Positions 1 through 64,000 of a stretch of DNA of 64,000 nt are shown here, one piece after another. The DNA is from Chloroflexota bacterium. GTDB taxonomy: Bacteria; Chloroflexota; Limnocylindria; Limnocylindrales; CSP1-4. Below the pieces are notes generated by a model, which worked only from the letters and a program-made list of their open reading frames with translations, had not been told where the DNA came from and ran no database searches. Location: positions 45,224 to 109,223 of the forward strand of contig CAKKPP010000003.1 in the NCBI GenBank assembly GCA_919901745.1. The letters are read 5' to 3'. The position numbers were made by a program, and so were the translations under genes. Numbering within the stretch: position 1 is the first letter of the stretch; each line of letters starts with the position of its first letter.

Positions 1-180
1 GCGGCGCAACCCCAAAGGGTCTGTGGCACCAGCGGAGCGCGTACCGCGACTCGCGGCGCAACCCCAAAGGGTCTGTGGCACCAGCGGAGCGCGTACCGCG
101 ACTCGCGAGCGACGCCAGATGCGTCCCTCTACCAGCGGAACGCGTACCGCGCAGCCGCAAGCGGCCCGAACGCGTACCCG
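1..180. repeat. Tandem 52-bp repeat: two perfect copies (1-52, 53-104) plus a degenerate third; cut by the window edge
   Basis: gcggcgcaaccccaaagggtctgtggcaccagcggagcgcgtaccgcgactc occurs twice exactly, followed by a diverged copy keeping accagcggaacgcgtaccgcg. Confidence 0.9.
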
Positions 181-205
181 CGCGCTCAGAGGCGTCCGAA
201 TGTGG

Positions 206-673
206 TCAGCGGCGACCGCGCTGGACATCGGCCAGTTCGCGAGCGACGTCCCGTCGCGCCTCGCGATCGGCGATATCGCGCCGGCGATCGTGGAGCTGTT
301 TTCCGCGGGCCAGGGCCAGTTCCAGTTTCGCCTTGCCCTTTCCCGTGATGTACAACCGGAGTGGCACGACCGTCAGGCCCTTGGCCTGGGCCCGTCCGAG
401 CAGTTCATCGATCTCGGACCGATGCAGGAGGAGTTTGCGCGTCCGTTTCGGCTCGTGGTTGTAGCGGTTTGCCTGTTCGAATGGGGCGATGTGGGCGCCG
501 ATCAGCCACGCCTCCCCGTTCTCGATTCGGGCGTAGGCGTCGGACAGGTTGACCTTGCCGGCGCGGATCGACTTGATCTCCGTTCCGGTCAGCACGAGGC
601 CTGCCTCGAACGTCTCGGTGATCGAGAAGTCGTGGCGTGCGCGACGGTTGAGGGCGATGGTCTTTTCGCCCAT
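206..673 (-). CDS. smpB: SsrA-binding protein SmpB
   Basis: MGEKTIALNRRARHDFSITETFEAGLVLTGTEIKSIRAGKVNLSDAYA is typical SmpB. Confidence 0.97.
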   Translation of the reverse strand: MGEKTIALNRRARHDFSITETFEAGLVLTGTEIKSIRAGKVNLSDAYARIENGEAWLIGAHIAPFEQANRYNHEPKRTRKLLLHRSEIDELLGRAQAKGLTVVPLRLYITGKGKAKLELALARGKQLHDRRRDIADREARRDVARELADVQRGRR

Positions 674-729
674 CGGGTGTGACTCCTTCGAACCCTGGGG
701 TGAATTGGTCCAGTGTGGACCGGACGCAC

Positions 730-757
730 GAGCGCCGGCCCTGTCGGGCCGGCGCTC
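730..757 (-). terminator. Strong GC hairpin, likely transcription terminator
   Basis: gagcgccggccc-tgtc-gggccggcgctc, 12-bp perfect stem; no clear T-tract. Confidence 0.6.
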
Positions 758-785
758 GAAGCTCTTCCACCCGCAGGGTGTCCGC

Positions 786-833
786 TTAGACGGTCATCTC
801 CTGCGAGGTGGTGCAGCTACTGTGGTCGATCAC
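786..833 (-). CDS. Candidate 15-codon micro-ORF (M)IDHSSCTTSQEMTV
   Basis: GTG start 9 nt after GGAGG of a perfect Shine-Dalgarno (AAAGGAGGTGAT, 839-850); stop TAA; hairpin downstream. Confidence 0.5.
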   Translation of the reverse strand: MIDHSSCTTSQEMTV

Positions 834-861
834 TGCACATCACCTCCTTTCGTTCCGCGCC

Positions 862-890
862 ACCCTACCCGAACACGCGGCCACGTGCAA
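862..890 (-). promoter_or_regulatory. Candidate sigma-A type promoter TTGCAC-N17-TAGGGT
   Basis: -35 at 885-890, -10 at 862-867, immediately upstream of the SD of the micro-ORF. Confidence 0.4.
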
Positions 891-1029
891 GAGACCGAGA
901 AGTCCGCCGTCAGGGCGCGGCCGGCCGGGAGCGGGAGCAGGGCGCGGCGTGCCGGACGCGCGCGGCCGACCGGAGCGAGCGCGGCTGGCCGGACAGCCGC
1001 GTGCGGGAGCGGGAGCCGCGTGCGGGCGC

Positions 1030-2397
1030 TCAGGCGGCCCGCTGTAGGAGGAGCGGCTGTGCGGCCGTCCCCGTGAGGAGCTCGACGGCGCGGTCGAGGA
1101 CCGGGTCGCTTCCCGCAGGCACGTCCGTCGGAACCTCGACCGGCACGTCTGGTTCGAGGCCGATGTGGTGGATCCAGCGCTTGTCGGGGGTGAGCCACCT
1201 GGCCACGGTCAGGCGAAACCCGCCATTGTCGTTTTCGAGGGGGGTCCACTGCTGGACGGTGCCCTTGCCGAACGAAGTTTCGCCGACCAGCCGGGCCCGA
1301 CCCGTATCCTGGAGCGCGCCGGCGACGATCTCGCTCGCCGAGGCGCTCCCCCGGTCGATGAGGACGATGATTTCGATCGATGCATCCGTGGCCACACCGC
1401 CCTCCTCCGCCGTAGTGGGCGTCTGCTTGCCTTTCGAGTCCTCCTCCCAGAAGACCGGCCCTGTGGCGATGAACGTGCTGGCCACGGTGCGGGCGGCGGT
1501 CACAAACCCACCGGGGTTGCCCCGAAGGTCGACGATCAACCGGCTCCGCCCGGCATCGACATGCGCCTGCACCGCCTCGACGAAGGCCTTGGCGCCTGCG
1601 TCCGAGAACCCCGTCAGCCGCACGTAGCCGATCGTGCCGTCGGCTAGTTCCTCGCTGATCACCTCGCGCTGGGTGATGACGTCGCGCACGATCGAGATGT
1701 CGGTCGGCGGCCCACCGTCGCGCACAACCGTGAGGATGACCGTGGTGCCCTTCTTGCCGCGGATCCGATCGCGAGCCTCGTCGATGGACAGCCCATCGAG
1801 CGTGGATCCGTCAACCGCGAGGACGAGGTCGCCGGCCCGAAGGCCCGCCTTGAGTGCGGGTGAGCCGTCGATCGGGGCGATGATGACCAGCCGGCAGTCC
1901 GGACCCAACGTCGAGCAATCGGTGGGCGAACCGTCCCCGGCGCGCGTCCCGATCTCGGCACCGATTCCCTCGAACTGGCCGGAGATGCCCTGGAGGCTGT
2001 CGCGATACTCCTGGGAGGTCAGGTACGAGGAGTAGGGGTCCCCGATCGCCTCGATCATCCCCTTGATCGCGCCCTCGATGAGCGCCTTGCGATCGATCTC
2101 CCCACCGGCATATCGCTCGGTCACCGCCTGGTAGGCATCCCAGAACGGCTGGAACTCGGTCTCCAGTGCGGCCGGAGTGCCCGGCTGTTCCGCCGTTCGG
2201 CGACCGACGCTGTACCCCGACAGGAACAATGCGCTGCCGGCGAGCACGGCGACGAGAACGATCGCCGCCCCGAAGACGAATCGGCCGCGTCGCGGCGGTG
2301 AGCCGACCGGGATGATCGGGGCCGGCGCGTCGGTCGCGGGTTCGACGGAAGTCTCGGGCCATGCCGAGTCGGGGGCGGTGGGATCGAGGGGGTTCAT
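1030..2397 (-). CDS. ctpA: S41 family C-terminal processing peptidase (PDZ domain)
   Basis: N-terminal TM, PDZ region, [19 protein letters not shown] and [15 protein letters not shown]...GKGTVQ catalytic motifs. Confidence 0.93.
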
Positions 2398-2548
2398 CGT
2401 GACGGATCGTCCTCAACATGGGTTGGTCGACGGAGAGTCCTGTCGACGCTCGACCGGACGTGACGGGTCCGGTCGGACAGCCTACACCGACTCACCCGAA
2501 CCTACGTTTGGCGCAGCCGCCCGGATCGACCGCCGTGCCATCCACGCG

Positions 2549-3433
2549 TCAGCGGATCAGGTAGGTCCGCACGGAGATCCACGAGCCGAGCACGCCGAGG
2601 CCGACCCCGGTTCCGGCGATGACGACGACGAGATCCCGCGCCAGTGGGCCGACCTCGATCGGCAGGACCCGAAAGAAGTCGAACATGAATCGGTTGAGAG
2701 GGTCCGCGGCAAGAGCCAGGACGCCGAGCGCGATCACGGCCCCGAGCAGGCCGACAAGGGCGCCCTCGAACACGAACGGCCAACGAATGAACGCGTCGGA
2801 GGCGCCGACGAGCCGCATCACCTCGATTTCGTCCGCCCGGGCAACGACCGCGAGGCGAATCGTGTTGACGACGATGAACAGGACGATGAACCCGATCACG
2901 AGAAGCACGATCGTGCCCCCCGTCCGCAGGAAGTCGGTCACCGTCAGCACCCGGTCAACGAGATCCTTGATGTTCTTGACGCGCTCCACGGCAGCTTCGC
3001 CCCGGAGCCGTTCGCTCACGAGGCCGAAATCGCGCGTGTCGAGGAGACCTACCTCGATGCTGGCATGGAGCGGGTTTGTCTCGAGGTAGCGGGTGAGGTC
3101 CTCCTGCCCCTGGGTGGTCCGCGCCTCGCGGAACCGTACAAGGGCCTCCTCTCGCGAGACATAGGTCACGGTATCAACCTCTGGCATCGCCTGGACCCGT
3201 GCCACGAGCGCGACGATCTCGTCGGGCGCGGCGGTGTCGTGGAGATCGGCCACGATCTCCACCTTCTGCTCGACGAAGTCAAGGCCTGCCAGGAGGCCCG
3301 CCTGCACGATCCAGAACCCGGCCAGGAGCAACAACATGAGGACCATCGTGGCGGTGGCCGCGATGCTCATGACGGCGTTCCGCCAGAAGCCGAGCCACGC
3401 CCGGCGAAGGCTGAAGGCAACGAACGTGATCAC
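2549..3433 (-). CDS. ftsX: Cell division ABC transporter permease FtsX
   Basis: FtsX topology and ECD; directly downstream of ftsE. Confidence 0.93.
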   Translation of the reverse strand: MITFVAFSLRRAWLGFWRNAVMSIAATATMVLMLLLLAGFWIVQAGLLAGLDFVEQKVEIVADLHDTAAPDEIVALVARVQAMPEVDTVTYVSREEALVRFREARTTQGQEDLTRYLETNPLHASIEVGLLDTRDFGLVSERLRGEAAVERVKNIKDLVDRVLTVTDFLRTGGTIVLLVIGFIVLFIVVNTIRLAVVARADEIEVMRLVGASDAFIRWPFVFEGALVGLLGAVIALGVLALAADPLNRFMFDFFRVLPIEVGPLARDLVVVIAGTGVGLGVLGSWISVRTYLIR

Positions 3434-3445
3434 AGGACCGCCACG

Positions 3446-4222
3446 TCAGTCCTCACGATGGTAGGCGCCACCGATCTCGTCGCGGATGATCCGGCCCTCT
3501 TCGAGCGCGACCACGCGCCGTCGAAGAGCCGTCACCACGTCGGCGTCGTGCGTCGCCATCATCACGGTGACCCCGAGTTCGTTGATGCGGAGCAGGAGCT
3601 GGATGATCTCCCAGCTGATCAGCGGGTCCAGGTTGCCGGTTGGCTCGTCGGCAATGATCAGCTTGGGGTCGTGGACGAGGGCCCGCGCGATCGCTGTCCG
3701 CTGCTGTTCGCCGCCGGACAGCTGTCGCGGCACATGGTTGGCGACGCTCGAAAGTCCGACCAGGGCGAGCACGCGGTCGACCTGCGGCCGGATCAAGCGA
3801 TGCTGGGTGCCGGTCACCTCGAGGGCGAACGCGACGTTTTCTTGCACCGTCTTGGTGGGAAGGAGCTTGAAATCCTGGAAGACGATGCCGATCGTGCGCC
3901 TGACCCTCGGAATCTGGCGCCGCGACAGCCTCGCAACGTCCTGACCATCGACGACGACCTGACCACCTGTCGCCAACTCATCGCGGATCAGGAGGCGCAT
4001 GATCGTCGACTTGCCCGCCCCGGATGGGCCGACCAGGAACACAAAGTCCCCCTTGGGGATCACCAAATCGACATCAACGAGCGCCATCTTCCCGTTCGGG
4101 TAGCGCTTGGTGACGTCGTGGAGGACGACCACCGCCTGGTCCACGATGGGGGCGGGTCGGCGGCGCCGGAACCAGCGGCGGCCTCCCCGGCGTGCTGGGT
4201 TGGCGGGAGCAACGAGGGTCAT
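3446..4222 (-). CDS. ftsE: Cell division ATP-binding protein FtsE
   Basis: GPSGAGKST Walker A, LSGGEQQRTAIARAL signature, IIADEPTGNLD Walker B. Confidence 0.95.
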   Translation of the reverse strand: MTLVAPANPARRGGRRWFRRRRPAPIVDQAVVVLHDVTKRYPNGKMALVDVDLVIPKGDFVFLVGPSGAGKSTIMRLLIRDELATGGQVVVDGQDVARLSRRQIPRVRRTIGIVFQDFKLLPTKTVQENVAFALEVTGTQHRLIRPQVDRVLALVGLSSVANHVPRQLSGGEQQRTAIARALVHDPKLIIADEPTGNLDPLISWEIIQLLLRINELGVTVMMATHDADVVTALRRRVVALEEGRIIRDEIGGAYHRED

Positions 4223-4328
4223 GAACGGCTCCGCGGGTACTCGGCTTCGACGCTCGCCGCGGGCACTGCGATGAGAACCACGTCGCGGCTGAGGCTACCA
4301 CCGGCTCGCGTGGACCGGCAAACGCAGG

Positions 4329-5297
4329 TCAGAGGAGCCCCGGCGACGTCGGCAGATACCGGGCGAAGTCGGCGAAGGGCTTTGTCCAGCACAGGAGAAC
4401 CGGGAACCCCTCGATCCGGAACCCGGCCCGGAGGAGGTCGGTGGTCGCTCGGTCCGCATCGCCCGCGACCCAGCATGCCTGGGAGCCGCGAGGCTCGACG
4501 GCGCCGAGGAGGTGTCCGAGGACAGGGCTGAGCAGCGCCGGGGCGCGCACGGCCAGGGGACCGATTCTTCCGACTGGAGACGCATAGCCGTAGCCGATCG
4601 CGTTGTGGTCCGGGCCCAGGAAAAGGAAGCCGTGCGCTTTCGTGGTGCGCACGTAGCGATGGTCGAGCGGGTGGGCATAACCCAGCACCTCGCGGTCCAG
4701 GTCGTCGACCGCGTCGGCCAACAGGCGATGACCCTGGCCATCGCTCGATTCCACGAGCGTGGCGAACGGTACGGCCCGGACGCCAGAAGGGAGCCCGGGC
4801 ATGGCGGCGGGCCCGGCCGTGGCGCCGGGAGTGCCGGCGAAGTTCCAGATCGGCCGGCGCGGCACGATTCCGAACGAGGCATAGAGGGCGTTGGAGATCG
4901 GCTGCGCACTGTCCGTTGCCGTCGCGAGCGTCAGCCCAGCGTCGGGGGGTGGCAGGATGCGCCTGAGGAGCGCCCGCCCGAGGCCATTGGCCTGCTCTTC
5001 CGGGTGCACGAAGAGCATCGACAGGAACCACACCTCGTCGCGCACCACGGCCGAACCGAAGGCTACCACGCGCTGAGTCCCGGCTCCGTCTCGCCGGGTC
5101 GCGACCACGAACCGCTCGGGATCGGTCAGCAGGGTGTGTGCGTGCAACCGTCCGAGTCGACCCGCCGAACTCGGATCGACCGGGATCAGCGGCTGGTTGA
5201 GGCGCGACTGGTACGCGTTGATGCCGTCGCGCCAGAGCTCAGCGCAGGCGGGCAGGTCGGCTTCGGTCGCCACCCGGAACGTGACGGCCGATGGCAC
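4329..5297 (-). CDS. GNAT acetyltransferase, apparently two GNAT domains
   Basis: FRVATEADLPACAELW...VWFLSMLFVHPEEQANGLGRALLRRIL, then a second GNAT-like half. Confidence 0.8.
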   Translation of the reverse strand: MPSAVTFRVATEADLPACAELWRDGINAYQSRLNQPLIPVDPSSAGRLGRLHAHTLLTDPERFVVATRRDGAGTQRVVAFGSAVVRDEVWFLSMLFVHPEEQANGLGRALLRRILPPPDAGLTLATATDSAQPISNALYASFGIVPRRPIWNFAGTPGATAGPAAMPGLPSGVRAVPFATLVESSDGQGHRLLADAVDDLDREVLGYAHPLDHRYVRTTKAHGFLFLGPDHNAIGYGYASPVGRIGPLAVRAPALLSPVLGHLLGAVEPRGSQACWVAGDADRATTDLLRAGFRIEGFPVLLCWTKPFADFARYLPTSPGLL

Positions 5298-5302
5298 TTC
5301 GT

Positions 5303-6449
<1,147 letters not shown>

Positions 6450-6674
6450 CTAATTGCGTTCCTGGAGGTCCTGGAGGAGGAGCGGACGAAGCTCGATCAG
6501 GCGCAGGGCCGTCTTGCTTCGGGCGACGACGGGGTTCACACATGGGCAGTAGCTGTTGTGAGGGCAGACGCCGCAGTTTCCGTCGCAATCGAGGGCGGCG
6601 GCGTAGCTGCAGTTCCGACAGTCTCGCTCACAGGCGATGAGATCGACGAATGTTGATTCCTCGGCCTGCTTCAC
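6450..6674 (-). CDS. Small Cys-rich protein with two CX3CX2C motifs
   Basis: GTG start after GAGGG SD; LIACERDCRNCSYAAALDCDGNCGVCPHNSYCPC; stop TAG abuts prfB GTG. Confidence 0.8.
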   Translation of the reverse strand: MKQAEESTFVDLIACERDCRNCSYAAALDCDGNCGVCPHNSYCPCVNPVVARSKTALRLIELRPLLLQDLQERN

Positions 6675-6764
6675 AAGTCCCTCTCTGGTATGGGGGCAGC
6701 GACTGTCGGGCGCGGGGCGTTTGGGCGAGGCCGCGAAAGGCCCTGCTGGCGGGAAGTTTTACGA

Positions 6765-6793
6765 AGTATAGGGGACGGAATCGACCTCGCCAA
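6765..6793 (-). promoter_or_regulatory. Candidate promoter TTGGCG-N17-TATACT
   Basis: -35 at 6788-6793, -10 at 6765-6770, upstream of the Cys-rich protein/prfB unit. Confidence 0.55.
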
Positions 6794-6831
6794 GAGGGAA
6801 GTCCTGTCCCCCGAACCCAGCCCGCTCAGGA

Positions 6832-7434
6832 TCACCGATGAGGGCGGCCTCCCTCGATGAAATAGACAGCCAGCGCCGCCAGCTCGCGCACCGTGGCGTC
6901 GAGCCGACGCACGGGGTCCACATCGGTCGGACTGGTCGCGCTCGGCGAGCCCCACGCGGTGAGCGCCTCGTCGGTGGCGATGCGCAGCGAGCGAAGCATG
7001 TGGGTCCGGTCCGAGACCACGACGACCGTGCTGACCCCGGCCGCTCGCAGGAGAGCGCCCACCGCGGCGAGCGATTCCCGCGTGGTTCGGCCCCGATCCT
7101 CGAACAGGATCGCCGCATCCGGGACCCCGCGGCCGATCGCGTAGGCGCGACCCGCGGCCGCTTCCGTGGTCCGATCGCCCTCGGCCTTGCCGCCCGTCAC
7201 GACGAGCATCGGCGCAACGCCGTCGCGGAACAGGGCGATCGCGTGGTCGAGCCGTGCCTGATAGACCGGCGATGGCACGCCGTTGTACTGGGCCGCCCCC
7301 ATCACGATGATCGCCTCGACGGGGCGGCGCTCGTCGAGGGCGCCTTGTTGCCAGATGCGCACGGCCGTGTAGCCGCCTGCCACGACGGCGAGTAGCAGGC
7401 CGACCAGCGCCAGTCGGGCGAGGTCTCGCGCCAT
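6832..7434 (-). CDS. YdcF/SanA-like (DUF218) membrane-anchored protein
   Basis: VEAIIVMGAAQYNGVPSPVYQARLDHAIALF...VVTGGK...ESLAAVGALL. Confidence 0.85.
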   Translation of the reverse strand: MARDLARLALVGLLLAVVAGGYTAVRIWQQGALDERRPVEAIIVMGAAQYNGVPSPVYQARLDHAIALFRDGVAPMLVVTGGKAEGDRTTEAAAGRAYAIGRGVPDAAILFEDRGRTTRESLAAVGALLRAAGVSTVVVVSDRTHMLRSLRIATDEALTAWGSPSATSPTDVDPVRRLDATVRELAALAVYFIEGGRPHR

Positions 7435-7482
7435 CAGACCGGCGCCGTGGCGATCACGCCGACCGGCCGCCGCCGCCCAGGC

Positions 7483-10400
7483 TCAGCGTCCGTGGCACTT
7501 CTTGTACTTCAGGCCCGATCCGCAGTAGCACGCATCGTTGCGACCAATCCGCTGTCCGGTCGGTGTGTATCCGGGTCGAACCCCCGACGCGTCTCCAGAC
7601 GTGGCCGGGCCTCCCGAGCCGCTGCGCGGCGTTGAGCCGAGCGGCACCCCACCGAGCGTCTCGCGGGCCAGGCCGCCACCGGGAAAGCCCCGCGCAATGC
7701 CGCCGACTTGCGGCGGGTCGCCTTTACTGCTGCCGGCGGCAAGCGTGGCCCCTGACGCGGCGGCCGTTCGTGGCCCCGGCGCGGCGGCTCCCGGAGCCCC
7801 CGGCGCGATCGGGGGACGAGCCGGCTGACCTGGACCGGGCAGTGGCATCGGGCCCGCCGGCGCCTGGCGCGACACGGTGACCCGGAAGATGGAGGTCGCC
7901 ACCTGGTGACGGATGAGCTCCGTCAATTCGTCGTACAGCCGATGCGCCTCTTTGCGGAACTCGTTGAGCGGGTCCTGTTGTGCGTAGCCGCGCAGCCCGA
8001 TACCCCGGCGCATGTCGTCGATCTCGGTGAGGTGCTCCACCCAGATCGAATCGATGGTGCGCAGGAGGACCAGGCGCTCGACCATCTTCCAGTCGGCCTC
8101 GCCGACCTCGGCCTGGCGCGCCGCCAGGCGCTGGTCCATGAGGCCGTGGAGATGCTCGACGATCGCTTCAGGTGTTCCGAGATCCCAGAGCGGCGCCTCG
8201 TCGATTTCCGCCGGCTCGAACCCCATCCGTCGGACGTCGGCGACCAGGCCTTCGAGTCCCCACGCATCGGGTGAGGGATCCGACAGGTACTGCGCCGCCA
8301 GCGCTTCGACCTCCTCGTCGAGGAACGCCTGAACGGTCTCGGCCAGGTCTTCGTTGCGAAGGACCTTGTCGCGCTCTGCGTAGATGGTCTCGCGCTGGAG
8401 GTTGATGACGTCGTCGAACTCGACAACGCGCTTGCGCATGTCGAAGTTGAAGCCCTCGACACGGGTCTGTGCGCTCTCGATCGTCTTGCTCACGAGGCGC
8501 GATTCGATCGCGACGTCGTCCTCGAGGCCCATTCGCTCCATGAGGCCGGCCACGCGCTCCGAGGCGAAGCGTTTCATGAGGTCGTCGTCGAGCGAGAGGT
8601 AGAACCGCGACGACCCGGGATCGCCCTGGCGGCCGGCGCGCCCGCGCAGCTGGTTGTCGATGCGCCTCGAATCGTGGCGTTCCGTGCCGATGATGTGCAG
8701 GCCACCGGCCGCGACCACCTCGTCGTGAGCGGCAGCACAGATCGCCTTGGCCTCGGCGAGTGCGGCGTCATACGTCTCGCGATCCACCTCGGCCGGGTTC
8801 AGGCCCTTCCGGTGCAGGATCTCCGAGGCCAGGCCCGCCGGGTTGCCGCCGAGCTGGATGTCCGTGCCGCGGCCGGCCATGTTCGTGGCGATCGTGACCG
8901 CGCCGGTCCGCCCTGCCTGCGCGACGATCCCCGATTCCCGTTCATGGAACTTCGCGTTGAGAACCTCATGCTTGATCCCGCGGCGTTGGAGCATGGCACC
9001 GAGGAGCTCCGACTTTTCGACAGAGACCGTGCCCACGAGGACCGGCCGTCCTGCCTCCTGCATCTCGGCAATCTCGTCGATGACGGCGTTGAACTTCGAC
9101 TGCTCGTTGCGGAACACGAGGTCCGCCTCGTCATCGCGGATCATCTCGCGGTGGGTCGGGATGGCCACGACCTCGAGGTGATAGATCTTGTGGAATTCCT
9201 CGGCCTCGGTCATGGCCGTCCCGGTCATGCCGGCGAGCTTGTCGTACAGCCGGAAATAGTTCTGGAACGTGACGGTCGCCATCGTCACGCTCTCGCGCTG
9301 GACGTGGACGCCCTCCTTGGCTTCGACGGCCTGGTGGAGGCCCTCCGACCAGCGCCGGCCCGGCATCTGGCGACCCGTGAACTCGTCGACAATGACGATC
9401 TCGCCGTCCTTGACGATGTAGTCGCGGTCGCGCTTGTACAGGGCCTCGGCACGGAGCGCCTGTTCGAAGTGGCGAGCGAGTCGTGGGTCGGCGTCGTACA
9501 GGTTGTCGATGCCGAGCAGCTTCTCGATCTTCTCGACGCCGTCTTCCGTCGGGCTGACCGCCCGGTCCTTGAGGTCGACGAAGTAGTCGCCGCCCTCCTC
9601 TTCGCCCTCCGGCCGCCCCACCAGGCGGGGGAGAAGCCGGGCAAAGGTCTGGTACAGGTCCCCCGACTCCTCGGCCTGCCCCGAAATGATCAGTGGCGTG
9701 CGAGCCTCGTCGATGAGGATATTGTCGACCTCGTCGACGATCCCGAACGCGCGTTCGCGCTGAACCCGCTGATCCAGCTCGAGGACCATGTTGTCGCGGA
9801 GGTAGTCGAACCCGAACTCGTTGTTCGTGCCGTAGGTGACATCCGCGGCGTAGGCCTCACGGCGCGACACCGGACGCAGGTTGACGAGGCGCTCGTCGCT
9901 CGTCGGGTAGCCGGGCTCGAAGACGTAGGACGCGTCGTGGGTAATCATGCCGACGCTCACGCCCAGGAAGTGGAAGACGGGCCCCATCCACTGGGGGTCG
10001 CGCCGGGCGAGGTAGTCGTTGGGGGTGACGACGTGGACACCTCGTCCGGTCATCGAGTTGAGGACCGCGGCGAGGGTCGGCACCAGGGTCTTGCCCTCGC
10101 CGGTGCGCATCTCGGCGATCTTGCCCTCGTGGAGGACCGCCCCGCCCATGAGCTGGACGTCGAAGTGGCGCATCCCCAGCGTCCGCTTCATCGCCTCGCG
10201 GCTCATCGCGAAGACCTCGGGCATCACGTCGTCCAGGGCACGCTGCACGTCGGCGAGTTCTCGCTTGCGGCGCGCCTTGGTCAGTTCGCGGCGACGTTCG
10301 GGTTCCGGGTGATGAAGCTCGTCCTCGTCCGGCTCACCCGGGACGGCGATCTCCTGGATCTCGGCACGGATCTCGGAAAGTCGGGCGCGGATCTCCTCCT

Positions 10401-10509
10401 CGGACAGGGCTTCGAGCTCCGGCTCGAGCGCGTTGGCGGCGTCGATCAGCGGCTGGAGGCGGCGAATTTCGCGGTCGTTCGAATCGATGAACCGGGAGAG
10501 GAAGCGCAT
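7483..10509 (-). CDS. secA: Preprotein translocase ATPase SecA; start reassigned to 10509
   Basis: MRFLSRFIDSNDREIRRLQP...; MGGAVLHEGKIAEMRTGEGKT; GRAGRQGDPGSSRFYLSLDD; C-terminal SEC-C CYCGSGLKYKKCH. Confidence 0.97.
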   Translation of the reverse strand: MRFLSRFIDSNDREIRRLQPLIDAANALEPELEALSEEEIRARLSEIRAEIQEIAVPGEPDEDELHHPEPERRRELTKARRKRELADVQRALDDVMPEVFAMSREAMKRTLGMRHFDVQLMGGAVLHEGKIAEMRTGEGKTLVPTLAAVLNSMTGRGVHVVTPNDYLARRDPQWMGPVFHFLGVSVGMITHDASYVFEPGYPTSDERLVNLRPVSRREAYAADVTYGTNNEFGFDYLRDNMVLELDQRVQRERAFGIVDEVDNILIDEARTPLIISGQAEESGDLYQTFARLLPRLVGRPEGEEEGGDYFVDLKDRAVSPTEDGVEKIEKLLGIDNLYDADPRLARHFEQALRAEALYKRDRDYIVKDGEIVIVDEFTGRQMPGRRWSEGLHQAVEAKEGVHVQRESVTMATVTFQNYFRLYDKLAGMTGTAMTEAEEFHKIYHLEVVAIPTHREMIRDDEADLVFRNEQSKFNAVIDEIAEMQEAGRPVLVGTVSVEKSELLGAMLQRRGIKHEVLNAKFHERESGIVAQAGRTGAVTIATNMAGRGTDIQLGGNPAGLASEILHRKGLNPAEVDRETYDAALAEAKAICAAAHDEVVAAGGLHIIGTERHDSRRIDNQLRGRAGRQGDPGSSRFYLSLDDDLMKRFASERVAGLMERMGLEDDVAIESRLVSKTIESAQTRVEGFNFDMRKRVVEFDDVINLQRETIYAERDKVLRNEDLAETVQAFLDEEVEALAAQYLSDPSPDAWGLEGLVADVRRMGFEPAEIDEAPLWDLGTPEAIVEHLHGLMDQRLAARQAEVGEADWKMVERLVLLRTIDSIWVEHLTEIDDMRRGIGLRGYAQQDPLNEFRKEAHRLYDELTELIRHQVATSIFRVTVSRQAPAGPMPLPGPGQPARPPIAPGAPGAAAPGPRTAAASGATLAAGSSKGDPPQVGGIARGFPGGGLARETLGGVPLGSTPRSGSGGPATSGDASGVRPGYTPTGQRIGRNDACYCGSGLKYKKCHGR

Positions 10510-11037
10510 GGCCGGTGCAGTATAGGGCGACTTGCCGCGGCGACCCTCTTGGGCGGGAGCGGTCTTCGAGCGAGAGGGAGTACGTTGACGCCGTGACGAT
10601 CGGGACCACCCTTGGCTTCCCGACTGGAGCTGGGCATTTGGACTGCGCGAGGAGGGGCGACATGCCGTCGTGTCGACCGCGCGGATGCGCTTCGGGTCGA
10701 ACGTGCTCACTGAGGACTTCTGCGCGACCCGACTGCGGAAGATGGTCACGAGGGACATCGGTCTCCTCTACTTCGGGCTGCCCCTGTCAACTGAGCCTCG
10801 CAGCGTGCTGTACAACAACATCCTCAGCGTGGACGACCTTGACGGGATGGGTCAGGACTTCTGATCGAGCCGACGTCGGGTAGCCGTCGGTTCGCCCCCG
10901 TCCACGCTCGGACGAGGACCGGCATGAACTCGAGCGACGAGTCGTCCTCGACGGGTCACGCGCGCCCGGCCGCGCTGGCGGCGTCATCCGGAAGTCGGTG
11001 AACGGGAAGGTCAGCGCATCCGTTTTGGCGCTGCCGA

Positions 11038-11289
11038 TCAGCCCCAGAAGCCCGTTCCGTAGCCGAGGACGATCAGCACGAAGGTTGCAGCGGCCAGGCC
11101 GGCCCAGAACGCCACCGAGCGGCCGATCGCCGTCGGGTTCATCTCGGGGTTCCTGAGTGCGGGCAGACGGCCGCCCTTCAGGGCCGAACCCCACCTCGGA
11201 GACTGCAGCTGGTTGCGCCAGGCGCGGTCCTCCACGGGACGGGGTTCGACCCCGCCCTTGCCGTCGGGTCGGTGGAGCTGGAGCGTCAT
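11038..11289 (-). CDS. Small single-TM protein of unknown function
   Basis: 83 aa, C-terminal TM (SVAFWAGLAAATFVLIVLGYG), upstream neighbour prs on the same strand. Confidence 0.55.
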   Translation of the reverse strand: MTLQLHRPDGKGGVEPRPVEDRAWRNQLQSPRWGSALKGGRLPALRNPEMNPTAIGRSVAFWAGLAAATFVLIVLGYGTGFWG

Positions 11290-11304
11290 CGGTCTTCGTG
11301 CACC

Positions 11305-12393
11305 TCAGGCGGCTGAGTGGTCTGCATCGTCCGCTGGCGCATGATCCGGCTCGTTCCGGAGATCCAGCTTGCGCGCCACCCCATCCTCCCACAGGAGCAT
11401 CTCCTGGGTGAACGAGACCTCGCTGCTGAACAGGGCTCCGACCGACTCGCCGCGATGGATCCGCTTGATCGCCTCGCCGATGAGTGGCGCTACGGACAGC
11501 GTCGTGAGCTTGGAGAGCCGCTTCGCCGCGGGCAGCGGCACCGAGTCCGTCAGGACGACCTCGACGAGGCTGGACTCACGGATCCGATCGACGGCGGGGT
11601 CACTCAGGACTCCGTGGGTGGCACACGCGTAGATCTCGGTGACGCCCTCGCGTTCCAGCGCCCGAACGATCTCCACGAGCGTCCCGCCGGTATCGATCTC
11701 GTCGTCGACGATGATCGCCCGCTTGCCCCGGACGTCGCCGATCACGTTCATCAGCTCAGCCCGATCGAGGTTTCCGACGCGCCGCTTCTCGATGATCGCG
11801 AGCGGGGCATCGAGCAGCTCCGCGAACGCGCGCGCGCGCTTCGCGAAGCCGAGGTCGGTCACGATGACGAGGTCCTGGAGGTGCTTGTGCTTGAAGTAGT
11901 TCGACAGGATGTGAACTGCCGTCAGCTCGTCCACGGGGATGTTGAAGAACCCCTGGATCTGGCCCTGGTGGAGATCCATCGTGAGGACCCTGTCGGCGCC
12001 GGCCACGGTGATCATGTCCGCGACGAGCCGTGCCGTGATCGGCACTCGCGGCTGGTCCTTCTTGTCCGATCGGCCGTATGCGTAGTACGGGACCACGGCC
12101 GTGATCCGTCCTGCGCTCGCCCGCTTGAAGGCATCGATCATGATCAGCAGCTCCATGATCGACTGGTTGACCGGGCGGCAGGTGGGCTGGACGAGGAACA
12201 CGTCCTTTTCGCGGACGTTGTCGAGAATCTTGACGAAGATGTTCTCGTTGGCGAACTGGAAGACCTCGAGGCGGCCGGGCTCACTGGCCAGGTAGCGGCA
12301 GATCTTCCGGGCAAGGTCCGGATTAGCGTTCCCGTAGTAGATCTCGAACTGGTCCGAGTACACGGGCGCCTCCCGATCGCCGAAGGTCCTCAC
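11305..12393 (-). CDS. prs: Ribose-phosphate pyrophosphokinase
   Basis: [43 protein letters not shown] loop. Confidence 0.96.
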
Positions 12394-14969
12394 GACTCCC
12401 GCGAGCCGCTGCCCGGGTCGCCGGCGGGAGGTGTCGCGCCGGGCGTTTCCGGATCGTCATTGTCGCCGATGCCCCGCCCCTCCGCCAGTCCCGCGCGGAA
12501 CGCGGCGATGGCGACGACGCGGTCGCCTTCGGCGAGGCGCATGACGATGACCCCGCGAGCGCTCGATGAGTAGCGATTGATCGTGTTCGTCTCGGTCCGG
12601 ATGACCTGCCCGCCGGCCGAGATCAGCAGCAGCTCCTCATCGGCGTCCGTCACCTGCTGGACCGCGGCAACGTCGCCGGTCTTGCGACCCTCGAGGGAGA
12701 TCAGGCCGACGCCCTGGCCGCCACGGTGCTTCCGCCGGAACTCGGTCAGCGCGACGCGCTTGCCGACGCCGGTCTCGGTCAGGACGAGCAGGTCGGCATC
12801 CGGCTCCACAACGCTCATGCCGACGACCGAGTCACCCTGCCGGGCGAGCCGGATTCCGATGACCCCGGCCGCGTCGCGGCCCATCGGCCTGACCTCGGCC
12901 TCGGCGAATCGGGCGAGCTTGCCCTTGGCCGTGGCGATGATCACGTCGTCGTGGCCGGTCGACACGTCGACCCAGGCCAGCTCGTCCTCGTCGTTGATCG
13001 TGATCGCCCGGATGCCGGACGAGCGGACCCGCTCGAATTGCTCGAGCGGCGTCTTCTTGACGATGCCGCGTCGCGTCGCCAGGACCAGGTAGGAACCCGC
13101 CTTGAAGTCCGGCAGCATGATCGTCGCCATCGGGACCTCGCCGGATTCCACCTGCACACCGGGGAGGTTGATGATCGGCAGACCCTTGGCCTGGCGGCTG
13201 GCATCAGGAATCTGGTGAACCTTGGTGCTGAACACCCGGCCGCGGTTGGTGAAGAACAGTGCCCAATCGTGGGTGTTCGCGACCAGCAGATGCTCGACCG
13301 CGTCCTCCTCGCGGGTGACGTGGCCGATGATTCCCTTGCCGCCTCGGTGCTGTCGGCGATACGTGTCGACCGGCTGGCGCTTGACGTAGCCGCGACCCGA
13401 GATCGTGACCACGACGTCCTCGTCGGCGATCAGGTCCTCGTCGGTCATCTCCCGCGACGAGTCGTCCTCGACCCGTGTCCGACGATCGCCGGCGTGGCGG
13501 CGCTTCAGTTCGTCGAGCTCATCGCGGATGATCGCGAGGACGCGCGAAGTGTTGGCAAGAATGTCCTCCAACTCTGCAATCAGCTGAATGACCTGGAGAT
13601 ACTCGTCCTCGATCTTCTTTTGTTCGAGTGCGGCCAGCCGGGCGAGGCGCAGGTCGAGGATGGCCTGGGCCTGCAACTCCGACAGGTCGAACCGGGTCAT
13701 CAGGTTCGTGCGCGCCACGTCGGTGTCGGCAGATTCCCGGATGGTCTTGATCACCGCGTCGAGGTGATCGAGGGCTGTCTTGAGGCCCTCGAGGATGTGC
13801 GCGCGCGCCCGCGCCTTGCCGAGGTCGTATTCGGTCCGTCGGCGGACGATTTCACGGCGGTGCTCGACATAGTGTTGGAGGACCGCCTTGAGCGACAGCG
13901 TCTGCGGCTGTCCGTCGACGAGCGCAAGCATGTTCATGTTGAACGCCGTCTGCATCGATGTGTGCTTGAACAGGTTGTTCAGGACCTTGTGCGGGTTGGC
14001 GTCGCGCTTGATCTCGATATACATGCGCATCCCGTCCCGGTCCGATTCGTCGCGCAGGTCCGAGATTCCCTCAAGCTTCTTGTCCTTGACGAGCTCGGCG
14101 ATCTTCTCGAGCAGCGAGGCCTTGTTCACCTGGTACGGGAGCTCGGTGACGATGATCGCCATCCGGTCGCCGCGCACCTCCTCGAACGCAACCTGGGCGC
14201 GCATCACGACCCGGCCGCGACCATGGGCGTACATCTGGCGGATCGCGTCGACCGTTTCCTGCTCGCCCGTGATCGGGTTCCGCTGCTGTTCGAAGCGGTA
14301 GATCGTCCCGCCGGTCGGGAAGTCCGGCCCGTGCACGATCTGGCAGAGATCGTCCGACGTGATCTCCGGATCGTTGATGATCGCGATCGTGGCATCGCAG
14401 ATCTCCCCGAGGTGATGCGGCGGGATGTTCGTGGCCATGCCGACGGCGATCCCCGACGACCCATTGACGAGCAAGCTCGGCAGGCGAGCCGGGAGGACGC
14501 TCGGTTCGCGCTGCGTGCCGTCGTAGTTGTCGACGAAATCGACCGTTTCCTTGTCGATGTCGGCGAGCATCTCCGCGGCGATGGCCGTCAGGCGCGCCTC
14601 CGTGTAGCGCATGGCCGCCGCGGAGTCGCCGTCCACCGAGCCGAAGTTGCCCTGTCCGTCGACGAGCGGATAGCGCATCGAGAAGTCCTGGGCGAGTCGG
14701 ACGAGTGCGTCGTACAGGGCGACGTCGCCGTGCGGGTGGTACTTGCCCATGACCTCGCCGACGATCGCCGCGCACTTTCGGTACGAGCTGGTCGACGACA
14801 GGCCCATCTCGCCCATCGTGTAGAGGATCCGGCGATGGACCGGCTTGAGGCCGTCGCGGACATCGGGCAGGGCGCGCGCCACGATCACGCTCATGGCGTA
14901 ATCGAGGTAGCTCACCCGCATCTCGTCCTCGACGCGAATGGCGCGGATGTCGCCCAGGTTGTCGGTCAC
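12390..14969 (-). CDS. gyrA: DNA gyrase subunit A
   Basis: [40 protein letters not shown]-terminal GyrA repeats. Confidence 0.97.
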
Positions 14970-14994
14970 GGATCAGCTCTCCTGCTGTGGTCGT

Positions 14995-15992
14995 TCAGTC
15001 GAGTGGGGGCTCGGGCTGGTTGCGGGGCTCGGGCAGCTCGTCAAATCGGGTGCGGATCGCCGCCGCCGCCGATGTCGCCGGTGCGCCCGGCGTCCGATGC
15101 ACACCGTCGAGCCGTGATCGCAACCGTTCGGCATCGTCGCGAGGGAGCTTCGCCAGGGAGTCTCGGATCACCCAGGCACGATGCCCGTCGCCGGTTGCAG
15201 CAGCGGTCTCGGTTTCGCGCTCAAGGGCGGCCAGTGTCGCAGCAGGGTCTTCTCCTGCCAGCGTTCGATACGCCCAGGCCAGCGCCTTCTGCACGTCCGG
15301 CTCACTGTCGCCGATCAGTTGACCCAGGAGGTCGATGCCAGCCGATCGCACATCGTCGGGCAGCCGGTGACGCCGATCCTCATGCGGGAGCGCGGCGATC
15401 GTCGATGCCACGAGGCGCCGCTCCCAGCGCGACGCCGAGAAGACCAGTTGCTCCAGCTCCGCCCAGCGAAACGAGGCGTCGAGAACCCCGATGGCGTATG
15501 GCCGCGCGAGGGTGTCGACGGTGATCCAGTCCGCTGCCTGGCGGGCGGCCCGCCGCAGCAGTTGCCAGGCCCGTTCAGGGTCCACGAGGACCAGCCTGCC
15601 GAGCAGGCCGAAGGCCAGCCAATGGGCTTCCAGATAGTCTTCGCGGAGCAGGCGATCCGCGATCGACAGCAGCGGAGCCGGGCGATCGCGACGCGTGGTC
15701 GAACGCAGTCCGGCGGCGACTGCGCCGAGCAGGGGCGTGCGTACCCCCAGCGTGTGCCCGATTCCGGGCGCAACGAAGGCCTGGCCGTGCTGATAGGCCG
15801 GATCAGCGAGCGCATCGAGGCCACGGCGCAGGGCTGTGGCGAACTGCTCCGGCTCGCCGACGTCGTCGCCGAGGGACCGGCCGAGCCCGCGAGCGCCAGG
15901 CCGCTTGGCGGCGACGAATGCAACGGAGCGGGCGGTAATCGACGACGCGGGCACCAGTGTCGCTGCTGCCGATGTCGCTCCTGCCGATGGTG

Positions 15993-15996
<4 letters not shown>
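14995..15996 (-). CDS. AlkD-like DNA alkylation repair / HEAT-like protein
   Basis: WERRLVASTIAALP...DLLGQLIGDSEPDVQKALAWAYRTLA, AlkD-type helical repeats. Confidence 0.65.
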
Positions 15997-19403
<3,407 letters not shown>

Positions 19404-20261
19404 GCATCGGGTGATATCGACGCGTTCGAACCTTTCGCATCGGTGACGCCGTCCCGGGCGCGGTGAGCCATGCGTGCCCGAACCTCATCACCAAGGCGCC
19501 GATAGGCTTCGGCGCCCTTCGAATTGGGCGCGTACAGGGCGACCGGGCGCCCGTGGCTGGGTGCCTCGGACAGACGCACGCTCCGGGGGATCACGGTTTC
19601 ATAGACCTTGTCACCCAGATGACCGCGGACCTCGGCCGCGACATCGGTGGCGAGGTTGGTTCGTGAGTCGAACATGGTGATCACGGCACCTTCGATCTCG
19701 AGACGCGGGTTCAGGTGCTCACGCACCAGCTGGATCGTGCCGATGAGCTGGGAGACACCTTCGAGTGCGTAGTACTCAGCCTGGATGGGGATGAGCACCG
19801 AATCGACCGCGGTCAGGGCATTGACCGTCAGGAGGCCGAGCGAGGGCGGGCAATCGATGAGGATCACGTCGAACCTTGAGCGCGTCGGCTCGAGGAGGCG
19901 CCAGAGACGACGTTCCCGTTGATCCATACCAGCGAGCTCGACCTCGGCTCCGGCCAGGGCAACCGATGAGGCGATGAGCGACAACCCGGCGATCCCCGTG
20001 GGCACGGCAAGGCCCAACAGCGGCACGCCGTCGATGACGGCGTCGTACACCGATGCGGCCTGGCCGTTCCGTTCCACCCCAAAGCCGCTCGTTGCGTTGC
20101 CCTGCGGATCGAGATCGACGACGAGGACGCTATCTCCTGCGAGTGCAAGGTGGGTTGCGAGGTTGACCACGGTGGTCGTCTTGCCGACCCCGCCCTTCTG
20201 ATTGGCGCAGGCGATCGCTCTACCCACTCAGGAGCTCACCGTTGATCTGTTCACGTGGTCG

Positions 20262-20267
20262 ATTCTA
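20262..20267 (-). promoter_or_regulatory. Candidate extended -10 (TGC-TAGAAT) of parAB
   Basis: TGnTAGAAT on the minus strand about 35 nt upstream of the parA GTG. Confidence 0.5.
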
Positions 20268-20378
20268 GCATCGGGGCCCTGTTCCTTCCTTCCGTTGGCG
20301 TTGGGCAGGTCGAGGACAGTGTCGTCCGGATCGCTCTACTGCGGCGCATCAGAGCAGCACAGGTCGCACCGGCGCGCT

Positions 20379-20394
20379 CGTTTCACGTGAAACA
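20379..20394. promoter_or_regulatory. parS site 1
   Basis: cgtttcacgtgaaaca, near-perfect match to TGTTTCACGTGAAACA. Confidence 0.95.
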
Positions 20395-20475
20395 AACATC
20401 CGACTGTCGGTGGGCGCGCCGACGACCGTGTCGTCCGGGTCGCTCGAACACAACGCATCCGGGTTGCTTCGCGCG

Positions 20476-20491
20476 CGTTTCACGTGAAACA
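20476..20491. promoter_or_regulatory. parS site 2
   Basis: cgtttcacgtgaaaca. Confidence 0.95.
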
Positions 20492-20691
20492 CACCCCCCC
20501 GAGCCGGCTAAAGGCCACGTGGAAACCAGGAGGGCCGCGATCCCTGAGCACGACGGGGCACGGCGATTGCCGCCCGAAAGCCCGCATGGGATACTTCCGG
20601 ATGAAGCACACCGGTCACCAACTCAACTCCGCGCGGCGAGGCGCGGCTGGTCCGAGCGGAACCGGTCCGTACTCCGAGGACGACCGACCCG

Positions 20692-21192
20692 ATGATTCTG
20701 CTCCTCGCCGCGGTCGGTTCACTGGCAGCGGCCTTGATCGAGCTCAGCCTCACGCCACACCTTGGCGTTGAGGGCGCCCATCCCCACCCGGTGCTCGTGT
20801 TCGGCGTGATCTGGACGATCGTCATTGGCGTCGAGAGCGGACTTGCCTGGGCCTTCGTGGGCGGGATCGCGCTCGATATCCTCGCCGAACGGCCGCTGGG
20901 ATCGACCGCATTCGCACTCCTCATCGCGGTCGGTGGTGCGTCGGCGTTGGCGCGTTCGATGGTGCGCCTGCGCCCACTGGCCCCGATCGTGGCAGTACCG
21001 ATCTTCAGCTTCGTCTACTCGATCGTGCAGTTCGTCCTGATCGGCGCCCTTGGCTCGCCGATCCCTGTCGGCGATCCTGTTGCCATCCTCGGACCCGGGA
21101 TCGCCTACGACGCGGCGATCGCCGTGGTGATCGGACCCCTCGCGATCGCGGTCAAGGATCGGTATACACCGGAAGAGCGCGTGGACTGGTGA
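20692..21192 (+). CDS. mreD: Rod shape-determining protein MreD
   Basis: Small polytopic protein, PHPVLVFGVIWTIVIGVESGLAWAFVGGIALDILAERPLGSTAF; followed by PBP2 and RodA. Confidence 0.88.
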   Translation: MILLLAAVGSLAAALIELSLTPHLGVEGAHPHPVLVFGVIWTIVIGVESGLAWAFVGGIALDILAERPLGSTAFALLIAVGGASALARSMVRLRPLAPIVAVPIFSFVYSIVQFVLIGALGSPIPVGDPVAILGPGIAYDAAIAVVIGPLAIAVKDRYTPEERVDW

Positions 21193-23111
21193 GCACGTAC
21201 GTCGACGGGAGCCCGGTGCGCGAGCGCCGAACGGCCCGCTACGTCGTGTTTTCCATCGCCCTCCTGCTCGGGATCGGCCTCCTTGCGGCCCGCCTGGCGT
21301 ATCTCCAGATCGCGCTCGGCGCGGACTACGCCGTCCTCTCAACAGGCAACCGGACCGTGGCGCAGGCGATTCCGTCGTCACGCGGCCTCATCTACGACCG
21401 CGCGGGCCGCGTCCTGGTGACCAACATCCCCACGTACGCCGTGAAGATCCGGCCGGCGGACCTGCCGTTCTCGCTTCGCGACGCGGTCGTGTCCCGACTT
21501 GCCGCGCTCGTCGGCCTCGATCCGGCGACCATCAACGAGACGATCGACGCGAATCCCGGCTCGCGGTTCGATCTCGTCAGGGTCGCCCGCGACGTTCCGC
21601 TGGATGTCGCCCGCGTGATATCGGAAGCGCGCCTCGATCTTCCCGGCGTCGAAGTCGAGGTCGAGGCCCGCCGGGAATACGCCTACGGACCGCTGTTGGC
21701 GCAGATTCTCGGGTATACCGGTCCCGTGGGTCCCGATCAACTCCCGGATCTCCGTGCAGACGGCTACCTGCCCGATGATCTCCTCGGCAAGGCAGGCCTG
21801 GAAGCCGTCTACGAAACCGATCTCCGGGGGGTGTACGGGAGCCAGGTGGTTGAGCGTGACGCAACCGGTCGCCGCCTCCAGGTGCTCCAGACCACCAAGG
21901 AGGCCACCGCCGGCAATTCGCTCACCCTGACCATCGACGCACACGAGCAGGACCTCGCCGAGCAGGCGCTTCGCTGGGGGATGGACGAAGCCGGGTTGAA
22001 GCGTGGCGTCGTGATTGTCATGAACCCCCAGACGGGAGAAATCCTGTCCCTGGTGAGCCTGCCGACCTACGACGACAACGACTTTGCCCGAGGCATCAGC
22101 AACGCCGACTATGCCGCACTGCTGGCCGATCCGGACAAGCCCTTGATCAACCATGCCGTCAATGCCCATTACCCGCCGGGCTCGACCTACAAGCTGGTGG
22201 CCGGCCTCGGGGCTCTTGCGGACGACAAGATCTCGGCTTCCACGAAGATTCTGACGCAGCCGTACCTCACGCTCGGGACGACTCGGTTCTACGACTGGAA
22301 CCGTCGAGGATGGGGCCGGTGCGACATGAACTGCGGTTTCGGCCACTCGAGCGACACCTACTTCTTCCAGCTCGCCGGCATGCTGGGGATTGACCGGCTC
22401 GCGTATTGGGCGCGCGAACTCGGATTCGGCGAACAGACCGGGATCGACCTTCCGGGCGAGGCCCGCGGCACGGTTCCATCGAACCAGTGGAAACTCGACA
22501 CGCTCGGTGAGCCGATCTATCCCGGCGAGACGTATCAGGCCGGGATTGGACAGGGCTACGACGTGGTAACCCCGATCCAGCTGATCAACGCCTACGCGAC
22601 GCTCGCCAATGGCGGCAAGCTCTATCGGCCCCAGCTCGTGCGCGACGTCGTTGCACCCGACGGCACGGTCGTGCGGACGTTTGAACCGGACCTCATTCGT
22701 GAGGTTGACATCCCCGCGAAGGACCTCGAGACGATGCGCCGCGCGGCACGCAATGTGGTCCTCATTCGACACACCTACAACCTCGTCGACCTCCCGATCG
22801 TTGTCGCCGGGAAGTCCGGAACCGCGGAGTTCGGCAATCGAGATCGACAGGGCCGCCTGCCGTTCCACTCGTGGTTTGTCGCCTTTGTCCCGAAGGATCC
22901 CGCAAAGACCGCGAGCGATCCCACCGGCATGAAGGCCGTTGCGCGAACAGATTCCGATCTGATCGTGCTCGCCTTCGCCTACGACTCACGGACGAAGGGC
23001 AACGCCGCGACGGAGATCGTCAAGTACTACCTCCAGCTGCACTATGGGATCGAGAAGGACTATCGCAACTTCGATCTCCTCGAGCGCGGCAACTTCTATC
23101 AGTCGAATTGA
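21189..23111 (+). CDS. mrdA: Penicillin-binding protein 2
   Basis: PBP dimer domain; NAHYPPGSTYKLVAG (SXXK), SDT region, VAGKSGTAEF (KSG). Confidence 0.95.
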   Translation: MSTYVDGSPVRERRTARYVVFSIALLLGIGLLAARLAYLQIALGADYAVLSTGNRTVAQAIPSSRGLIYDRAGRVLVTNIPTYAVKIRPADLPFSLRDAVVSRLAALVGLDPATINETIDANPGSRFDLVRVARDVPLDVARVISEARLDLPGVEVEVEARREYAYGPLLAQILGYTGPVGPDQLPDLRADGYLPDDLLGKAGLEAVYETDLRGVYGSQVVERDATGRRLQVLQTTKEATAGNSLTLTIDAHEQDLAEQALRWGMDEAGLKRGVVIVMNPQTGEILSLVSLPTYDDNDFARGISNADYAALLADPDKPLINHAVNAHYPPGSTYKLVAGLGALADDKISASTKILTQPYLTLGTTRFYDWNRRGWGRCDMNCGFGHSSDTYFFQLAGMLGIDRLAYWARELGFGEQTGIDLPGEARGTVPSNQWKLDTLGEPIYPGETYQAGIGQGYDVVTPIQLINAYATLANGGKLYRPQLVRDVVAPDGTVVRTFEPDLIREVDIPAKDLETMRRAARNVVLIRHTYNLVDLPIVVAGKSGTAEFGNRDRQGRLPFHSWFVAFVPKDPAKTASDPTGMKAVARTDSDLIVLAFAYDSRTKGNAATEIVKYYLQLHYGIEKDYRNFDLLERGNFYQSN

Positions 23112-23130
23112 TGGACGGCGGGACCCCGTG

Positions 23131-24291
23131 ATGGGCATCGTGCGCACTCGACCCACCAAACTGGGGGCGTGGACGTCACAGCGCGTCGGCGCGGCCTGGA
23201 GTCGATTCGATCTGCAACTGACCACCTACGCACTCCTGCTCGCCTCGATCGGACTTGCGATGGCGTACAGCAACAGCGTGGAAGTGGGAAGGACAGTGCT
23301 CGAGCCGGGCTCGGTCTTCCTGCGCGGCCTCATGTGGGCCGGAATCGCGCTTGTCGTGTTCGCGCTGGCGACGGCCTTCGACTACCGGTGGCTGCGCACC
23401 CTTGCCTGGCCGCTGTACGCCGCCCAGCTGGGCCTTCTGGTCCTCACGCTCACGGTCGGCACGGGCGTCGGGGGCGCGTCGCGCTGGGTACCGATCCTCG
23501 GCGTGCAGTTCCAGTTCAGCGAGATCGCCAAGATCCTCATGATCATCGTGCTGGCCAACTACCTGGGATCGCGACAGGGTCGGCTCGATACCCTTGGGTC
23601 CATCCTCGGCGCGTGCGTCCTGGTTGGCCCGCCGCTGGTCCTCGTGATGCTCCAGCCCGATCTCGGCACGTCGCTCGTGTTCGCGGCCATCCTGGCCGGG
23701 ATGCTCTTCATGTCCGGTGCCAGCCTGCGCTGGTTGGGCATCCTGGCTGCAGGCGTCGTGGCGTTCATTCCCTTCGCCTGGACGAATGTCCTGAAGGACT
23801 ATCAGCAGGAGCGGCTGACGGCGTTCCTGAACCCGAACCCCGACCTGCAGGGATCGGGCTATCAGCTGTTCCAGTCCCAGATCGCCGTGGGCAGCGGCGG
23901 GCTGTTCGGCAAGGGATTGACCAACGGCACCCAGAACCAGCTCGACTTCCTCCCGGTCCAGACGACCGACTTTGTCTTCGCCATCCTGGCCGAGGAACTC
24001 GGCTTCATCGGCGGCATGGTGGTCTTTGTGCTGTTCGTGGCCCTGTTCTGGCGGATCCTGACGGCAGCGTGGCGCTCAGAAGACCCGGTCGGCACGCTGA
24101 TGGGGATCGGCCTCGCTTCGATGATCTTCTTCCAGCTCGTTGTGAATGTCGGGATGGTCATCGGGATCATGCCGATCACCGGTATTCCGCTGCCCTTCAT
24201 CACGCACGGTGGTGCTTCGCTGATCAGCCTCGCCGCAGGGCTCGGCATTCTCCAGAGTGTCAACATTCACCAGACCCGGGCGGAGTGGTAG
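23131..24291 (+). CDS. rodA: Rod shape-determining protein RodA (SEDS family)
   Basis: MLQPDLGTSLVF; IMPITGIPLPFITHGGASLISLAAGLGILQSV. Confidence 0.93.
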   Translation: MGIVRTRPTKLGAWTSQRVGAAWSRFDLQLTTYALLLASIGLAMAYSNSVEVGRTVLEPGSVFLRGLMWAGIALVVFALATAFDYRWLRTLAWPLYAAQLGLLVLTLTVGTGVGGASRWVPILGVQFQFSEIAKILMIIVLANYLGSRQGRLDTLGSILGACVLVGPPLVLVMLQPDLGTSLVFAAILAGMLFMSGASLRWLGILAAGVVAFIPFAWTNVLKDYQQERLTAFLNPNPDLQGSGYQLFQSQIAVGSGGLFGKGLTNGTQNQLDFLPVQTTDFVFAILAEELGFIGGMVVFVLFVALFWRILTAAWRSEDPVGTLMGIGLASMIFFQLVVNVGMVIGIMPITGIPLPFITHGGASLISLAAGLGILQSVNIHQTRAEW

Positions 24292-24446
24292 GCGTCCAGC
24301 CTGTCGCGCCTACACTCGACGATTTGCCCGAGTGCGTGGCCTCGTGCCCGTGTCATGCCCGCGCGACCCGGGACCCGGCAGCGATCCGATAGACTCTCGG
24401 GACGGGCGATCGCGGCGAGGTTCGGGAGCCGCCCGGAGGAGGCACC

Positions 24447-24953
24447 GTGAGCAACCGCACGCGCCTGGCCAAGCAGAGGACCGTGGCCGCCACTCAGCGG
24501 CTGCTCGAGATCGAGCCCCTCCTCGTCAAGGAAAACGACACGGTCGGCGCCGTCATGCGGAGGTCGGCGGCCCAGCCCGAGACGCGCCTGATCGGTGTCG
24601 TCGACGACGCTGGAATCCTCGTTGGCGTCATTCCGATCCTGCGCCTGGCGGAAACGGTCATCGCCCATGTCGTCCCCGAATCGCTCATGGGTGGCATCGC
24701 CGACGTCGCCGACGTCGCCCGCTTCGGTCATGCTGTCGAAGCCCGTTCGGCCCGCGAGGCCATGATGCCGCCGGCGTCGATCGCGCCCGAGGCGACGATC
24801 GGGGATGCATTCAAGGAAATGCACCGTCTGCGTCTCTCCGGGCTCTACGTCGTCGATCCCGCGGGTCGGCCGACGGGCTACCTTGACCTGCTTGAGCTGG
24901 CCATCCAGTACCTGGACGCAATCGAGGCGGAACCCGCGGAAGCGGCGGATTAG
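24447..24953 (+). CDS. CBS-domain pair protein
   Basis: Two CBS repeats (RLIGVVDDAGILVGVIPILRL; LSGLYVVDPAGRPTGYLDLLEL). Confidence 0.85.
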   Translation: MSNRTRLAKQRTVAATQRLLEIEPLLVKENDTVGAVMRRSAAQPETRLIGVVDDAGILVGVIPILRLAETVIAHVVPESLMGGIADVADVARFGHAVEARSAREAMMPPASIAPEATIGDAFKEMHRLRLSGLYVVDPAGRPTGYLDLLELAIQYLDAIEAEPAEAAD

Positions 24954-24958
24954 CCCGG

Positions 24959-26224
24959 GTGGACGTGACCATCGCGGCCGTCGTCTTCGTCCTGACCTAC
25001 GCGGTCATCGCCACCGAGCGCCTCGACAAGACGCTCGCCGCCCTGCTCGGCGGCCTGGCGATGATCGTGCTCGGGATCATCGATCAGCACGACGCGTTTG
25101 CCGCGATCGACTTCAACGTCATCTTCCTGCTGGCCGGGATGATGATCCTGGCCGGGATCCTGCGCCAGACCGGTTTCTTCCAGTGGGTCGCGATCCGCTC
25201 CGTCAAAGTGGCCGGGGGCGAGCCGCTCCGCCTGCTGCTCGTCCTGAGCCTCATCGCTGCCGTCCTGTCGGCGTTCCTGGACAACGTGACCACGGTCGTG
25301 CTGATCGCGCCGGTCACCCTGTACATCGCCAGCGTTCTGCGTGTTTCACCCGTGCCGTTCCTGATCTCCGAGATCCTGGCGTCGAACATCGGCGGAACGG
25401 CGACCCTCATCGGCGACCCGCCGAACATCCTGATCGGTTCCGCGGCGGGTCTCGACTTTGGCCAGTTCCTCTCGAACATGGCGCCCCCGGCGGTGATCAT
25501 CTACCTGGTCTTCAACGTGACCCTGGTCCTGTTCTTTCGGCACGATCTCGAGGTCCACGCAGAGGTTCGCGACGCAGTTCTCGCGCTCGACGAGAGCGAG
25601 GTGATCGCCGATCCGGCACTGCTTCGGATGAGCCTCGTCGTGATCGGTCTGACGCTGATCGGGTTTCTCGTTCATGGGGCGCTGGGATTCGAGCCGGCGA
25701 CGATCGCCCTCCTCGGCGCAACAGTCCTGATGGTCCTTTCCCGCGCGGATCCCGAGAAGGTCTTCCACGAGGTCGAGTGGCCGACGCTGTTCTTCTTCGT
25801 CGGGCTGTTCATGCTCGTCGAGGGGATCGTCCATGTGGGCATCATCGCAGCGCTCGCCGACGGCCTGTTCGCGGCAACCGGGGGCGATCAGACCATCACC
25901 ACGCTGGGTCTGCTGTGGTTGTCCGGTATTGCCTCGGGTATCGTCGACAACATCCCCTACACCGCGACGATGATCCCGGTCGTCAAGCAGCTGGCAGAGG
26001 AGGGCCTGGCCATCCAGCCCCTGTGGTGGGCGCTGGCGCTCGGCGCTGACCTGGGCGGCAACGCGACGATCATCGGGGCTTCGGCGAACGTCATCGTGGT
26101 CAACCTCGCTGCGCGAGCGGGGCATCCCATCGGATTCCGACAGTTCCTCAAGTACGGTTCCGTCGTGGTCCTCGAGTCGCTCGTGATTGCGAGCGTGTAT
26201 CTCTGGGTTCGCTACCTGATGTGA
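24959..26224 (+). CDS. SLC13/ArsB-NhaD superfamily transporter, paralog 1
   Basis: IDFNVIFLLAGMMILAGILRQTGFFQWVA; TLIGDPPNILIGSAAGL; NLGGNATIIGASANVIV-type motifs. Confidence 0.85.
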   Translation: MDVTIAAVVFVLTYAVIATERLDKTLAALLGGLAMIVLGIIDQHDAFAAIDFNVIFLLAGMMILAGILRQTGFFQWVAIRSVKVAGGEPLRLLLVLSLIAAVLSAFLDNVTTVVLIAPVTLYIASVLRVSPVPFLISEILASNIGGTATLIGDPPNILIGSAAGLDFGQFLSNMAPPAVIIYLVFNVTLVLFFRHDLEVHAEVRDAVLALDESEVIADPALLRMSLVVIGLTLIGFLVHGALGFEPATIALLGATVLMVLSRADPEKVFHEVEWPTLFFFVGLFMLVEGIVHVGIIAALADGLFAATGGDQTITTLGLLWLSGIASGIVDNIPYTATMIPVVKQLAEEGLAIQPLWWALALGADLGGNATIIGASANVIVVNLAARAGHPIGFRQFLKYGSVVVLESLVIASVYLWVRYLM

Positions 26225-26303
26225 GCCGTCGCGTCGAGCGGCGCGCTCCCAACGCGTCGCCTCCGACGAACTCACCACCACCTCCACCCGAGGTTAGCCG
26301 ATC

Positions 26304-27569
26304 GTGGACGTCCCCCTTGCCGCGACGATCTTCCTCATCACATACGGCCTGATCGCCAGCGAGCGGCTCGAGAAGACGGCGGCCGCCCTGCTCGGCGGCC
26401 TGGCGATGATCGTGCTCGGGATCATCGATCAGCACGACGCGTTTGCCGCGATCGACTTCAACGTCATCTTCCTGCTGGCCGGGATGATGATCCTGGCCGG
26501 GATCCTGCGCCAGACCGGTTTCTTCCAGTGGGTCGCGATCCGCTCCGTCAAAGTGGCCGGGGGCGAGCCGCTCCGCCTGCTGCTCGTCCTGAGCCTCATC
26601 GCTGCCGTCCTGTCGGCGTTCCTGGACAACGTGACCACGGTCGTGCTGATCGCGCCGGTCACCCTGTACATCGCCAGCGTCCTGCGGGTCTCACCGGTTC
26701 CGTTTCTCATGACGGAGGTGTTCGCCTCGAACATCGGCGGTGCGGCGACCCTCATCGGCGACCCGCCGAACATCCTGATCGGTTCCGCCGCGGGTCTCGA
26801 CTTCAATGCGTTCCTCCTGAACGTGGGTCCCCCGGTGGCAGCAATCCTGGTCGTGGTGCTGGCGACGCTGGTATGGATGTTCCGGAACGATCTCAAGGTT
26901 CACTCCGACGTTCGCGACGCCGTACTCGCTCTCGATGAGAGCGAAGTCATCACCGACCATCGGATGCTCCGACTGAGCCTCATCGTCATCGGCCTGACCC
27001 TGCTCGCGTTTCTCGTCCACGGGGCGATCGGTCTCGAGCCGGCCACGATCGCCCTCCTCGGAGCGACGGTCCTGATCCTGATCTCGCGATTCGATCCGGC
27101 GCTGGCCTTCCACGAGGTGGAATGGCCGACCCTCTTCTTCTTCGTCGGCCTGTTCATGCTGATCGACGGGCTCGCCGCGGTCGGGATCATCGCGGCCGTG
27201 GCCGACACCCTCCTGCGGGTCACGGCTGGTGACGCGGCGGTCACAACCCTCGGAGTCCTGTGGGTGTCCGGGATCGCATCGGGCCTCGTCGACAACATCC
27301 CGTATACGGCCGCCGTCATCCCGCTCGTGGAGCGGCTCGGAGCGAGCGGCGTCGAGGTCGCCCCGCTCTGGTGGGCGCTCTCGCTCGGGGCCAACCTCGG
27401 GGGCAACGCGACGATCATCGGTGCGTCGGCGAACGTCATCGTGGTCAACGTCGCGAAGGAGGGCGGTCACCCGATCCGCTTCGGCCAGTTCTTCCGCTAC
27501 GGCGCGATCGTGGTCCTGGAGTCACTCATCCTGGCGTCGGCGTACCTCTGGATCCGCTACCTCGCCTGA
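26304..27569 (+). CDS. SLC13/ArsB-NhaD superfamily transporter, paralog 2
   Basis: Same length (421 aa) and motifs as the preceding gene. Confidence 0.85.
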   Translation: MDVPLAATIFLITYGLIASERLEKTAAALLGGLAMIVLGIIDQHDAFAAIDFNVIFLLAGMMILAGILRQTGFFQWVAIRSVKVAGGEPLRLLLVLSLIAAVLSAFLDNVTTVVLIAPVTLYIASVLRVSPVPFLMTEVFASNIGGAATLIGDPPNILIGSAAGLDFNAFLLNVGPPVAAILVVVLATLVWMFRNDLKVHSDVRDAVLALDESEVITDHRMLRLSLIVIGLTLLAFLVHGAIGLEPATIALLGATVLILISRFDPALAFHEVEWPTLFFFVGLFMLIDGLAAVGIIAAVADTLLRVTAGDAAVTTLGVLWVSGIASGLVDNIPYTAAVIPLVERLGASGVEVAPLWWALSLGANLGGNATIIGASANVIVVNVAKEGGHPIRFGQFFRYGAIVVLESLILASAYLWIRYLA

Positions 27570-27625
27570 GCGGACAAGGACGCGGTCTGGCGCACAACCG
27601 GGCGAATTCCGCGTGAGGGCGGCGT

Positions 27626-28219
27626 TCAGCGTCTCCTGAAGAGCCCGTGCCGCTCCGTTGCCTCCACGTCCGCGGCCCGGCGACGCCCGGTCTGACGGAG
27701 GATCGCGTCGATCTCGCCTCGATACGGGCGCCCGATCGGCATTCTGTCGAGCCATTCGATGTACTCGAGATCGCGCCGGGCGATCTCACCGAGCGACCAT
27801 CCTGCATACCGCCCGAAGTTCAGCACGCTGCCCGACGGGTCGCCGGGAGGCGCCCCCGCTGCCTGGATGCCGCCCGCCGGCGGATCCGCCCAGCTCCCGG
27901 TATCCGACACGTGGCCCGCACCCGCGGCGGACCCTCGAGCGGCCGATGCGCCGGTACCCCTGGCGGAACCACGAACGATCTCGGCCGCCGAGGACCGCGC
28001 CGCAGATGCACGCTCGAGGTCGTACGACGCGCGTCGGAGCGGGTCGCGCAGAGCCTCCCAGGCGGCGTTGATCGCGATCATCCGCGTCGCGCCATCGGGC
28101 CCCGGGGCGACGTCCGGATGGAACTTCTGGGCAAGCCGGCGGAACGCCGCCTGGATCACTTCTGGATCCGCCTCCGGGTCGACCTGGAGCACCTTGTAGT
28201 GGTCGCGTCGATCAGTCAT
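27626..28219 (-). CDS. DnaJ-domain protein with a C-terminal DUF3820-like segment
   Basis: HYKVLQVDPEADPEVIQAAFRRLAQKFHPDVAP; C-term LNFGRYAGWSLGEIARRDLEYIEWLDRMPIG. Confidence 0.85.
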   Translation of the reverse strand: MTDRRDHYKVLQVDPEADPEVIQAAFRRLAQKFHPDVAPGPDGATRMIAINAAWEALRDPLRRASYDLERASAARSSAAEIVRGSARGTGASAARGSAAGAGHVSDTGSWADPPAGGIQAAGAPPGDPSGSVLNFGRYAGWSLGEIARRDLEYIEWLDRMPIGRPYRGEIDAILRQTGRRRAADVEATERHGLFRRR

Positions 28220-29477
28220 GGGCCGCCGGTGGCTCGACCGCGGGTCCCGCGATCGATTGGTCCGGGCCCGGCCCCGGCGAGGGTGGCGCGGGCTGTTCCT
28301 CGCCGAGGGCCAGGGCGGCGGCAAGGGCCGGCGGCGGCGGATTGGGACTCAGGCGGCGGAACAGGTAGCGATAGACGTCGCGTGCCGCTGCCGTGATCGG
28401 CAGCGCCAGGATCGCACCGAGGAGGCCGGCGATCGAGGCACCCAGAATGAGCGCGAACATCACTGCGCTCGGATGGAGCCGCACGGCATCGCCCTGGATC
28501 TTGGGCACCAGCAGGTAGTTCTCGACCTGCTGGACGACCGTGTAGAGGACGAGCGCCGCGATCACCGCCTCGCCCCCCGCCGTCGCGGCCAGCAGGATTG
28601 CCGGGATGGCGGCGATGATCGGCCCGATCACGGGGAGCAGCTCGAGCACGCCGGCAATGATCGCGAGCAGCAGCGCGAACTGGCCGAAGACCGGATGAAC
28701 GAGTTCGCTGAGAAGCAACAGCCCGCCGAACGTGGCCAGGAACACCGTGACACCGAGGACGACCTGGCCGCGCACCCACTGCCCGACGACCTTCTGGACG
28801 ATCCCGATGACCTCCCAGACGTCCGCGCGCCACTCTGGCGGCAGCGACCGATCGAAGGACGACGACAGCGCCTTGCGGTCCTTGAGCAGGTAGAACGACC
28901 AGACCGGGATGATGAGGTAGCCGAACAGACCCACGACGAAGCCGGCGGTGACGTTGACAAACGGCAGAAGCACGGTCGGGTCGAGGTTGACGCCCTTCTC
29001 GACGAGGCCGGCCACCCATTCGTCGATGGCGGCGCGGACCTGCGGCGGCAGCGCCAGGCCACGGTACGTCTCGGACAACATCTGGAGCTGGACGTCGAGA
29101 CGGGCGACCAGGGCCGGGAGGTCCCGGGCGAAGCGGCTGACCTGCGCCACCACGGGGCCGATCGTCAGGTTGATGGCCTCCACGATCAGGAAGACGAAGC
29201 CCGTATACACGCCGAGGATCGCGATGACGCGCGGAATCCGCAGCCGATGGAGCAGGTCGACGGCGGGGCTGAGCAGGTACACGAGAAGCAGACCGAGCAC
29301 AAACGGGGCCAGGATGCCGCGCCCCAGGTACAGCACAAAGGAGATGGCGACCGCCGCGAACAGGACGAGCGCTACCCGGGTGGTGGGCGGACGGAGCCGC
29401 CGGCCATCCGAGCTCATCCGGCGCTCCGCAAACGGGGCCGGGGCCGGGGGCGACGGGGACCCGGCGGGATCGTGCAT
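28212..29477 (-). CDS. AI-2E family transporter (PerM-like)
   Basis: YLGRGILAPFVLGLLLVYLLSPAVDLLHRLRIPRVIAIL; LLPVIGPIIAAIPAILLA. Confidence 0.9.
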   Translation of the reverse strand: MHDPAGSPSPPAPAPFAERRMSSDGRRLRPPTTRVALVLFAAVAISFVLYLGRGILAPFVLGLLLVYLLSPAVDLLHRLRIPRVIAILGVYTGFVFLIVEAINLTIGPVVAQVSRFARDLPALVARLDVQLQMLSETYRGLALPPQVRAAIDEWVAGLVEKGVNLDPTVLLPFVNVTAGFVVGLFGYLIIPVWSFYLLKDRKALSSSFDRSLPPEWRADVWEVIGIVQKVVGQWVRGQVVLGVTVFLATFGGLLLLSELVHPVFGQFALLLAIIAGVLELLPVIGPIIAAIPAILLAATAGGEAVIAALVLYTVVQQVENYLLVPKIQGDAVRLHPSAVMFALILGASIAGLLGAILALPITAAARDVYRYLFRRLSPNPPPPALAAALALGEEQPAPPSPGPGPDQSIAGPAVEPPAAHD

Positions 29478-29497
29478 GGTCCCGCAGACTAGCAGAC

Positions 29498-30217
29498 GTG
29501 GACGCTCAGCCCGACCCATCCGCGCCGACGCAACCCGTGGTCGCCGAGGTGCGCCAGCGCTGGCGCGCCGTGATCGCGCGCGGTGACGATGCCGTTCCGG
29601 CGGTGCATCGGGCCGTGGTCGAGCAGATCGAGGACGGCCTCCTTCGAAGCGGGCTCCCCCTGGTCGTGGACGCGCGGCGCGGCGGCCGCCCCAGGCTGGC
29701 ATTTGCGGCCCCGATGCCGCTCGGCATGGTCACCGATCGGGAACCGATCGACCTGTGGCTCGTGGAACGACGTACCACAGAGGTCGTCAGCAGCGCGCTT
29801 CGGGCGGCCCTTCCGCAGGGCTACCGGCTGACCGATCTGCATGACGTCTGGCTCGGCGCGCCGGCGCTTGCGGCATGCGTCCGCGGAGCCGAGTACCTCG
29901 TGATTCTCGATCCGTCGGGAGGTTCGAAGGCGGAGTTCGAGGCGGCCATTGATGCTCTGCTCTCGGCGGCCAGCCTGCCGCGGGACCGGGTGAAGGGTGG
30001 TGGCGTGGTCTCGTACGACCTGCGCCCGCTCGTCGATGACATCGCCCTGACAACCACCGAGGGTGCTGTCACCCTCGGAATCTCCGTACGATTCGATCAG
30101 AACCGCGGCTCGGGCCGCCCCGAGGAGGTCGTGGCGGCCCTGTCCGAGGCAATCGGTCGGCCGATCACCATCGCCAGCACCCGTCGCGAGCGCGTGCTTC
30201 TCGCCGAGGACGCATGA
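29498..30217 (+). CDS. DUF2344/TIGR03936-type radical SAM-associated protein
   Basis: LRSGLPLVVDARRGGRPRLAFAAPMPLGMVTDREPIDLWL. Confidence 0.75.
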   Translation: MDAQPDPSAPTQPVVAEVRQRWRAVIARGDDAVPAVHRAVVEQIEDGLLRSGLPLVVDARRGGRPRLAFAAPMPLGMVTDREPIDLWLVERRTTEVVSSALRAALPQGYRLTDLHDVWLGAPALAACVRGAEYLVILDPSGGSKAEFEAAIDALLSAASLPRDRVKGGGVVSYDLRPLVDDIALTTTEGAVTLGISVRFDQNRGSGRPEEVVAALSEAIGRPITIASTRRERVLLAEDA

Positions 30218-30256
30218 CGCCGAGTCGGGGCGTCGTGCTCCGGGGCCGGTTGGCGG

Positions 30257-32905
30257 TCAGGGCGCGAGGTAGGCGGCGAGCGCATTCAGGACCGCGTCGG
30301 AGATGACACTCGTTCCACCGAGCACGACGATACGCCCGGGACTGAGACGGGTCAGCTCGGTGCCGGTGGCGGTGGGGATCGAGGAAAAGGTGACGAGCAG
30401 GAGCGGCGAGTCCTCGAACGCTGCCGCCGCACCGCCGGCGAGTGCATCCGGGTAGTTCGCTCCAGTCGCCACATAGACCGTCGAGACGTCCTTCGGAAAG
30501 ACCGCTGCCGAGATTGCGGCGGCTGTCGCATACCGATCCGGCCCCGCGTACCGAATGACACCGGCCGAACCGAGCGTTGTGTACGCACGCAGCTCCCTCT
30601 CGACCAGATCGGAGATGGCGCCAATGCCGCCGAGGACGAAAATCCTGGCCGGCCTGAGCCGCCCAAGCTCGAAGGCCGTCGCCTGCGGGATGGTATCTCG
30701 GGTCACGAGGAGCAGGGGACTGTCCTCGAGGCCGGCAGCGGGACCTCCCGCGAGCGCGTCCGGGTAGTTTGAGCCGACGGCAATGTAGGCGGCCGACACG
30801 CCGACCGGGAATGTCGCCGCTGAGATTGCGGCCGCCGTCCCGTATCGATCGACACCGGCCAACCGCGTGATCGTGCCAGCGGTGTATCCGCCCAGCGCGG
30901 ACATGACGGCGTCCGAGATGACGCCGGTCCCGCCCAGTACGACGACTCGCGCCGGCTTGAGTCGAGCCAGTTCGCCGGCCGTCGGTGCAGGAATGGTGTC
31001 GCGGGTCACGAGCAGGAGCGGCCCGTCGTGGTAGGCAGCGGCCGCACCGCCCGCGAGCGCATCGGGGTAGTTCGCGCCCGTGGCGAGGTACGCAACCGGG
31101 ACGCCGACCGGGAACGTCGCTGCCGAGATCGCCGCCGCCGTCGCGTACCGGTCTTGCCCCGCCAGTCGCACCACCGTTCCGGCGGTGCCCAGCGAGCCGG
31201 TCGACAGTTGCGAAACCCACGTCGACCAGCCGCCCGAGACGTCAGCGTACTGGTGACCCTGCCAAACCGCGTTCGGATTGACCGGATCGGTTGCCACGCC
31301 GGCGTAGTCGCCCCATCGAGTGCCCTGGTACGTACCGCTACCGGGCATGATCTGATGCCATCCGCGGTACTCGCTGTCGCCGGCGCGTTGGTGCACGGCG
31401 TGGATCCCCGCCGGTGCGACAGCCGAAGACCGCGTGTAGACCGCGTACGCGGTACCGTCGGTCGCGAGGCCGATTCCGCCGAGGTACGAATCGAATCCGG
31501 GCCACCCGAGCCGGACGTCCTGGACGACCGGATCCGCGGCGAGCGGATCCGCGGTGTCCAGCTCGATGAGACGGACGCAGGCGTGGATCGCTTCGAGTTC
31601 GCACGGGTAGGTCGAGGTCGCCCAGAGACGATCCGCTCGCCAGACTGCGTCCGTCGGTCGGTGATCGACCGCGTTCGCGATCGTTGCCAACGCGGGGTCA
31701 ATCGATGGCTGCCTGGGCTGCGGCGGCTGGAGGAAGTCGCCGATGAGGCCCTCGTCTGTCAGGTTCCGATATGTCGAGATCGCGAGGTCAGCACCTCCCA
31801 CCGAACCGGTGATCGTCGCGAGGCCGAGGTCAGCGAATCCGAACTGGAAGTCCTCGACGATTGCGTGGGCATCGAGGCCCGGGCTTTGTGCCGAGGCCGG
31901 GCGCCAGGTGGACAGATCCGGCGACGGCCCGAACTCGAAGCCGGACAGAGCACCTCCGTCGACGATGTCGGCCCAGTCGACCACGACAAGGCTCGCACCG
32001 ATGGAAGACCCGACCGAGCAACCGGGTGGGTTCGGGCCGGCGGCAATCGAAAACACGTTGACCCCGAGGAGGACCTTGTCAGCGGACATCCCGAGCCCGG
32101 GGTAGTCCGGCACGGCCCCGGGAAACTCAAACTGCCAGATGGTCCACGTCCCGGTCGGATCCGCGCCATCCGAAACCGCGAGGTAGAGCCGGCCGACCGC
32201 ACAGTCGTGCGATAGCTCGGTCGCGAGCCAACGACCCTTGGCGGCGTCGTAGAGGACTCGAGGATCAGCATTCAGGACCTGGCCGGCGGGTTCGCCGAAG
32301 AATGTCGAGAGCGCGATGGTGGTGGCCCCGCCGCCGGCACGGTCGGTGATCCGCAATGCAACGTTCACGGCCTGGACAATGTGCGACGGGCCGGCGGCAA
32401 CCCACGGGTCGGGGGGCTCGATGCACGGTCGCGGCAGCGGAACGCAACCGGGCATGAAGTTGTTCACAAGGTCGTTCATGCCGGGGAACCCGATCGAGAT
32501 GAACGGCGTCGCCGGCCCGGCCTCCGTGATCGGCGCCGCATCCACCGTCGGCTCGGCGGTCGACTCGTTCGGTGCGCTCGAGGGGCCGGCCGAAGACGCG
32601 TCGCCAATGGTGGTGTCCGTCGGGCCGAGGATCAAGCTGGGAGCCGGCACGTCGCGTCGCGAGCGCGGGTTCGCGTGGGTGAGGGGGGGTACGACTGCTC
32701 GCGCGTTACCGAGCGAGGCCGTGGGTGCGGCGTTCGAGCGCGAGACCGCGCCCACGTTGATCCGGGCGACCGAAGCGGCGTCATGGCGCACGCCGGCGAG
32801 GCGATCGTCGACCGTCCTGGCCAACCCAGCGGCGGCCATCCCAGGGCCGGCCATGCCAGGCGCCGCGACGATCGCGGCAAGCAGGAGCGTCGCGAGCGCG
32901 CGCAT
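30257..32905 (-). CDS. Secreted protein with three C-terminal cell wall-binding repeats (CWB2, PF04122-like)
   Basis: Signal peptide; three about 100-aa repeats R[LY]AGxDRYATAAAISAATFPVG...YxAxGxNYPDALAGG...LLLVTRDTIP...VVLGGTGVISD. Confidence 0.88.
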   Translation of the reverse strand: MRALATLLLAAIVAAPGMAGPGMAAAGLARTVDDRLAGVRHDAASVARINVGAVSRSNAAPTASLGNARAVVPPLTHANPRSRRDVPAPSLILGPTDTTIGDASSAGPSSAPNESTAEPTVDAAPITEAGPATPFISIGFPGMNDLVNNFMPGCVPLPRPCIEPPDPWVAAGPSHIVQAVNVALRITDRAGGGATTIALSTFFGEPAGQVLNADPRVLYDAAKGRWLATELSHDCAVGRLYLAVSDGADPTGTWTIWQFEFPGAVPDYPGLGMSADKVLLGVNVFSIAAGPNPPGCSVGSSIGASLVVVDWADIVDGGALSGFEFGPSPDLSTWRPASAQSPGLDAHAIVEDFQFGFADLGLATITGSVGGADLAISTYRNLTDEGLIGDFLQPPQPRQPSIDPALATIANAVDHRPTDAVWRADRLWATSTYPCELEAIHACVRLIELDTADPLAADPVVQDVRLGWPGFDSYLGGIGLATDGTAYAVYTRSSAVAPAGIHAVHQRAGDSEYRGWHQIMPGSGTYQGTRWGDYAGVATDPVNPNAVWQGHQYADVSGGWSTWVSQLSTGSLGTAGTVVRLAGQDRYATAAAISAATFPVGVPVAYLATGANYPDALAGGAAAAYHDGPLLLVTRDTIPAPTAGELARLKPARVVVLGGTGVISDAVMSALGGYTAGTITRLAGVDRYGTAAAISAATFPVGVSAAYIAVGSNYPDALAGGPAAGLEDSPLLLVTRDTIPQATAFELGRLRPARIFVLGGIGAISDLVERELRAYTTLGSAGVIRYAGPDRYATAAAISAAVFPKDVSTVYVATGANYPDALAGGAAAAFEDSPLLLVTFSSIPTATGTELTRLSPGRIVVLGGTSVISDAVLNALAAYLAP

Positions 32906-33014
32906 GGGTCCACCTCTCGAAACGGGCGTCGACGCTCGGTCGGGCGCGCCAACAGGATAGTCGTCCCCATCTCCAGCCGGTAGGACGACGCGCCCCCCTC
33001 TTCATGGTGCAGAG

Positions 33015-33062
33015 GGTGACAAAGTCGCTGTCCCCTTAGCGCGGACAGAATCGCTGTCCCTT
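33015..33062. repeat. REP-like double inverted-repeat element
   Basis: gtgacaaagtcgctgtccccttagcgcggacagaatcgctgtccctt; perfect ggacag-aatcg-ctgtcc arms. Confidence 0.5.
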
Positions 33063-33200
33063 GACATCGACCCGGCGCCTCGTTGACGCATCCGACGACC
33101 GGTCGTACACTCCGCATTCGCGCCTCGACCCCGTCGAGGTGCTCCTCCCTGTCACCAGGTCGCCGTCGCCACGCGCGACCGTCATCGTTTCCGAGGACCC

Positions 33201-33821
33201 ATGTACGCAGTCATCGAGACCGGCGGGAAGCAGTACCGCGTCGAGGTCGGCACCGAACTCGAAGTTGAGCTGCTGGACGCCGAGCCCGGCGTCGCGATCA
33301 CGCTCGACCGCATCCTCCTCGTAGCCGACGGCGACGAAGCCGCGATCGGCCGACCGGTTGTCGCCGACGCGACCGTCGAGGCGCAGGTTGTTCGCCGCGA
33401 TCGCGGGCCCAAGCTGATCAGCTTCAAGTACCGGCCGAAGGCGCGCCGGCGGGTGACCAAGGGCCACCGTCAGGAGCTGACCGTCCTCCGTATCAGCGAC
33501 ATCCGGTTCGGTGGCAAGAGCGCAGCCGAGGCGCAGCGCAAACTGGAGCAAGACGCTCTGACCGAGCGACAGCGCCTCGAGGCGGCGGCCGCGAAGCAGG
33601 CGGCGGCAGATGCCGCGCTCGCCGACAAGCTCGCTCAGGCCAAGGCGAAGGCCGACAAGCCGGCGGGATCGCCGGCCGACGCAGGGGCCACCCCGACCAA
33701 GGCCAAGGCCAAAGCCAGGACCAAGGCACCACCCGCCCAGGCAGCGACGCCGGCCGCGGACGATGCGCCGGTCAAGCCGGCGGCGCCCAGGCGGACGCGC
33801 GCCACCAAGAAGGACGAGTAG
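33201..33821 (+). CDS. rplU: 50S ribosomal protein L21 with long C-terminal extension
   Basis: [25 protein letters not shown]...; 206 aa versus about 100 aa typical. Confidence 0.96.
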
Positions 33822-33826
33822 ACGCG

Positions 33827-34111
33827 ATGGCCCACAAGAAAGCTGGTTCCAGCTCGAGGAATGGTCGCGACAGCGTCGGCCAGCGGCTCGGCGTCAAGGT
33901 CGGAGACGGCCAGCTCGTCCCCGCCGGATCGATCATCGTCCGCCAGCGCGGCATGACCTTCCTGTCCGGGAAGGGGACCGGGCTGGGCAAGGACTACACG
34001 GTCTTTGCGACCGTCACCGGACACGTCAAGTTCGAGCACGCCACGAAGGCCAAGAAGCGCATTCGTGTCGATGCCGTCGAGGCACCGGCAGCGGCCGTCG
34101 CCGAGGCCTGA
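33827..34111 (+). CDS. rpmA: 50S ribosomal protein L27
   Basis: [42 protein letters not shown]. Confidence 0.98.
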
Positions 34112-34181
34112 GCAAGACACCGTAGCCGACGACCACCGGCGGGCGATCCAGCCCGCTCGGACGGCGCCGCAGGAGAGACCC

Positions 34182-34394
34182 GTGAAACCCGATATCCATC
34201 CCCAGTACCACCAGGCAAAGGTCCATTGCGGCTCGTGCGGCACGGAGTGGGAAGTCGGTTCGACACGAACCGAGTTGCGCGTCGACGTGTGTGGCAACTG
34301 CCACCCGTTCTTCACCGGCAAGCAGACGATCATCGACACTGCTGGCCAGGTCGAGCGCTTCCAGAAGCGCCTCGAGCGACAGGCCCGCAGCTGA
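34182..34394 (+). CDS. rpmE: 50S ribosomal protein L31 (Zn-binding form), GTG start
   Basis: MKPDIHPQYHQAKVHCGSCGTEWEVGST...VCGNCHPFFTGKQ. Confidence 0.96.
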   Translation: MKPDIHPQYHQAKVHCGSCGTEWEVGSTRTELRVDVCGNCHPFFTGKQTIIDTAGQVERFQKRLERQARS

Positions 34395-34490
34395 TCGCAG
34401 CTCCCCGGCCGGCACGTGGCCGGTCGCTTCGAGCGTCTCGCGGCGGGTCCATCGGGCCCGCCGTTCTGATTCGAGGCTAGACTCTCGCCC

Positions 34491-35438
34491 ATGGCAAGAT
34501 TCAGCTACGGCGGTCAGGCCCTCATCGAGGGTGTCCTCATGCGCGGTCGCGACGCGGTCGCGGTTGCTCTGCGCCACCCGGACGGGCGGATCGTGTGGGC
34601 GACGGAGCGGCTCGATTCCGGTTTCCACGGCTCACGCTGGGCGAAGGCGCCGTTTGTCCGCGGTCTGATCGTGCTCTACGAGACGCTCGTCGTCGGGACT
34701 CGCTGGCTCGTGCGCAGCGCATCCGTCGCCTCGGCAGAGGAGGAAGGCGAGGAGCTCGGGAGGGGCGCGATCGCCATCATGCTCCTGATCACGCTCGTGG
34801 CCGGCATCGGGATCTTCTTTCTGCTGCCGCTGTTCATCGCCAGCGCGACCACCGCGGGGATCGACAACGGCGCGGTTCAGCACCTGGTCGAGGGTCTGAT
34901 CCGGGTCGCCATCTTCCTCGGCTACCTGATGCTCATCGGCCGCGCCCCCGACATCGCGCGCGTCTTCCAGTACCACGGCGCCGAGCACATGACGATCCAC
35001 GCGCTCGAGGCCGGACGCGACCTCGTGCCGGCCGAAGTGCGCCAGTTCCCGACCGCCCACCCGCGCTGCGGCACGGAGTTCCTGGTCGTCGTCATCGCGC
35101 TGTCGATCGTGGCCTTCAGCCTCGTCGGTCGACAGGAGCCCCTGGTCATGGTCGGGAGCCGCATCCTGTTGATCCCGGTGATTGCGGCGATCGGCTACGA
35201 GATTCTGCGCTGGGGGGCGCGTCACCGGTCCAACCGGCTCGTCCGGGCGATCATGTATCCGGGAATCCTCGTTCAGATGATCACCACCAAGCAGCCCACC
35301 GACGACATGATCGAGGTCGCCATCGTGTCGATGGAGGAGGCGCTCCGCGCCGACGGCGAGGCGCTGCCGGCCGGGAGCGGCATCCTGCAGCGGGCACCGA
35401 TGGACCTGGCCGGGGCGGTCACCGCACCCGAGGCATGA
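34491..35438 (+). CDS. DUF1385 membrane protein
   Basis: [56 protein letters not shown]. Confidence 0.92.
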
Positions 35439-36535
35439 GCGTCCTCGACGTCAAGCTCGAGGCGGTCGCCGCGCAGTACGACGACCTCCAGGAGGAGCTG
35501 GCGCGGCCCGAGAGCCTGGCCGATCCGGCGTCGATCAAGCGGCTCGGCAAGGAGCTTTCGCGGCTCGAACCAGTGGTGGCCGCGTTCCGTCGGCTCCTCG
35601 AGACACGTATGGAGCTCGTCGGCGCCCGCGAAGTGCGGGACGCCGATGAAGACGAGGAGATGCGGGCGATGGCCCGCGACGAGATCGAGCGGCTCGAGGG
35701 GGTCGAGGCGAGCCTCGTGGACGAGGTGAAGGTCCTGCTCCTGCCCCGAGATCCGGCCGACGACGGGAATGTCATCCTCGAAGTCCGCGCGGGAGCCGGC
35801 GGCGAGGAGGCGGCCCTGTTCGCGAGCGAGCTGCTCCGGATGTACCTCCAATATGCGGAGCGGCACCGCTTCAGGGCCGAGGTGATCAGCCTGAGCGAGA
35901 CCGGCATCGGGGGGGTCAAGGAGGCGATCGTCGAGATCTCCGGTGACGGGGCCTACTCGCGCCTCAAGTTCGAAGGAGGGACCCACCGCGTGCAGCGGGT
36001 CCCCGCGACCGAGTCGTCGGGCCGGATCCACACGTCGACGGCGACTGTCGTGGTGCTGCCCGAGGTCGAGGAGTCCGAGATCGAGATCGACGAGGAGAAG
36101 GACCTCAGGATCGATGTCAAGCGCGCGTCGGGACCCGGTGGGCAGTCGGTCAACACGACCGACTCGGCCGTCCGCATCACTCATCTCCCGTCGGGGCTTG
36201 TGGTCGAGATCCAGGACGAGAAGAGCCAGCACAAGAACAAGGCCAAGGCACTGTCCGTGCTCCGCGCTCGACTCGTGGACATCGAGCGCCAGAAACAGCG
36301 CGAGGCGGATTCGGTGGCGCGCCGCTCGATGATCGGTTCGGGCGACCGTGCGGACAAGATCCGTACCTACAACTTTCCCCAGGATCGCGTGACCGACCAT
36401 CGGATCGGACTCGATCTGTCCAGCCTGCCGCGGATCCTCGACGGCGACCTCGACCGCCTGATCGACACGTTGATCACGACCGACCAGGCGGAGCAGCTGC
36501 GGACGGTCGTGGACGACACCACGTCGTCCGCCTGA
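35435..36535 (+). CDS. prfA: Peptide chain release factor 1
   Basis: [48 protein letters not shown]. Confidence 0.97.
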
Positions 36536-36558
36536 CCGCGCGCCCAGGGCCCGACGCC

Positions 36559-37482
36559 ATGAGCACGGTGGAGGCACTCCTGCGGTCGGGGATGGCGCGG
36601 CTCAAGGCGAGCGGATCCGAGAGCGCCCGACTGGACGCCGAGCTGCTGCTGGGGATGGCTGTCGGCACCGAGCGGACGGCTCTGCGGGCGCATCCCGAGG
36701 CGCCGGTCGGTACCGATGCGGAGGCGACCTATGCGGCGGCCCTCGTCCGCCGCGAGGCCGGCGAGCCGGTCGCCTACATTCGCGGTCTCAAGGAGTTCCA
36801 CGGCGTTGCTCTCGGCGTGGATGCCCGAGCGCTCATCCCGCGTCCGGAAACGGAGACGCTCGTGGACCTGGCCGATGCGGAGGTCCTCCGTCGGCTGACG
36901 GCCGCGCCGCGTCCCCGTGGAGCGCCGGCCATGGTCCTGGCGGACGTGGGAACGGGATGCGGGACGGTTGCGGTGGCCCTGATCGTTGCCCTGCGCAGGC
37001 GTGGGGCGGACGGCGACGTCGAGATCCTTGCCACCGACATCTCTCACGAGGCACTCGATCTCGCCCGCGAGAACGCGGTCGGACATGGGGTCGCCGATCG
37101 GGTGCGCTTCGTGGAGGCCGACCTGCTCCCGCCGGGCGGTGGCCCATACGAGCTTGTCCTGGCCAACCTGCCGTACGTTCAGAGCGCGGCGGTCGCACAA
37201 CTCCCGATCGCGGCCTCGTTCGAACCGCGCCTGGCCCTCGATGGTGGCCCGGACGGGCTGGCCCTGATCCGTCGTCTCCTCGATCGCCTGCCGGATGCCC
37301 TGGGTCCCGATGGCGTCGCCCTTCTCGAGATCGGCGGCGACCAGGGCGAGGCCATCGTCGTGGCCGTCGCCGACCGGCTGCCGGGGTGGCACTGCACGGT
37401 GGCGCCCGACCTTGGCGGGCTCCCGCGCGTCGCACGGGTGGAGCGCCCGCCAAGTGCGGCCGCGTTCGGGGGTCCCGAATGA
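36559..37482 (+). CDS. prmC: Release factor glutamine methyltransferase PrmC
   Basis: DARALIPRPETETLVDLA; ADVGTGCGTVAVAL; LVLANLPYV (NPPY variant). Confidence 0.93.
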   Translation: MSTVEALLRSGMARLKASGSESARLDAELLLGMAVGTERTALRAHPEAPVGTDAEATYAAALVRREAGEPVAYIRGLKEFHGVALGVDARALIPRPETETLVDLADAEVLRRLTAAPRPRGAPAMVLADVGTGCGTVAVALIVALRRRGADGDVEILATDISHEALDLARENAVGHGVADRVRFVEADLLPPGGGPYELVLANLPYVQSAAVAQLPIAASFEPRLALDGGPDGLALIRRLLDRLPDALGPDGVALLEIGGDQGEAIVVAVADRLPGWHCTVAPDLGGLPRVARVERPPSAAAFGGPE

Positions 37483-38357
37483 TCCCGCGATCCCCGGGAT
37501 TCCCGATCCGGATGATCGCGCTCGATATCGATGGAACCATCGTCGGGGACGACCTGACCCTGGGCCCGCGGATCCGCTCGGCCGTGCGCGCGGCCCTGGA
37601 CCGTGGCATCCGCGTCTCGCTGGTGACCGGCCGGATGGCCAGCAGCGCCCAGCGCTTCGCCGACGAGCTGGGTCTCGTCGATCCGATCGTCGCGTACCAG
37701 GGAGCGTTGATCCGGGCGATGCCCGAGGAACGCGGTCGCCTGGGTCGCCTGCTGGTGCATCGGCCGCTCCCGGCAGCCGTGGCCCGCGAGACGATCTCCT
37801 GGTCCATTGCCCACGGCCTCGACCCTCACGTCAACCACCTCGAGACATTCGTGATCCGGGCGGACGACCCGCGAACCGACGACTATTCGGCGTTTCTGGG
37901 CGCCCCGGCCCGTCGCGTTCCGGACATCGGACGGGCCGTCACCCGCCCGGTCACCAAGGTCCTCGCAGCCGCAGAGGACCCGCGCCCGATGCGCTCCCTC
38001 GAGAACGCCAGGCGCACGTTCTCGGGCCGTGCCGCCGTGACGGTGAGCCACCCGCGATTTCTCGAGTTCGTGGCCCCCGGCGTTTCGAAGGGTCGGGCCG
38101 TGCGCTGGCTGGCGCGCCGCCACGGTGTCCCGCTCGAGCAGGCCATGGCCATCGGCGACCACCTCAACGACCTCGAGATGATCCTCGAGGTGGGCCACGG
38201 TGCCGCGATGCCATCGGCCCCCGCCGCCGTTCTCGAGGCTGCCCGCTATCTGCCGGGTCCAGTCGATGCCGAGGGCGCCGCCGAGCTCATCGAGGCACTC
38301 GCCCTTGCCGAGCCGGCGGCGGCGCGCCGGAATGCGCTCGCGCTGGCCACGCGATGA
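37479..38357 (+). CDS. Cof-type HAD hydrolase
   Basis: IRMIALDIDGTIVGDDLTLGPR; AMAIGDHLNDLEMI. Confidence 0.9.
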   Translation: MIPRSPGFPIRMIALDIDGTIVGDDLTLGPRIRSAVRAALDRGIRVSLVTGRMASSAQRFADELGLVDPIVAYQGALIRAMPEERGRLGRLLVHRPLPAAVARETISWSIAHGLDPHVNHLETFVIRADDPRTDDYSAFLGAPARRVPDIGRAVTRPVTKVLAAAEDPRPMRSLENARRTFSGRAAVTVSHPRFLEFVAPGVSKGRAVRWLARRHGVPLEQAMAIGDHLNDLEMILEVGHGAAMPSAPAAVLEAARYLPGPVDAEGAAELIEALALAEPAAARRNALALATR

Positions 38358-38386
38358 CCGCGCGATGAGCGCGCGATGAGCCGGCG

Positions 38387-39031
38387 GTGACCGCGCGACT
38401 GGTCGTCGACGACGACGACGGTCGGATCGAGGCCGTCGAGGTCCTTCGATCCGGAGGGATCGTCGCCTTGCCGACCGACACGGTCTACGGCATCGCGGTG
38501 GATCTCGGCGTCAGCGGCGGGATCGAGCGGCTGTTCGCGGCGAAGCACCGCGCACCCGATCGCGCCATCATGCTGCTGCTCGCCGACGCGGGCCAGGCGC
38601 CGACGATCGGGATCATCGGCCGCGCCGCCGCCGTGCTGGCCGCGGCGTTCTGGCCCGGTGGACTGACCCTGGTCGTTCCTCGCCGCGCCGATGTCGCGTT
38701 GCCCGAGGCGCTGACCGGGGGCGTTCCCACGATCGGGCTGCGGGTTCCTGATCATCCCGCGCCGCGTGCCCTCGCCGCCGCCGTCGGTCCCCTGCCCACG
38801 ACATCCGCGAATCGCTCCGGCGAACCAGAGGGTCGTGACGCGGCGGAGATTCTCGCCCAGTTGGGCGATGCGATCGACCTTGTTCTTGACGGCGGACCGG
38901 CGGCGGGTGGCCCACCGTCGACCGTCGTCGACTGCACCTCCGAACGCCCGCGAATCCTGCGCGATGGGGCGATCGATCGCCACGCCCTGATCGCCGTTCT
39001 GGCTGCGGCGGGGCTCGACCTCGGGGACTGA
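38387..39031 (+). CDS. tsaC: Threonylcarbamoyl-AMP synthase (Sua5/YrdC family)
   Basis: [41 protein letters not shown]. Confidence 0.92.
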
Positions 39032-39098
39032 CTCGAACTCGGGCGGCCGCGTGGGAAGATACGTCCGTCAAGCGGGGCGGGCGAGAGGGAGTCCACCA

Positions 39099-40424
39099 AT
39101 GGCGGGAACAGCGACGGGCCTGGGCTGGGCCAGCATCGCGGATGTCGATCCGGACCTGTGGGCCGCAATGCAGGGCGAACTGCGACGCCAGCACGACAAG
39201 ATCGAGCTGATCGCGAGCGAGAACTACACGTTTGCTGCGGTCATGGAAGCCCAGGGCTCGTGGCTCACCAATAAATACGCCGAGGGGCTGCCGGGCAAGC
39301 GCTACTACGGCGGGTGCGAGTTCGTCGACGTCGCCGAGCGGCTGGCCCAGGAGCGGGCGCTCGCGCTGTTCCCGGGGGCCGAGCACGTCAATGTCCAACC
39401 ACACTCCGGTGCCCAGGCCAACATGGCGGCCTACTTCAGCGTGATCCAGCCGGGCGACCGGATCCTGGGCATGAACCTGGCCCATGGCGGGCACCTGACT
39501 CACGGGATGGCGCTCAACTTCTCCGGCAAGCTGTACGAGGTCCATCCGTACGGCGTGTCGCCCGACGATCAGCGGATCGACTACGACGCCCTCGAGACGC
39601 TGGCTCGCGAGGTTCGACCCAAGCTGGTCGTCGCAGGCGCATCGGCCTACCCGCGGATCTTCGACTTCGAGCGGATGGCCGCGATCGCCCACGGCGTCGG
39701 CGCACTACTGTTCGTGGATATGGCCCACATCGCCGGCCTCGTGGCGGCCGGGGTCCACCCGTCCCCGTTCCCGCACGCGGACATCGTCACATCGACCACG
39801 CACAAGACCCTTCGTGGGCCGCGCGGCGGGCTCATCTTCTCGCGCTTCGACCTTCCCGACGCAGTCGACCGGGCCGACTACCCGGCCGTGAAGGGCACGC
39901 TCGCCCAGCAGGTCGACCGGACGGTGTTCCCGGGCGTGCAGGGTGGACCGCTGATGCAGGTGATCGCCGGCAAGGCCGTCGCGTTCAAGATGGCCGCGAC
40001 CGACGAGTTCCGCGCGGATATGCGGAGCACGGTGGACAATGCCGCGCTCCTCGCCGCGAGTCTCGCCGAGCGTGGGGCGCGCGTCGTGTCCGGTGGCACC
40101 GACAACCATCTGATGCTCATCGACGTGACCCCGCTCGGTGTCACCGGAAAGGAGGCCGAGCACCTCCTCGACGACATCGGGATCACGGTGAACAAGAACG
40201 CCATCCCGTTCGACACGCTGCCGCCGAATACCGCGTCGGGGATCAGGGTGGGGACGCCGGCCGTCACCACCCGCGGGTTCGGGCCGGCCGAGATGACCGA
40301 GATCGCGCGGATCATCACCCGGGCGATCGATACCCGGGAGGATCCGTCGGAGCAGGCCTCGCTGGCCGCCGAGGTGGCCTCGATCGTGGAGCGATTCCCG
40401 GTGCCGGGGCTGTCCAGGGCGTGA
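39099..40424 (+). CDS. glyA: Serine hydroxymethyltransferase
   Basis: [59 protein letters not shown]. Confidence 0.98.
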
Positions 40425-40428
40425 CCAG

Positions 40429-41571
40429 ATGACGTTCATCGAGGGCGCGGCCGGTCAGGTCCCGCTCCTGCTCGTCGTGGCCCTCGCCGCGGGCGCCATC
40501 TCGTTCCTGCTGACGCCGATCGTCCGCGACCGGGCCGTGGGAAGCGGCCAGGTCGATCGCCCGAATCACCGGCGGGTGAACCTGAGCCCGGTGCCGCGTG
40601 GCGGCGGGATCGCGATCGCTGCCGGATTCCTGATCGTGGCGACCGGCCTGTTCGTGGCAGACCAGGTGCTCCGCATCATCCCGCTGACGTTCCCACTCGG
40701 ATCCGGCCAACTCGTCGCGCTGCTCGGCGGCGGAGCCGCGGCCGCGGCCCTGGGCGCGCTCGACGATCGGTACGACCTGCGCGCCCGCTGGCAGCTCCTT
40801 GGACAGGTCGGGCTCGCCCTCGGTGCGGTCTGGCTCGGGATCGGCGTGGCCGGGATCAACAACCCGTTCGGCCAGGGCCGGATCCCCTTCGACGAACTGT
40901 TCGCGGCTGGATTCACCGTGTTGTGGATCGTGGGCATGATCAACAGCATCAACTTCATCGACGGCCTCGACGGGCTGTCCACGGGGATCGCGATCATCGC
41001 GGCGTTCACGCTCGGGGCGATCAGCCTCACGACCCAGATCGGGCAGCCATTGATCGCCGTCCTGTGCTTCACGCTGGCCGGCTCACTGGCCGGGTTCCTG
41101 CGCTGGAATTTCAACCCTGCGTCCATCTTCACCGGCACCGCCGGGGTGACCTTCGTCGGCTACACGCTGGCAATTCTGGCGATCCTCGGCGTTGCCAAGA
41201 TCGCAGTCGCGGTGCTCGTCCTCGGCGTCCCGATCATCGACACCTTCTGGATCATCGTTCGGCGCATGCTCGCCGGGCGCAGTCCCTTCACCCCGGACCG
41301 AGGTCATCTGCACCATCGCCTGCTCGACCTGGGCCTGAGCCATCGCCAGACGGTGCTGCTCATCTACGGGATCTGCGCGGCGCTCGGCGTCCTGTCGTTC
41401 GTCCTGAGTGGCGCCAACCAGGTCTACGCGTTCCTCGGCGTCCTGCTCGGGACGGGCGTGCTCCTGTTCGCGTTCACCCGTGGCGGGAGCGCGGCAGAGG
41501 CGGCGGGGGCGCTTGCCTCCGATACCTATGAGGTGGCGGAGGGCGACGACGCCCTCCACGATCATCGTTGA
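40429..41571 (+). CDS. Undecaprenyl-phosphate glycosyl-1-phosphate transferase (WecA/TagO/MraY family)
   Basis: VNLSPVPRGGGIAIA; LDDRYDLRARWQLLGQ; NFIDGLDGLSTG; DRGHLHHRLLDLGLSHRQ. Confidence 0.93.
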   Translation: MTFIEGAAGQVPLLLVVALAAGAISFLLTPIVRDRAVGSGQVDRPNHRRVNLSPVPRGGGIAIAAGFLIVATGLFVADQVLRIIPLTFPLGSGQLVALLGGGAAAAALGALDDRYDLRARWQLLGQVGLALGAVWLGIGVAGINNPFGQGRIPFDELFAAGFTVLWIVGMINSINFIDGLDGLSTGIAIIAAFTLGAISLTTQIGQPLIAVLCFTLAGSLAGFLRWNFNPASIFTGTAGVTFVGYTLAILAILGVAKIAVAVLVLGVPIIDTFWIIVRRMLAGRSPFTPDRGHLHHRLLDLGLSHRQTVLLIYGICAALGVLSFVLSGANQVYAFLGVLLGTGVLLFAFTRGGSAAEAAGALASDTYEVAEGDDALHDHR

Positions 41572-41721
41572 GCGTCGGCCCGTCCGGCCGCCGCGTGATG
41601 GGCGCGGGTTCGGGCGTCAGGCTCCGGGCTTCCGGGGCCGGTGCAGAGGGCGCGATCGGAGCTGGGTGCTAGCATCGCCGAGCGCCTCAGCCCACGCGGG
41701 CACTCATCCGATCGGGGACCG

Positions 41722-42582
41722 ATGCCGCTCGACCTGTTTCCTGCCCTGCTCCTGATCGTCGTGATCGCGGCAATCGTTGCGATCGCCGTCGTTGCCGTGG
41801 TTCGCGTCCGCCGGCGGACGGTGGCCGGTCAAGCCCCGCGATCGGCCGCAACAACGACCCAGCCAATTCGCGGTCTGGCGGGGCGCGTGTCGCGCGTCGT
41901 CGATCAGTCGATCGGCATGACGCTCGTTCGGCGAGTGCGTGGGACGTACGGCGCGAGCGATGGGGCCGTCGACGACCGCCAGGTCCCCACCGCCCCACGA
42001 GCGGCCCCGCCGACGCGGCTGACGACTGTCGGGGGTCCGCGTCGGGTTCCGCTGGGATCCAGCCGGACCAGCCAGCCCACCCCTCCGGATCCGCGGGTGC
42101 GCCTCTGGCGAGATACGTCGATTGTCGCCGTCGCCTTCGGCTTGGTCGCGATCGTCGGTGCCAATGTATTTCGCCCGAACGTCGACGGAGGTGTGCTCGG
42201 CCAGATCTCCCCGACGACCGGGGTTCCCGGCGCGAACGCCACGGCGATCGCGCTGCCGCCGACGCCGCCGGCTGAATCCCAGGCACCCGCCCCGAGCGAC
42301 CACGCCCAGAGCCCGGACCCTGCGCTGGCGCCGGCGGCGTCGCGGGCGCCATTGCCGGCCCGTACGGCGCGGCCCGCGCCGGCGCCCACTGGATTGCCCG
42401 CGCCGACGCCGACGCCGGATCCGACGGCCGGCCCCACGCCGCCACCATCGCCGACGCCGGAAGCCACGGCTGATCCGACCCCCCCGCCCAGTCCCGAACC
42501 GACACCCGACCCAACGCCGGTTCCAACGCCCACGCCCGATCCCACGCCCGATCCCACGCCCAGCCCGACGCCCGTTCCGTAG
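41722..42582 (+). CDS. Membrane protein with low-complexity Pro/Thr/Asp-rich C-terminus
   Basis: Two predicted TM segments; tail of PTPDPTP repeats (about 42390-42580). Confidence 0.65.
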   Translation: MPLDLFPALLLIVVIAAIVAIAVVAVVRVRRRTVAGQAPRSAATTTQPIRGLAGRVSRVVDQSIGMTLVRRVRGTYGASDGAVDDRQVPTAPRAAPPTRLTTVGGPRRVPLGSSRTSQPTPPDPRVRLWRDTSIVAVAFGLVAIVGANVFRPNVDGGVLGQISPTTGVPGANATAIALPPTPPAESQAPAPSDHAQSPDPALAPAASRAPLPARTARPAPAPTGLPAPTPTPDPTAGPTPPPSPTPEATADPTPPPSPEPTPDPTPVPTPTPDPTPDPTPSPTPVP

Positions 42583-42682
42583 GCCGACCACGGCGGTTCG
42601 TCCGCCCCGGATTCCGGGACGCGGATCGCAACCGTGACGCAACCGTCGGTGGCCGCATCGGTGGCCGAATCGGGCGCGCCTC

Positions 42683-42691
42683 TGCTATACT
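42683..42691 (+). promoter_or_regulatory. Candidate extended -10 promoter (TGC-TATACT) of the atp operon
   Basis: TGnTATACT 24 nt upstream of the internal ATG 42716 of atpZ. Confidence 0.5.
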
Positions 42692-42715
42692 CCCGCGGCT
42701 TTGTCAGGTCGCTCA

Positions 42716-42939
42716 TGATCGAGCCGGGCCGGACGGGGGCCTATCTCGCCCTCTTCTCCGAGATCGGGTTCATCCTCCTCGTGGCGACTCTGGCAGGCGT
42801 CGGAATCGGGTACTGGGCGGATACCCAGTTGCGGATCATCCCCGTCCTCACCCTCGTCGGGCTCTTTGCGGGTCTGGCGCTCGGGGCGAGGATGGTCTGG
42901 ACCCTCATCAACCGGTTCCTGGCCCGGATCGAGGATTGA
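42716..42939 (+). CDS. atpZ: AtpZ/AtpI family protein; start likely 42716 rather than 42634
   Basis: MIEPGRTGAYLALFSEIGFILLVATLAGVGIGYWADTQLRIIPVLTLVGLFAGLALG; first gene of the atp cluster. Confidence 0.8.
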
Positions 42940-42977
42940 TCGCCGGACACGCCGGCTGAGACCGAAACGAAAAGCGA

Positions 42978-44039
42978 ATGAGCGCGGCCGACAGCCGCGC
43001 TCCTGTGTGTGGAGCAAGCGTGACCAACGGAGCCCAGGAAACGACTGCGCCGGCGGCACCCAGGGGCCGGTCATTGAAGAATCGTTTCCTGCTCGCGATC
43101 GCGGCCATCATCGTGCTCGACATCCTCGCCTGGATGTTCGTGCCGCCCTTCCCGCTGGGCCAGCCGGGAGTGCCGGTCACCGGCATCGGCGACCTCATTG
43201 CCGCCAACCTCGAGCTCCCGGCACCGCACGTGGTGATCGATCTTGCCCCGGACGTCCACGCGGACCCGAGCGCGATCGTCACCAGCCACCCAAGCATCAC
43301 CTCGAGCATCCTGACGACGTGGGTGGTCATGGCCGTCGTCCTCGTCACCTTCATCCTCGCGACCCGCAGCGTCCGGTTGATTCCGACGCGCGTCCAGAAC
43401 CTGGTCGAGTTCGCCTATGAAGCCCTCGAGAACTGGGCGGTCTCGCTCGGCGGCATCGGGGCGCGCCGCCATGTTCCCCTGTTCGCGACGTTCTTCCTGT
43501 TCATCCTGTTCTCGAACTGGAGCGGGCTCATGCCGTTCTTCGGCAAGATCGTCGAGCTCCGCGCGCCCACCAGCGACGTCAACGTCACCATCGGGCTTGC
43601 CCTCGTCGCCTTTTTCTACTTCCACTACCAGGGCTTCCGGGCGCTGGGCATTCGTGGCTATCTCGGGAAGTTCTTCGTGTTCTCCGGCTTCAAGGAGGGC
43701 CCCGCGGCCGGCTTCATCGGCCTGTTCGTCGGGCTCATCGAGTTCCTGTTGGAGTTCATCAAGCCGGTCACGCTGGCGATGCGACTCTTCGGCAACATCT
43801 TCGGAGGGGAAGTGGCGCTCGGCGTCATCACCGCCCTGACCATCGCGATCATCCCGATCGGGATGCTCTCGCTCGAGTTGCTCCTGAACTTCATCCAGGC
43901 GCTCATCTTCTCGACCCTCATGCTGATGTACACGATCATCGCCATGGAGGGTCACGGCGAAGAGCATCACGACGAGGCGCATCACGACGAGGAGCACGCG
44001 CCCTCGACGGGAACCCTGGAACCGAGCGCAGCGCACTGA
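42978..44039 (+). CDS. atpB: F0F1 ATP synthase subunit a
   Basis: FLLEFIKPVTLAMRLFGNIFGGEVAL; position in cluster. Confidence 0.96.
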   Translation: MSAADSRAPVCGASVTNGAQETTAPAAPRGRSLKNRFLLAIAAIIVLDILAWMFVPPFPLGQPGVPVTGIGDLIAANLELPAPHVVIDLAPDVHADPSAIVTSHPSITSSILTTWVVMAVVLVTFILATRSVRLIPTRVQNLVEFAYEALENWAVSLGGIGARRHVPLFATFFLFILFSNWSGLMPFFGKIVELRAPTSDVNVTIGLALVAFFYFHYQGFRALGIRGYLGKFFVFSGFKEGPAAGFIGLFVGLIEFLLEFIKPVTLAMRLFGNIFGGEVALGVITALTIAIIPIGMLSLELLLNFIQALIFSTLMLMYTIIAMEGHGEEHHDEAHHDEEHAPSTGTLEPSAAH

Positions 44040-44117
44040 CAAGGGACGGGTAACCGTCCACCATCACATCGAGCATGGATCGGGCAGGAGCCCGACCGCA
44101 GAGGAGGAACCAATCAC

Positions 44118-44336
44118 ATGGAGTTCATCGGCGCAGGTCTCGCCGCCCTTGGGGTGATCGGGCCAGGAATCGGCATCGGCATCCTGACCGGCATGGCCGC
44201 GACTGCGATCGGCCGCAACCCCGACGCGACCCCGAGCATTCGCGCGCAGTTCATTCTTGGCGCCGCGTTCGCCGAGGGCCTCGGCGTCCTCGCGATCGTC
44301 GTTGCCATCCTCGCGATCGTCCTCCAGCCGGCCTAG
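44118..44336 (+). CDS. atpE: F0F1 ATP synthase subunit c
   Basis: GPGIGIGILTGMAATAIGRNPDATPSIRAQFILGAAFAEGLGV. Confidence 0.97.
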   Translation: MEFIGAGLAALGVIGPGIGIGILTGMAATAIGRNPDATPSIRAQFILGAAFAEGLGVLAIVVAILAIVLQPA

Positions 44337-44348
44337 GGAGCGGATCGC

Positions 44349-44918
44349 GTGGGTCTTTTCGCCGTCGTCGCCCAGGGAGCCGGCACCGCCGTCGCCCTCT
44401 CCGCCGAGGAGGCGGGCGCCGGCCTGGTGATCAATTTCTTCTGGATCATCGTCTCGTCGCTGAACTTCCTCCTCTTCCTGGGGATCCTGTACCTCGTTGC
44501 CCTGCGCCCGGTTTCCCGGATGCTGGCCGAGCGCCGGGACCGGATCGAGCAGGGGATGCAGGACGCGGACCAGGCACGCCTGGATCGGGAGATTGCGAAG
44601 CAGGAGCGGGCCGCCGCCCTCACCGAGGCCCGCAAGGAGGCCGGCGAGATCCTGGCACGCGCCCAGAAGGTCGCCCAGGACAGCCGCGATGCGGACATTG
44701 CCGCGACCAGGCAGGAGCTCGAACGGCTTCGTGAGCGAGCAGCCAGCGACATCATCGCCGAGCGAGAGCGCGCCATCGCCGATCTGCGCGCCGAGGTGGC
44801 CGACCTGGCCCTCGCGGCCGCCGGCAAGGTCGTCGGCGAATCGATGACCGGCGAGCGACAGCGTCGTCTGGTTGTCGATTTCCTGGCCGAGTCCGGCAGT
44901 TCGGGGTCCAAGGGCTGA
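44349..44918 (+). CDS. atpF: F0F1 ATP synthase subunit b
   Basis: N-terminal TM then a long charged helix; ALRPVSRMLAERRDRIEQGMQDADQARLD. Confidence 0.95.
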   Translation: MGLFAVVAQGAGTAVALSAEEAGAGLVINFFWIIVSSLNFLLFLGILYLVALRPVSRMLAERRDRIEQGMQDADQARLDREIAKQERAAALTEARKEAGEILARAQKVAQDSRDADIAATRQELERLRERAASDIIAERERAIADLRAEVADLALAAAGKVVGESMTGERQRRLVVDFLAESGSSGSKG

Positions 44919-45463
44919 TGGGTCGACCCGGGACGGCCGCTCGCCGCTATGCCGACGCCGCGTTCGAGCTGGCGTCGCGCGACGACACGCACGACGCCTG
45001 GCTGGAGGGTCTCGAAACGGCCGTCCAGCTTCTCGGCGACGAGCGCGTGGCGGCGATCGTCGACAGCCCGGCGGTGGCCCTCGCGGATCGGGAGGCGCTC
45101 ATCGAGCGGCTGCTTGCCGCTCGGGTCGCCGCATCGGTCCTCAACCTCACCAGGGTGCTCGTCCAGCGCGGCCGGATCGACGCGCTGCCCGCCGTCGCCA
45201 CGCAGTATCGACGCCTGCTCAACCGCCACCGCGGCGTGACCGAGGCGATCGTGACCAGCGCCGTGCCGCTCAGCGCAGCCGAGACGGCGGCCGTGCGGAC
45301 GAAGATCGAATCGATGCTCGGCTCGAGCGTCGAGCTCGCCAGCCGGGTGGACGACGATCTGATCGGCGGCCTCACCGTTCGGGTGGGGGACCGCTTCATC
45401 GACGCCAGTGTGCGGGGTCGCCTTGAGCGCCTTCGCGATCAGCTCGTGGTGGGCGCTCGCTAG
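44918..45463 (+). CDS. atpH: F0F1 ATP synthase subunit delta
   Basis: ARRYADAAFELA...; DDDLIGGLTVRVGDRFIDASVRGRLERLRDQL. Confidence 0.95.
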   Translation: MGRPGTAARRYADAAFELASRDDTHDAWLEGLETAVQLLGDERVAAIVDSPAVALADREALIERLLAARVAASVLNLTRVLVQRGRIDALPAVATQYRRLLNRHRGVTEAIVTSAVPLSAAETAAVRTKIESMLGSSVELASRVDDDLIGGLTVRVGDRFIDASVRGRLERLRDQLVVGAR

Positions 45464-45529
45464 CCCGACCGCGCCGGCCGGTCTGACCGGCGGTGCACCA
45501 GCGGGCCGAGACGCCCGAACGGAGAACCG

Positions 45530-47104
45530 ATGGCCATTCGCTCTGACGAGATCATCAGCATTATCAAGTCCGCGATCGACACGTTCGACGAAGGTACGGA
45601 GACGCGCACCGTCGGGACCGTCGTCGAGGTCGGTGACGGGATCGCCCAGATCTACGGGCTGGACGGCGCCCTGTCCTCCGAGATGCTCGAGTTCCCCGGA
45701 GGCGTCTTCGGGATGGCCCTGAACCTCGAGGAGGAGACGGTCGGCGCCGTGATCCTCGGCGAGTCGCGTGCCATCAAGGAAGGCGACATCGTCAAGACCA
45801 CCGGCCGCGTCGTCGAGGTCCCCGTCGGTCAGGCGCTCCTCGGCCGCGTGGTCGACCCCCTGGGCCGCCCCATCGACGGCAAGGGCCCGATCAAGGCGAC
45901 CAAGACCCGCCCCGTCGAGCGGATCGCCCCGGGCGTCATCGTGCGCAAGTCGGTCGACACGCCCGTGCAGACGGGGATCAAGGCGATCGACGCGCTCATC
46001 CCGATCGGTCGCGGTCAGCGCGAGCTGATCATCGGAGATCGCCAGACGGGCAAGACGGCCATCGCCCTCGACACGATCATCAACCAGAAGGGCAAGGGCC
46101 TCGTCTGCATCTACGTGGCGATCGGCCAGAAGCTCTCGACGGTTGCGAACACCGTCGCCGTCCTTGAGCAGCACGGCGCGATGGAGCACACGATCGTCGT
46201 GGTTGCCGGTGCCGAGGACCCCGCTCCGCTCCAGTATCTCGCCCCGTACGCCGGCGTGGCGATGGGCGAGGAGGTCATGGAGGAGGGCGTCGAGGTCGAC
46301 GGCGCCACCGTCAAGGATGCGCTGTGCGTCTACGACGATCTCTCCAAGCACGCCTGGGCCTACCGCGAGATGTCCCTGTTGCTGCGCCGCCCGCCCGGTC
46401 GCGAGGCCTACCCGGGTGACGTCTTCTACCTGCACAGCCGGCTCCTGGAGCGGGCCGCGCGCATGAACGACGAGAACGGCGGCGGGTCGCTGACGGCACT
46501 GCCGATCATCGAGACGCAGGCCGGGGACGTATCGGCATACATTCCGACAAACGTCATCTCGATCACGGACGGCCAGATCTTCCTCGAGACCGACCTGTTC
46601 AATGCCGGCCAGCGGCCGGCGCTCAACATCGGCATCTCAGTGTCGCGGGTGGGGTCGGCGGCGCAGACCAAGGCGATGAAGAAGGTCGCCGCTCCGCTCA
46701 AGCTGGACCTGGCCCAGTACCGCGCCCTCGCGGCGTTCGCCCAGTTCGCGTCGGACCTGGACAAGGCCACCCGTGACCAGCTGACGCGAGGCGAGAAGCT
46801 GTCCGAGGTCATCAAGCAGCCGCAGTACCAGCCGCTCCCCGTGGAGAAGCAGGTCGCCATCCTCGTGGCCGCGACGAGCGGCTCGCTCGACGACGTCCCG
46901 ACCCCCAGGGTCAAGGAGTTCGAGACCGGCTTCTATCGGTTCCTCGAAACCGAGCGCACCTCGATCCTCGAGGAGCTTGGCAGGACCGCGGCCCTCAGCG
47001 ATGAGCTCGCTTCTGCCCTCGCCGAGGCCATCGAAGCGTTCCGCGTCGAAGGCTTCGCGATGGAACCGCGCGCCAAGGCCGAGAAGGTCGAGGACAAGGC
47101 CTGA
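45530..47104 (+). CDS. atpA: F0F1 ATP synthase subunit alpha
   Basis: [42 protein letters not shown]. Confidence 0.98.
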
Positions 47105-47106
47105 TC

Positions 47107-49408
<2,302 letters not shown>

Positions 49409-49411
49409 CCC

Positions 49412-49840
49412 ATGCCGATCATGCTCGAGATCGTCACGCCGGAGCGCCTCGCCTACGCAGGCGAGGTGGACGCGGTGGTGTTGCCCGGGATCGACGGCGA
49501 GCTCGGCGTTCTGCCGCACCATGCACCGCTGGTCTCGACGCTTGGCGTCGGCGAGCTTCGGTACCGGGTGGGCGGCAAGGAGGAGACATTCGCGATTGCG
49601 GGTGGGTTCCTCCAGGTCCGTCCGGACAAGGTCGTCGTGATGGCCGAGACGGCCGACCTCGCCGCTGAGATCGACCTTGAGAAAGCCCAGGAAGCCCGCC
49701 GCGAGGCCGAGCGCGCACTCGAGACCGGATTCACCGAGGGTGCCGACCTGTCGGCCGCCCGGGCCGCGCTCCAACAGGCACTGTTGCGCATTCGCGTCGC
49801 CGAACGCCGTCACCGGGAGGGTCCGCGACACCGCGGATGA
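49412..49840 (+). CDS. atpC: F0F1 ATP synthase subunit epsilon
   Basis: VTPERLAYAGEVDAVVLPGIDGELGVLPHHAPLVSTL. Confidence 0.97.
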   Translation: MPIMLEIVTPERLAYAGEVDAVVLPGIDGELGVLPHHAPLVSTLGVGELRYRVGGKEETFAIAGGFLQVRPDKVVVMAETADLAAEIDLEKAQEARREAERALETGFTEGADLSAARAALQQALLRIRVAERRHREGPRHRG

Positions 49841-49844
49841 GGCC

Positions 49845-51191
49845 GTGGCTGATGCCCGCCCGTTCCACTGGGAGTACCGCCCGGAGCCGATCACCCGGGA
49901 GATCTTTCGGGTCGAAGGCGGACGGCCCCTGCTCGGCATCGTGCCGATCAGCGGCGCCAAGAACGCAGCGCTGAAGCTCCTTGCCGCCGCGGTCCTCACG
50001 GGCGAGCGGTGCCGGTTCGAGAACGTCCCCGAGATCGAGGACGTCCGCGTCATGGCTGAGACGCTGGCTGATCTCGGCGTGCTCGTCGAGCACCCGGCCC
50101 CCAACATCTACGAGATCGCCTCCGGCGACGTCGAGTGGCTCTTCGTGCCGCTCGAGGCCGCCGCCAGGATGCGGGCGAGCTTCATGCTCCTGGGGCCGCT
50201 CCTGACCCGATTCGGCCGGGTGATCATCAGCAACCCGGGCGGCGACCGGATCGGGCGCCGCCCCGTGGACCTCCACGTGGACGCGATGCGCGCCCTCGGA
50301 GCCGATATCGAGTATCGCAACGGTTACTACTTCGCGACGTCGCCCGGTCGCCTCCGCGGCGCCGACGTGACATTCCCGCTGGTCTCGGTGATGGGGACCG
50401 AGAACGCGATGCTGGCGGCGACGCTGGCCTCGGGCAAGACGACGATCCGTCCGGCTGCCCAGGAGCCGGAGGTCGACGATCTCATCGCGTTTCTCCAGGC
50501 GATGGGCGCAGCCGTCAGCCGGACGTCCCCCGACACGATCGAGGTCGAGGGCCGCCGGCGCCTTCGCGGCGCCAGCCATCGCGTGGTGCCCGACCGGATC
50601 GAGGCCGGCACGTTCGCGGTGGCGGCCGCGGTCACGGGTGGTCGGGTCACGCTCGAGGGATCGCGCCCGGAACACCTCCCCGCGTTCCTCGACGTCCTCG
50701 ACCGGTGTGGGGTCCAGTTCGCCACCGGACAGGACTCGATCACGATCGATGCCACGACCGTTGGGCCGGGGATGTTCCGCCCCTGCGCCATCGAGACCGG
50801 GCCCTATCCCGGACTGGCCACGGATCTGCAGCCGCCGCTGTGTGTGCTCCTGACCCAGGCCGATGGCCGCTCGACCATCCACGAGACGATCTTCGAGGAT
50901 CGCCTGGAGTGGATGAGCGCGTTGCGCAGGATGGGCGCTCGGATCAGCATCCACGGCGGTCACGAGGCGACGATTGCCGGACCGGCGCGGCTGCATGGGG
51001 CCGAGACAGAGATCGGCGATCTCCGTGCGGGTGCCTCGCTCATCCTGGCGGCTCTCGCCGCCGAGGGCACCTCCACGATCCACGGCGCACACCACGTCCA
51101 GCGTGGGTATGAGAACATCGAGCGGAAGTTCCTGGACCTCGGCGCCAGGATCGAGCGCCTCGAAGAAGGGACTGTTTCCACCACCTCATGA
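49845..51191 (+). CDS. murA: UDP-N-acetylglucosamine 1-carboxyvinyltransferase; GTG start
   Basis: [66 protein letters not shown]. Confidence 0.93.
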
Positions 51192-52186
51192 AAATCGGTA
51201 TCGACCTCGGCACGGCCAACGTGCTCGTCTACGTCAAGGGCAAGGGGATCGTGATCCAGGAGCCCTCGGTCGTCGCGGTGAGCGATGACAATCGCATCGT
51301 GGCCGTCGGCCAGGAAGCGCGCGAGATGATCGGCCGGACCCCCGGCAACATCACCGCCATCCGCCCGATGAAGGACGGCGTCATCGCCGACTACGTCATC
51401 ACCGAAGCGATGCTCCGATACTTCATCGGCAAGGCCACCAAGGGTTCAATGATGTTCAGCCGACCCGAGGTCATGATCAGCGTCCCCGCCGGCGTGACGT
51501 CGGTTGAGAAGCGGGCCGTGCGCGACGCCGCGCTGAAGGCGGGGGCGCGCTCGGCCTACCTCATCGAGGAGCCGCTTGCGGCGGCGATCGGGGCCAACGT
51601 GCCCATCTCGGGGCCGTCGGGAAACATGGTCATCGACATCGGTGGCGGGACGAGCGAGATCGCGGTCATCGCCCTCGGTGGCATCGTGGTCTCAACCTCG
51701 CTGCGGGTCGGCGGCAACAAGTTCGACGACGCCATCGCGACCTACATCCGCAAGAAGTACAACCTGCTCGTCGGCGACCGGACGGCCGAGGAAGTGAAGA
51801 TCGCGATCGGGACCGCGCTGCCGCTCGAGCGCGAGCTGTCGATGGAGGTCCGCGGGCGCGACCTCATCGCGGGGCTGCCGCGAACGATCCCGATCACGAG
51901 TTCGGAGGTCATGGAGGCGATCGAGGCGCCGCTCCAGCAACTCGTCGGGGCTGTCCGCCAGGTCCTGGAGCAGACGCCACCGGAGCTGTCGAGCGACATC
52001 ATCGACAAGGGCATGGTCATGTCCGGGGGTGGCGCGCTGCTGCGCAACATCGACAAACTGCTGACCCAGGTCACCGGCGTGCCCTGCCACGTGGCCGAGA
52101 ATGCGCTCAACTGCGTCGCCCTGGGCACGGGGCTCGCCCTGGAGCACTTCGACTTCTTCAAGAAGTCGCTCGTCCAGGCCGTCTGA
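51188..52186 (+). CDS. mreB: Rod shape-determining protein MreB
   Basis: [50 protein letters not shown]. Confidence 0.98.
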
Positions 52187-52194
52187 CCAGCCCC

Positions 52195-52923
52195 ATGTTC
52201 GACGCGGGCCCGGTCACCGCCAGGCGAGCGTTCGTCGACCTGCACTGCCACACCAACGCATCGTTCGATTCGCTGTCGAATCCCGCCCGAGTTGCCCGGA
52301 TCGCCGCGGCCCGCGGACTGACCCATCTGGCGATCACCGATCATGACCGGATCGACGGTGCGCTCCGCGCCCGGGACGCGGCGCCGACGGGCCTCACGAT
52401 CCTGGTGGGCGAGGAGATCCGGACCCGAGAGGGTGACCTCATCGGCCTGTTCCTGGATGAGCCCGTTCCCCCAGGGCTGTCCGCGGCCGAGGCGATCCTC
52501 GCCGTCCGAGGCCAGGGTGGACTCGTCGGCATCCCGCACCCGTTCGATCGGTTCCGCGGGTCGCTGCTGCGCGATGAGACGATGATCGCCGTGGCGGCCG
52601 AGGCGGACTGGATCGAGGGACACAACGCGCGCCTCATCGGAAGCGGCAACGAGCGTGCGGCGGCCCTCGCCCGGGAGTTGGCTCGGCCGGCCGTCGCCGT
52701 GTCCGACGCGCACACCTTGATCGAGGTCGGGACTGCGTCCACCGCGCTCGACGGGGATCCGTCGACGCCCGCCGGCCTGCTCGCGGCGCTGGCCGGCCGG
52801 ATCGATCTCCAGCCGGGGCGAGGGTCGATCCTGCTGCGGGCTGTGACGCCCATGGCCAAGCTCATCCAGCTGGTTCGCGGCAACGGGCGTATCCGGCCCG
52901 TCGATCACCCTGTGGCCCGATGA
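52195..52923 (+). CDS. PHP-domain metal-dependent phosphoesterase
   Basis: FVDLHCHTNASFDSLSNPARVARIAAARGLTHLAITDHDRIDGA. Confidence 0.9.
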   Translation: MFDAGPVTARRAFVDLHCHTNASFDSLSNPARVARIAAARGLTHLAITDHDRIDGALRARDAAPTGLTILVGEEIRTREGDLIGLFLDEPVPPGLSAAEAILAVRGQGGLVGIPHPFDRFRGSLLRDETMIAVAAEADWIEGHNARLIGSGNERAAALARELARPAVAVSDAHTLIEVGTASTALDGDPSTPAGLLAALAGRIDLQPGRGSILLRAVTPMAKLIQLVRGNGRIRPVDHPVAR

Positions 52924-52987
52924 CGAGCGACGGGCAGGACCATCGACGGATGGCCGGCTCCTCGCGCGACGGGTACCGTCACCGCAC

Positions 52988-54094
52988 ATGACCGCACTGG
53001 ACCCAACCCCCGATCCGTCGCCGGACGCCCTCGAGCCGACGATCAGCGCCGATCAGGTGTCGCTGTCGCGTCGCCTGCGTCAACCGCGGACCATCCTTTC
53101 GATCGTCCTCCCGATCGGGCTCCTCGCTCTGTTCGTCCGAAGCCTGCCCGGGTTCCAGCTGGATGCCCTCCCCGGCAAGATCCTGAGTGCCCAGCCGGCG
53201 CTGCTCCTGGCGGCCTTTGTCGTGTTCTACCTCGGGTTCCCGCTGCGCGGCCTGCGCTGGGCGACGCTTGTCCGGCGCACCGGGTTCCCGCTGCGGACCA
53301 GGGACGCGACCGAGATCATCTTCATCAGCTGGCTCGTCAACTGCCTCGTTCCCGCAAAGCTCGGCGACATCTATCGCGCGTACCTGCTCAAGATCAACAC
53401 CACGGTGTCGCTGTCTCGCACGTTTGGGACGGTGTTCATCGAGCGCGTCCTGGACCTCTTCGCCATCGCCGTCCTGGGCATGGCAGCCGGCCTGATCAGC
53501 TTCCGTTCAGGGCTTCCGACCGAGGTCCAGATCGTGCTCGGGATCGGGATCGTGGTCGTCGTGCTCCTGGCCGTCGGACTGGTCACGCTGCGCAATGCCG
53601 GGCGACGGATCCTCATTGCCCTGCCCATCCCGCACACGATCGTGGACTTCTACGATCGTTTCGAGGAGGGTGTCTTTGCCGCCGTCGATCTCCGGGCGCT
53701 GCCCAGGCTGGTCGTTCTGACCGGCCTCATCTGGGGCATCGAGGCCGCGCGGCTCTACCTCGTTGTCGCGGCGTTCGGTTTTCCCGACGTCCACCTGGGG
53801 ATCAGCGGGGCGTTCTTCGTCGCCCTTGCGGGCGCGCTCCTGACGGCGGTTCCGCTGACTCCCGCCGGGATCGGCGTTGTCGAGGCCGGTGTCGTGGGTC
53901 TGCTGACCCTGCTCTACGGAGTACCTCAGACCGAAGCGCTGGCCATCGTCCTGGTCGATCGTTCCATCAGCGTTCTTTCGATCATCGCCATCGGCTCGGT
54001 CGCGTACGCGGTGTCTCCGCGGCGACGTGGGGCCGGCCTGCCCGACGCGAACGGCGCATCACCTGGCGCCGCCCCGGGCCCGGTTCCGGGCTGA
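52988..54094 (+). CDS. Lysylphosphatidylglycerol synthase TM / flippase-like (UPF0104) protein
   Basis: LRGLRWATLVRRTGFPLRTRDATEIIFISWLVNCLVPAKLGDIYRAYLLK; LTPAGIGVVEAGVVGLL. Confidence 0.9.
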   Translation: MTALDPTPDPSPDALEPTISADQVSLSRRLRQPRTILSIVLPIGLLALFVRSLPGFQLDALPGKILSAQPALLLAAFVVFYLGFPLRGLRWATLVRRTGFPLRTRDATEIIFISWLVNCLVPAKLGDIYRAYLLKINTTVSLSRTFGTVFIERVLDLFAIAVLGMAAGLISFRSGLPTEVQIVLGIGIVVVVLLAVGLVTLRNAGRRILIALPIPHTIVDFYDRFEEGVFAAVDLRALPRLVVLTGLIWGIEAARLYLVVAAFGFPDVHLGISGAFFVALAGALLTAVPLTPAGIGVVEAGVVGLLTLLYGVPQTEALAIVLVDRSISVLSIIAIGSVAYAVSPRRRGAGLPDANGASPGAAPGPVPG

Positions 54095-54378
54095 CACACG
54101 GACGACCCTGCCCAGCGGTAGATGGCTCGAGACGAGGCGCTGGGGTTGCCGTGGGCGTCGGGCCCGATGCCCGAGCGCGGGGGTACTAGGACCCCCGGCC
54201 GATCCAGGGGGTGCGGTGCCGGACCGCACCGCCGCACACCGCACTCCTCCGACCCCCGCTGCCGCGGCCACGCTCCGGCACCCGGTACCAACGGGTGATG
54301 TGGAAGCGGGGCAGGCAGGCCCGATAGTGCCGGTGTCGCGAACTTTCGCGGCACACCGACGAAGCGGCGCGGAGACCC

Positions 54379-54930
54379 ATGACCAGCCAAAGCGGACGAG
54401 CCTTCAACGAGTGGCTGCGGGCCCAGCTCAAGGCCAAGAAGATGTCACAACGTCAGCTTGCCCTGCAATCGGGCGTGGACCATTCCACGATTTCGCGGCT
54501 GATTCGCGGCGATCGAATGCCGTCGCTGGGTACCGCCACCAAGCTGGCTCGCGGCCTGCGCGAGCTCCGGGACGATAGCGAGATCCCGGCCTACCTCGGC
54601 CAGGTGTCGTCGGGGTCGTCCAACCCCACGGCGCGTGTCGAGTACGCACTTCGGGCCGACGACCTCCTCTCGGACGCGCAGGTCCGCCAGATCATGGAGT
54701 ACTACCTCGCGGTACGGATGCGCCACTTCGGTCGCGCGTATGTCCCGCCGCAGGATGGATCGCTCCGGTCGAACGAACCGACGCGGCGCACCGAGCCCGT
54801 ACCTGAGCGCACGATCCAGCGCACCGCTACAAACGTGGCGCCCGGAGTGGGCGTCGGCGCCGGCGGAGGGCGTGGCGTGCCCGCCCGACCGGTCGGACGC
54901 CCAACCGGACGCACGCCGGGTCGGTACTAG
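54379..54930 (+). CDS. XRE-family HTH protein
   Basis: LKAKKMSQRQLALQSGVDHSTISRLIRGDRMPSLGTATKLARGL. Confidence 0.9.
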   Translation: MTSQSGRAFNEWLRAQLKAKKMSQRQLALQSGVDHSTISRLIRGDRMPSLGTATKLARGLRELRDDSEIPAYLGQVSSGSSNPTARVEYALRADDLLSDAQVRQIMEYYLAVRMRHFGRAYVPPQDGSLRSNEPTRRTEPVPERTIQRTATNVAPGVGVGAGGGRGVPARPVGRPTGRTPGRY

Positions 54931-55006
54931 GAACCCAACCGCAAGAACGCGGCTTCAGCGACTACAACATGGCCCGGATCGCCCTCCACGTCCGGGTCTC
55001 GGGGAC

Positions 55007-55041
55007 AGCGAACGCCGGCCTCTGGGGGGCCGGCGTTCGCT
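55007..55041. terminator. Bidirectional terminator hairpin between convergent genes
   Basis: agcgaacgccggcc-N7-ggccggcgttcgct followed by ctttgt. Confidence 0.75.
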
Positions 55042-55046
55042 CTTTG

Positions 55047-56822
55047 TCAGGGAGCGGCTGCGTCCGACGAGTTCTCGATCGATAGATAGACGGAGATCAC
55101 CGTCCGCGGGGAGGCCTCGAAGCGATCGGCGAGATACAGCGATGCCGCATCGCGCTGGCCTCGCAGATACTCGTCCTCTGCCGGACCCCCGCAGCGCGCC
55201 AGGAGCACCGCCTCGAACAGGCGATCACACACGATGACCAACGCGTCAGTTCGCGGGTCGGCGTCTGGACTGCCCAGCGCGTCTGGCCCGGTGGCGCTGC
55301 GAACGGGATGACCGGCCCGCACCAGGGGAAACGCGTACGCTCCCGTGCCCTTGAAGCGCGGCAGACCGCTCAGGACGATGGGGCGGCCGCCTGCGGATGC
55401 GACCACTCTCGTCGCTGCACTGCTTGCGCCTGGCCAGCCAAGGTCCGCCGAAACGGTCGGTGACCAGCGGCCGATGTCGACCAGCAACAGGGCCCCCAGG
55501 GCGATGGTCACGAGCACCGCTCCGGCTGCATCGCGGCCGGGGCGCTGGCCGCGACCGCGGGCCACCGCGGCCAGGCCCAGGCCGCCCAGGGTGAACACCA
55601 TCGGGTCCACGAAGGCGTGGTAGTGATCGTTCGGGAGTCCCGGGATCACCGACGTGAGGCCCTGTGCCGCGACGGTCAGGAATGCCGCACTCCACGCCAC
55701 GCTGAGCGCGAACCAGCGGACCGCGTGGCGCTCCGCCGGGTCGCTTGATCGCCAGCGCCAGGCCACAGTGGCGATGATTCCCATGCTCGCAAGAAGGCCC
55801 GGAATCGCCGCGTCGGTGATGAGTCCAACCAGCGGCCAGCTGACGATCCGAAGGAACACGATCAGGAGGCGGCTGACCGGGTCGAGCGACTCCGCCGCCC
55901 GAGGTTCGGACAGGTACGCCAGGGCCGCGCGCGTCTCCGCGAAGTTGGTGGTCAACTCGTTCACGATGAGCGGCACGTACAGCGCCACGATCAGGCCGAC
56001 CGCGGCGAGCCCGGCGAGCGCGGCCCGTCTCCGATCGAAGGTCGCCCCAGGGCTGCCCCGCCGCCACCCCCAGATGAACAGGCCGACGACCGGCACCACC
56101 AGCCCGACCCCCAGAACGTGCAGCTGCATGGTCAGTCCGACCCCGAGTCCTGACACGATCCACCAGCGCGTGCGACGACTCGTGTGGGCGCGCCATGCCC
56201 CGGCAAGGGCGATCGCCGCGGTCAGTGCGATCGCGTTCGGGTTCCACAGGAAGGTGGACGCCTCGATGGCGCTCGGGGATACCGCGATGAGCAGCCCCGC
56301 GATCGCACCGGCGAGGCGGCCTCCGATCGACCGAGCCAGCCACCACACGACGCCGACGGCCGCGGTTCCAGCGGCCGCGAGACCACTGACGACGATCGTC
56401 GGATCGGCCCTCGACACGAACGCCAGCGGCGCCAGCAGGTAGTAGTAAACCGCCCCGTGATGGATGTCACCGATCGACGTCGGCGGTCCGAGCAGCGGAA
56501 TCCGGCCATCGAAGACGAGGGCGTGGAGAACCAGCATGTCGTGACCCTGATCTGCGTCCCACGCCCCGCGACCAGCCAGAAACGCGAAGCGCAGGACGGC
56601 GGCCACGAGGAGCAGGCCCAGCAACACCACACGATCGGGCGGCCCGGCCTCGAGCCACTCGCCCAATGGCGTCCCCGGTCGGACGGAGCGGTCGAGATGG
56701 CTGTCGTCGAGATGGCTGTCATTGCCGACGCGACGGTCGGTCGCACCGGCGGATCCCAGGCGGTGCGGCGCCACGACATGTGCGTCGGGCCGGTCGCGGG
56801 GCGGGTGTCCTGGCGTGGTCAC
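55047..56822 (-). CDS. GT39-like polytopic glycosyltransferase
   Basis: RGAWDADQGHDMLVLHALVFDGRIPLLGP...many TM; SAIEASTFLWNPNAIALTAAIAL. Confidence 0.8.
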   Translation of the reverse strand: MTTPGHPPRDRPDAHVVAPHRLGSAGATDRRVGNDSHLDDSHLDRSVRPGTPLGEWLEAGPPDRVVLLGLLLVAAVLRFAFLAGRGAWDADQGHDMLVLHALVFDGRIPLLGPPTSIGDIHHGAVYYYLLAPLAFVSRADPTIVVSGLAAAGTAAVGVVWWLARSIGGRLAGAIAGLLIAVSPSAIEASTFLWNPNAIALTAAIALAGAWRAHTSRRTRWWIVSGLGVGLTMQLHVLGVGLVVPVVGLFIWGWRRGSPGATFDRRRAALAGLAAVGLIVALYVPLIVNELTTNFAETRAALAYLSEPRAAESLDPVSRLLIVFLRIVSWPLVGLITDAAIPGLLASMGIIATVAWRWRSSDPAERHAVRWFALSVAWSAAFLTVAAQGLTSVIPGLPNDHYHAFVDPMVFTLGGLGLAAVARGRGQRPGRDAAGAVLVTIALGALLLVDIGRWSPTVSADLGWPGASSAATRVVASAGGRPIVLSGLPRFKGTGAYAFPLVRAGHPVRSATGPDALGSPDADPRTDALVIVCDRLFEAVLLARCGGPAEDEYLRGQRDAASLYLADRFEASPRTVISVYLSIENSSDAAAP

Positions 56823-57772
56823 GCGGGCGTCGCCGTGCGCCTCGAACGGCTTCCGGCCACGGGCAAGGCCCCGGGTGGCAGATCGTGAAGCGGGCGACCG
56901 GCCAGGAGGTCACGGGCACGGCCGACGTTGATCGCGTCGTAGCCCTCGTCCATCCCGGGCGTCTCGAGCAGGAACACGACGTGGCCGAGGCGACGATGTC
57001 GCACCAGGTGCCCAAGACCGACGGGCCCGATCTGGCCGGCCCCGAGGTGTTCATGGCGATCCAGGCGAGATCCGAGCGCCGCCTTCGAATCGTTGAGATG
57101 AATGAGGCGAAGCCGAGACAGGCCGATGCTCTTGTCGAACTCCTCGACGACGCGCTCGACCTCGTCCGGATCGGAGATCGGCCGGCCGGCTCCCCAGAGG
57201 TGCGACGTGTCGAGGCAGAAACCGATGCGGTCCGCGGCAACGCCGCGCGCCGCGAGCGCATCGGCGATCCGCGCCAGCTCGTCGATGGTCGAGCCGACCG
57301 CCCAGCCGGACCCGGCCGCGTTCTCGAGGACGAGGGTGGCCGCGCCGGCTCCGGCGTCGACCGCGGCGAGAACACGGGCTGCTCCCTCCGCGATTCGGCG
57401 GATGCCATCCTCGATCGACGTGTCCCGGTGCGATCCGGTGTGCACGTTCACGAAGGCCGCTCCGAACGACGGCGCGACGCGCAGTTCGCTCTCGAGCAAC
57501 GCAACGGATCGCTCGAAGAGATCGTCCGCCGGCCCGGCCAGATTGACGAGGTATGAGGCGTGAATGGCAACGGGGCCGATGTCGCGCTCCCTGAGCCGGG
57601 TTCGAAATGCCGCCTGCTCGGCGGGTGGCCCGGATCGTCGTCGCCAGGCCGTCGGATTGTCGGCAAAGATCTGGAGCGCATCCGCCCCGATCTCGTGCGC
57701 TCGGTCGACCGCCCGGACCATCCCGGCTGCGAGGGGCAGGTGGGCGCCGACACGGGGGCGATGGGGATCCAT
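56819..57772 (-). CDS. nfo: Deoxyribonuclease IV / AP endonuclease family 2
   Basis: RVGAHLPLAAGMVRAVDRAHEIGADALQIFADNPTAWRR; VNVHTGSH; LENAAGSG; FCLDTSHLWGAG; HLNDSKAALGSRLDRHEHLGAG. Confidence 0.95.
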   Translation of the reverse strand: MDPHRPRVGAHLPLAAGMVRAVDRAHEIGADALQIFADNPTAWRRRSGPPAEQAAFRTRLRERDIGPVAIHASYLVNLAGPADDLFERSVALLESELRVAPSFGAAFVNVHTGSHRDTSIEDGIRRIAEGAARVLAAVDAGAGAATLVLENAAGSGWAVGSTIDELARIADALAARGVAADRIGFCLDTSHLWGAGRPISDPDEVERVVEEFDKSIGLSRLRLIHLNDSKAALGSRLDRHEHLGAGQIGPVGLGHLVRHRRLGHVVFLLETPGMDEGYDAINVGRARDLLAGRPLHDLPPGALPVAGSRSRRTATPA

Positions 57773-57923
57773 CGGCGCATCGTAGCCGAGGCCGAGGCCG
57801 AGGCCGGGCCGACGTCGAATCCGGTGCGAGGTTGTCGCCTGCACGTGCGCCACGGAAGGCCGAGCATGGCCGCCCATGGCACCCACCAATCGAGGCCCGC
57901 CTCATGACCCGCGACGGCGGCAT

Positions 57924-58514
57924 CTACCGGCTCACGGACCCCCCGCCGCCTTTGGTGTAGTCGCCGGCGATCACCGGCTCGATCATCCCGTAGTCGCCGT
58001 CGCGGCGGCGATACAGCACGGCGACCTGTTCCGTCTCGGCGTTGACGAAGACAAAGAACGCATGGCCGAGCTCCTCCATCCGGACCACGGCGTCCTCGTC
58101 GAACATCGGCTCGATCGCGAAGCGCTTCATCTTGACGATGCGCCGTTCCCTGCCTGCGTCGGCCGTCCCGTCGGCGATCCGCCGCAGGATCTGCTTCTCC
58201 TCCTCGGCCCTCGCCCGAACGCGCGGCCGCGCCTTGACGTCGGCTGCCTGGCGCTCGAGTTTGTCGAGAACCTCGTCGACCCCGGCCTCATGGGTCGATG
58301 CGGTCGCGTGGCCGCGGATCGGCCGGCCGTCGATCACGATGCTGATCTCGACGATGTGCGATTCGGCGATGCTCCGCCGGCGCTCGACCGACAACTCGAC
58401 AAGGACGTCCGTTCGATCGTCGAGCATCCGCTCCATGCGTCGGACCTTCCGCTCGGCGTAGCCCCGAACCGCGTCCGGGACCTCGTAGTTCTTGCCCTTG
58501 ACGATCGTCCGCAC
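57924..58514 (-). CDS. hpf: Long-form ribosome hibernation promoting factor
   Basis: VKGKNYEVPDAVRGYAERKVRRMERMLDD...; C-term VKMKRFAIEPMFDEDAVVRMEELGHAFFVFVNAETEQVAVLYRRRDGDYGMIEP. Confidence 0.95.
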   Translation of the reverse strand: MRTIVKGKNYEVPDAVRGYAERKVRRMERMLDDRTDVLVELSVERRRSIAESHIVEISIVIDGRPIRGHATASTHEAGVDEVLDKLERQAADVKARPRVRARAEEEKQILRRIADGTADAGRERRIVKMKRFAIEPMFDEDAVVRMEELGHAFFVFVNAETEQVAVLYRRRDGDYGMIEPVIAGDYTKGGGGSVSR

Positions 58515-58671
58515 CGGTGCACCTCCATGGTTGGCTGCGGCGGCGGGGTCCGGCGACGTCCCCGGTTGGGCCGTTCGCTCGAGCGTGCCGGCCTCGAGAG
58601 TGCCGGCCCACGACCCGAGTCTACATCGAGCTCCGTCACCGCCCGACGTTGTGGCCCGCCGTCACCGCCCG

Positions 58672-59376
58672 TCAGCGCTCCCGGGCCACCGTGATGGCCG
58701 AGACGCCCAGGGCGCCCGCATCGAGCAACGCGGCGGCGCACCCGGCCAGGGTGGCGCCGGTCGTCACGACATCGTCGACAAGAATGATCCAGGCACGCCT
58801 CAACGTGGCCGCCGCCAGACCGGCCGCGGTCGGATCGGCGGCAAATGCGTCACCAAGATTCCCGAACCGAGCAGTTCGGTCGAGATCGAACTGGGCCACC
58901 GTCGCTCGCGTGCGCACGACCAGGTCGGCTGCCGGCAGGTTGAGCTGGCGCGCGGCTACGGCCGCGATCAGACGCGCCTGATCGTACCCACGGGCTCGCA
59001 CCCGCTCGGCGTCCGCCGGCACCGGCACGAGCACATCCCCGCCGACCCCTGCCGCCCGCCAGCGTCGTGCGACCGCCCCTCCGAACGGCTCTGCGAGACG
59101 CCGCTCGCCCCGGTACTTGAGCGCATGGATCGCGCGACGAACGGCCCCCGAGTACGGGGCGCACCATTCGAGCTGGAGGAGTGGTGCCGGGGCTGGTGAT
59201 GGCAGGCCGATCGGGACACCGGGCGGCCGCGACAGCCTGACGTCGAGGTCGGTCACGCACGAAGCACAGAGCGAGCGGCCCTCCAGCCCGCAGCCGGCGC
59301 AGCTCGCCGGCAGCGCCAGATCGAGCGCCGCCGACGAGAGCCGGGCGATCGTCGCCGTGAGTCGTCGCTCGCGCAT
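58672..59376 (-). CDS. ComF family phosphoribosyltransferase
   Basis: Zn-finger CAGCGLEGRSLCASC; RARGYDQARLIAAVAARQL; VDDVVTTGATLAGCAAAL. Confidence 0.93.
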   Translation of the reverse strand: MRERRLTATIARLSSAALDLALPASCAGCGLEGRSLCASCVTDLDVRLSRPPGVPIGLPSPAPAPLLQLEWCAPYSGAVRRAIHALKYRGERRLAEPFGGAVARRWRAAGVGGDVLVPVPADAERVRARGYDQARLIAAVAARQLNLPAADLVVRTRATVAQFDLDRTARFGNLGDAFAADPTAAGLAAATLRRAWIILVDDVVTTGATLAGCAAALLDAGALGVSAITVARER

Positions 59377-59417
59377 GGGAACGAGGATCGTGGGGGACGC
59401 CGGCCGGCAACACATCC

Positions 59418-59467
59418 GCGCCTTATGCGCGCCGCCCCGAGCGCGCCTTATGCGCGCCGCCCCGAGC
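59418..59467. repeat. Direct tandem repeat, 25 bp x 2
   Basis: gcgccttatgcgcgccgccccgagc twice, upstream of comF. Confidence 0.9.
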
Positions 59468-59489
59468 GCGACCCCGGACACCGAGACAT

Positions 59490-59879
59490 TCAGCTCAGGA
59501 CGATCAGGTCTCCGACTTCCACCCGCGCCGCATCGATGGCACCCACCGGTAACTCCAACACGCCGCGCGCCCCCCGGATGAACGGTACCAACCCGCGCCA
59601 TGGCGGAACGTCGCGGTGGATCGACAACACCGGTCGCACCTCTCTCGGCTCGTCGCTCGAAGCGCCGGGCGCCCCGAGGAACACGACATCAATGGGAAAG
59701 CGCATGAACATCATGTGGATCCCGTTGCTGTCGGGCAGCCACAGGCCGGCCCCTGCGTCGAGTGCGGGCCGGCCCATCAAGCCGAGGAACTTTGCCCATA
59801 ACCCGCCGGCAACCTCGACCCGCGTGGCGACGATCAGGTCGCGGGTGAGATTGCGTGCGACCAGCATCGACTCGGCCAT
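59490..59879 (-). CDS. DUF192 family protein
   Basis: GLWAKFLGLMGRPAL...GIHMMFMRFPIDVVFLG...VLELPVGAIDAARVEVGD. Confidence 0.92.
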   Translation of the reverse strand: MAESMLVARNLTRDLIVATRVEVAGGLWAKFLGLMGRPALDAGAGLWLPDSNGIHMMFMRFPIDVVFLGAPGASSDEPREVRPVLSIHRDVPPWRGLVPFIRGARGVLELPVGAIDAARVEVGDLIVLS

Positions 59880-59930
59880 GGACCTGGGTCCGGCGGACCT
59901 CCTCCCAACCGGCGAGGCCGGTCGGGTCGG

Positions 59931-60854
59931 TCAGGTCGCCAGATTCTGAATGATCAGGATGATGGCGGGGCCGAGGATGACGATGAACAGCGACGGGAAG
60001 ATGCACCCGACCAGCGGGAACAGCATCTTGATCGGTGCTTTCGCCGCCATCTCCTCGGCGCGCTGCCGGCGTTCGATCCGGAGTTGCTCCGACTGGACCT
60101 GGAGCACCTTGGAGATCGACACACCCAGCTGTTCGGCCTGGATGATCGCGCCGATGAAGTTGGTGAGTGGGCCCACGTCCGTCCTGGCCACGATGTCGCG
60201 CAGGGCGTCGCGCCGGGCCTTGCCCACGCGCACCTCGGCAAGCGCCCGCCGGAACTCTTCGGTGAGTGGGCCCTTGAGCTTCTCGACGACCTTGCCCAGG
60301 GCGGCGTCGAAGCCAAGGCCGGCGCGCACGGAAATGGTCAGCAGGTCGAGTGCGTCGGGGATCTGGAGCAGGATCAGCTTCTTGCGCTTCTTGATCCGGC
60401 CTCCCAGCCAGAACTCCGGCGCGGTATAGCCGAACATCAGGCCGATCGGGATGAAGATGATCCCCGCGATCAGGTTGCCGCCGAAGATACCGAACAGGAC
60501 GAAGAAACCTCCGGCAAATCCCAACGCGGCAATCGCCTTGATGCCCAGCCAGTCGGCGACCCGGATCTCGCCGGGGTTCCCGGCCAGGGCCAGGCGCTTT
60601 TCCGTGCGGTCCGAGAACGATGTGCTCGTGACACGTGAGACCGTTCCGGAGAGGCGGGCCGCAAGTGGGCGCAGCGTCCGCTCGAGGAACGGCTGCTGGA
60701 GCTCGAGTTCCTCGAGGTTCTTGGCCTGCATGGTCCCCAGCTGGGTCAGGCGTGCCTGCACCGGGTCGATCGGGGCGTTGCCGGCAAGTCCGAGGAAGAT
60801 CAACAGGATGGCCACGGCGGCCGCTCCCGCGATGATGAACGGAAGGATCTCCAT
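59931..60854 (-). CDS. tadC: Tad pilus inner-membrane protein TadC (type II secretion F family)
   Basis: PDALDLLTISVRAGLGFDAALGKVVEKLKGPLTEEFRRALAEVRVGKARRDALRDI. Confidence 0.92.
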   Translation of the reverse strand: MEILPFIIAGAAAVAILLIFLGLAGNAPIDPVQARLTQLGTMQAKNLEELELQQPFLERTLRPLAARLSGTVSRVTSTSFSDRTEKRLALAGNPGEIRVADWLGIKAIAALGFAGGFFVLFGIFGGNLIAGIIFIPIGLMFGYTAPEFWLGGRIKKRKKLILLQIPDALDLLTISVRAGLGFDAALGKVVEKLKGPLTEEFRRALAEVRVGKARRDALRDIVARTDVGPLTNFIGAIIQAEQLGVSISKVLQVQSEQLRIERRQRAEEMAAKAPIKMLFPLVGCIFPSLFIVILGPAIILIIQNLAT

Positions 60855-60858
60855 CTCG

Positions 60859-61875
60859 CTAGACCTCGATATCCACGATCTTGCGGATGAACATGAAGCC
60901 GATGACCATCATCACGGCTCCGAAGCCCAGGATGATCACGCCGGCCGGCAGGCCGCCAATCCCGGGTGGGCTGACAAACATCGGATCGAAGAACGTCGGC
61001 GCCGCCAGGTAGATGAAGCCGGCCAGGGCGAACGGAAGGCCGCCGACCACGTACCCGGACAATCGCTGCTGGGCCGTCAGGGTGCGAATCTCGCCCTTGA
61101 TCCGGACACGCTCACGGATCGTGTAGGCAATGGAGTCGAGGATCTCGGCGAGGTTGCCGCCGACGGTGTGCTGGATCGCAATGGCCGTGGCCATCAGTTC
61201 GAGGTCATCGGACTTGACCCGCCGGACCATGTTCTCCAGGGCTTGCTCGAATGGCAGACCGAGGTTGACCTCTCGAATGACCCGCCCGAACTCCGTTGAG
61301 ATTGGCGGCCGGGACTCTCGAACCACGAGTTCGATGGCCTGAAGGAACGACGAGCCGGCGCGGAGGGCGTTGGCGATCAGGGTGATCGTATCCGGGAGCT
61401 GCTTGTTGAAGGCTCCCAACCGGCCGCTCTTGCGGCGGCCGAGCCAGATCCGCGGCAGCATGAACCCGATCAACACGCCGCCGAGGACAGCGATCGGCGA
61501 GCCAAATGCCGGGAAGACGATACCGAGCACCAGGAACAGGATCGGCAGCCCGACCGTCGCGCCGGCCCAGATGACGAGGTATTCGCTGACCTTCAGCCTC
61601 AGGTCGGCCCTGGCCAGCTCGCGGGCAAGGTTCGCCCCGAAGTCGCGCTGCTCGACGACCTTGTTCAGGTTCGCGAGGGCCACGCTCTGGGCGATCAGGT
61701 CGCTGATCGGTCCCTGGCCGGTGGCTGCCGGCTTCTCCTTCTCCGTTTTTCCCGACGCATACCGCTCGAGCCGATTGGAGATCCCGGAGCCACCTCCACT
61801 CGTTGCGATCCCGACGGCGATCAGGATGATCGCCAGGGCCGCCACGGCGGCTACGGCGATCGTCAGATCCGGCAC
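60859..61875 (-). CDS. tadB: Tad pilus inner-membrane protein TadB (type II secretion F family)
   Basis: LPDTITLIANALRAGSSFLQAIELVVRESRPPISTEFGRVIREVNLGLPFEQALENM. Confidence 0.92.
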   Translation of the reverse strand: MPDLTIAVAAVAALAIILIAVGIATSGGGSGISNRLERYASGKTEKEKPAATGQGPISDLIAQSVALANLNKVVEQRDFGANLARELARADLRLKVSEYLVIWAGATVGLPILFLVLGIVFPAFGSPIAVLGGVLIGFMLPRIWLGRRKSGRLGAFNKQLPDTITLIANALRAGSSFLQAIELVVRESRPPISTEFGRVIREVNLGLPFEQALENMVRRVKSDDLELMATAIAIQHTVGGNLAEILDSIAYTIRERVRIKGEIRTLTAQQRLSGYVVGGLPFALAGFIYLAAPTFFDPMFVSPPGIGGLPAGVIILGFGAVMMVIGFMFIRKIVDIEV

Positions 61876-61887
61876 GTACCCGCCTCC

Positions 61888-63303
61888 CTAGAACGCCGCG
61901 CCGAAGATGCCCGGAGGTAGATGGATGCCCATCACCTCGAACTTCTCGACGAACTTCGGCCGAATCCCGGTCGGCTTGAGCCGGCCCTGGATCTTGCCCT
62001 CGACGACGCCCGTCTGCTCGAAGACGAAGACGTCCTGCATGACGATGATGTCGCCCTCCATCCCCTGGACCTCGGTGATGTTGACGATCCGTCGGGTGCC
62101 GTCCTTGAGGCGACTCTGCTGGACGATCAGGTCGACGGCCGCCGCCACCTGCTCGCGGATGGCGCGCACCGGCAAATCCACGCCGGCCATCAGGACCATC
62201 GTCTCGAGGCGAGACAGCATGTCGCGCGGACTGTTGGCGTGGCCGGTCGACATCGAGCCGTCATGGCCCGTGTTCATGGCCTGGAGCATGTCCAGCGCCT
62301 CGCCCGATCGACACTCTCCGACGATGATCCGGTCGGGGCGCATGCGCAGGGAGTTGCGCACGAGCTCGCGGATCGGAATCGCACCCTTGCCCTCGATGTT
62401 CGGCGGGCGGGACTCGAGCGTGACGACGTGCTCCTGCCGAAGCTGGAGCTCCGCGGCGTCCTCGATGGTCACGATCCGCTCGTCGTTCGGGATGAACGAC
62501 GACAGCACGTTGAGGGTGGTCGTCTTGCCCGAACCGGTGCCGCCCGAGACGAACAGGTTCAAACGCGCCTCGACACAGGCGCGCAGGAAGTCGAACATGT
62601 CCGGGGTGGCCGTTCCGAACCGGATGAGGTCGTCGACCGTGAAGGGCGAGGCCGAGAACTTCCGGATCGTGATCACGGGGCCGACCAGCGACAGCGGCGG
62701 GATGATCGCGTTCACGCGCGAGCCATCGGTGAGGCGGGCATCGACCATCGGCGACGATTCATCGACACGTCGACCGATCGGGGCGATGATCCGATCGATG
62801 ATCCGCATGACGTGATCGTCGTTCTGGAAGACGACGTTGGTCAGCTCGAGCTTGCCCGACCGCTCGATGTAGACCTGGCGCGGTCCGTTGACCATGACTT
62901 CGGTGATGGACTCGTCCCGAAGCAGCGGCTCCAGGGGCCCGAGGCCGATGATCTCGTCGGTGATCTGCTCCAGCATCCGGACCCGCTCGGCGCGCGTCAG
63001 GGCGAGGCCTTCCTCGTCGATGACCTTGCCGAAGATCTCCTCGATCTGGCGCCGGACCTCGACCTGGTTGGACAGGTCAAGCTTGGGATCGAGGTCCTGG
63101 ATGACCCGGCTCTGGATCCGGAACTTGACGTCCCTGAACGACTCGCGAACCGGAGCCGATGTCATCAGCCGCGGCGAGCCCGACTGTCCGCCTGCGGGAG
63201 GCGTGGGGCCGCCCGGTCCCGCGGGTGCCGGCGCGGAGGGCACGTTCGAGCCCGCCGGTCCGGCCCCCGGCCGCGCGCTCTCGATCCGCTTCAGAAGAGA
63301 CAT
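61888..63303 (-). CDS. tadA: Tad pilus ATPase TadA/CpaF
   Basis: FVSGGTGSGKTTTLNVLSSFIPNDERIVTIEDAAELQL; RPDRIIVGECRSGEALDMLQAMNTGHDGSMSTGHANSPRD. Confidence 0.96.
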   Translation of the reverse strand: MSLLKRIESARPGAGPAGSNVPSAPAPAGPGGPTPPAGGQSGSPRLMTSAPVRESFRDVKFRIQSRVIQDLDPKLDLSNQVEVRRQIEEIFGKVIDEEGLALTRAERVRMLEQITDEIIGLGPLEPLLRDESITEVMVNGPRQVYIERSGKLELTNVVFQNDDHVMRIIDRIIAPIGRRVDESSPMVDARLTDGSRVNAIIPPLSLVGPVITIRKFSASPFTVDDLIRFGTATPDMFDFLRACVEARLNLFVSGGTGSGKTTTLNVLSSFIPNDERIVTIEDAAELQLRQEHVVTLESRPPNIEGKGAIPIRELVRNSLRMRPDRIIVGECRSGEALDMLQAMNTGHDGSMSTGHANSPRDMLSRLETMVLMAGVDLPVRAIREQVAAAVDLIVQQSRLKDGTRRIVNITEVQGMEGDIIVMQDVFVFEQTGVVEGKIQGRLKPTGIRPKFVEKFEVMGIHLPPGIFGAAF

Positions 63304-63347
63304 CGCCTACTCCCCTTCGCCCCGAGGGGCCGTTATGGACACCGTGG

Positions 63348-64000
63348 TCACCGCCACGCGAACAGGGATTTGCGGTTGGCCGCCTTGCGGCCGTCCTCCG
63401 CCGGTTTGACCTGGGCATCGCCGACGATCGCGGTCGCCAGGCGCAGGATGTCCTGGGACACCTGCGCATCCTTGTTGCTCAGATAGAAGGGTACGCCCCG
63501 GTTCAGCGCATACACAACGCTGCGGCCGTCGCTGACGATCGTATGGTCGATCTTGCGCCCGATCGAGTGCTCGACATCGGCCACGCGGATGCCCAGGGTA
63601 GAGTCGGCGCGGTTGAGAACGAGCCTGACTTTGTCGCTGCCGTAGCCGAGTTGCTCGGCGACCTCCAGGAACAGGCGCATGTTCTTGATGCTCGTGATCT
63701 CGAGGCTGAGGATCGTCAGGATCAGGTCGGCACTGTCGAGGATCGCCAGGGTGGTGTCGTTGAAGCTGGACGAGCAGTCGACGATCACCAGCTCATGGGA
63801 CATGCTCAGCGCCTCGATGGCGCGCTTCACGCCAGCGGGGCTGACCAGTTCGGCCATCTCCGGCGACGGCGGGGCGAGCAGGACCCGGATACCCGACGAG
63901 TGGTTGATCACGAAGGTCTCGATCGAATCGGCCTCGCCGTTCTCGAGCTCAGGGGCGAGATCGGCGATCGACTTGTTCTTGGGGTTCAGGTTCAGAAGCA
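63348..64000 (-). CDS. CpaE/TadZ-like pilus assembly ATPase, 5' end beyond the window
   Basis: Frame open to 64000 (LLNLNPKNKSIADLAPELENGEADSIETFVINHSSGIRVLLAPPSPEMAELV); LVIVDCSSSFNDTTLAILDSADLILTILSLEITSIKNMRLFLEV. Confidence 0.88.
   Translation of the reverse strand, partial: LLNLNPKNKSIADLAPELENGEADSIETFVINHSSGIRVLLAPPSPEMAELVSPAGVKRAIEALSMSHELVIVDCSSSFNDTTLAILDSADLILTILSLEITSIKNMRLFLEVAEQLGYGSDKVRLVLNRADSTLGIRVADVEHSIGRKIDHTIVSDGRSVVYALNRGVPFYLSNKDAQVSQDILRLATAIVGDAQVKPAEDGRKAANRKSLFAWR

Follow-up and report, generated by a model that had tools for sequence, protein, structure and literature searches.

The stretch of DNA analysed here, referred to as the window, spans 64,000 nucleotides of a genome from the phylum Chloroflexota. 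On its minus strand, a gene for a C-terminal processing peptidase is followed by smpB, which encodes the SsrA-binding protein, and the spacer between the two genes holds a compact cassette. Reading the minus strand base by base confirmed the promoter, Shine-Dalgarno sequence (SD), GTG-initiated ORF, stop codon, small hairpin and 12-bp hairpin at the positions given in the original prediction. Two further pairings, P1 and P2, overlap the upstream ORF (uORF), and the 12-bp hairpin is termed P3. In the order of transcription, the features are as follows:

1030-2397, minus strand: ctpA/prc-type S41 C-terminal processing peptidase, the upstream neighbour, outside the leader (TIGR00225, 283 bits, above the cut-off)
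862-890, minus strand: sigma-70-type promoter, TTGCAC (890-885), 17-nt spacer, TAGGGT (867-862), assigned from sequence and position-specific conservation
839-850, minus strand: full-length SD, AAAGGAGGTGAT, near the predicted 5' end of the transcript, assigned from sequence and conservation
786-833, minus strand: uORF of 15 codons, from GTG (833-831) to TAA (788-786), peptide MIDHSSCTTSQEMTV, assigned from frame conservation
805-846, minus strand: P1, GAGGTG(AT)GTGCAG (846-833) with the ORF-internal CTGCACCACCTC (816-805), 12 bp with a 2-nt bulge, assigned from energy relative to shuffles
767-811, minus strand: P2, CCACC-UC-GCAGG of the ORF (811-800) with the post-stop CCTGC-G-GGTGG (777-767), assigned from partner-swap energy
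769-779, minus strand: local hairpin ACCC-TGC-GGGT, an alternative to P2 that shares its 3' arm, assigned from sequence
730-757, minus strand: P3, a terminator-like 12-bp GC hairpin, GAGCGCCGGCCC-GACA-GGGCCGGCGCTC, with a 4-nt loop, assigned from sequence and double changes
206-673, minus strand: smpB, the downstream gene (NCBIfam NF003843, 208.6 bits; TIGR00086, 183.9 bits; both above the cut-off)

The apical part of P2 contains the stop codon of the uORF, and P1 and P2 are mutually exclusive. P3 lies 56 nt from the start of smpB and is directly followed by GTGCGTCC, which contains no U-tract; "terminator-like" is thus the fitting description for this genome. Together with the smpB ribosome-binding site (RBS) region, the leader folds with z = -4.8 relative to shuffled sequences. 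The SD had been described as the only orphan full-length one, and this holds genome-wide for AAAGGAGGTG: the 3.04-Mb genome has three matches, the other two being ordinary RBSs that open long ORFs. No further copy of the leader was found in that genome. Two alternative starts, an ATG at 840-838 (MCSDRPQ, then stop) and a GTG at 838-836 (VQ, then stop), were rejected, as neither frame is conserved and their stops vary from 2 to more than 30 codons.

Distribution and gene neighbourhood

A 211-nt query detected the cassette at the same site in all 25 genomes compared from the window's family, representing 25 genera, and recovered a 23-27-nt core in a second family. Among 177 genomes of the class, 155 contain the 20-nt SD/start core AAAGGAGGTGRTGTGCAGTG when up to two mismatches are allowed, and the reversed control gave no match. 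Genus g41 of family f5 lacks the core in eight of nine genomes, which suggests loss or strong divergence of the leader there. At the level of the phylum, 89 of 399 sampled genomes contain a core-like match, a few of these being chance hits (loci L081-L083). Almost all matches in a scan of GTDB fall within Chloroflexota, including Candidatus Limnocylindrales, Ca. Aquidulcis and Ktedonobacterales. The matches in Actinomycetota, Coriobacteriia, Bacillus and Methanophagales lead into ORFs that are long or rich in Lys, and they were discounted as chance occurrences; the other outside matches, in which the taxonomic label and the leader type disagree, are probably misnamed or misbinned contigs.

In every lineage, the promoter shows position-specific conservation, with a constant spacing of 10-12 nt to AAAGG. 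Its form is TTGC..-N17-TAcGgT in the smpB leaders and TTGACA-N17/18-TACAAT in a second set of leaders that precede birA. For the latter, found for example in Dictyobacter and Ktedonobacter, the transcript is expected to start 5-10 nt before AAAGGAGG.

The next gene on the same strand is smpB at every locus of the class with enough downstream sequence. Among 120 GTDB contigs, the downstream gene is smpB in 88, birA in 13, greA in one and fur in one; the remaining 17 are truncated, unmatched by the queries used, or chance. According to NCBIfam identities, the birA loci are operons of the form birA-greA-lysS, birA-lysS or birA-lysS-serS, and one greA-lysS operon was also found. At L089/L151, the leader of a single lineage stands before a gene for a Fur-family regulator, rather than before birA or smpB. 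Upstream, ctpA is present in families f1, f2, f3 and f5, and no ctpA match was detected upstream of the leader in family f4 or at locus L020; as the association with smpB holds there as well, the linkage is to smpB. In most species 20-100 nt separate P3 from smpB, and in some the gap is only 20-26 nt, too short to hold another promoter; transcripts that cover smpB in these cases must originate at the leader or farther upstream. In the birA leaders, the gene starts about 100-300 nt past the hairpin.

The tail-specific (Prc) protease family includes CtpA, and some of its members degrade SsrA-tagged proteins in E. coli; taken together with smpB, this membership makes the neighbourhood read as a trans-translation locus. 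The tmRNA gene is on the same strand as smpB at 19 of 21 loci examined and lies 57-153 nt after it in 10 of the 21 (two entries, L026 and L146, are the same contig). In the window's genome, tmRNA is a separate gene at positions 40467-40839 of contig C3 (468-840 of locus L227), encoded on the strand of smpB and 4.6 kb downstream of it, and a tmRNA identity for the leader itself was rejected for that reason. Opposite-strand ORFs between tmRNA and smpB (L227 2453-4803) resemble, by eye, a urease accessory/ureC cluster. The stretch downstream of smpB is rich in repeats, with perfect tandem units of 52 bp and 15 bp and runs of N (L227 4927-5331; window 1-110 and beyond).

A conserved frame with a variable peptide

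Selection on the frame was assessed in smpB leaders of the window's type (A1), comprising 79 distinct sequences, all from the window's family. In 79 of 79, an internal CCAC anchor lies 19, 22, 25 or 28 nt from the invariant GTG start, and the stop lies 23 or 26 nt from that anchor; every indel within the ORF is a multiple of three. From the stop to the next conserved strand, the spacing ranges over 8-19 nt and takes all residues modulo 3. Since the distances within the ORF agree modulo 3 and the post-stop spacer is free, the frame test shows the uORF frame to be under selection and, by the same test, the ORF to be translated. Across leaders, the uORF comprises 13-17 codons.

The encoded residues behave differently along the ORF. 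Codon 3 retains Asp or Glu and varies mainly at its third base (diversity 0.69). At Cys7-Thr8-Thr9, third-position diversity is 0.00 in the 79 sequences even though synonymous codons exist, indicating that the constraint there is on the RNA. Other families encode MSSSCHATTEAVR (f5), MSNDSCTTASREVGA (f2), MGDASGNPKTQ... (f4), MSERQCCAGSTNALHTDSMGEYRF (f38) and MDQCSRCTGSLTGSHTFPTKRVER (f21); frameshifts near the end of the ORF alter the C-terminus in f4, and type B leaders lack the Cys. Traits common across lineages are an acidic residue near codon 3 and, in most, a Cys at codons 5-8. As judged from these alignments, what lasts is the set of RNA pairings and the frame, while the peptide residues are replaced between lineages.

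The outcome of the comparisons proposed with the original prediction is divided. Alignment of the spacer across related genomes bears out the cassette, retained throughout the family, and not the peptide, which is replaced elsewhere. Frameshifts in close relatives, cited there as evidence against the ORF, are missing from the smpB group of the window's own family, where all 79 ORFs are intact; small ones do occur close to the 3' end of the ORF in type B, which belongs to another family.

Near the end of the uORF, the SD core recurs in several lineages as GAGGTG, encoding Glu-Val (A2 alignment columns 89-96; L228, L229, L231-L233), and this copy may act as an SD mimic. At L233, the post-stop TCACCTCC could pair with the GAGGTG copy or with the real SD.

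RNA structures overlapping the uORF

The interior of the ORF is complementary to its own SD, and the pairing, P1, would sequester that SD. In types A1, A2 and A5 the duplex energy has a z of about -3 relative to shuffled ORFs; in types B and C, P1 is weak and no better than in shuffled ORFs. Across the 79 A1 sequences, 99.7% of the cells are paired and the helix is nearly invariant, so that this group yields no proof of P1 by covariation. P1 pairing is strongly suggested by these energies and complementarities. Single cases in other leaders, read from the alignments without statistics, agree with this: L103 pairs GATGTG with CACATC where its relatives pair GGTGTG with CACACC, and at L091, ACATCACCTCCTTTCG, located just 3' of the uORF stop, is a 16-nt perfect complement of that leader's own SD region.

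The 3' half of the ORF can also pair with a post-stop segment, forming P2. In the MAFFT alignment of the 79 A1 sequences, the post-stop arm contains too many gaps for P2 to be counted by column, and P2 was judged instead by a partner-swap energy test, in which own partners gave -20.9 kcal/mol and swapped partners -18.4 +/- 0.16; a hand-fitted alignment was left uncounted, as fitting favours pairing. The equivalent in the birA leaders is a 13-bp helix that links the ORF to a second strand, about 150 nt distant and directly next to a U-tract terminator. This helix is 96.3% paired and shows 22 double-change cells where shuffles give 6.7 (0 of 500). A type B helix, with 94.6% pairing, shows 7 such cells where shuffles give 1.0; shuffle controls of this kind can be inflated by sequence relatedness, and slid controls, which keep the relatedness, are also far lower. 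P3 is 100% paired in the 79 sequences, and all 25 double-change cells fall within it. On this comparative evidence, P2 and P3 are RNA structures maintained by selection. U-rich tails 3' of the homologous hairpin occur in families f4, f5, f21 and f38, and none were seen in the window's family.

According to folding of A1 leaders, the SD has an open probability of 0.12 in a transcript ending at the stop codon and of 0.38 once the post-stop strand has been made, which suggests that P2 relieves P1. A search for an antiterminator competing with P3 found none in equilibrium, as opposed to kinetic, folding: whether ribosome footprints were masked over any part of the ORF or transcripts were ended before the 3' arm of the terminator, P3 was unchanged, with a probability of about 0.8-0.96.

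A probable translated leader and its known counterparts

The cassette is probably a translated 5' leader of the smpB mRNA, in which the state of the uORF sets continuation through P3 into smpB. Here, a dedicated promoter would start the transcript a few nucleotides before an extreme SD, and a ribosome would translate the uORF, whose coding sequence may fold back on the SD (P1) or pair just past the stop (P2), a choice that would precede the terminator-type hairpin P3. The uORF state (translated, stalled or P1-closed) would then most likely set transcription or processing past P3 into smpB and, where ssrA directly follows, into ssrA as well; in other Chloroflexota, the same device would operate before birA-greA-lysS operons. 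Read-through into either set of targets is probably coupled to translation of the uORF. As P3 is never replaced by another structure in folding, we infer the step from uORF translation to read-through, along with the condition sensed and the direction of control; the step may rest on co-transcriptional kinetics, a helix beside the exiting RNA, mRNA stability or a factor. Given smpB, our guess for the signal is translation stress. Counting against this explanation are a P3 that stays formed in folding whichever part of the ORF is masked, the missing U-tract of P3 in the window's family, a P1 that hardly varies in type A1 and does no better than shuffled ORFs in types B and C, and a set of targets (smpB, birA, greA, lysS and the one fur) with no obvious signal in common.

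That the ORF arose by chance within conserved DNA has a negligible probability: 15-codon ORFs are common by chance, yet the frame is conserved in 79 of 79 leaders, the cassette recurs in 25 of 25 family genomes and 155 of 177 class genomes, and the helix of the birA leaders covaries. An "unannotated small protein" was among the original proposals, and a secreted or intracellular peptide acting in trans, with hairpins that merely end the transcript, would account for the conserved frame, the acidic codon 3 with its variable third base and the Cys recurring near codons 5-8 in most lineages. This reading is nonetheless quite improbable. The invariant third positions at Cys7-Thr8-Thr9 point to RNA constraint, and other lineages encode largely different peptides; in type B the Cys is missing and frameshifts close to the end of the ORF are tolerated. 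In addition, the strand of the ORF covaries with segments that are non-coding, and the leader always precedes the same few operons. As a main function, a small protein is unsupported, because lineages exchange the residues and yet keep the RNA pairings.

An independent gene for a small RNA or for a decoy that binds ribosomes, merely located between ctpA and smpB, could have the observed promoter, terminator-like hairpin and extreme SD, but is very improbable given that the association with smpB persists without a ctpA neighbour, that the same leader precedes birA/greA/lysS in other lineages and that the hairpin comes as close as 20 nt to smpB. Likewise, the suggested "anti-SD ribosome-binding RNA" acting alone fits poorly with an SD that serves to initiate a frame-conserved ORF and with an anti-SD-like segment that can pair with that SD in cis. 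Unlikely, too, is a leader that acts mainly at the post-transcriptional level and without regulated termination, either through stabilisation or processing of the mRNA by P2 and P3 or through translational coupling, with the uORF bringing ribosomes close to the smpB start. It is favoured by a P3 that folding does not switch and that has no U-tract in the window's family, and by the 20-100 nt between P3 and smpB in most species; against it stand the U-rich tails past the homologous hairpin in four families (f4, f5, f21 and f38) and the birA genes, whose starts, about 100-300 nt beyond the hairpin, are too distant for translational coupling. An amino-acid attenuator of the trp/his/cys type was rejected: there is one Cys codon, absent in type B, and the targets are not amino-acid biosynthesis genes.

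A "leader peptide for smpB", also among the original proposals, is the reading that fares well, with a selected frame, its own promoter, structured RNA, smpB always next in the class and some gaps of 20-26 nt. Shared with uORF leaders in general are a short selected ORF in line with the gene and covarying RNA structure that overlaps the ORF; with no antiterminator found, the leader is not classed as a classical attenuator. Our verdict, drawn from comparative sequence analysis, is a putative new family of translated 5' leaders of the uORF-attenuator type, located always directly upstream of smpB or birA/greA/lysS genes. Evenly balanced, in our judgement, is the broader proposition that Chloroflexota possess phylum-wide translation-sensing leaders through which the use of a very strong RBS governs trans-translation (smpB, frequently accompanied by tmRNA), with birA-greA-lysS as the target in other classes, the uORF serving as SD mask and post-stop partner. 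If the leader senses ribosome trouble, translation would feed back through it on the factors that rescue stalled ribosomes, in a phylum whose RNA biology is little explored. A conserved micro-ORF explained by RNA structure and frame, not by its peptide, is also relevant to small-protein annotation, and the covarying helices and recurrent move between smpB and birA-greA-lysS operons make the proposal directly testable.

No Rfam family reached its gathering score in the window or over the leaders of seven related loci. The best sub-threshold match over the leader, the Caulobacter sRNA CC2171 (RF01867), scored 20.9 bits against a gathering score of 75 bits, and the leader is thus not a member. 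Nor was an earlier report of this RNA, or of a translated leader of smpB or smpB-ssrA, found in open-licence papers. Translational attenuators of the erm type combine a strong-SD leader peptide with alternative hairpins formed by the leader-coding sequence, and their targets are rRNA methylases. The smpB leader resembles them in the first two respects; it differs in its targets, which are housekeeping genes, and in that the SD to be sequestered would be that of the leader itself. In E. coli, the toiL uORF of topAI-yjhQ responds to several classes of ribosome-targeting antibiotics, and there, too, the translation state of a short uORF is proposed to alter RNA structure and expression of the next gene (PMC12121999). 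In the toiL system, the hidden site is the downstream gene's RBS and termination depends on Rho (PMC12121999), whereas the leader described here would mask the SD of the uORF itself and is followed by a hairpin of the intrinsic-terminator type. Attenuation of B. subtilis bmrC/bmrD similarly places a leader ORF and a terminator-type hairpin before the gene, the target being a drug transporter rather than smpB or birA-greA-lysS (PMC4191407); the competing antiterminator expected of such ribosome-mediated attenuation is what folding did not find here. The general kind, a uORF leader, is known; new are the family, its targets and the probable masking of the uORF's own SD by its coding sequence.
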